A DNA stretch of 34,638 bases, from the NCBI GenBank assembly GCA_031281125.1, contig JAITFU010000144.1:1-34638 (forward strand), read 5' to 3'. The position numbers were made by a program, and so were the translations under genes. This DNA comes from Prevotellaceae bacterium (lineage in GTDB: Bacteria; Bacteroidota; Bacteroidia; Bacteroidales; UBA932). The notes under the pieces are model-generated. The model was not told the origin of the DNA, made no database searches, and saw only the letters and a list, made by a program, of their open reading frames with translations. This document shows positions 1 through 34,638 of this stretch, piece by piece. Numbering within the stretch: position 1 is the stretch's first letter; every line of letters starts with the position of its first letter.

Positions 1-72
1 GTAGGAAGCAAAGTCTCCACCGAACCGATCCTCAATGCGGTACATCAAGCTGTTGAAGCACTTAACGATTAG
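1..72 (+). CDS. C-terminal tail of an unidentified gene (cut by window edge)
   Basis: Frame 1 is open from the first base and ends at TAG (70-72), giving 23 residues ending in HQAVEALND. The open frame and its stop 18 bases before the next start suggest the end of a real gene running into the window. The tail is too short for me to name a family. The close spacing to the downstream dipeptidase would allow co-transcription, and I see no TAnnTTTG promoter between them. Confidence 0.55.
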   Translation, partial: VGSKVSTEPILNAVHQAVEALND

Positions 73-90
73 TTATCAATTTTTAAAGCC

Positions 91-1065
91 ATGGATAACA
101 CCTATAAAAAAATTCACCAATCTTCCATAGTGGTCGATTTACATAACGACTATTTAGAGGAGCGGGTGCATCACCCCGAACATCGCTTATTCTCTAACTC
201 CAAGCACCATACCGATCTGACACGTTTAAAGGCCGGCGGTGTAAATGTGCAATTTTTTGTAATCTGGACTCGTCCCGACGAACACGATGACCATTTTTCA
301 CGGGCTATGGAACTTATAGAACTGCTCGAATCCGACGTAGCAGAGTGTAATGGAGAAATTGAATTTGCCCGCAATTACAACGATATTATTTCTGTTGTAA
401 ACAGAGAGAAAATCGCGGCGGTTCTTTGTTTAGAAGGCGGACAACTGATTGGCAACAGTATAGACAATATCGACAATTTTTATGAACGCGGAATGCGGTA
501 CCTGACTCTAGCCTGGAACTACGGCACAGAGTGGTGCGGAGGAGCAAAAGATGAAGATGATAAAGGATTATCGCCGTTTGGCAAAGAGGTGATAGATCGT
601 TTAATAAAGTTGGGTGTTATGATTGATGTATCGCACGTGAATGAAAAATCGTTGCAAGATATTCTTGACTACACAGATGCCACCGTTATTGCCACCCATT
701 CCGGTGCATACAACGTTTGTAACCACAAACGCAACTTGAGCGATGAACACATTAAGGAGATCGCCCGCCGCGGCGGAGTAATTGGCTCCGTTTTTTACCC
801 CTCTTTTCTCAACGGCACCGATCAGGCTACCATCGCAGACGTGGTGGCGCACATCAACTACATACGCAAGCTCACAGGCAGCGTCGATCACATATCACTT
901 GGCTCCGACTATGACGGAATAGACCTAGTCCCTAAAGGGTTAGAGAACGTATCAAAGTTCCCAAACCTCACAAAAGCGCTTTATGAAGAGGGTTATTCAG
1001 CAGACGAAATCTCCAAAATACTTGGATTAAATGCGTTGAGGGTTTTTATGACGATTTGTGGTTAA
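91..1065 (+). CDS. Membrane dipeptidase family protein (peptidase M19)
   Basis: This is a zinc-dependent dipeptidase of the renal dipeptidase (M19) family, which cleaves dipeptides including D-amino-acid or dehydro forms. The expected metal and active-site residues are visible: D-x-H-x-D at residues 16-20 (VDLHND), Glu115 in LCLEGG, His182 in DVSHV, His203 in IATHS with Arg214 in HKRNLSD, and Asp273 in GSDYDG. At 324 residues it is full length. There is no signal peptide, so it is probably cytoplasmic, unlike mammalian homologues. The ATG at 91 fits the usual N-terminus of bacterial members, and no Shine-Dalgarno is apparent. It converges on the lipoprotein operon with only 4 bases between the stop codons. 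The substrate cannot be predicted from sequence. Confidence 0.93.
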   Translation: MDNTYKKIHQSSIVVDLHNDYLEERVHHPEHRLFSNSKHHTDLTRLKAGGVNVQFFVIWTRPDEHDDHFSRAMELIELLESDVAECNGEIEFARNYNDIISVVNREKIAAVLCLEGGQLIGNSIDNIDNFYERGMRYLTLAWNYGTEWCGGAKDEDDKGLSPFGKEVIDRLIKLGVMIDVSHVNEKSLQDILDYTDATVIATHSGAYNVCNHKRNLSDEHIKEIARRGGVIGSVFYPSFLNGTDQATIADVVAHINYIRKLTGSVDHISLGSDYDGIDLVPKGLENVSKFPNLTKALYEEGYSADEISKILGLNALRVFMTICG

Positions 1066-1069
1066 GCCG

Positions 1070-1762
1070 CTATCGATATTTTGAATCTAACATCACCTTA
1101 AACTCCTTACTTCCAGCTAACTCCGCACCATCTAAACCACTCTTGGGGCTATATTTTCCCGCAGGCAGGTCTTTAAATGTATAGGCATTGCAAGCTCTTG
1201 CCACATCAACATATTTAGTAGCAGCTGTGTTGATTGCAGATGCAGTCAAATCAATCACCACACCCAATAACCCCTTAGTTCCGGTCGAAACAGAAGCATT
1301 ATACGTAACATCTCCTATTCTAGAATAGACAACCTCGCCCGTTTTGATCGATTTAATGATGTATTCTACTTGTACGTACACTTTTGCCGCAATTCCGGAC
1401 TTGTCCCACTTGTTGATAACCGTAAACACTGCCAAATCGGCCCCAAACACCTCTCCAAACTTTGTTAAGGAGGAGTTTAAAAACAATTCAGAGTCGTAGG
1501 CGCTCTCCCTTTTTAAGATTTCCATGGAGAGGAAGGGTGGAATTACGTAATAACCGGCATCATTGATGGGTATATTTAATGTCGAATGAAAATACTCTTT
1601 TGCCTCCACATTGGTACTTCTGTTGATGGGCGGCATAAGTAGAATGGTCAATGGTTTTTCTTCGTATAGACCTTTGTAGGCAACTGATTTGGATATCTGG
1701 GTTGTTCCGCAGCTTGATAAAAAGAGCGCGGCAACGATCGTAAAAAATAAAAACTTTTTCAT
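1070..1762 (-). CDS. DUF799 / GNA1162-family lipoprotein
   Basis: This 230-residue protein has a classic lipoprotein signal, with a hydrophobic stretch then FLSSC and the lipidated Cys at position 18. The mature part resembles the DUF799 (GNA1162-like) family: a segment ILLMPPINRS near residues 40-50, then GYYVIPP and an FGADLAVFTVI strand, similar to the nucleotide-binding-like fold of CsgG/TolB N-terminal domains. It is the last gene of a four-gene minus-strand operon, and its ATG overlaps the stop of the DUF4810 gene in an ATGA. As I recall the family, DUF799, DUF4810 and CsgG-like genes recur together in Gram-negative bacteria. A role in an outer-membrane assembly is inferred only, and the biochemical function is unknown. 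Confidence 0.85.
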   Translation of the reverse strand: MKKFLFFTIVAALFLSSCGTTQISKSVAYKGLYEEKPLTILLMPPINRSTNVEAKEYFHSTLNIPINDAGYYVIPPFLSMEILKRESAYDSELFLNSSLTKFGEVFGADLAVFTVINKWDKSGIAAKVYVQVEYIIKSIKTGEVVYSRIGDVTYNASVSTGTKGLLGVVIDLTASAINTAATKYVDVARACNAYTFKDLPAGKYSPKSGLDGAELAGSKEFKVMLDSKYR

Positions 1763-2103
1763 TCTTCAATCATTTTTAAGATTCTACTTACAAAGGGCGC
1801 AGATTCAGGATACAAGTCGATCTCTTTTAAAAGCATCGCTTTAGCCTCTTTGGTTTTGCCCTCTTGAAGCAAAATAAATCCATAATCGGCAAATATTCCC
1901 GGAGGCGCAACCATACGCGATCCTCTTTGTTTTTCGATGATTTGGTTAAACGTAGCAATTAACTCTTTGGTTGCCTTTTCATCGCTGTTTTTTAGATAGT
2001 TATAGCTTGTTATTTCATACTGTCCCCATGTGTAAAGGGGTTTTGTGGTGACGCACGAAACAAGTAATAGTGCGTCTACGGTGAAAATAATTAGTCTTTT
2101 CAT
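1759..2103 (-). CDS. DUF4810 lipoprotein
   Basis: This is a 114-residue lipoprotein with lipobox LLVSC and Cys17. The mature sequence (PLYTWGQYEITSYNYLK, a Glu-rich helix, then PPGIFADYGFILLQEGKTKEAKAMLLKEIDLYPES) matches the DUF4810 family. Its second half looks like one TPR-type helical hairpin, which suggests protein-protein contact. The start overlaps the previous gene's stop by four bases (ATGA), and its own stop overlaps the DUF799 start the same way, so translation is probably coupled and the products made together. An Asp at position 10 inside the hydrophobic signal segment is unusual. Function is unknown; context points to an accessory of the CsgG-like protein. Confidence 0.85.
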   Translation of the reverse strand: MKRLIIFTVDALLLVSCVTTKPLYTWGQYEITSYNYLKNSDEKATKELIATFNQIIEKQRGSRMVAPPGIFADYGFILLQEGKTKEAKAMLLKEIDLYPESAPFVSRILKMIEE

Positions 2104-2426
2104 GGCAGATTGATTTTTTTTGTCTCTTGAATCGATATAAAGATTTGACTCTTATATACTTCTCGATCGCGGTAAAAAACGGTAACGATATGTGTTCCGG
2201 TAGGTATCGCATACACTTTGCTCTTGGTATTTGATTGTTTGTTTACCGTTGCTTTAAAAGCAATCTGATTATCAAGAACTACGTCCACTCCTCCCGAATA
2301 GTTGCTTGGATTTCCAATAATTTCCAAAAAGGCATCGTTTTCTATACCTGAAGAGGTTGACCTTGTGGTTCCACAACTACTCAAAAAGAGTACTCCAATG
2401 GCGATGGCAAAAAATAGTCTTTTCAT
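2100..2426 (-). CDS. Small PEGA-like lipoprotein of the CsgG operon
   Basis: This is a 108-residue lipoprotein with lipobox FLSSC and Cys18, followed by GTTRSTSS. The mature domain, from VDVVLDNQ through the turn PTGTHIVTVFYRD to a final beta strand, has the pattern of a PEGA-type beta sandwich. That assignment rests on pattern and not on a clear family match. Its start touches the csgG-like stop (TAATG) and its stop overlaps the DUF4810 start (ATGA), so it is an integral member of the operon. The signal peptide is very like that of the DUF799 protein (both contain LFLSSCGTT), consistent with the same sorting route. It is the least recognisable member of the module. Confidence 0.8.
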   Translation of the reverse strand: MKRLFFAIAIGVLFLSSCGTTRSTSSGIENDAFLEIIGNPSNYSGGVDVVLDNQIAFKATVNKQSNTKSKVYAIPTGTHIVTVFYRDREVYKSQIFISIQETKKINLP

Positions 2427-3367
2427 TACTTTATCTCCCGTATAAAATAGTTATTTAAATTGTTCCAATCGATCTCTTGTCCCGAATAGGTTACCAAAGA
2501 ATACTCATTTTGGGGATTGTCGCCACCTGTATAGTCAACAACCACTGTACCAACAAACTTACCCGGCAACTCCATCATCATACCTGTCTGGGGATTTTTC
2601 ACGCTCTTCCCTTTTTCTATCACTTCTAAGACTACGCCTGCATTTAACCCTTGGCTTTTTCCGCCCGAGATAATGATTGCATCTTGATCAACCGATAGAA
2701 AATAGGACTTCCAAGGCCTGTCCATACAGTTATTGATGATGTTTTCTACCAATTTTGATATGGCTGCCGAAATGGCTCTATCGCTCAAAGTGGCATCAAA
2801 ATCTGTTTGCTGACCTAAACCCATGACGCTTTTATTGGTTGTTTCTGCCTCACCTTTAGCCTCTTCGGAATAGATGATCTGTCCGGTAGAGACATCAACC
2901 AATCTAACGCTCACGCCCGCCTGAACGATTTGGGTTTTACTCCTTGAAAAGGCCCTGACATCCCCAACGTTTTTTCTCCCAAACTCAGTTATCGACCCTA
3001 TAATCAAGTAGTCTGCTCCAACGGTTTGAAATTGCTCACCCCCATTAATGTTAAGTTCTTCCCAAATTTTGTCCAAATCTTGTCTTTCCAAAAGTATAAA
3101 TTTATTGGTTGCCGCCAGCCTTGTTGACAAAATATCGACTGCCTGTTTGCCCATAGGATCGTTATCTTTGTCGTAAAAAATGCCCTTTGCGTATTGTGTT
3201 TCGTTAGAAAAACGGGCAATGGCCACCGTTCGTTTTAAACCTCGCTCCTCATTTTGCACTTCTTGTACAGGACTTTGTGTCCTCACTACCCTCCGCTGTG
3301 CAGTAGCGGTGCAGAAAAGCAAAAATGCTGTAACGGTACATGTAAATGTTATTAGTGATCTTCTCAT
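2426..3367 (-). CDS. CsgG-like protein with FlgT C-terminal-like extension
   Basis: The mature protein opens with the CsgG-type strand KRTVAIARFSNET (about residues 45-58). It continues with LERQDLDKIWEEL, GADYLIIGSITEFG, VSVRLVDVSTGQIIYSEEAKGEA and a SDRAISAAISKLVENI helix ending near 215. From about 220 a second domain (LSVDQDAIIISGGKSQGLNAGVVLEVIEKGK) resembles the FlgT C-terminal family. I chose ATG 3367 (MRRSLITF, signal peptide ending near ATAQ) over the longer ORF start at 3502, because a TATATTTG -7 box lies at 3393-3400 and the longer frame has no signal peptide. Curli CsgG is a lipoprotein pore, but this one lacks a clear lipobox (LLFC). No curli subunit genes are nearby, so curli export is not implied. 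Confidence 0.88.
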   Translation of the reverse strand: MRRSLITFTCTVTAFLLFCTATAQRRVVRTQSPVQEVQNEERGLKRTVAIARFSNETQYAKGIFYDKDNDPMGKQAVDILSTRLAATNKFILLERQDLDKIWEELNINGGEQFQTVGADYLIIGSITEFGRKNVGDVRAFSRSKTQIVQAGVSVRLVDVSTGQIIYSEEAKGEAETTNKSVMGLGQQTDFDATLSDRAISAAISKLVENIINNCMDRPWKSYFLSVDQDAIIISGGKSQGLNAGVVLEVIEKGKSVKNPQTGMMMELPGKFVGTVVVDYTGGDNPQNEYSLVTYSGQEIDWNNLNNYFIREIK

Positions 3368-3392
3368 ATAGTGTTGTATTAGATAATTTTTG

Positions 3393-3400
3393 CAAATATA
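3393..3400 (-). promoter_or_regulatory. -7 box TATATTTG for the csgG-like operon
   Basis: The minus strand reads TATATTTG, matching the Bacteroidota TAnnTTTG element, 25 bases before the chosen ATG at 3367 and 22 bases after the DUF362 stop. No good -33 TTTG was found. It probably drives the whole four-gene operon and marks the 3502 ORF start as false. Confidence 0.6.
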
Positions 3401-3422
3401 TAAAAAATTGTAATAGTTGTGG

Positions 3423-4541
3423 TTACACCTCCAGCATTGTATATTTCCGACTTCCCAACCCAATCTTCTCCGCATGGTCAAGCCCTGCCTCCCAATCCAC
3501 ATTGGGGAAAAGATGCCTAAACTTGTCTTCTTGAGAGTATGGGTGACTCCCGTCTTTGTTAATGATACATCCTGTTTGGGCAGAAGCCTTTGTCACCAAG
3601 TCGGCACAAGCTTGGTCAAGGGCCACCGGATCAAAGGAAGCGGCCATACCAATGTTGGGTACAATGGCCATATCGTTATTCCCCCAGCAGTCGCAGTTGG
3701 GCGACACATCCATAATAAAACTGATGTGAAAATGGGGTTTCCCCTCAACAATCGCTTTGGTGTATTCGGCAATTTTGGCAAAGAGCATATCGGTAGAGCT
3801 GTCCCAAACCACTTGAGCGGCATCAAACTGACAAACAGCAATGCACTGACCGCAACCCACGCACTTAGACTTATCGATTGCAGCTATCTTGTCGTAATCT
3901 AAGGTGATGGCGTTATGGCGGCAGTACTTGGCGCACATTTTGCAGCCGGTACAGTTTTTACGGTTAATGCGGGGGGCAGAGGTGGAGTGGAGGTCTAACT
4001 TTCCGCCTACTGAAGCGGCGCCCATACCCAAATTTTTTAGCGCACCGCCAAATCCTGTCTGTTCGTGTCCCTTAAAGTGGTTCATACTTAGAATGATGTC
4101 GGCGTTTGCTACAGCACTGCCGATTTTGGCAGTTTGGCAGTAGGTGGGAACATTTGCCTTTACCTGCATGGAAATCTCTTCGGTTCCCTTAAGCCCGTCA
4201 GCAATAATGACGGGTGCAAGTACGCCAATGGGGTTAAAGCCGTTTTCAAAGGCAGAAAAAATATGATCAACGGCATTGGAGCGTCCGCCGCTGTATAGTG
4301 TATTTGCATCAGTAAGAAATACTTTGGCTTCTTTTGATTGCAAAAACTTTACCATCGAAAACACGTAGTTGTGGCGGATAAATGCAAGGTTTCCCGGCTC
4401 TCCAAAGTGGAGTTTGACTGCGGTAAACTTGTGGGCAAAATCAATCTGTTCAATACCGGCGGCCTTAATCAGACTAATCATCTTCTGTTGCAGGTTGTTG
4501 CCGGGAGTAGTGCGGAGGTTGGTAAAAAAGACGTTGGACAT
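3423..4541 (-). CDS. DUF362 domain protein with two [4Fe-4S] ferredoxin motifs
   Basis: This 372-residue protein belongs to the DUF362 family. It has an N-terminal domain (TAVKLHFGEPGN, then ADIILSMNHFKGHEQTGFGGALKNLGMG) and a central ferredoxin segment with two Cys clusters, CTGCKMCAKYC and CVGCGQCIAVC, each expected to bind [4Fe-4S]. The C-terminal part contains DCWGNNDMAIVPNIG and ASFDPVALDQACADL. The family is linked to electron transfer, but its physiological reaction is not established. The ORF track starts at 4574; I use the internal ATG 4541 (MSNVFFTNL), because the TACCTTTG promoter box at 4572-4579 overlaps the longer start and transcription would begin downstream of it. It has no signal peptide, so it is cytoplasmic. 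It is transcribed separately from asmA and the csgG-like operon. Confidence 0.88.
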   Translation of the reverse strand: MSNVFFTNLRTTPGNNLQQKMISLIKAAGIEQIDFAHKFTAVKLHFGEPGNLAFIRHNYVFSMVKFLQSKEAKVFLTDANTLYSGGRSNAVDHIFSAFENGFNPIGVLAPVIIADGLKGTEEISMQVKANVPTYCQTAKIGSAVANADIILSMNHFKGHEQTGFGGALKNLGMGAASVGGKLDLHSTSAPRINRKNCTGCKMCAKYCRHNAITLDYDKIAAIDKSKCVGCGQCIAVCQFDAAQVVWDSSTDMLFAKIAEYTKAIVEGKPHFHISFIMDVSPNCDCWGNNDMAIVPNIGMAASFDPVALDQACADLVTKASAQTGCIINKDGSHPYSQEDKFRHLFPNVDWEAGLDHAEKIGLGSRKYTMLEV

Positions 4542-4571
4542 AATAACAGAGAATTGAGTATTAAATTTGCC

Positions 4572-4579
4572 CAAAGGTA
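4572..4579 (-). promoter_or_regulatory. -7 box TACCTTTG for the DUF362 gene
   Basis: The minus strand reads TACCTTTG just after the asmA-like stop (4584-4586). The ATG at 4541 lies 30 bases downstream. This box decides the start: the longer start at 4574 falls inside it. Confidence 0.6.
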
Positions 4580-4583
4580 ATAA

Positions 4584-7500
4584 TTATTCAAAAGCGCGTG
4601 CAACGGAACGATCTAAGGTTCCAAAAGCAGCGGCAGGGTCAAATGCTTTAATGGCTTTAAGCAGGTCAATCCGTGTAGCGTCAATCAGCTCTACATAACT
4701 TGGAATATTGGTATCTCGGTAGCGGCAACGCCCCACGCCATAATGCAGGTTGTCTAAAGTTCCCGTAACATTTACCCCAATTTTAAAGGGAATGGGAGAA
4801 CGAAGCACAGAGATATGGTAGTTAAAGCTCATGTCAAGCTGGTGAATGCCGCTGACGGCAGCTCGGTAGCGATCCATCTCAATAATAAAAGGAAAGACTT
4901 CGATACGGTTGTCGCGAATCAATAAGTCAACGGCAATTTGGTCAATGAGGTTACGGCTTTTGTTCTTGAACTGAAGCATTCTGGAGATTTCTGTAAAGGT
5001 CTCTCCATCTAAGAGTACCATATTACTTCCCTGAATGCGGCAGGCAGCTTTAAGGGTAGGTAATAGGATGTTCATCTCTGTGTCCAAAGCGGTTGTGGCG
5101 GAGATACTGCAATTGACCACACCTTCAAAGGAGCGGAGCATGGGTGCCAAAGTATCGATCGAAGGGAGCAAGGCGATGAGGCGATCAACCTGTACAGCCT
5201 TCATTTCTAAATCAAAACCCGCAGTTATGTCGCTCCTGCTTCGGGTGGCATACAAAGCCGACATTTTAAAGTCGCCGATGGACGAAGATGCTTCTAAATC
5301 GTTAATTTGAAGTGTTCTACTACGAGATGTGAGAGAGCCGGAGAGGTCCGTCAGGTGTTCATTGGCATAATTGACGTGCTCCGAAAAAAGCTTGAGGTCG
5401 AGGTTCAGGTTGGAGGGAATAATCATTAGACTGCCTGCATCCTCTAACTCCTTAACTACCTCACCGGTACTTGCGTAGATAGAACCGGCGTTGGCGGCAA
5501 ATATCAGTTCATTCAGATCAAGAGTGTCGGTACGGATAAAGCCGCTCACCCCAAGAGATCCTCGTCCCAAGAGTACTTGGCGGATATTGGAGATTTTTCC
5601 CGTCACCTCAATCTGAGAACGACCGGCCATAATCTTTGTTTGCATAAGCCTGAATTCCTGAGAATTAAACTCAATATCCGTATCTTCCAAGGAGACAGGC
5701 AAAGGAAAATAGGGGGTCGATAGAGCGCCTCCTGCTGCTTCCACCGTCCCATCAAACTGCCACTTCCTGAGCAAACCTTTGGTCTCTTCATCCATTTCAA
5801 AGTCAATATTTTCAGAAGCAAAGTCATCGGCCTCTCTTGTCGAAACCCGCTGTTGTCGGGTGCGCACCGAATCTGACTGTTGCGGATAACGTGGCGTTGC
5901 AGGCCGATTGAATCGAGCTTGTTGAAGATGGGTGGCTCGCAAGGCAATACGCGGTGAGACAAGTTGATACTGGTTCTCCAAATCGTTCATTTGGAAAAAC
6001 TGAGCCATTAGTTGGGTGGCGACAACCGGAATAGAGGGATCGTGCGTTGCGGGCATAAGGCTAAAGTTGACGGCTCCGGAATCGAGTTTAATACGCATTG
6101 AATCTGCAGTTTGAAACGACAGATGTCTCGCTTCAAGAGCGCCGTTCAAAGGATGGATTATAGTGGTGTCGCCATCAAATGCGCCGGCGGTACTGCGTGC
6201 TGAGAGTCGAGCGCCTCCCAAAGTGAGGCGAAACTGTTGCTTGTACCTTACATTGGCGCTGTCGGCCCTAAATGAGAGGCGAACAATTTGGGTTCCCTGT
6301 TCGATGATGGTGTCGCGTTGGTTTTGGTTAGACCCAAGAGAGAGATGGGCGCCACGAGCCATTAAAAATAGGGTATCTTTGGGAATACGAAGCATCAGGC
6401 GCTCGGCATCCACCCTTCCGCGTAAGGAAGAAGCGTTTATATCTCCTCGCAAAAGGTTGCTTAATAGGAATTTGGCAGAAGCATCCACCACAAGGGCACC
6501 GCGAGCAACAACATCTTTGGGGAGAGAAAAAAGGCGGTAGAGGGTATCTAATTGAATATTCCCCTGAATATTTATATCTATGTTGGGATCTCCGGAAGGG
6601 TCACGAATAATCCCCTTGGCGTGCAGCAAAATGCCAGACGCCTCCACATCACATTGACGAAAATCGATGCCCGACAGCCAAGGTTTGTCGGGTCGGTGGG
6701 TGTAAGAGGCATCAAGGGCAAAGGTGTGGATAGATGCGTTTTCGGGAGGATAGCTCAGGTAACCGCCAGATGTGGAAACATCGACTTTGTAGGCAGGCCA
6801 ATCAATTGAGACAGATATTTTTGCAGCAATATCAGTATCAATATCCTTAGCCTGAGGGAGGAGCGATGCGGGGAGCAGTGTAATCAGCCGAGAAAAAGAT
6901 AGGTGGGGGAGGCGGCACTCAAGCTTGGCACGTGGCTGAGGATCTGCAAACACCACACTCCCGTCAAGAAGCAGCGGAATAGTGTCTGCACTGATGGTGA
7001 AATCTTTAAAAAAGAGGCTATCAAGACGTGATGGCGAAAAACCCAGATCGCCTTGTATGGTAACAGGAAGTTCTTGGGCAAACACTTCATTATTGATAAT
7101 TACAGAGTTTCGACTCTGAACAAACAGGTTGTAACGTTCTTGGAGAAGGCCGGTAATCCGTAGGCTATCTATTAAAGAGGCAAAACTCATTTCATTGCCC
7201 TCATCCATCGCCTCAACTTTAATATTGTTCATGGCAAAGACCTCTAACATCAGATCTTCCGGACTTATCGTAATGTTGCCCCTGGCAAATAGACGATCAA
7301 ATTGCAGAGAGGCAGAGAGGGAATCGAGGTCGCTCCTAAAACTGAGGCAAAAACCTTCCCTTACAATCAGGCGTTGCAGGTTAAGTTGAAAAGCATCGGC
7401 TTCGCTTTGGGGTACCAAAGAAGTGTCCTGTTGCACAATATCCCAGTTGGCGATTCCCAAAGGAGAGATATATGCCCTCACTTGAGCATTCCTTAATCGG

Positions 7501-7907
7501 ATTCGTCTTATATCAATTTGAGATTGAAATAGTTTGGTGAGATGGAGAGAGAGAGCCGCCTCTTCAAAAAGCAACAGAGAGTCGCAACCCAATGGAAGCA
7601 CTTCCCGTTCATTGGGCGAGAGAGAGTCAAAAAGACGGGAACGAATCATCCCATTGGTCAGGGTGAGGTTTACGTATGGGAACTCTTGAAAAAGAGATAC
7701 TTTGAGTGTATCAAAACGAACATCTGCAATAAGAAGATTACTGACTATCCGTTGAGCAATCGGAGTGATTCGCTTGGGTGTCAGCAGAATGGCAGCTGAT
7801 GAGGTGATCAGGAGCAATAAAACAACAAAACCCAACAGAAAGATCTTTACGATCTTCCGCCATAGGGGTTTCTCTTTTTTTGTCACTTTCTGCACCCTAG
7901 AAGTCAT
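4584..7907 (-). CDS. AsmA family protein, large inner-membrane-anchored periplasmic
   Basis: This 1107-residue protein has a short basic cytoplasmic tail, one membrane segment at about residues 20-43 (IFLLGFVVLLLLITSSAAILL), and a very long beta-rich region of repeating short amphipathic strands. It starts with the AsmA-type signature TPIAQRIVSNLLIADVRFDTLKVSLFQEFPYVNLTL and ends with an AsmA-like C-terminal region (about 830-1080, including LKAACRIQGSNMVLLDGETFTEISRMLQFKNKS). Proteins of this family are thought to form hydrophobic grooves bridging the periplasm and to take part in phospholipid transport to, or quality control of, the outer membrane. It lies 24 bases behind the tldE-like gene and may be read through from it. 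Upstream there is only an imperfect box (TATCTTTA) and a GGAG near the start. The ATG at 7907 gives a sensible topology. Confidence 0.88.
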   Translation of the reverse strand: MTSRVQKVTKKEKPLWRKIVKIFLLGFVVLLLLITSSAAILLTPKRITPIAQRIVSNLLIADVRFDTLKVSLFQEFPYVNLTLTNGMIRSRLFDSLSPNEREVLPLGCDSLLLFEEAALSLHLTKLFQSQIDIRRIRLRNAQVRAYISPLGIANWDIVQQDTSLVPQSEADAFQLNLQRLIVREGFCLSFRSDLDSLSASLQFDRLFARGNITISPEDLMLEVFAMNNIKVEAMDEGNEMSFASLIDSLRITGLLQERYNLFVQSRNSVIINNEVFAQELPVTIQGDLGFSPSRLDSLFFKDFTISADTIPLLLDGSVVFADPQPRAKLECRLPHLSFSRLITLLPASLLPQAKDIDTDIAAKISVSIDWPAYKVDVSTSGGYLSYPPENASIHTFALDASYTHRPDKPWLSGIDFRQCDVEASGILLHAKGIIRDPSGDPNIDINIQGNIQLDTLYRLFSLPKDVVARGALVVDASAKFLLSNLLRGDINASSLRGRVDAERLMLRIPKDTLFLMARGAHLSLGSNQNQRDTIIEQGTQIVRLSFRADSANVRYKQQFRLTLGGARLSARSTAGAFDGDTTIIHPLNGALEARHLSFQTADSMRIKLDSGAVNFSLMPATHDPSIPVVATQLMAQFFQMNDLENQYQLVSPRIALRATHLQQARFNRPATPRYPQQSDSVRTRQQRVSTREADDFASENIDFEMDEETKGLLRKWQFDGTVEAAGGALSTPYFPLPVSLEDTDIEFNSQEFRLMQTKIMAGRSQIEVTGKISNIRQVLLGRGSLGVSGFIRTDTLDLNELIFAANAGSIYASTGEVVKELEDAGSLMIIPSNLNLDLKLFSEHVNYANEHLTDLSGSLTSRSRTLQINDLEASSSIGDFKMSALYATRSRSDITAGFDLEMKAVQVDRLIALLPSIDTLAPMLRSFEGVVNCSISATTALDTEMNILLPTLKAACRIQGSNMVLLDGETFTEISRMLQFKNKSRNLIDQIAVDLLIRDNRIEVFPFIIEMDRYRAAVSGIHQLDMSFNYHISVLRSPIPFKIGVNVTGTLDNLHYGVGRCRYRDTNIPSYVELIDATRIDLLKAIKAFDPAAAFGTLDRSVARAFE

Positions 7908-7931
7908 TTCTCCACGTAAAGATAGAAAAAG

Positions 7932-9617
7932 TTAAGGTTTGGGCACAATATACGGTTTTTTAAACTCAATATTTGGCAAACGGGTAATGTCCATCTCTTC
8001 AAATAGTATGGCATTAGGAGAGATAACAGAAGACTGGTTAAATCCGTAACTCTCTATTTGCTCTATGTTGGAAGCACCTAAGATTCGTTTAAAAGGTCTA
8101 AGGCTTGTTGCGTCTGAAATGGCTGCCCCACGCACCAACTCTTCACGTCCATCTTCTACATACACTTTATAAAAAAAGCTATCTCCTCCGCTCATTATCC
8201 TAACGATATATGCGTATTCCAAATCCTCCTCCTTGGCTGCCGCGATCAGTTTTTTATACAATTCATCGTTACTAAAAGTTTGATTACAGGTAATGTGGAT
8301 GTTACCTGCGGTTACCTTATAAGCATTGGCGTTATAATCAAAACGTACATGGCCGTTTGATTCTCGGATATTGTTGGTTGGTTTTCTGCCGTTCAACAAG
8401 TTACGCAGCACACCGTTTTCAATCAGCATCAACTCTTTTGCAGGAACAACACCTTCTGCATCAATCGGATAATATCCGTTGAGTCGTTTTCCATTGTAAA
8501 ATTCCTGTCCGGTAATCGACTTAATTGAAAGATCCCTCGAAATCACTTTCTTGTTTAGCATCAATTCAAAATCATTTCCTCCTAATTGTGGAGACGTTAA
8601 TTGCAATACTCCATTTACCATTATCAAACTTTGGGATTGAGGCAGTTGAGCTAATTTTGGAGCTGCTGCCAACTTGTTATTGCTGAGAAAAGCCTGCACA
8701 AAGAGAATATATAACGCCTTTCCTTCAAACAAAACCGGTCCGCTGTACGCATCGTTCACCACATGCGCATTCTTTAGCTTTAAAAGATTCTCCATAACCG
8801 CTTTACATTGATTTGTAAAGGTAACAAGGTCGGGCATTTGTTCAAACGTAGCGTTCTCTTCATAAACTGTTTGGCTAAGGTCTTGCCCGTCTTCTGCCCG
8901 TGTGTTTGCGGTAAATGTAAGTTGATAAAAAGTATAGGGGATTGTGTAACGGCTACCCTCTGTGTTATAAGTATATGTCATGATACTTCTTGCAGTCAGC
9001 GATACGTTTGAGTTCAAAATATCGGGATATTGTTTGGCCGTTTCCGAAACCTTTCGTAAATAGTTTTCCCAGTACGCCTTGTTAAAATTAAGAGAAACCG
9101 GTTGAGCGATCATGTGTACTTGTTTTACCTGTTCAAAGTCCGGCAGGTCTTTTTCCTCCTGAGTTTGAGTTTGTTGCTGCAGGATCGCCATTTTGGATCG
9201 ATACGTTTCTACGGAACTTTTGTAAACCCCATCCAAGTCTCTCCAAATGGTAATCGGTACACCGGTTGTGTTGTCAATTAGAGTTGTTGACGAAGGTGAA
9301 AAAGCTCTTTCGGGCACTTTTAGGTTATTGCGGTGATAATTTCCAACCAACAATGTGGGCATTCCGCGTCTTTGATGAATTTCGCTTGTACTGCTTATGG
9401 TGCCCAACGAGGCAGACAGGGTGTAATCAACCCTGTCAAATACCGAATAACTGATGAAAAACGGGGGCGCCATACCCTCCATTTTGAGTGATGTCATGTT
9501 TCTGTCCACCTCTTTTTGAATGGCATTAATAACGGGGTTATCGCTTTGCGCCGCTAGTGGGTACAGTCCAAGGAATAGACCAAAAAATAACAAAGTAATT
9601 TTTATTGTTTTGCTCAT
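7932..9617 (-). CDS. Secreted TldE/PmbA-like protein (no zinc motif)
   Basis: This 561-residue member of the TldD/PmbA family starts with a signal peptide (LLFFGLFLGLYPLAAQS), so it is probably periplasmic. It aligns by eye with the neighbouring TldD-like protein along its length: the shared N-terminal motif FFISYSV, the central KAYWENYLRKVSETA segment, and TFTANTRAEDGQDL. At the equivalent position it reads LFVQAFLSNNK instead of HEIFGH, so it cannot hold the catalytic zinc. That is the pattern of TldE (PmbA), the non-catalytic partner in the TldD-TldE protease heterodimer. It is 26 bases downstream of the TldD-like gene and is surely co-transcribed. Cytosolic TldD/E in E. coli processes microcin B17 and degrades unfolded peptides; the substrate of a secreted pair is unknown. 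Confidence 0.85.
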   Translation of the reverse strand: MSKTIKITLLFFGLFLGLYPLAAQSDNPVINAIQKEVDRNMTSLKMEGMAPPFFISYSVFDRVDYTLSASLGTISSTSEIHQRRGMPTLLVGNYHRNNLKVPERAFSPSSTTLIDNTTGVPITIWRDLDGVYKSSVETYRSKMAILQQQTQTQEEKDLPDFEQVKQVHMIAQPVSLNFNKAYWENYLRKVSETAKQYPDILNSNVSLTARSIMTYTYNTEGSRYTIPYTFYQLTFTANTRAEDGQDLSQTVYEENATFEQMPDLVTFTNQCKAVMENLLKLKNAHVVNDAYSGPVLFEGKALYILFVQAFLSNNKLAAAPKLAQLPQSQSLIMVNGVLQLTSPQLGGNDFELMLNKKVISRDLSIKSITGQEFYNGKRLNGYYPIDAEGVVPAKELMLIENGVLRNLLNGRKPTNNIRESNGHVRFDYNANAYKVTAGNIHITCNQTFSNDELYKKLIAAAKEEDLEYAYIVRIMSGGDSFFYKVYVEDGREELVRGAAISDATSLRPFKRILGASNIEQIESYGFNQSSVISPNAILFEEMDITRLPNIEFKKPYIVPKP

Positions 9618-9643
9618 GATAAGTTGTTTTTAGATTAATAAAG

Positions 9644-11320
9644 TTACGGTCTTTTAAGAATTGGAGGCTGACTTTGCGACCTGGCTTTCTTTTGCGTTTC
9701 GATCATTTTTACAAACAATGTGGGGGCCACACAAGCAGTAGGCACGCTGCCCGATTCGGCGCCGCAATAGCCGTTAAAAATATCGTAATCGTTACCGCAG
9801 GCAGCAATTTGCGAAAAGATGGCCAAAGGCGTACCTACCAAATCAACGCCGCGTACGATTTCATCGGGGCTGCCGTCTGCATAGATGCGGTAAACTAAGT
9901 AGGGAGAGACGTTAAACGCATTAGGCATATAACGGCCGGTGGTAGTAAATCCGCCAGATACCTGATCCATCAAGTAGCCATACTCTTTCCCTTCTGCCTT
10001 TAACTGCTCCAACATCATGGTACGTAGTTCTTTATTCGATCTGGGCTGATTGCTTTCTATAATGAGGTTTGATTGGCGGGTAAAGGTGTTCAACTGAATC
10101 ATGCCGCGTCCGTGACCGTTTGATCCGGGAAAACCTTCGATGGGAGAGCGACTCATCAAAAAAGAGGTGAGTATCCCATTTTTCACAATTTCGACACGTT
10201 GTCCCCGAACGCCCTCGTCGTCAAACACATATTGGCCGCTGAGGGAAAAACCGTACCCTTTTTTTAATTGTGGTTCAAAAATCACAGACATATCTTCGGG
10301 TAACACCAATTCGCCCAATTTTTTCTTAAATGTCTGGGCATCAGCTTCACTCTTAAGACGGGCTCCTTCAATTCGGTGTCCAAAAATTTCGTGAAAAAAG
10401 ACGCTGGCTGCCTGTCCGGTCATCAGCATCGGACCGGAATACGATTCGGCAACAGGAGCGATCCGCAATTTTGAGATCGTTTCACTCATCCATTTGACAT
10501 CGTTAATGACCTGTTCGTCGGAGGGAAAGTCTTTGAGGTCGTATGCAAAATAGCTTTTATACAAGGGAAGATCCATGCCATCGTCCGCTTTGGCAGCAGC
10601 AGACATGGACAAACGATAGGTAAGACGGTTTTCAAAAATTTCGGCACCTTCGGTATCAACAAAATACTTGTGAGTCAATTCAATCTCAAAAGAGAAAGAG
10701 GAGTTGATAATGTCTTTGTTCTCATTGAACACGGCGCTGTATTTCTTTAGTTTTTCTTCCCAAGTTTTGGGGTCAAATTTAGCTTCGGAAAAGGCGATCG
10801 GTTTTTCTGAGTATTTTTCAGGTGTTTCTAAGCTAAAATCAGGCGATTGATCATCGGAACTCACCTTTACGGCTACATTGGCTTTCACCTTTTCAAAACG
10901 TTTGGTTGCCTCTACATACATGGCGTCTGTTTTTTGCCACAACGTTGTTCTCCATGCAGCCGGGTTGCTTTCTAACCCAAGCGTACCGAATCCCGATGAG
11001 TTGTAATTGGCATATCCGGATTCGTTAGACTCTTTGATTTCGCGGGTATTGTCCATGGTGGGAGTACCTACCCTAACGCCCACGTTAAAGTAACGTTGGG
11101 TGCTTGGCCTGCTCAGTAAAATGTTGCCAAAATTTGCGGTAATGCTGTAAGCGTTTATGTCATACACCCTGTAACTGATGTAGTATGCCGGAATCGGCTG
11201 CTTTTTTAGTTCGGCAAGGTTGCGATCTGCTTCGCTTTTGAGCGTTTGCAACAGCAAACTTTGCGCCGTCATCTGTTGAAGAGAGAGGGCGAATAAAAAT
11301 AAAACAATGGTTTTCTTCAT
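9644..11320 (-). CDS. Secreted TldD-like metalloprotease (zinc HExxxH)
   Basis: This is the catalytic partner of the pair, 558 residues from ATG 11320. The zinc motif HEIFGH, extended as HEIFGHRIEGARLKSE, lies near residue 310. The C-terminal active-site region GYCGAESGSVPTACVAPTL resembles the TldD end with its conserved Cys. I reject the longer ORF start (11368): the residues MKKTIVLFLFALSLQQMTAQ from 11320 form a clean signal peptide, and a TATCTTTG -7 box lies at 11346-11353, just downstream of the longer start. The signal peptide places the enzyme outside the cytoplasm, unlike E. coli TldD. It forms an operon with the TldE-like gene and possibly asmA, and is divergent from the Fic-derived gene. 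Confidence 0.9.
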   Translation of the reverse strand: MKKTIVLFLFALSLQQMTAQSLLLQTLKSEADRNLAELKKQPIPAYYISYRVYDINAYSITANFGNILLSRPSTQRYFNVGVRVGTPTMDNTREIKESNESGYANYNSSGFGTLGLESNPAAWRTTLWQKTDAMYVEATKRFEKVKANVAVKVSSDDQSPDFSLETPEKYSEKPIAFSEAKFDPKTWEEKLKKYSAVFNENKDIINSSFSFEIELTHKYFVDTEGAEIFENRLTYRLSMSAAAKADDGMDLPLYKSYFAYDLKDFPSDEQVINDVKWMSETISKLRIAPVAESYSGPMLMTGQAASVFFHEIFGHRIEGARLKSEADAQTFKKKLGELVLPEDMSVIFEPQLKKGYGFSLSGQYVFDDEGVRGQRVEIVKNGILTSFLMSRSPIEGFPGSNGHGRGMIQLNTFTRQSNLIIESNQPRSNKELRTMMLEQLKAEGKEYGYLMDQVSGGFTTTGRYMPNAFNVSPYLVYRIYADGSPDEIVRGVDLVGTPLAIFSQIAACGNDYDIFNGYCGAESGSVPTACVAPTLFVKMIETQKKARSQSQPPILKRP

Positions 11321-11345
11321 ATTAATATTTGTGGTTGATTTCCTG

Positions 11346-11353
11346 CAAAGATA
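11346..11353 (-). promoter_or_regulatory. -7 box TATCTTTG for the tldD-like operon
   Basis: The minus strand reads TATCTTTG, 25 bases before the ATG at 11320. It is one half of a divergent promoter region of about 110 bases between the tldD-like and Fic-derived genes. Confidence 0.6.
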
Positions 11354-11369
11354 CAAAAAACGCGCCATA

Positions 11370-11403
11370 TTTGCATAAGCGATCAGATAAATATGTAACT
11401 TTG
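11370..11403 (+). promoter_or_regulatory. Promoter TTTG-N22-TAACTTTG for the Fic-derived gene
   Basis: A -33-like TTTG at 11370-11373 and a -7 box TAACTTTG at 11396-11403 lie upstream of ATG 11429, with 25 bases between box and start. The spacer is slightly longer than the usual 19-21. The intact promoter suggests the shortened gene is still transcribed, and it may also serve the GH20 gene. Confidence 0.55.
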
Positions 11404-11428
11404 CATCACTTTGGAATGTCCAATCATT

Positions 11429-12013
11429 ATGAGCACTATTGAGAGATTATATAAGGAATGGCGCGCTTTGCAGCCCCTCCAGCCGGAGTTGCAACGCAGG
11501 ATGGATCAGCAATTTATGTTTGACTTCAACTACAATTCCAATAGAAAAAACTATTTGGACGTATTGGGCAGGTGTGATAACATTATTGGTTTCATGCCAT
11601 TTGACGGAGCAAATGCTTCAAAGGAACAAATCGAACCACTTCTTGAGTATATCGCCAACTTGGTGGAGAAGAAACTTTCCCTTGTTATTTCTTATGCGAA
11701 AGGAGAAATTATGCAATTTTCTGAAAGCGGTGTCGTAGAAAAAAAAGTTGATAGTCAGATTGATGTTTCTAAGGACATTATTACTGTCGTAGAAGATGTC
11801 GTAGAGAATACTGTCGAAAACATAACTAAGAAGAGGAAAAAGATAATTGTCCAATTTATCAAGATGAACAAAAATATATCAGCAAATGAAATTGCAAAAT
11901 TACTAAAGGTAAATTTAAGAACAGTACAGCGTGATATGCAACTACTTAAGAATGATGGTGTCATAGAGCGCATAGGCGGCGACCGAGGAGGTTACTGGAA
12001 AATAGTCAAATAA
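11429..12013 (+). CDS. Fic-family protein lacking the whole Fic catalytic core, winged-helix C-terminus kept
   Basis: The 194-residue product is two ends of a Fic protein joined in frame. Residues 1-40 (ERLYKEWRALQPLQPELQRR, then FMFDFNYNSNR) match the N-terminus of bacterial Fic proteins, which normally continues NSN-x-x-EGNT through the inhibitory helix. Instead, after NSNR the sequence jumps to KNYLDVLGRCDNIIGF and DGANASKEQIEPLLEYI, a segment normally found after the HPFxxGNGRxxR active site. The rest is intact: a linker, then a winged helix-turn-helix (ISANEIAKLLKVNLRTVQRD, DGVIERIGGDRGGYWKI). So roughly 150-200 residues, including the AMPylation site, are missing without a frameshift. 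ATG 11429 is preferred to the upstream TTG at 11411 because it fits the family start and the promoter. It could be a decaying gene or a surviving DNA-binding protein. GH20 follows 19 bases later. Confidence 0.82.
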   Translation: MSTIERLYKEWRALQPLQPELQRRMDQQFMFDFNYNSNRKNYLDVLGRCDNIIGFMPFDGANASKEQIEPLLEYIANLVEKKLSLVISYAKGEIMQFSESGVVEKKVDSQIDVSKDIITVVEDVVENTVENITKKRKKIIVQFIKMNKNISANEIAKLLKVNLRTVQRDMQLLKNDGVIERIGGDRGGYWKIVK

Positions 12014-12032
12014 TAAAAAACCTTTTACTATA

Positions 12033-13685
12033 ATGAAAAAACTATCTGTCACCCTGCTTGCATCGCTCTCAACTTTATGGTGCCTTGCACAAGTATCAAT
12101 TATTCCGGAACCCCTAAAATTAACACAAGGATCCGGTACATTTTCTCTTCACGATCAAGTCCAATTGGTGGCCGTTTCTGCCGATGAGTTACAGTCGGCA
12201 CGCTATTTTTCCGACTATCTAAAAAAGCATTACAATCTTAGCATCCAAATCGTTGAGAAAGTCGGAACAGATCCGGCAATTCTATTCTCTGTGGTGGAAA
12301 AGGAAACTCCATCGGTGACAGGAGAGTACGAATTAACGATTGATACTAAGCTGATTGTGCTCAATGGATTCAATCCCCAAGGCCTTTTTTACGCCGTACA
12401 AAGCCTTATTCAGCTTATACCGGCAAAGGGCCATTGGAAACTCGAAATTCCGGCGATATATATATATGATAAACCGGCATTTTCCTATCGTGGGATGCAC
12501 TTTGACGTGGTGCGCCATATCTTTCCGGTTGAGTATATTAAAAAGTTTATTGACTATTTGGCGCTGCACAAGATGAACTACTTTCATTGGCACCTTACCG
12601 ACGACCAAGGGTGGCGTATCGAGAGCGCTAAGTACCCAAAACTCAACACCATTGGTGCGTACAGAGAGGCCACGATCATCGGAATGTTTCCGGGCACCGG
12701 GGTTGATAGTACCCGTTACGGCGGTTTTTACACCGTTAAAGAGCTTCGCGAAGTGGTTGATTATGCCAAAGCACGTTACATTACCGTGATTCCCGAAGCC
12801 GACATTCCGGCGCACTGTATGGCAGCGATATCTGCCTATCCTCAACTGAGTACCGCTCCCGACACCTTGCGGAGGCCAGCTTCCACTTGGGGCATTTTTA
12901 ACCGTCAAAATAATGTACTCTCTCCCAACAAATACACTTTCAAATTTTTGGAAGATATTTTTGACGAATTGTGCGATATTTTCCACGACTCGCCCTACAT
13001 CCACTTTGGCGCAGACGAAGCATCGACAATGTGGTGGAAAGAATCAGCGGAATCTCAAGAATTTATGAAGCAAAACAACATGACGGACGAGGGTGAAATT
13101 CAGGACTACTTGGTGCGGTTGGTGGTAAATACCATCAATAACAAGGGAAAAATAGCGGTCGGGTGGGATGAGATCACCCGCGACCCCAAACTTAGCGGAG
13201 ACGTGGTAGTGATGAACTGGCGGGGCCAAAGGGGAGGTAATGAGGCGGCAAATAAGGGTTATAAGGTGATCATGACACCGTCTCGCTACAGTTACCTAAA
13301 CTCATCGCAAAGACCTGACGAAGAGTTGGTTCTTCCCCGCAGGGTAACCACACTTGACACCGTTTATCTCTTTAATCCTGTTCCAAAAGCGCTCTCTCCC
13401 CAAGCAGCCGAAAATATCATTGGAGGTCAGGGGTGTATGTGGACAGAGTACTATCCCACCATTTCTAAAGTAGAGTATGCCCTTTTTCCGCGTCTATCTG
13501 CCATTGCAGAAAATTACTGGAGCGGGCAGGGCCGCAAAGATTTAACCAAGTTTAAACAAAAGCTAAGTAAACAGTTTGACCTCTACGATCTGTGGGGTGC
13601 CAACTATTGCAACTACGTGGTGGATATAGGGGACGTTAAGAGACTCCTTAGTACCCCAAATTATCTCCCTTCAAAATCTTATTAA
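12033..13685 (+). CDS. Secreted beta-N-acetylhexosaminidase (GH20)
   Basis: This 550-residue exo-hydrolase removes terminal beta-linked GlcNAc or GalNAc from glycans. A signal peptide (MKKLSVTLLASLSTLWCLAQ) is followed by the GH20b N-terminal domain (about 22-150) and the TIM-barrel catalytic domain from FSYRGMHFDVVRHIFP. Conserved features include HKMNYFHWHLTDDQGWRIE and the catalytic Asp-Glu pair D328-E329 in HFGADEA, where family members usually read HxGGDE. There is no C-terminal carbohydrate-binding domain. The gene follows the Fic-derived gene by 19 bases with no TAnnTTTG between, so it is likely read from the 11396 promoter. Its last 38 bases overlap the convergent esterase gene. Likely use: host or cell-wall amino-sugar scavenging. 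Confidence 0.95.
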   Translation: MKKLSVTLLASLSTLWCLAQVSIIPEPLKLTQGSGTFSLHDQVQLVAVSADELQSARYFSDYLKKHYNLSIQIVEKVGTDPAILFSVVEKETPSVTGEYELTIDTKLIVLNGFNPQGLFYAVQSLIQLIPAKGHWKLEIPAIYIYDKPAFSYRGMHFDVVRHIFPVEYIKKFIDYLALHKMNYFHWHLTDDQGWRIESAKYPKLNTIGAYREATIIGMFPGTGVDSTRYGGFYTVKELREVVDYAKARYITVIPEADIPAHCMAAISAYPQLSTAPDTLRRPASTWGIFNRQNNVLSPNKYTFKFLEDIFDELCDIFHDSPYIHFGADEASTMWWKESAESQEFMKQNNMTDEGEIQDYLVRLVVNTINNKGKIAVGWDEITRDPKLSGDVVVMNWRGQRGGNEAANKGYKVIMTPSRYSYLNSSQRPDEELVLPRRVTTLDTVYLFNPVPKALSPQAAENIIGGQGCMWTEYYPTISKVEYALFPRLSAIAENYWSGQGRKDLTKFKQKLSKQFDLYDLWGANYCNYVVDIGDVKRLLSTPNYLPSKSY

Positions 13686-14466
13686 AGATTGTAAGGTGCA
13701 GATCCAATGCAAAGTCCCAATACTTCCAGCTGTGGACACCAGGCGTAAGTAGCAAAACGTGAGGAATTTGTAATTTTTTGCATTCTTGGGCCACCTCCTC
13801 ACTGTGGTCTGCAAGGTGGTCGTTATACCCACAACTGATAATGAGCAGTTTATCGCTCCCCTGCAACTGAGCAACACGGTTGATCACCGACTCTTCATCA
13901 AAACGTCGGTTCTCGGGAATAAAGGGTCCCAGCACCTTAGCCACTTCGGATTTGGAGAGGGACGTTTGCCTCAAATCCATCACGCCGCTCATACTGCCCG
14001 CCGCCCTAAAGCGAGCGGGGTCGTCAATAAAGATGTTAAGCGAACCGTGTCCGCCCATACTCAATCCGGTAATAAAGCAGGAATCGGGAACGGTACTAAA
14101 ACGTTCGCGAATAAGGGGGTACAACTCTTGGTCAAAAAAGTGTCGCCACTGCATACCTTCCGGATCGCTGTTGTTAACGTACCAACTGTTGTAAAATCCG
14201 TCGGGACAAACAATGATAAAGCCATACTTATCGCTCATGTTTTGCAACGGTACACGAGTACTCCAGTTGCTGTAATCTCCCGACCATCCGTGCAAAAGAA
14301 AGAGGGTGGGATAGACGATCCCCGACTGATAACCGGTGGGAGTGACCACCAAAACGGTATCGTTGGTATGCAGATTGGGGGATGAAATGACGATTCGCTC
14401 CTGAGCGTGCGTAGTGACAGTCAGAGCGATGAAAATTAAAAAAAGAAAAAAAGATATTCGTTTCAT
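13648..14466 (-). CDS. Secreted esterase (putative esterase family, esterase D / CE1-like)
   Basis: This 272-residue alpha/beta hydrolase has a signal peptide (MKRISFFLFLIFIALTVTTHAQ). The nucleophile elbow is GLSMGGHGS with Ser136, the probable acid is Asp216 or Asp220 in GYNDHLADHS, and the catalytic His is His245 in GVHSWKYWD. An oxyanion-region motif (LFLLHGWSGDYSNW) is present. The fold family includes S-formylglutathione hydrolases, feruloyl and acetyl xylan esterases and trehalose-type esterases; the secreted form near a GH20 enzyme favours a carbohydrate or glycan ester, but this is inference. Its 3' end overlaps the GH20 gene by 38 bases in the opposite direction, and its 5' end shares a palindromic divergent promoter with the AddB-like gene. 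Confidence 0.9.
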   Translation of the reverse strand: MKRISFFLFLIFIALTVTTHAQERIVISSPNLHTNDTVLVVTPTGYQSGIVYPTLFLLHGWSGDYSNWSTRVPLQNMSDKYGFIIVCPDGFYNSWYVNNSDPEGMQWRHFFDQELYPLIRERFSTVPDSCFITGLSMGGHGSLNIFIDDPARFRAAGSMSGVMDLRQTSLSKSEVAKVLGPFIPENRRFDEESVINRVAQLQGSDKLLIISCGYNDHLADHSEEVAQECKKLQIPHVLLLTPGVHSWKYWDFALDLHLTIFNKILKGDNLGY

Positions 14467-14474
14467 ATATTTCG

Positions 14475-14482
14475 CAAAAATA
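14475..14482 (-). promoter_or_regulatory. -7 box TATTTTTG for the esterase gene
   Basis: The minus strand reads TATTTTTG only 8 bases before the ATG at 14466, which implies a very short 5' leader. It forms the left arm of a 19-bp palindrome whose right arm is the -7 box of the opposite gene. Confidence 0.55.
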
Positions 14483-14485
14483 GAC

Positions 14486-14493
14486 TATTTTTG
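14486..14493 (+). promoter_or_regulatory. -7 box TATTTTTG for the AddB-like gene
   Basis: The plus strand reads TATTTTTG with exactly four bases before ATG 14498, so a transcript starting at the usual distance would be leaderless or almost so. The -33 position holds only TTTC, about 21 bases upstream. Confidence 0.5.
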
Positions 14494-14497
14494 TAAT

Positions 14498-17365
14498 ATG
14501 GGAAAAAGTGTACCGATAAAATCGTTCATAGATGTTGTAAGCGCTGATCTATTTGATAGATACGGGGCAGATATAAGTAAATTATGCCTTGTTTTCCCCA
14601 GCCGAAGGGCCGGTTTATTCTTTGCAGAGTCGCTTTCTAAGCTCATTTCGCAGCCCTTGTGGCAACCCTTAACGCTTTCGATCTCCGACCTGATATATCA
14701 GTGGGCAGGCAGTCGCCCCTCCGACACACTCCGTTTGATCGCCGAACTCTATTGCCATTGGGAGGAGATAGCACCTTCTCCTACAACTTTTGATCAATTT
14801 TATTCTTGGGGAGAGACAATTTTGCGTGACTTTGATCAGATCGACAAATATTTGGTCAATCCCAAAGCCCTGTTTCAAAACCTCTTTGACCAAAAAGAGT
14901 TAGAAGGTGACTACTCCTTTTTGACACCCGAACAGGTGAGGGCGGTGCAGATGTTTCGGAGTAGTTTTCAACCGCAAAAGACAGATTTGCAAGAGTCGTT
15001 TACCAAGATGTGGGCGTTGATGTATCCATTGTATGAGCGTTTAAAAAACTCTTTAGAAGAGCAGGGGTTATCTTACGAAGGGATGTTGTACCGCAAGGTG
15101 GCCGAGCAAAAAGATTTTCTCATAGCCAAAGATTCATCCATTTTATCGTACGCATTTATAGGTTTTAACGCCCTCAATAGTTGCGAGCGAGAGATATTTC
15201 GTCACCTTCAGAATCGGGGATCAGCTCTTTTTTATTGGGATCGGGATGACTACTATTTGAACGACACGCGACAAGAAGCGGGGGGATTTATTAGAGAGAA
15301 TATATTGGATTTTCCTCCTGCCGACCTTGGAGCCACCTATTCTGGATTCTCGCAAACCAAAGAGATCGAGACTTGGTCAATCCCATCGGACGTATTGCAA
15401 ACCAAAATCGTTCCCCAAATCATTCGCGACAACTTGCTCCATACCGACAGACGCACCGCCGTTGTGTTGTGCGACGAATCGCTCCTTATTCCGCTGCTCT
15501 CCGCCCTGCCCACGGTGGCAGAAAACGTGAATGTAACAATGGGTTATCCCCTTTCCAAAACCTCTCTGTACAGTTTTATTGACGCCCTGTTAACGTTCTG
15601 CAAATCTGTACGTAAGCACGACTCTGTAAGGTGTTACTACCATACCGAAGTGTCGCGTCTGTTGGCACACCCATTTATTGAATATCTATGCCCAAATGCA
15701 GCAAAAGATATTAAGAAACAGATGATTGACAGTAACCTGCTCTATGTGCCGGTCACCGCTTTTAATGCAGATCCTCTGTTGTATGGTATAGCCGACTTTT
15801 CTCAGGACCCCGACACTTTTCTCGCTTTTTTATCAAATCTTCTCAATGGGGTAGAGGATGTTGTGTCACAATCCGATACACCTGATCCCCTGTTGCTTCC
15901 CGTGCTGAGGCACGCAGTCAGTTTGCTCAATACCTTTAGAACCTCTTTGCAATCTTGCCGTTTGCGTTTCTCCTTTGAAATGCTCTGTACACTATTACGA
16001 AAAATACTTAGAAACACATCGATACCATTTAGCGGCGAGCCGCTGCAGGGCATACAGGTGATGGGTATTTTAGAAACGCGGACGCTTGATTTTGAGCACA
16101 TCATACTTCTCTCAGCACAAGAAGGATTTTTGCCTTCTACGCGGGAGGCCCCATCGTTTATTCCCTACAACTTAAAGATTGGGTTTGGATTGCCTGTTCG
16201 TGAGGAGCACGAAGCCATGTATGCCTACTACTTTTACCGCCTTCTGCAGCGGGCGCAAAAGGTGTCCCTCCTTTGTGGCGTGGGAGGAGATGCCATGCAG
16301 TCGGGAGAACGGAGCCGTTACTTGCTTCAACTCTTAGCAGAGTCTCCGCATGGGCCAACGATCAGGGAGAGGAAGTTGGCGATCCCCATCACTTTGCCCG
16401 ATACCGCTCCCGAGATAGTGAAAGAGAAAAGTGGAAAGTGCAGGGAGCAATTAATGCGCTATTTAGATGCTGATGCAGGCAGATATCTCTCTCCAAGCGC
16501 TGTATATACCTATTTGCAATGTAATATGCGGTTTTATTTTCAATATGTGGAGCGGATCAAGGAGGAACAGGAGGTGATGGAAGATACGGATGGACGTGGT
16601 TTGGGTACTGTATTGCATGAGACAATGAAATCGCTCTATGCTCCCTTTGAGGGGCGTGTGGTTACCAAAGAGGCTCTGTCGCATCTGCTTGATAAACATG
16701 CACAAATTAGATCCGCTGCCGAAGAGGCGATTCGTTCTCACTTTTCGCCCGGAAGCAAGACCGCGCATCTGTTTGAGCAGGGCCGATGGCTGATCCTTGC
16801 GGATGTGATTGTCTCCTACGCACAGCAGATCATAGCGTACGATAAAAACCGTACCCCATTTACCCTTATTGCATTGGAAGATGTTCAAAAGAGCTCCTTT
16901 TTGGCCTCAGCAGAGTTGTCTGTTCCGGTAGGAGGAATCATTGACCGGATTCATGAGAAGGATGGCGTTCATTATATAGTTGATTATAAAACGGGAAAAG
17001 AGCAACGCTCTTTTACTTCGATTCAGTCGCTATTTGAGGAGGAGGGCGCCAACCAAAACAGCGCTGTTTTCCAAACTTTTTGGTATGTTATGCTCTATCA
17101 GGATAATGTGCCTTTGGTAAAGGTGTTACCCTCCCTTTACTTTGTACGCTCTCTTTTTGACCATGAAGCTTCCACGTTGTTATACGACAAGTCGTCAAAA
17201 TCCGAAGTGGTTGATATGGATATATATATGGATCATTTCAAAAGCCTTTTGGCGCATACCTTGTCCCAACTCTTTGACCTGTCCCTTCCCTTTGTTCAAA
17301 CCAAAGATATAAAGCATTGTACCTACTGTTACTATAATCAGATTTGCAGGAGAGAAACACCATGA
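14498..17365 (+). CDS. PD-(D/E)XK nuclease / AddB-like helicase-nuclease subunit
   Basis: This 955-residue protein resembles AddB-type proteins: a helicase-like body with a C-terminal RecB-family nuclease domain, acting in processing of DNA double-strand breaks for recombination. The N-terminus has LCLVFPSRRAGLFFAESL, common to this family in Bacteroidota. The nuclease motif is GGIIDRIHEKDGVHYIVDYKTGKEQ (about residues 810-832). Cys residues at about 674 (YLQCNMRF) and in CTYCYYNQIC near 940-950 form the expected [4Fe-4S] site of iron-sulfur nucleases. The start is ATG 14498 and not the ORF-track start at 14414, which would run through the palindromic promoter and the esterase 5' end. Its stop overlaps the next gene by four bases (ATGA). 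A partner UvrD/AddA-type helicase is not in this window. Confidence 0.87.
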   Translation: MGKSVPIKSFIDVVSADLFDRYGADISKLCLVFPSRRAGLFFAESLSKLISQPLWQPLTLSISDLIYQWAGSRPSDTLRLIAELYCHWEEIAPSPTTFDQFYSWGETILRDFDQIDKYLVNPKALFQNLFDQKELEGDYSFLTPEQVRAVQMFRSSFQPQKTDLQESFTKMWALMYPLYERLKNSLEEQGLSYEGMLYRKVAEQKDFLIAKDSSILSYAFIGFNALNSCEREIFRHLQNRGSALFYWDRDDYYLNDTRQEAGGFIRENILDFPPADLGATYSGFSQTKEIETWSIPSDVLQTKIVPQIIRDNLLHTDRRTAVVLCDESLLIPLLSALPTVAENVNVTMGYPLSKTSLYSFIDALLTFCKSVRKHDSVRCYYHTEVSRLLAHPFIEYLCPNAAKDIKKQMIDSNLLYVPVTAFNADPLLYGIADFSQDPDTFLAFLSNLLNGVEDVVSQSDTPDPLLLPVLRHAVSLLNTFRTSLQSCRLRFSFEMLCTLLRKILRNTSIPFSGEPLQGIQVMGILETRTLDFEHIILLSAQEGFLPSTREAPSFIPYNLKIGFGLPVREEHEAMYAYYFYRLLQRAQKVSLLCGVGGDAMQSGERSRYLLQLLAESPHGPTIRERKLAIPITLPDTAPEIVKEKSGKCREQLMRYLDADAGRYLSPSAVYTYLQCNMRFYFQYVERIKEEQEVMEDTDGRGLGTVLHETMKSLYAPFEGRVVTKEALSHLLDKHAQIRSAAEEAIRSHFSPGSKTAHLFEQGRWLILADVIVSYAQQIIAYDKNRTPFTLIALEDVQKSSFLASAELSVPVGGIIDRIHEKDGVHYIVDYKTGKEQRSFTSIQSLFEEEGANQNSAVFQTFWYVMLYQDNVPLVKVLPSLYFVRSLFDHEASTLLYDKSSKSEVVDMDIYMDHFKSLLAHTLSQLFDLSLPFVQTKDIKHCTYCYYNQICRRETP

Positions 17366-19371
17366 AGATAAAAAAAATAGACTCTTTTACATTAGCCGCT
17401 TTTTTGGCGACTGCTATGGTTTTAACCATTTTATTGCCCAACAAAGGTAAGTTTACCTACGATTATCAAAAGGGGCAACCCTGGATGTACGAAACGTTAT
17501 TGGCTCCGTTTGATTTTCCGATTCTCAAAACCGAAGAGGAGATACGCCGGGAGAGAGAAGTGCTTACCGCAAATATGCGCCGCTATTTTGTGTTTAAAAA
17601 TCAGGTCGAAGCAGAGCAGCTGCGCAACCTGACCCAACAGGTGAGACCCTCTCCCGATTCACTGCTTCTCTTTGAACAGGTGATTCAGGTGATGGACAAA
17701 ATTTATCAACGCGGCATCATCAGTTTGGAACAGAGGGGACTGATTCCGACCCAAGGTGTTGTCACCTTGGTGCAGGGTATGGTCTCATACGATCGCCCCG
17801 GCTCTGAGCTGTTTGACACCAACTCTGCAGAAGTGTGGTTGGTGCGGATGCTTACGCCCATTGTGGGCTCCGGTCGAGAGCAGTTGCTGATCAATAAATG
17901 GCAGCTGAGTGCGTTCATAGCCCCTAATCTTCAATATGATGAAAAGACTACAATGGCAGTTCAGGGCAGCAGGCTCTCCGACATTGCCCCAACAAAGGGA
18001 CGGATGAATATGGGAGAGTTGATTGTGGCCAAAGGGGCGGTTCTTGACGAAGAAACGGTGCAGATACTTGATTCATTTAAAGATGAGTACGATCGTTCTT
18101 ACGGCTTTTCGGGCAACCGCAATGTGTTGCTGCTTGGACACTTCTTGGCCATGTTGCTTAACGTGGCTGCCCTCTTTGTTCTCATCTCTTTTGTTTGGCC
18201 TTTGATCTTTACACATCGATCGTTTCTGTTGTATTGCTTGTTACAGATGCCTGTGATGCTTGCTGTTGCGTTACTGATAGGGAATCTTAGCTCCGGAGGC
18301 CTCTATATCATTCCCTTTGCCGTTTTTGCCCTCTACACGGCCGCTTTTTTTCCGTCAAAAATTGCTTTGACCATCTATTGGGTTTCCCTCTTTCCCATTG
18401 CGGTGATTGCGCCACATGGCATTGAGTGGCTTTTTCTAAATGCTGCCGCCGGCGCCGTAGCTGTCTTTGTATTTCACTATTGGAACCGGGGATCGCTTCA
18501 GTTTTTCTCTGCGCTGATCATCTTTATTGCCTATACCGTTGGATATATCTCTTTTCGATTGATTGAGGCAGGTTCCTTCGCTTCAATCGGCTGGCGGTTT
18601 ATTCAGTATTTCTTGTGGAATGCGTTGTTTATTATTGCCGTATATCCTGTTGTCTATCTTTTGGAACATATCTTTGGATTTGTTTCGGAGTCGCGCCTCA
18701 AAGATCTCTCTGACCCCACCACCTCTCTGCTTCAGCTTCTCTCTCAAAAAGCACCAGGAACAATGCAGCATGCGTTGCAGGTGGCCAATTTGGCAGAAGC
18801 CGGCGCACGTAGTATTGGCGCCAATGCACTCTTGGCAAGGGTAGGAGCGCTCTATCACGACATTGGTAAAATAGCCAATCCTATGTTTTTTATCGAAAAT
18901 CAAACAGGCATCAATCCTCATGAACATCTTACGCCCGTAGAAAGCGCAAAAATCGTACTCAGCCATGTGGAGGAAGGAATGGTATTTGCAAAAAAATATC
19001 GATTGCCCTTTTTGGTATATGACTTTATCCTCACCCATCATGGCCATACCCAAACCGCCTACTTTTACCGGACGTACTGCGATCAGGGAGGCGATCCTAC
19101 TGCTGTACACTCTTTTACCTATTCCGGACATTTGCCCCGTACAAAAGAGGAGGTGATTGTGATGATTGCAGACGCCGTTGAGGCCAGCACCCGCAGTTTG
19201 ACCGACTTCTCTGCCGAGCGCATCACCGAAATGGTGGAGCGTATGGTTTCGGAACGCCTTACCGGTCAGCAACTTTCGCAATCCGACATCTCGATCAAAG
19301 AGATCAACACCATAAAGGAAATCTTCATATCAAGATTACAAGACATTTATCATCAGCGTATTGCATATTAA
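17362..19371 (+). CDS. 7TMR-HD family phosphodiesterase, PgpH-like
   Basis: This 669-residue membrane protein has the architecture of PgpH: an N-terminal membrane anchor (about 8-30), an extracytoplasmic 7TMR-HDED-type domain (about 35-250), a bundle of about seven hydrophobic helices (about 260-430), and a cytoplasmic HD domain. Metal-binding residues visible are MQHALQVANLAE, YHDIGKI (HD pair), SHVEEG, THHGHT and IADAVEAS. Characterised relatives hydrolyse the second messenger cyclic di-AMP; that substrate is inferred here from the family. The start at 17362 (MKIKKIDSF) overlaps the AddB-like stop by four bases, so translation is coupled; the longer ORF start at 17344 is not needed. The M16 protease follows after 18 bases. 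Confidence 0.9.
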   Translation: MKIKKIDSFTLAAFLATAMVLTILLPNKGKFTYDYQKGQPWMYETLLAPFDFPILKTEEEIRREREVLTANMRRYFVFKNQVEAEQLRNLTQQVRPSPDSLLLFEQVIQVMDKIYQRGIISLEQRGLIPTQGVVTLVQGMVSYDRPGSELFDTNSAEVWLVRMLTPIVGSGREQLLINKWQLSAFIAPNLQYDEKTTMAVQGSRLSDIAPTKGRMNMGELIVAKGAVLDEETVQILDSFKDEYDRSYGFSGNRNVLLLGHFLAMLLNVAALFVLISFVWPLIFTHRSFLLYCLLQMPVMLAVALLIGNLSSGGLYIIPFAVFALYTAAFFPSKIALTIYWVSLFPIAVIAPHGIEWLFLNAAAGAVAVFVFHYWNRGSLQFFSALIIFIAYTVGYISFRLIEAGSFASIGWRFIQYFLWNALFIIAVYPVVYLLEHIFGFVSESRLKDLSDPTTSLLQLLSQKAPGTMQHALQVANLAEAGARSIGANALLARVGALYHDIGKIANPMFFIENQTGINPHEHLTPVESAKIVLSHVEEGMVFAKKYRLPFLVYDFILTHHGHTQTAYFYRTYCDQGGDPTAVHSFTYSGHLPRTKEEVIVMIADAVEASTRSLTDFSAERITEMVERMVSERLTGQQLSQSDISIKEINTIKEIFISRLQDIYHQRIAY

Positions 19372-19389
19372 TAATCAAAATCAATAATT

Positions 19390-22290
19390 ATGTACAAAAA
19401 ACACAACATTCGTTTTATTGCCATCTTAATTATCGTGTTGGCATACTCCTGCTCAGGGTCTTACAGGTACGAATCTGTGCCCAACGATCCGTTGCAGGCG
19501 CGTATTTATACCTTAGATAACGGCCTCAAGGTTTATCTTGCTGTGAACAAAGATAAACCACGTATTCAAACCTTTATTGGGGTACGTGTAGGGAGTAAAA
19601 ATGATCCCGCAGAGACCACAGGTCTGGCACACTATTTTGAACATCTGATGTTTAAAGGAACATCAAAATTTGGTACTACCGATTATGAAGCCGAAAAGCC
19701 CATGCTTGACCAAATCGAAGCACTCTTTGAGATTTACCGCTCCACTACCGATTCGCAAGAACGGATAGCGATATACGCCAAAATCGACAGCATTTCGCAA
19801 GAGGCATCAAAGATTGCCATCCCCAACGAATACGACAAACTGATGAGCGCCATTGGCTCAAACGATTCCGACGCCTTTACCTCTTACGATGTGACGGCAT
19901 ATATGGAGGACATTCCATCTAACGAGATTGAAAACTGGGCATATATCCAGTCGGAGCGTTTTATTGATCCGGTTTTACGTCTGTTTCATTCAGAGTTGGA
20001 AACGGTATTTGAGGAGTACAACATGGGCTTGACCGATGACAGTGAAAAAGTATTAGAAACAATTATGGCGGAGCTGTTTCCCAATCATCCTTATGGAAAA
20101 CAAACCGTTATTGGCACTCAGGAGCACCTCAAAAATCCATCCATCACCAACATTAAGAACTATTTTGATACATGGTACGTTCCAAATAATATGGCGGTGG
20201 TTATGGCGGGTGACCTAAATCCCGACAAGACAATAAAAGTTATTGACAAATATTTTGGAAAGATGAAACCAAAAGAGCTTCCAAAATTAACATACGCAAA
20301 TGAAAATCAAATAATTAAGCCAATTGAAAAAGAGGTGATTGGATTGGAAGCCGCCAATGTAACTATTGGTTTTCGTTTCCCCGGCGCCAATTCTCAAGAG
20401 GTGGCCATCATGGAGTTAATAAATTATATGCTTTACAACGGAAGCGCCGGACTGATTGATATCAATCTTGTTCTTAAACAGAAACTATTAAGGGGTGGAA
20501 GCAGATTTTACGATCTGGCAGACTACTCCCTTTTTGAGCTGTTCGGAACCCCTAAGGCGGGTCAAACGTTAGAAGAGGTGAAGGATATATTACTCTCTCA
20601 AATTGAGCTGATTAAAATGGGTGCTTTTGACGATAATCTGCTGACATCAGTGATCAATAACTTCAAACTTTCTCGCTACTATCAGCAGGCGAGCTACTTC
20701 TATGCCGCCTATATCATGCTTGATGCTTTTATCAACAACCAATCATGGAAGAGTTGCGTAGATCGAATCGATTATCAATCACAATTCACCAAGCAGGACC
20801 TGGTCGATTTTTGCAACAACTACTTAAACGATAATTATGTAGTTGTCTATAAACGAGAAGGGCAACCCGACCTCAAGAAGATCGATAAACCGAACATTAC
20901 TCCAATCTCAACCAACCGCGAGAGCGAGAGTTTTTTTCTTGCCCAAATCAAAGAGCAAAAAGCAGCCCCTATTGAACCGGTTTTTCTCGACTACAACAAG
21001 GATATAAGTAAACTATCAACAAAGCAAGGTGTTGAGCTGCTTTACAAACATAATGAAACCAATCCTATTTTTTCTCTCTACTATGTGTTTGAAATGGGCA
21101 ATAACCACGACAAAGCCTTAGGTACTGCTTTCAATTACCTCAGCTATTTAGGCACTTCTACCAAAACAGCAGAGGAGATTAAAAATGAACTTTACCAACT
21201 TGCCTGTTCCTTTCGCGTTCAGTCCACCAACGAGCGTGTCTATGTATATATCAGTGGATTGAGCGACAATTTCGAAAGGGCAATGGAACTGTTCGAGGAT
21301 CGTTTATCAGATGCGCAAGCAGACAAAAACATCTATTCCAATTTGGTCTCCGACATACTCAAGAGACGCTCTGACGCAAAACTTAGTCAACACGGCAACT
21401 TCTCTGCCTTGCAACAGTACGCTACGTACGGGCCAAAATCGCCGCTGACCCATATTCTTTCTAAGGAGGCGCTCACCAACATGGATCCCAATGAACTCAC
21501 TATCAAAACAAAGAACCTTAAAAATTTTGAACATACAATTTTGTATTATGGGCCTCTTACGGAGCGTCAAATTGTTGAGGTTGTTGATCGGATGCACATA
21601 GTTGGTGAACAGCTGCAACCGGTTCCGACACCACAACCATTTTTTGAGCAGGAGACCACCCAAAACAGGGTTTTCCTTGCTCAATATGATGCCAAACAAA
21701 TCTATATGGGAATGGTGAATAAGGGCGGTACTTTTAATAAATCTATAGAGCCCATACGCACCATGTTTAATACCTACTTTGGCGGCGGAATGAATGCCAT
21801 TGTTTTTCAGGAGATGCGCGAAGCAAGGGGATTGGCCTACAGCGCAAATGCAAGATATTCAATGCCATCAAAACCAGATCGTCCCTACCTTCTGACCACC
21901 TCAATCGCCACCCAAAACGACAAGATGATGGATGCCATCCAAACCTTTCTTGAAATATTAAACGATATGCCCGAATCGGAAAAATCGTTCTCTTTAGCCA
22001 AAGAAGAGATTATCACAGATATACGTACCGAACGTATTTTGCGAAGCGATATTTTATTCAATTATCTCAATGCAAGACAGATGGGGTATGAAACAGACAA
22101 GAGAAAAGAGGTGTACGAGAGGGTAGCCCAATTCACTTTTGACGATGTAAAGGCGTTTCATGAGTCATACATCAAAGATCGTCCCTACACCTATTACGTC
22201 TTAGGGGACATCAAAGACTTAGACCTCAAATCGTTGGAATCGTTAGGCGAAATCACCAAATTGTCTCAGTTGGAGATATTTGGGTATTGA
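19390..22290 (+). CDS. M16 (insulinase/pitrilysin) family zinc protease, lipoprotein
   Basis: This 966-residue protein carries two fused M16 halves. The inverted zinc motif HYFEH (H81, E84, H85) lies in GLAHYFEHLMFKGTS, and the third ligand is probably a Glu in the ELETVFEEYNM segment (about 202-209). The distance between these is longer than usual because of a charged helical insert (LDQIEALFEIYRSTTDSQE). The second half lacks a zinc motif, as is normal, and has the GGGMNAIVFQEMREARGLAYSA segment. The N-terminus ends in LAYSC with a lipidated Cys, so it is a periplasm-facing or surface lipoprotein. Likely substrates are peptides or misfolded segments. It is the last gene of the AddB-PgpH-M16 run; its stop (TGA) is 31 bases from the 3' end of the convergent tmRNA. 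Confidence 0.93.
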   Translation: MYKKHNIRFIAILIIVLAYSCSGSYRYESVPNDPLQARIYTLDNGLKVYLAVNKDKPRIQTFIGVRVGSKNDPAETTGLAHYFEHLMFKGTSKFGTTDYEAEKPMLDQIEALFEIYRSTTDSQERIAIYAKIDSISQEASKIAIPNEYDKLMSAIGSNDSDAFTSYDVTAYMEDIPSNEIENWAYIQSERFIDPVLRLFHSELETVFEEYNMGLTDDSEKVLETIMAELFPNHPYGKQTVIGTQEHLKNPSITNIKNYFDTWYVPNNMAVVMAGDLNPDKTIKVIDKYFGKMKPKELPKLTYANENQIIKPIEKEVIGLEAANVTIGFRFPGANSQEVAIMELINYMLYNGSAGLIDINLVLKQKLLRGGSRFYDLADYSLFELFGTPKAGQTLEEVKDILLSQIELIKMGAFDDNLLTSVINNFKLSRYYQQASYFYAAYIMLDAFINNQSWKSCVDRIDYQSQFTKQDLVDFCNNYLNDNYVVVYKREGQPDLKKIDKPNITPISTNRESESFFLAQIKEQKAAPIEPVFLDYNKDISKLSTKQGVELLYKHNETNPIFSLYYVFEMGNNHDKALGTAFNYLSYLGTSTKTAEEIKNELYQLACSFRVQSTNERVYVYISGLSDNFERAMELFEDRLSDAQADKNIYSNLVSDILKRRSDAKLSQHGNFSALQQYATYGPKSPLTHILSKEALTNMDPNELTIKTKNLKNFEHTILYYGPLTERQIVEVVDRMHIVGEQLQPVPTPQPFFEQETTQNRVFLAQYDAKQIYMGMVNKGGTFNKSIEPIRTMFNTYFGGGMNAIVFQEMREARGLAYSANARYSMPSKPDRPYLLTTSIATQNDKMMDAIQTFLEILNDMPESEKSFSLAKEEIITDIRTERILRSDILFNYLNARQMGYETDKRKEVYERVAQFTFDDVKAFHESYIKDRPYTYYVLGDIKDLDLKSLESLGEITKLSQLEIFGY

Positions 22291-22321
22291 CCCGTATAAC
22301 ACAGGTTTTTGCTCTTTTTTG

Positions 22322-22719
22322 TGGAGATGGGCGGACTCGAACCGCCGTCCAAACAGACTATCCAAAAGCTTTCTACATGTTTATCCTGTGTTTGATTGTT
22401 GGGAACAAACCGCCAACAGGCAGGCTATTTGAACCTTATCCGCTGATTTCTTGCTGCGCGTTAGCGGAGTCGACGCAACCAGCCCGTTGTAGCGATACCC
22501 CATAAGCGACCGCCCAATAGGCAAAAGCGGAGGCGGGATACTCGTCGTCCCCAACCTTGTCGGGGAGGATTAAGCCATTAACCATTGGTTAATTCTAGGC
22601 TGCGAGTGCATAAGTGTTGTTGCCAGTTATGGCTTGTGTACTGAGATTTACGAGCCAAAACACGATGCTCGACATGCTTACCTTCCAATATGTTCTGCTG
22701 TCAAAACCAAAACATCCCC
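22322..22719 (-). ncRNA. ssrA: Transfer-messenger RNA (tmRNA)
   Basis: This RNA rescues stalled ribosomes with SmpB and tags the unfinished protein for proteolysis. On the minus strand the 5' end GGGGATG pairs with the 3' CATCTCC over seven base pairs to form the tRNA-like acceptor. The T arm GGCGG-TTCGAGT-CCGCC is perfect. The 5' region TTTTGGTTTTGACAGC and the 3' region AAGCTTTTGGATAGTCTG are typical of Bacteroidota tmRNA. CCA is not encoded: after the discriminator A the sequence reads CAA. The open frame encodes a tag ending YALAA. Length is about 398 bases including the discriminator. The ORF-track entries at 22595-22813 and 22287-22505 lie on this gene and are not proteins of their own. 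Confidence 0.95.
22595..22624 (-). other. tmRNA tag-peptide reading frame (GNNTYALAA-stop)
   Basis: The resume codon is probably GGC at 22624, preceded by UAACU in the place of the E. coli UAGUC determinant. The frame reads GNNTYALAA then TAG, so with the alanine from the charged tmRNA the tag is AGNNTYALAA. The hydrophobic ALAA end is the degradation signal recognised by ClpXP and related proteases. Confidence 0.85.
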
Positions 22720-22731
22720 GGAAAAGTGCGG

Positions 22732-22763
22732 CAAAGGTAGAGAAATAAATTAATTTCACAAAA
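22732..22763 (-). promoter_or_regulatory. tmRNA promoter TTTTG-N19-TACCTTTG
   Basis: The minus strand has -33 TTTTG (22759-22763), a 19-base spacer and -7 TACCTTTG (22732-22739), close to the full Bacteroidota consensus. The mature 5' end lies 12 bases beyond the box, leaving a short leader for RNase P. The -33 element sits just past the stop of the LysE-type gene. Confidence 0.75.
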
Positions 22764-22767
22764 GAAA

Positions 22768-23436
22768 TCAAGCAGGAAGATATGTTTTGAGAAAAGGAAA
22801 GATAAAAGCCCATACCCCTTTTAACGTGGAAATCATTCCAAAAACCATAATTGCGATTCCGGAAATTCGGTTGATCATCAACAATTGCCTTAACCTAAAT
22901 TTATTGCGAAAGAGGCTAATCCCCATACTCAGAGAGTACCACCACAAGCCTGCACCTGCAAAGACGCCCCACAGTACCGTTGATATGGCAAAAGAGCCGG
23001 CAGATGAGTTAATCTTTAGTCCAACCAGTGCAAAAAGAGCCAGAATAAGAAAAAAAGCACCAGGATTGAAAAGAGTGAGCACGATTACCGAAGTAAAATC
23101 TTCTAATCGGCGCTTTCTAAACTGAGACTGACGAATTTGCTTTATTGGATTGGTAAGGTAGATGCGTAGTCCAATATAGACAACCAATAGGCCTCCAAAA
23201 CAGAGAAAGTAACGTTCATGTGTTTCAATAACTCCTTGAATATATGCCAATCCCATAACAACCAAAGCCGCAAAGAAGGTGTCGGTAAAGGCGGCACCCA
23301 AACCCGAAATAAAGCCCGAAAGCCACCCTTTGCTCAACGTCCGTTGCACACAAAGTACGCCAATCGGACCCAAAGGAATAGATGCGCCCAAACCTACCAA
23401 AAGGCCCTGGAAAAAATTTATCATCATGTCGCTCAT
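22768..23436 (-). CDS. LysE/RhtB family amino-acid exporter
   Basis: This 222-residue inner-membrane protein has about six hydrophobic helices and the LysE-family N-terminal signature SIPLGPIGVLCVQRTLSKG, followed by SGLGAAFTDTFFAALV. A hydrophilic loop (PIKQIRQSQFRKRRLEDF) precedes the second half, which begins TLFNPGAFFLILALF. Family members export amino acids or similar small molecules; the substrate here is unknown. The start at 23436 (MSDMMINFF) is chosen, with an alternative ATG three codons later. It is preceded by a TTTG-N21-TATTTTTG promoter and is divergent from lnt. It ends just before the tmRNA promoter. Confidence 0.87.
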   Translation of the reverse strand: MSDMMINFFQGLLVGLGASIPLGPIGVLCVQRTLSKGWLSGFISGLGAAFTDTFFAALVVMGLAYIQGVIETHERYFLCFGGLLVVYIGLRIYLTNPIKQIRQSQFRKRRLEDFTSVIVLTLFNPGAFFLILALFALVGLKINSSAGSFAISTVLWGVFAGAGLWWYSLSMGISLFRNKFRLRQLLMINRISGIAIMVFGMISTLKGVWAFIFPFLKTYLPA

Positions 23437-23459
23437 CGCTACTTCTCAAAATAATCGGG

Positions 23460-23492
23460 CAAAAATACAAAAAAATATTATGTTCTTGCAAA
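23460..23492 (-). promoter_or_regulatory. Promoter TTTG-N21-TATTTTTG for the LysE-type gene
   Basis: The minus strand has TTTG at 23489-23492, a 21-base spacer and TATTTTTG at 23460-23467, 23 bases before ATG 23436. Both elements and the spacing match the Bacteroidota consensus. It partly interleaves with the divergent lnt promoter. Confidence 0.7.
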
Positions 23493-23500
23493 TTATTCTT

Positions 23501-23508
23501 TAACTTTG
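23501..23508 (+). promoter_or_regulatory. -7 box TAACTTTG for lnt
   Basis: TAACTTTG on the plus strand lies 29 bases before ATG 23538. No clear -33 TTTG is seen. The box lies inside the ORF-track frame that starts at 23382, supporting the later lnt start. Confidence 0.55.
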
Positions 23509-23537
23509 GACCATCAAATTTAACGTTGTATTTGGCT

Positions 23538-25136
23538 ATGAATAATTCTGTTTTAAAATCGATTGGTTTATCGATTCTTAGTGCCATACTTTTTTCCATA
23601 CCATGGTTGGTGCCAAGTTGTGGATGGATGCTTTTTTTTGCTTGGATACCAATACTATGGGTGGAATCTGATTTTTCAGTTCATAAGAAAAGAGGTTGCT
23701 GGAAATACTATGCCCTCACATTTTTGTTGTGGAATATCTTTACCACCTATTGGATTTATAAGGCAACCCTTTGGGGGGGGATCGCAGCTATTATTGGTAA
23801 TTCATTTCAAATGTTTTTGGTCTTTGCTCTCTTTAGGGTTGTCAAGAGAAAAATCGGCAACTATTTGGGCTATATCTTTTTGATTGTTCTTTGGATTGCC
23901 TGGGAGTATTACTATTTTAATTCAGAAGCCTCTTGGCCCTGGTTGGTATTGGGCAGCGGTTTTTCTGAAACCACCTTTTTGGTTCAATGGTATGAGTTTA
24001 CAGGTGTATTGGGTGGTTCTCTTTGGGTCTTTCTTTCGGGAATATCGATTTTTAAAGTGATAAAAAGCAAAAAAATGATTGTGATACCCTCATTGATTAT
24101 CGCTTTGCCAATTGTGTTATCGCTCTATATCTTTTTCACTTTTAAGGAGAAACACGATCCAATTGAGGTGGTGGTGTTGCAGCCAAATATCGATCCCTAT
24201 TACGAAAAATTTGATTCGATGAGTCAGGAAGAGCAGGATGCTCGATTGATTGGGCTTGCAGAAGATGCCATCACTCCGGCTACCCGTTATATTTTTGCTC
24301 CTGAGACGGCTATTGATCAAGTAGTTGAGAATGACTTGTTGCACAGTACCTCTTTAGACAGGTTTCATGATTTTCTAAGCTCTTATCCACATACTGCCTT
24401 TGTGGTGGGCGCTGTCTCCTATTACTTTTTTCCTCCAAGTCAAGTTGCCCCAAACGAGACGGCATACAGGTACTCCTCAGACAGTTGGTATAATAAGTTT
24501 AACAGCGCTTTTCAGCTTTATGACGGGGCGCTTCCGTTGGTCTATCATAAGTCAAAGTTGGTGCCGGGCGTGGAGATTCAACCCTACGCGAGGTACCTGA
24601 AATTCATCAACAATTTGGCCATTGACCTTGGCGGAGCTTTGGGAAGTTTTACCTCTCAACCGGAAGCGACTGTTTTTCCTGTTCCTTGGAACAATATCGA
24701 TTCCCTATCTTTTCCCAACCCTCGTAATATTGGTGTAGCGGTTTGTTATGAATCGATTTATGGTGAATATTTTGCCTCATGGGTGAAAAAGGGAGCGGGA
24801 TTGATGGCGGTCATTACCAACGACGGATGGTGGGGAGATACCCCGGGTTATCGCCAACACCTCACCTTCTCACGTTTACGTGCCATCGAAACGCGCAGGA
24901 GTATAACGCGCAGCGCCAACACCGGCATTTCGGCACTGATCAACCAGCGCGGCGACTATGTTCAAACCACTAAATGGTGGACAAAAACGTACCTTCGCGG
25001 AGAATTGAATATCAACCATAAACTCACATTTTATGTACGTTATGGAGACTATATTGGTAAAGGAGCTGTATATCTGATGGCGATATTGCTGCTCTATTGG
25101 GTAGTTTTGTTGTTCAGATTCAAGAATAGACGTTAG
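23538..25136 (+). CDS. lnt: Apolipoprotein N-acyltransferase
   Basis: Lnt transfers an acyl chain from phospholipid to the N-terminal Cys of lipoproteins at the periplasmic face of the inner membrane. This 532-residue protein has about six N-terminal membrane helices (from SIGLSILSAILFSIPWLVP) and a C-terminal nitrilase-like domain. The catalytic triad is visible: Glu256 in FAPETAI, Lys338 in YHKSKLVPGVE and Cys403 in VAVCYES. ITNDGWWGDTPG and RSANTG are also typical. A final membrane helix (VYLMAILLLYWVVLLF) closes the protein. The start is ATG 23538 (MNNSVLKS), not the ORF-track start at 23382, because of the promoter at 23501 and the divergent gene. Several likely client lipoproteins are encoded in this window. 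Its stop overlaps the convergent ubiD-like stop by four bases. Confidence 0.94.
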   Translation: MNNSVLKSIGLSILSAILFSIPWLVPSCGWMLFFAWIPILWVESDFSVHKKRGCWKYYALTFLLWNIFTTYWIYKATLWGGIAAIIGNSFQMFLVFALFRVVKRKIGNYLGYIFLIVLWIAWEYYYFNSEASWPWLVLGSGFSETTFLVQWYEFTGVLGGSLWVFLSGISIFKVIKSKKMIVIPSLIIALPIVLSLYIFFTFKEKHDPIEVVVLQPNIDPYYEKFDSMSQEEQDARLIGLAEDAITPATRYIFAPETAIDQVVENDLLHSTSLDRFHDFLSSYPHTAFVVGAVSYYFFPPSQVAPNETAYRYSSDSWYNKFNSAFQLYDGALPLVYHKSKLVPGVEIQPYARYLKFINNLAIDLGGALGSFTSQPEATVFPVPWNNIDSLSFPNPRNIGVAVCYESIYGEYFASWVKKGAGLMAVITNDGWWGDTPGYRQHLTFSRLRAIETRRSITRSANTGISALINQRGDYVQTTKWWTKTYLRGELNINHKLTFYVRYGDYIGKGAVYLMAILLLYWVVLLFRFKNRR

Positions 25137-26959
25137 TTGTTGGGGGTACCTTCTTTCATCTGTTGGATCATCTCAGTAATCGACTCTTTAAGTCTTTGAA
25201 TTTCTGAATTATGATCCTCTTTGGAGAGGGCAATTGCGCTATTTCTGTTGACCAAAGGGAGGTAATGTAAAGAGGGAGAGGGGATAAATTTTCCAAGACA
25301 GTACTCATTCCATCGCTCGTTTACGGTTCGGATTGTGTCGGGAGAGGAGGTGACGATATTTGGCCAAAATTTTGGAACTCCAAGGTTTCCGGGGATTTTG
25401 GTGCGCGCATCAATTCGTAATGCACCTCCGGAAATCCGCATATCGCGGATCGGATCGGCATTACTACCCATCAACCAGAAGTTTGAAAAATCGTTTTCTA
25501 AGTCAACCGACTGATCCAAAAGCACCTCAATAAGCGCTTGGGGATGTTCCTTCTCTGCATGCACAAACGATATGGCTTGGCCAACAAACTTTGCTACAGG
25601 CGTTTCAGGCTCCTCTTCGATATTCTTTTTGGTGGCATCAAGACATATCTTTCCGCCAAATCCACACTTAGGCGCCGCATGGTCAAGCACATCCAAAGGG
25701 CCCCTGCTAAAGAAGGTGTCACGGGTAGGCTGATAGTGTTTTACCAACGTATCTAACAGTGATTTACGGTCACGGATGTCAATGTCATCGTCCACCACAA
25801 TAACAATCTTGTTGCACATCATCTGTCCGGCGCCCCAGATGGCATGAGCAATCTTAATGGCTTGTCCTGAGTACGTTTTACGAATCTTGATGACGGCAAT
25901 ATTGTGGGTAACGCCCTCTACGGGAAGGTGGATATCAACCACTTCCGGTGCAATAGCTAACTTGAATGGGGCAAGAAAAATCTTTTCTATAGCTTGAGAC
26001 AGAATGGCATCCTCCTGAGGAGGAACGCCGGTGATGGTGGCGGGATAAACGGCGCCTTTCTTGTGGGTGAGGCAGGTGATGTGTACGGTGGGGTAGAGGT
26101 CGGGAAGGGAGTAAAATCCTGTGTGGTCGCCAAAAGGACCTTCTAAGGCCAATCCCTCTTTGGATTCGATATATCCCTCCAAAACAAAATCGCAATCGCT
26201 TGGTACAGATAAGTCAACAGTAAGGCAAGGCACCATGGTTACTGCACGATTGCGCAAGAATCCCGCCAAGATGTATTCGTCAAATCCATCGGGCATTGGG
26301 GCTGCGGCACAAAAAGAGTAAATGGGGTCTCCCCCTATGGAGATGGCAACGGGAAATCGGGAGGTTTTACGCGATGCAAAGTGTCGTGCGCCGGTTTTAT
26401 GCTTGTGCCAATGCATCCCTGTGGTGCTTACCGAAAAGACCTGCATGCGGTACATTCCCACGTTACGATGCCCCGTATCGGGATCAATCGTATGTACCAT
26501 AGGCAGCGTGATAAAGCGGCCGCCATCGTGTGGCCAGCACTTTAGAATGGGGAGGCGTAACAAGTCGGGCTGCATAAAAACCACCTCCTGGCATTGCCCC
26601 GGTCCCCTTTTTTGTTTGGGCATCCACGATTTAGCCTCGTTTAACTGAGAAAGAAGCGCCAATTTTTCCCACCATCCTCGGTAGGGGGCGGTCACCTGCG
26701 CCAACAAACGCTCTATTCTTTGGGGGATTTGCTCCAGATCCTCCACCCCCAATGCAGCCGCCATTCGTCTTTCTGAACCAAACATATTGGTTAACACGGG
26801 AAAATCTGTTCCGGTATTTTCAAATAGGATCGCTTTTCCTCCCCCTTTCTGCTTGGTAATCCGATCGGTGATCTCTGCCATTTCGAGAAGAGGATTTACA
26901 TACTCCTTTACCCTGATCAGCTCACCCATTCCTTCGAGTTTATCAATAAAACGCTTCAT
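25133..26959 (-). CDS. UbiD family decarboxylase
   Basis: This 608-residue protein belongs to the UbiD family of prenylated-FMN-dependent decarboxylases. The N-terminus (IDKLEGMGELIRVKEYVNPLLEMAEITDRI) is characteristic, as are GKAILFENTGTDFPVLTNMFGSERRMAAALG, the ISIGGDPIYSF segment and the central ALEGPFGDHTGFYS. The C-terminal part has KIPGNLGVPKFWPNIV. The length is longer than E. coli UbiD (about 500) but usual for Bacteroidota members. The substrate is uncertain: family members act on polyprenyl-hydroxybenzoates or other aromatic and unsaturated acids, and Bacteroidota make menaquinone, so a quinone-pathway role is plausible only. It is the last gene behind coaD and the thioredoxin-like gene. 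I see no UbiX-type flavin prenyltransferase nearby. Confidence 0.9.
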   Translation of the reverse strand: MKRFIDKLEGMGELIRVKEYVNPLLEMAEITDRITKQKGGGKAILFENTGTDFPVLTNMFGSERRMAAALGVEDLEQIPQRIERLLAQVTAPYRGWWEKLALLSQLNEAKSWMPKQKRGPGQCQEVVFMQPDLLRLPILKCWPHDGGRFITLPMVHTIDPDTGHRNVGMYRMQVFSVSTTGMHWHKHKTGARHFASRKTSRFPVAISIGGDPIYSFCAAAPMPDGFDEYILAGFLRNRAVTMVPCLTVDLSVPSDCDFVLEGYIESKEGLALEGPFGDHTGFYSLPDLYPTVHITCLTHKKGAVYPATITGVPPQEDAILSQAIEKIFLAPFKLAIAPEVVDIHLPVEGVTHNIAVIKIRKTYSGQAIKIAHAIWGAGQMMCNKIVIVVDDDIDIRDRKSLLDTLVKHYQPTRDTFFSRGPLDVLDHAAPKCGFGGKICLDATKKNIEEEPETPVAKFVGQAISFVHAEKEHPQALIEVLLDQSVDLENDFSNFWLMGSNADPIRDMRISGGALRIDARTKIPGNLGVPKFWPNIVTSSPDTIRTVNERWNEYCLGKFIPSPSLHYLPLVNRNSAIALSKEDHNSEIQRLKESITEMIQQMKEGTPNN

Positions 26960-26975
26960 AAGTACAAACAGTTTC

Positions 26976-28250
26976 TTAGTCTATAAGGTAGGAGAGGATT
27001 TGTTTTAGGACGTGCGCGTCAATCCGCCGTCCAATAATGGTTTTGTTACGGTCTAATAGATACACACTTGGCGTTCCGGTGACACCATAGAGCTTGTGAA
27101 ATCCGGAAGAAAAGTCATGATCCCATACCCAAATCCATTGGGGATTAAGTGTCGCCACATATTTGCGCCAAGCATCGTAACGATCCTGAGTATAAACTGC
27201 ATACACCTTCACATCATCTGATTGATAATGTTGCAACAATCGGTCTATTTCGGTAATCTCTTCCCGACAGATGGGGCAATCTTCGTCAAAAAAGATCAGA
27301 ACTACGTAATCTGCATCGATTTGGCTAAGAGAAACAACCCTCTCGTCAATATCCCTAAGAGATAGCTCCGGCGCTATCAGTCCAATTAACGACAATTCAT
27401 TAAACGCTACATAAGTCTCTAATTCATTGATTATATCTTGATTGGCATGGTACAGCTCCCCATTGATAAATTTTTTAGCAACATAAACCGCCGCATTTTC
27501 CATCCCCATAATATCTGACGAAATAAAGTAGTCAAGCAAAAACTTCCCGCACCACTCTTTTACCTTTGGATCGGTGCAAAGATTTAAAATTGAGTCGATT
27601 TGTGGGATAACAAATTCGGGATGAGCAGGAACGATATGGGTAAATAAACTTGGAATGCGCACAGGCAACAGAGAGGTGTTCAAAACCCTGCGATCGTGAA
27701 GGAAAAGATTTTGAGGGAGTGGTGGTTTGGAGATATTTCCTGCGATAATGGCAAGGAGCGTGTTGGGAACTTGATGGGCAATGCTGTCGGTATAACGATC
27801 AATCATAGAGACATCTGCACCAGAAAGGTTTGCCGTTCTGTTGATATCCAACATAAACCTTTGCATCCCAAAATAGGCTTCGTTCTCCGCATTTCGGAAT
27901 GCCTTTATTTCAGTTGTTTTTCCTCCCTCAATATGGGCGCTAAATTGCAATTTGCTCTTTTGCCGCCGGGAGATCAAAAAGCGAAAGAGCAATCTGTTAT
28001 TTTGAATAAAAGTATATTGTCCGGGTGTTAACGATTCGGTACCTCTAAAGTGATATCGACCTTTTTTAACGATCGGAATTGAATCAATCACCACCACCTT
28101 ACCCACAGTTTCTAACGCAAGTACCACCTGACCGTTATGATTCCCCGTAAGATTCAAAACAATGTGGTACCCTCTCTTGGGGCAAGCGGTGAGTGAATAC
28201 CCAAATAGAAGGATGAAAGCAGAGATACATATATATCTGAGCGCACTCAT
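26976..28250 (-). CDS. Envelope thioredoxin-like protein (DUF4369/DUF5106-type with CPIC motif)
   Basis: This 424-residue protein has an N-terminal signal (ICISAFILLFGYSLTACPKRG); the Cys after LTA could be a lipidation site. Residues about 27-120 form a beta-rich DUF4369-like domain (HIVLNLTGNHNGQVVLALE). A helical DUF5106-like middle follows, with a C-terminal thioredoxin fold from about residue 300. The redox motif is CPIC in IFFDEDCPICREE near residue 323, and the cis-Pro loop is VTGTPSVYLLD. Such TlpA/ResA-like proteins maintain thiol-disulfide balance in the periplasm; the partner is not known. It lies two bases downstream of coaD and 16 bases upstream of the ubiD-like gene, clearly in one operon. 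Confidence 0.86.
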   Translation of the reverse strand: MSALRYICISAFILLFGYSLTACPKRGYHIVLNLTGNHNGQVVLALETVGKVVVIDSIPIVKKGRYHFRGTESLTPGQYTFIQNNRLLFRFLISRRQKSKLQFSAHIEGGKTTEIKAFRNAENEAYFGMQRFMLDINRTANLSGADVSMIDRYTDSIAHQVPNTLLAIIAGNISKPPLPQNLFLHDRRVLNTSLLPVRIPSLFTHIVPAHPEFVIPQIDSILNLCTDPKVKEWCGKFLLDYFISSDIMGMENAAVYVAKKFINGELYHANQDIINELETYVAFNELSLIGLIAPELSLRDIDERVVSLSQIDADYVVLIFFDEDCPICREEITEIDRLLQHYQSDDVKVYAVYTQDRYDAWRKYVATLNPQWIWVWDHDFSSGFHKLYGVTGTPSVYLLDRNKTIIGRRIDAHVLKQILSYLID

Positions 28251-28252
28251 TC

Positions 28253-28732
28253 TTAATAGGTGGTAAAGTGATTCAGGTTGATCCCCTTAGGAATAAAGCG
28301 CTGTACATCTCCTCCGTTAAGCAGTACATCGCGCACTACGGTGGAGGAGATAAAGCTGAGTTCGGCGCCGGCGGGAATGAAAACGGTGGTTACTTCGGGC
28401 GCCATCTTTTGGTTTGCCTGTGCAATCACCTGCTCCAACTCAAAATCGGTGGTCGTCCTTAGTCCGCGAATAATAAAGGGAATATTTCGAGAGGTGCAAA
28501 AGTCCACAGTCAGCCCCATATAGCTGCAAACCTCCACATTGGGATAATCTGCCACCGCAATTTTAATCATCTCAACGCGTGCCTCCGCAGTAAAGAGTCC
28601 CGATTTTTGCGTATTGTAACCTACGGCCACCACTACCTTGTCAAAGAGGCGAAGCGCAGATTTTAACACATCTAAGTGTCCCAAAGTGAACGGATCAAAC
28701 GATCCGGGAAAAACGGCAAGTCGTGTCATCAT
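28253..28732 (-). CDS. coaD: Phosphopantetheine adenylyltransferase
   Basis: CoaD makes dephospho-CoA from 4'-phosphopantetheine and ATP, the penultimate step of coenzyme A synthesis. The 159-residue length equals that of the E. coli enzyme. The nucleotidyltransferase motif is FPGSFDPFTLGHLDVL, and the second motif is ELSFISSTVVRDV near the C-terminus. RGLRTTTDFELEQVIAQANQKM is also characteristic. The start gives MMTRLAVFPGS; the second Met is an equally plausible start. A TACATTTG -7 box lies 18 bases upstream, in the short gap after ung. The thioredoxin-like gene follows after two bases. Confidence 0.96.
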   Translation of the reverse strand: MMTRLAVFPGSFDPFTLGHLDVLKSALRLFDKVVVAVGYNTQKSGLFTAEARVEMIKIAVADYPNVEVCSYMGLTVDFCTSRNIPFIIRGLRTTTDFELEQVIAQANQKMAPEVTTVFIPAGAELSFISSTVVRDVLLNGGDVQRFIPKGINLNHFTTY

Positions 28733-28750
28733 CTATTTGTTACTATCGCG

Positions 28751-28758
28751 CAAATGTA
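28751..28758 (-). promoter_or_regulatory. -7 box TACATTTG for coaD operon
   Basis: TACATTTG on the minus strand lies in the 35-base gap between ung and coaD, 18 bases from the coaD ATG. It would give coaD, the thioredoxin-like gene and the ubiD-like gene a promoter independent of lon-ung. Confidence 0.55.
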
Positions 28759-28767
28759 GTAAAAAAA

Positions 28768-29439
28768 TCAAACCCTCCAATCAATCGGCGCCAATCCTTG
28801 CCGTTGCAACAGTGCATTGGTCTGAGAGAAGTGACGATTGCCAAAGAAGGCACCGCGGGAGAGGGGAGAGGGGTGCGCGGCTTCGAGTACAAAATGTTTG
28901 GATGTGTCGATCAGGTTTCGTTTGGTGCGGGCAAAGTTGCCCCACAATAGAAAGATGAGGCCGGAGCGATGTTGCGATAGCGTTTGGATCACGGCGTCTG
29001 TAAAGGTTTGCCATCCGATTTGGCTGTGCGAGGTGGGCGCTCCGGCGCGCACGGTGAGTACAGCGTTGAGCAGGAATACGCCTTGTAATGCCCAAGACTC
29101 CAAGTTGGCGTGGTCGGGGATGGGAATGCCTAAGTCGGTGTTTAACTCTTTAAAAATATTTTGAACCGATGGAGGGGGGGGTATTCCTTTAGGTACAGAA
29201 AAGCAAAGTCCATGCGCCTGTCCGGGCCCATGGTAGGGGTCTTGGCCTAAAATCACCACCTTGGTTTTGTCAAAGGGTGTCAGGTCAAAAGCGTTAAAGA
29301 TCAGTTTGCCGGGAGGGTAAACGGTTATCCCCGATGTGATCTCTTGACGTACGGTTTGGGAGAGTTGTTCAAAATACTCCTTTTCAAATTCAAGTGCCAA
29401 GACGCTTTTCCATCCAACCTCTAAACGCACATCCATCAT
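28768..29439 (-). CDS. ung: Uracil-DNA glycosylase
   Basis: Ung removes uracil from DNA in base-excision repair. This 223-residue protein is full length. The family A signature VVILGQDPYHGPGQAHGLCFSVP contains the catalytic Asp in GQDPYH. The uracil-specificity region is IFLLWGNFARTKRNLI, and the DNA-intercalation loop reads AAHPSPLSRG with the catalytic-loop His. Its start overlaps the lon stop (ATGA, 29436-29439), so it is translationally coupled to the downstream part of lon. If lon translation ends early at the internal TGA, coupling to ung might be weakened; this is inference. The second Met (29436) is an alternative start. Confidence 0.96.
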   Translation of the reverse strand: MMDVRLEVGWKSVLALEFEKEYFEQLSQTVRQEITSGITVYPPGKLIFNAFDLTPFDKTKVVILGQDPYHGPGQAHGLCFSVPKGIPPPPSVQNIFKELNTDLGIPIPDHANLESWALQGVFLLNAVLTVRAGAPTSHSQIGWQTFTDAVIQTLSQHRSGLIFLLWGNFARTKRNLIDTSKHFVLEAAHPSPLSRGAFFGNRHFSQTNALLQRQGLAPIDWRV

Positions 29440-29960
29440 TTGGTATTTAATACATACGATAATACCTGATCAATACTCCTGACATAAGTAAAGTGAAGCC
29501 CCTTTATGTATTCAGATTTAATATCCTCAACATCTCGCTGATTATCAATGGATAAGATGATATTTTTAATGCCGGCACGTTTGGCTGCCAAAATTTTTTC
29601 TTTAATTCCGCCCACCGGAAGTACCTTTCCGCGAAGCGTCATCTCACCCGTCATGGCCACCTTTTTACGCAAAGGTCTCTTCATAAACGAGGAGGCCATT
29701 GCGCAAACGATGGTGATCCCTGCGGAGGGGCCATCTTTTGGAATCGCCCCTTCCGGTACATGAATATGGACATTCCATTCAGCCATTTTTTTTGCATCTT
29801 GCTTAATAATGTGGGCATTAGCTTTAAGATATTGAAGGGCAATGATGGCCGACTCTTTCATCACCTCTCCTAAGTTTCCGGTGGTGGTGAGTTCCCCCTT
29901 TCCTTCGCTTAGGCTCGACTCCACAAAGAGCACCTCTCCACCGTTTTCGGTCCATGCCAA
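29436..29960 (-). CDS. Lon protease-domain part (174 aa, from TTG)
   Basis: This frame begins with the TTG (Leu codon) that directly follows the internal TGA and carries a complete Lon P domain. It has [14 protein letters not shown], the catalytic Ser in [29 protein letters not shown] with the catalytic Lys, and a normal C-terminus. If ribosomes reinitiated at the adjoining TTG, a free protease domain would result, without its ATPase ring. No separate promoter was seen for it. It ends in an ATGA overlap with ung. Confidence 0.7.
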
Positions 29961-31859
29961 TCACGTTGCCACACCCGGAATAGGGTTGCTGTCCACCATA
30001 TCGGGGTGGTGCAGGGGCAGTCCAAGTATTTTTCGAATATCTTCCGATGTGGGTTCGACCCGATACTTCTCCTTTGAAGCAATCTTTTTGGCTATGGTTC
30101 GCGATATCTTTGCCAACTGTTTATCAAGTAAACGCACACCCGATTCGCGTGTGTAGTCGTCAATAATAAGCCTAATATTCTCTTCTGATAAAATGAGCTG
30201 ATCGGTTTTGAGCCCATGGGCTTCCAACTGCTTGGGCAGCAGGTAGTCTTTGGCAATACGCTGCTTCTCTTCAGCCAAATACCCGCTAAGCGGAATCAAC
30301 TCCATACGGTCACGTAATGCAGAATGTATAGTGCTTATATTGTTGGCAGTAGTTATAAAGAGCACCTTAGAAAGATCGTAATCGAGGTCTAAGTAGTTGT
30401 CGTGAAAACTGACATTTTGTTCCGGATCCAACACTTCGAGTAGGGCCGATGCAGGATCTCCGTGGTGGTCGGTCCCCACTTTGTCAATTTCGTCCAATAT
30501 TATCAGAGGATTAGAAGATTTGCATTTTTTGATGGTTTGAATAATTCGACCCGGCATGGCTCCGATATAGGTGCGGCGATGGCCTCGGATCTCTGCCTCG
30601 TCGTGCAACCCACCCAAAGAGATACGGCCAAAACTCCGACCCATTGCACGTGCAACCGACCTTCCCAAAGAGGTTTTCCCCACCCCGGGAGGCCCGTAGA
30701 GGCAAAGAATCGGCGACTTCATATTGCCTTTAAGCTTGATCACCGCAATATATTCGAGTATCCGCTCTTTGATCTGCTCCAATCCATAGTGGTCCTCATT
30801 CAAAATCTTTTTTACGTGCCTTAAATTGAGCTTATCTTTGGTTGTTTCGTTCCAAGGCAGATCAACCAAATATTGAAGATAGTTTAACTGAATACCCCAA
30901 TCGGGTGAGTGAGGGTGAGAACGTTCCAACTTTTGCAACTCCTTTTCAAAGGCAGTTGCCACTTCCTGAGGCCACGCTTTTTCCGCTGCCCGTTTGCGCA
31001 AAACACCCACCTCTTTGTCAGAGCTGTTCATTCCCAATTCGTCCTGAATCGTTTTGAGCTGATTGTTTAGATAATACTCACGCTGTTGCTGGTCAATATC
31101 TTTACGTACTTTCTGACGAATATCGTCCTTGATTTTTAGAAACTCAATCTGATTGTTAAGTAATTCTAATAATTTGACTCCCCGTTTTTTAAGACTACTC
31201 TCTTCCAATAAGACAAGTTTGTCTGTCGCATTTTCTACATCGATATTAGAAGCAATAAAGTTGATCAAAAACTCTATGCTGTCGATATTCTTTATGGCAA
31301 AACTTGCCTCCTGAGGCATGTGTGGCGAAAGTTTAATGATTTGAAGAGCAGCGTCTTTTATAGCGCCGATCATTGCCGAGAAGTTTGGGTCTGTCGATTT
31401 GACATCAACATCTTTCAGATACCGTACCTTTGCCCTCAAATAGGGATGCTCAGTCACCATTTCGACCAATTCTATCCGGTTGTATCCATGCAAGATGGCG
31501 GTGATTCCACCATCCGGCATCTCAATCACTTTTAAGATCCGCGCCAAACAGCCAAATTTGCACAACTGATCCGGTTTTGGATCGTCAATATTTTGATCAA
31601 TTTGAGTTACAGCTCCCAGCAGTTTTGTTCCCTCTGCGGCGTCTCTGATCAATTTTATCGATTTGTCTCTGCCTACGGTAATAGGAATCAAGGTGTGGGG
31701 AAAGAGTATGGCGTTGCGCAGGGTGAGTATGGGCAAATCGGTGGGCAACTCCACGTCGTTGATGTCGGAGCGGTCCTCCAAATTTAGGACGGGCAAAATA
31801 TCAATCTCTTCTGTAAGAGCAGTTTGTGTAAAAAAATCGTCTATGTCTTTCATGGTCAT
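29961..31859 (-). CDS. Lon N-terminal and ATPase part (632 aa)
   Basis: This ORF holds the Lon N-terminal LAN domain (LPILTLRNAILFPHTLIPITVGR, about residues 42-245) and the coiled-coil region (QQREYYLNNQLKTIQDELG). The AAA+ module follows, with Walker A GPPGVGKTS near 387 and Walker B LIILDEIDK near 455. It stops at GVAT, just before the protease domain, so the product could bind and perhaps unfold substrates but not cleave them. The start is MTMKDIDD, with a second in-frame Met at codon 3. I found no perfect TAnnTTTG box in the 96-base gap upstream. Confidence 0.8.
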   Translation of the reverse strand: MTMKDIDDFFTQTALTEEIDILPVLNLEDRSDINDVELPTDLPILTLRNAILFPHTLIPITVGRDKSIKLIRDAAEGTKLLGAVTQIDQNIDDPKPDQLCKFGCLARILKVIEMPDGGITAILHGYNRIELVEMVTEHPYLRAKVRYLKDVDVKSTDPNFSAMIGAIKDAALQIIKLSPHMPQEASFAIKNIDSIEFLINFIASNIDVENATDKLVLLEESSLKKRGVKLLELLNNQIEFLKIKDDIRQKVRKDIDQQQREYYLNNQLKTIQDELGMNSSDKEVGVLRKRAAEKAWPQEVATAFEKELQKLERSHPHSPDWGIQLNYLQYLVDLPWNETTKDKLNLRHVKKILNEDHYGLEQIKERILEYIAVIKLKGNMKSPILCLYGPPGVGKTSLGRSVARAMGRSFGRISLGGLHDEAEIRGHRRTYIGAMPGRIIQTIKKCKSSNPLIILDEIDKVGTDHHGDPASALLEVLDPEQNVSFHDNYLDLDYDLSKVLFITTANNISTIHSALRDRMELIPLSGYLAEEKQRIAKDYLLPKQLEAHGLKTDQLILSEENIRLIIDDYTRESGVRLLDKQLAKISRTIAKKIASKEKYRVEPTSEDIRKILGLPLHHPDMVDSNPIPGVAT

Positions 31860-31955
31860 CTGTTATCTTCTGTCAATGTGGCAGATTATGACCAAACACA
31901 AGGCCAAAAAACTGCTTTTCTATATAATTCAATGTTCGTGCCAGTCAAAGTTGGT

Positions 31956-33359
31956 TTACAATATTGGCAGTTTAAACGAAAAATAAAACCCATGTTCTTT
32001 CTGCCTATTGATTGCAAAGCTGAGAGAAAAGACCATATCGTAATAAGTGACAAAATCAAATCCTACTCCACTGCCGTATAAAAGCATATTACTTAGGTGA
32101 TTATCTAAATTTGGATAGTGGTGGTACGTGCATCCTATATCAATAAAGGTGTGTGCATAAAGGGCGTAGTGGATTTTGTTGAATTTTGGCAGCGCAGACA
32201 ACCAGTCGATGATAAATACTCTTTTGGGAATGATATTGTACCTGAGGGTGCTGTTTGATGCAATAAAATGCTGACCATCAATTACGTGATATTCATATCC
32301 CCTTAATACATTCTCTTCATAACCCAAAGCTCGATCCAAAATATAGGCTTTGGCATTTTTAAGAGAGAGGCCGGCAGTCAACCGCTCCGAAGCGTACCAT
32401 CTGTTTCCTAATGTCCAGTAGTATTGAGCGTTTCCTTTTGCTTGAAAATATCTGACAGAGAGATCATCGGATAGATAGATGTTTCCTTCTGTTTTTAAAT
32501 AGTGTCCCTTGAGCGGGAATGCAATGTAGTCCCTCTGATCGACCCTAAAAAAGTATTGCAGGCTCAGGTTCAGCCTCTCAGTGCGGCTGTTGCCCCAGAA
32601 GTCCGGGTTGATCTGTAGAATGGTGTCCGATATTTTTTTGTATTCATAACCAAAAGAGATGTTGTGTGTTCTACGAACATCGTGGCGATAAGTGTAGTTG
32701 AGATACCCACTAACACTTTGGCTCAAAAACAGATCCGGTCTCTTGATCTTTAATGGGGCATCCTCCAAGGTCATCACATCCATTTTATGACTCCTCTGGA
32801 GAGAGATGCCTGTGGTAAGAAAGTGTTTTTGGGCACGGCCCAACGTGATCTTTTTATAATGGAAGTTAAGACCCTGTTGGTAACCAAATTCGATTCCTGC
32901 CGTAATGGCATGATTTAACCCGCCAACGTTATAAAAATGTGCCCCCCCTTCAAAGGTGACACGTTCGATATCAAAGTCTTGTATTCTTGTGCTGGTGTTT
33001 CGATCCCCCAATTTAATGCTAAAAAAAGGAAAAAAGTACCACCGCTCCTCAACAAGAATGTGCAGAACGATTGTGTTGTCGCCCTCCGGAGATACTTCGT
33101 AATCGATTTCTACATAATTAAAGAGTGAGAGGTTGCCAAGGTTCTCTTTTGATTGGGTGATCTTCTGATTTATTCGAGATTCCAACACAGCATCGCCCTT
33201 TTGCAAAGAGAGTTCCCTTAAAATAATCTTCTCGTTTGTTCTTTGGTTGCCCAAAATAACGATATCCGAAACGTGCCAGAGGTCTTGCGCAAATAGCGCA
33301 AAAGTGCATAAAGTAGTTGCAAATAAGCAAACTAGACGTTTAATCAGGCAAATCGGCAT
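31956..33359 (-). CDS. Omp85-like outer-membrane protein with one POTRA domain
   Basis: This 467-residue protein has a signal peptide (RLVCLFATTLCTFALFAQ) followed by one POTRA-like domain of about 80 residues (VSDIVILGNQRTNEKIILRELSLQKGDAV). The rest is a beta barrel of alternating amphipathic strands. The motif NVLRGYEYHVIDG matches the conserved (V/L)RGF/Y region of the Omp85/BamA-TamA family lumen loop. It is much shorter than BamA, so it is more likely a TamA-like or other small Omp85 member than the essential assembly factor. I use ATG 33359 instead of the ORF start at 33425, because it gives the signal peptide and avoids overlap with mutY. Only one base separates it from the mutY stop, so co-transcription is likely. 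Confidence 0.82.
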   Translation of the reverse strand: MPICLIKRLVCLFATTLCTFALFAQDLWHVSDIVILGNQRTNEKIILRELSLQKGDAVLESRINQKITQSKENLGNLSLFNYVEIDYEVSPEGDNTIVLHILVEERWYFFPFFSIKLGDRNTSTRIQDFDIERVTFEGGAHFYNVGGLNHAITAGIEFGYQQGLNFHYKKITLGRAQKHFLTTGISLQRSHKMDVMTLEDAPLKIKRPDLFLSQSVSGYLNYTYRHDVRRTHNISFGYEYKKISDTILQINPDFWGNSRTERLNLSLQYFFRVDQRDYIAFPLKGHYLKTEGNIYLSDDLSVRYFQAKGNAQYYWTLGNRWYASERLTAGLSLKNAKAYILDRALGYEENVLRGYEYHVIDGQHFIASNSTLRYNIIPKRVFIIDWLSALPKFNKIHYALYAHTFIDIGCTYHHYPNLDNHLSNMLLYGSGVGFDFVTYYDMVFSLSFAINRQKEHGFYFSFKLPIL

Positions 33360-33360
33360 C

Positions 33361-34425
33361 CTACAAAGATAGATGGTTTGTCGATTCATCCAGCAAATAT
33401 CGTTCCACAAGGCGTGGGATACCATACAAATCTATTGATGCAGCCGAAATCTTTATGCAATTATTGTGTAACCAAATGCTCTCTTTTTCAATCAGAATAC
33501 GTATAAAATAGGTGTATAAAACCTGATGCGTCAATCGATGCACATATTGTTGAGAAAAGCCAATGATACGGGGTTCATGAATGTCAAAAATTGAGGCCCA
33601 TTCGGGATAATTGGGCAAATCCTCAACCGGAACATCTTTTTGGGTTTCGATAAGCGGAAATTGGTAGAGGTTTTGCCAAATGTCGTTTTTAAGGCGCTGT
33701 TGTATAAAGGTATGGTTTTGATGAGAAATGTGAAGAAAGTAGAAGAAACGCCTCTTTACCTCTATTTTTGCTCGCTTTACAGGAAACTCGGTTTGCTTAT
33801 TTTGAGCAAAGGCAATACAATAGTCGGTAAGGGGGCAATCGTTGCACTTTGGGTAAGGTGTGCAGACCAAAGAGCCAAAATCCATGATTGCTTGGTTGAA
33901 AATTGAAGAGGGATTGAGGTTTAAGCAACTGTGTGCTAAAGAGGAAAATATTTTGCGCGCTTCGGATGTGTGGATCGGTGTGGATTGGGCAAAGAGGCGA
34001 GAAAAGATGCGAAAACCATTTCCGTCCAATGCAACAACCGGGTCATCAAAAGCAAACGAGGCAATTGCTGCAGCCGTATAGGGTCCCACTCCTTTGAGTT
34101 TGGAAAGATCGTTTGCAGTACGTGGAAATAGACCGCCAAATTGGGTGACCACTTGCTTGGCCGCCTCGTGCATATAACGGGCGCGGCTGTAGTATCCCAA
34201 ACCTTGCCACATACGGAGTACGGCATCCAAAGGTGCTTTTGCCAAAGATTGTACAGTTGGAAATTCGGAAACAAACATTAAAAAGTAACTTTTTGCCTGC
34301 TCCACACGTGTCTGTTGCAAAATAATTTCAGAAATCCAGATTTTATATGGATCTCTATCTGATTTCCAAGGTAATTCCCTTTTATGCTCGTTAAACCAGA
34401 TAATCAGTGTGTTGCTAATATTCAT
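33361..34425 (-). CDS. mutY: A/G-specific adenine glycosylase
   Basis: MutY removes adenine mispaired with 8-oxoguanine. This 354-residue protein is full length. It shows RELPWKSDRDPYKIWISEIILQQTRV with the catalytic Glu, the helix-hairpin-helix LKGVGPYTAAAIASFAF, the catalytic Asp in VALDGNGFRIF, and an iron-sulfur loop. A C-terminal NUDIX-like domain (about 225-350) should read 8-oxoG. The loop reads CTPYPKCNDCPLTDYC, that is C-x5-C-x2-C-x5-C, whereas the family pattern is C-x6-C-x2-C-x5-C, one residue longer. The start at 34425 (MNISNTLIIWFNEHKRELPWK) fits homologues, and a TATCTTTG box lies only four bases upstream. It is divergent from the HU-family gene. Confidence 0.94.
   Translation of the reverse strand: MNISNTLIIWFNEHKRELPWKSDRDPYKIWISEIILQQTRVEQAKSYFLMFVSEFPTVQSLAKAPLDAVLRMWQGLGYYSRARYMHEAAKQVVTQFGGLFPRTANDLSKLKGVGPYTAAAIASFAFDDPVVALDGNGFRIFSRLFAQSTPIHTSEARKIFSSLAHSCLNLNPSSIFNQAIMDFGSLVCTPYPKCNDCPLTDYCIAFAQNKQTEFPVKRAKIEVKRRFFYFLHISHQNHTFIQQRLKNDIWQNLYQFPLIETQKDVPVEDLPNYPEWASIFDIHEPRIIGFSQQYVHRLTHQVLYTYFIRILIEKESIWLHNNCIKISAASIDLYGIPRLVERYLLDESTNHLSL
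33364..33371 (-). promoter_or_regulatory. Possible -7 box TATCTTTG before the Omp85-like gene
   Basis: TATCTTTG occurs four bases before ATG 33359 but lies within the last mutY codons (HLSL-stop), so it may be coding coincidence. If used, the transcript would be almost leaderless. Confidence 0.3.
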
Positions 34426-34429
34426 GCTG

Positions 34430-34437
34430 CAAAGATA
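34430..34437 (-). promoter_or_regulatory. -7 box TATCTTTG for mutY
   Basis: The minus strand reads TATCTTTG, then four bases (CAGC), then the mutY ATG. The start codon is firm from homology, so a leaderless or near-leaderless transcript is implied if the box is used. No clear -33 TTTG is seen. Confidence 0.55.
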
Positions 34438-34513
34438 GTGATTGTAAACAAGCTAACTTAACAGAAAATTAAAGTTTTTATGAATAAAGTTGTTGTGGTA
34501 TCAAAAATATAAT

Positions 34514-34521
34514 TACTTTTG
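34514..34521 (+). promoter_or_regulatory. -7 box TACTTTTG for the HU-family gene
   Basis: TACTTTTG lies 41 bases before ATG 34563, with GTTG 18 bases upstream of it as a possible -33 element. The AT-rich 137-base gap between mutY and this gene holds both divergent promoters and nothing else I can identify. Confidence 0.6.
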
Positions 34522-34562
34522 CTCCCAGAAATTTATTAACAACCCTTTAAACCAAACATGCT

Positions 34563-34638
34563 ATGACAAAAGCAGACATTGTAAATGAAATTGCCAAAAC
34601 GACCGGCATGGAAAAGGTTGCTGTTCAGAAAGTGGTAG
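34563..34638 (+). CDS. HU/IHF family DNA-binding protein (5' end only)
   Basis: The first 25 codons are present (MTKADIVNEIAKTTGMEKVAVQKVV) and the gene runs off the window. This is the N-terminal helical part of HU/IHF proteins, small basic dimers that bend DNA and organise the nucleoid. The DNA-binding arms lie outside the window. It is divergent from mutY, an arrangement I recall from other Bacteroidales. An out-of-frame ATG lies five bases upstream of the chosen start (ATGCTATGACA). Confidence 0.9.
   Translation, partial: MTKADIVNEIAKTTGMEKVAVQKVV

What the first reader, a model, noticed from the sequence alone, without database searches (positions are those of the whole stretch)
11429..12013. 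Fic gene with a precise in-frame loss of its catalytic core, leaving promoter and winged helix
The N-terminal Fic segment ends at NYNSNR, inside the (S/T)xxxE(G/N) inhibitory helix (normally continuing EGNT). It is joined in frame to KNYLDVLGRCDN, which normally follows the active site. HPFxxGNGRxxR is absent. Everything outside the gap is intact, including the HTH and a consensus-like promoter, and GH20 follows 19 bases later. This could be a toxin or AMPylator turned into a bare DNA-binding regulator, or a relic on the way out. Family assignment of the two ends is from remembered Fic sequences; the regulator role is inference.
Basis: partly seen in the sequence, partly recalled or inferred. 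Interest (0 to 1): 0.62.

Follow-up and report, generated by a model that had tools for sequence, protein, structure and literature searches.

The report
Fic gene missing its catalytic core
In a Bacteroidales draft genome, a gene for a protein-modifying (Fic) enzyme has lost exactly 181 codons in frame, including its whole active site; both ends survive unchanged, so it is a dead enzyme, most likely a fairly fresh relic and only possibly a leftover DNA-binding regulator.

Summary
Window 11429-12013 (+) encodes 194 aa that align end to end with full-length Fic-winged-helix proteins, except for one gap of exactly 181 codons (543 bp), the same against all five relatives measured. The gap starts inside the SxxxE inhibitory helix and ends just after the catalytic region, so HPFEDGNGR is gone. 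The closest intact relatives, L061 and L064, form a 99%-supported clade with it. All 21 strongly conserved positions outside the gap are kept, and no rate excess is detectable. No second coreless form appeared in about 790 genomes of the family and order, and the own genome holds no intact paralogue of this subfamily.

The promoter is probably not the Fic gene's own: in a same-genus genome the same tldD-to-GH20 slot has a similar TAnnTTTG promoter but a GH92 gene. The upstream inverted repeat is mainly two divergent promoter boxes. Only the winged helix is confidently modelled. Best reading: a real, probably recent loss-of-function allele of a horizontally acquired Fic gene, passively kept as leader cistron of GH20. 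Retained DNA binding is possible but unshown. Reads were not available, so an assembly error or minority allele is not fully excluded.

The parts
11429..12013 (+). Coreless Fic ORF, 194 aa plus stop
11429..11542 (+). Fic N-terminal segment, residues 1-38, ending inside the inhibitory helix (NYNSN)
   Evidence: alignment with intact relatives
11542..11543 (+). Deletion junction; 181 codons (543 bp) missing relative to intact relatives
11543..11728 (+). Post-core Fic segment, residues 39-100
11729..11806 (+). Linker, residues 101-126, of the L061/L064 type; low model confidence
11807..12010 (+). Winged-helix domain, residues 127-194
   Evidence: HTH_11 over cut-off; pLDDT mostly 77-89
11396..11403 (+). 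TAACTTTG, match to the Bacteroidales -7 consensus TAnnTTTG; probably the promoter of the slot and of GH20
   Evidence: sequence; similar box before GH92 in L070; consensus in PMC7366714
11370..11373 (+). TTTG, possible -33 element, 22 bases before the -7 box
   Evidence: sequence; weak
12033..13685 (+). GH20 beta-hexosaminidase gene, starting 19 bases downstream
   Evidence: Pfam 347 bits
9644..11320 (-). Divergent TldD/PmbA-like gene (start taken at 11320)

Best explanation
A real in-frame internal deletion of 543 bp in a horizontally acquired class II Fic-winged-helix gene. The product cannot AMPylate, because the FIC motif and most of the fold are gone (shown by sequence), and should not act as an inhibitory-helix antitoxin, because the SxxxE motif is cut (shown). 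The remaining ORF is most likely a fairly young loss-of-function relic. It is still open because it is recent, and perhaps because an in-frame leader cistron avoids polarity on GH20, with which it probably shares a promoter (inferred). The winged helix probably still folds and may still bind DNA (inferred).
For: Exact 181-codon gap and collinear ends of one subfamily. GC3 along the ORF (0.63, 0.39, 0.33) mirrors the same parts of intact L061 (0.68, 0.40, 0.34), so one gene with a gap, not a chimera. 21 of 21 strongly conserved positions kept; six Tajima tests p 0.10-0.83. Clade with L061 and L064 (99%), apart from the same-genus G002 Fic gene. The slot holds GH92 in G002; no GH92 detected in the own genome. 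No second coreless form in family and order samples. Short winged-helix ORFs without a full enzyme part occur in related genomes.
Against: No frameshift or stop has accumulated and conserved positions are intact, which a selected product would also show. The age of the deletion cannot be measured, because the nearest relatives are only about 50-60% identical. Co-transcription with GH20 is not shown.
Confidence: 0.58

Rival explanations
1. The coreless protein is a retained DNA-binding regulator: the winged helix binds DNA, perhaps near its own promoter, and affects GH20 and/or tldD.
For: Intact winged helix; no violated conserved position and no rate excess; open frame; precedent in CccR, whose C-terminal domain represses its own promoter (PMC9755527), and in DNA binding by CbFic2 (PMC10628234).
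Against: No recognisable dedicated operator: the upstream inverted repeat is mainly two divergent -7 boxes. No relative shares the junction. The Fic leftovers are modelled with low confidence. The intact state of the ends is equally expected from a recent deletion.
Confidence: 0.22
2. Assembly error, or a minority deletion allele in a mixed population: the organism mainly carries an intact Fic gene here.
For: Draft genome in 200 contigs with estimated contamination 2.24%; no reads available; lon in the same window carries an in-frame stop that could be a consensus error.
Against: Relatives share only about 2 nt at the break points, while false joins normally need longer repeats (general knowledge). 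No intact paralogue of the subfamily in the assembly. The loss is exactly in frame.
Confidence: 0.12
3. The remnant still acts through its Fic parts, for example by pairing with other Fic proteins of the cell through its N-terminal helices and blocking them.
For: The genome has other Fic proteins; heterologous Fic-Fic interaction and neutralisation is known in Campylobacter fetus (PMC5651007); CccR dimerises through its first helix (PMC9755527).
Against: The inhibitory glutamate is missing; the other Fic proteins of the genome are distant in sequence.
Confidence: 0.05

Closest known systems
BT_2513 of Bacteroides thetaiotaomicron (PDB 3cuc), class II Fic
   Same: Closest solved relative of the subfamily (E 3.4e-112 to L061); the window protein matches it in two stretches
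   Different: Has the complete Fic core and motif; the window protein lacks 181 codons of it
CccR of Yersinia pseudotuberculosis (PMC9755527)
   Same: Fic part plus C-terminal HTH; DNA binding by the C-terminal domain represses its own promoter
   Different: Keeps its catalytic core and toxicity; here no operator is shown
SoFic (PDB 3eqx) and CbFic2 (PDB 8cil)
   Same: Class II Fic proteins with C-terminal winged helix; found by fold search with the intact relative L061
   Different: Full enzymes, distant in sequence
HATPase_c_4 proteins with the same type of winged-helix tail (L097, L098)
   Same: Similar C-terminal winged-helix tail ending in a GYWKI-like motif
   Different: Different enzyme part; shows that the winged helix is a shared module

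Membership tests
Fic/Fido AMP transferase (PF02661) | FIC motif HPFx[D/E]GNGR | tested here: not met
   Absent from the ORF; PF02661 not reported at E<=1. Intact relatives carry it
Class II Fic | N-terminal [S/T]xxxE[G/N] inhibitory helix | tested here: not met
   S37 is followed by NRKNY; the motif is cut after SN
Descent from the BT_2513-like Fic-winged-helix subfamily | Both ends homologous to one subfamily and collinear | tested here: met
   Alignment and tree, 99% clade with L061 and L064
Winged-helix DNA-binding protein | Intact winged-helix domain | tested here: met
   HTH_11 over cut-off; confident model with two-strand wing
Winged-helix transcription regulator | Binds an operator and alters transcription | not testable with these tools
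   Only the promoter region was inspected; the inverted repeat there matches two divergent -7 boxes
Pseudogene or relic | Relaxed constraint after the deletion | tested here: inconclusive
   No rate excess and no violated conserved position; relatives too distant to date the deletion

The most novel reading that the evidence does not exclude
A Fic AMP transferase turned in one step, by in-frame loss of its core, into a bare winged-helix regulator next to a beta-hexosaminidase gene.
Probability: 0.18. Interest if true: 0.5.

Novelty: new variant of a known kind. Interest (0 to 1): 0.27.

Why it matters
If the protein is retained, it would be a clean one-step example of an enzyme gene becoming a transcription regulator, with intact relatives at hand for comparison. 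If it is a relic, as seems more likely, it is a well-resolved case of Fic gene decay after horizontal transfer, and a reminder that an open frame after an in-frame deletion does not prove function.

Tried and rejected
Chimera of two different Fic genes: rejected, because the falling GC3 profile, the linker and the winged-helix type match single intact genes (L061, L064). Collapse with a paralogue of the same genome: rejected, since its other Fic proteins are distant. Operator in the promoter: the 12-nt inverted repeat 11344-11355/11394-11405 is mainly two divergent -7 boxes, and a similar pair lies upstream of intact L061. Phage origin: a viral contig scan found no relative. dN/dS: not attempted, because relatives at 50-60% amino-acid identity are too distant for a reliable dS. 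A literature search for degenerate Fic pseudogenes found nothing.

Full report
Observation. The ORF at 11429-12013 (+) encodes 194 aa. Its first 38 residues and its residues 39-100 align to the two sides of the catalytic region of full-length Fic proteins, the closest of them about 360-380 aa long. In five relatives checked at the DNA level the two points are exactly 181 codons apart, so the window gene lacks 543 bp in frame. The missing part runs from just after S37-N38 of the inhibitory helix to just before RKNYL and contains HPFEDGNGR. Pfam reports no Fic domain in the window protein but a clear HTH_11; the intact relative L061 has both. The closest solved relative is BT_2513, 3cuc (discussed in PMC2686095).

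One gene with a gap, not a chimera. Third-position GC falls along the window ORF (0.63, 0.39, 0.33), and it falls in the same way in intact L061 (0.68, core 0.52, then 0.40 and 0.34) and L062. The linker and winged helix are of the L061/L064 type. A tree of 39 sequences on shared columns groups the window protein with L061 and L064 at 99% support, apart from the Fic gene of the same-genus genome G002. That suggests horizontal acquisition (inference).

State of what remains. At all 21 positions where at least 85% of 28 intact homologues agree, the window protein has the consensus residue. Its terminal branch (0.31) is close to those of L061 (0.23) and L064 (0.25), and six relative-rate tests give p from 0.10 to 0.83. 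So there is no sign of decay beyond the deletion itself. That fits a recent deletion as well as retained function; the relatives are too distant to tell. AlphaFold is confident only for the winged helix (block means 77-89), while the Fic leftovers have block means of 46-73. The alignment held only five sequences, and the intact control L061 was itself modelled only moderately well (mean pLDDT 63), so the low values are weak evidence. The nearest solved structures to the window model are mostly winged-helix DNA-binding proteins, none below E 0.001.

Locus. Upstream and divergent lies a TldD/PmbA-like gene; 19 bases downstream lies GH20. In the same-genus genome G002 the order is tldD, GH92, GH20, so a GH92 gene sits in the Fic position. 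Its -7 box is preceded by the same letters as in the window (TAAATATGTATATTTG against TAAATATGTAACTTTG). The own genome has no detectable GH92 (draft, about 90% complete). The simplest reading is that the promoter belongs to the slot and to GH20, not to the Fic gene (inference; the shared stretch is short). The upstream inverted repeat that might look like an operator is mainly two divergent TAnnTTTG boxes (consensus in PMC7366714).

Rarity. Searches of 399 genomes of the family and 393 of the order found many intact relatives, but none with a match running through the whole coreless query as in the window. A pattern-based scan of GTDB genome contigs gave four relatives, all intact, and viral contigs none. 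Short ORFs with the same type of winged helix and no full enzyme part do occur in related genomes, as fragments of HATPase_c_4 proteins or of uncertain origin. Loss of the enzyme part around this tail is therefore not unusual.

Function. The protein cannot AMPylate. Lacking the inhibitory glutamate (role described in PMC3667792), it should not inhibit other Fic proteins in that way. A DNA-binding role has precedents in CccR (PMC9755527) and CbFic2 (PMC10628234), but nothing here shows it. I commit to a probably recent loss-of-function relic carried as leader cistron of GH20 (0.58), with a retained regulator as the main rival (0.22) and an assembly or minority-allele artefact at 0.12. The artefact is disfavoured because intact relatives share only about 2 nt at the break points and no intact paralogue of the subfamily is in the assembly, but reads were not available.

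Noticed in passing
window 29436-31859 (-): The lon protease gene is interrupted by a single in-frame TGA between its ATPase part (29961-31859) and its protease part (29436-29861), the frame otherwise staying open: real disruption, polymorphism or consensus error.
   Followed up: partly
L070 (G002:C29) 505-2832: In a same-genus genome a GH92 glycosidase gene occupies the slot that holds the Fic remnant in the window; the window's genome has no detectable GH92.
   Followed up: partly
L099 about 1578-2108 (+): A 177-aa ORF in G027 appears to join an unrelated N-terminus, a weak HATPase_c_4-like piece and the same winged-helix tail: possibly another internally deleted gene that keeps its winged helix.
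   Followed up: partly
L051: The Fic N-terminal match in G102 lies in a short frame with an in-frame TAG, a possible decayed Fic gene in the same family.
   Followed up: no
window 7932-11320 (-): Two tandem TldD/PmbA-like proteins with signal-peptide-like N-termini; neighbouring pairs of such genes also occur in G002, G014 and G022.
   Followed up: no
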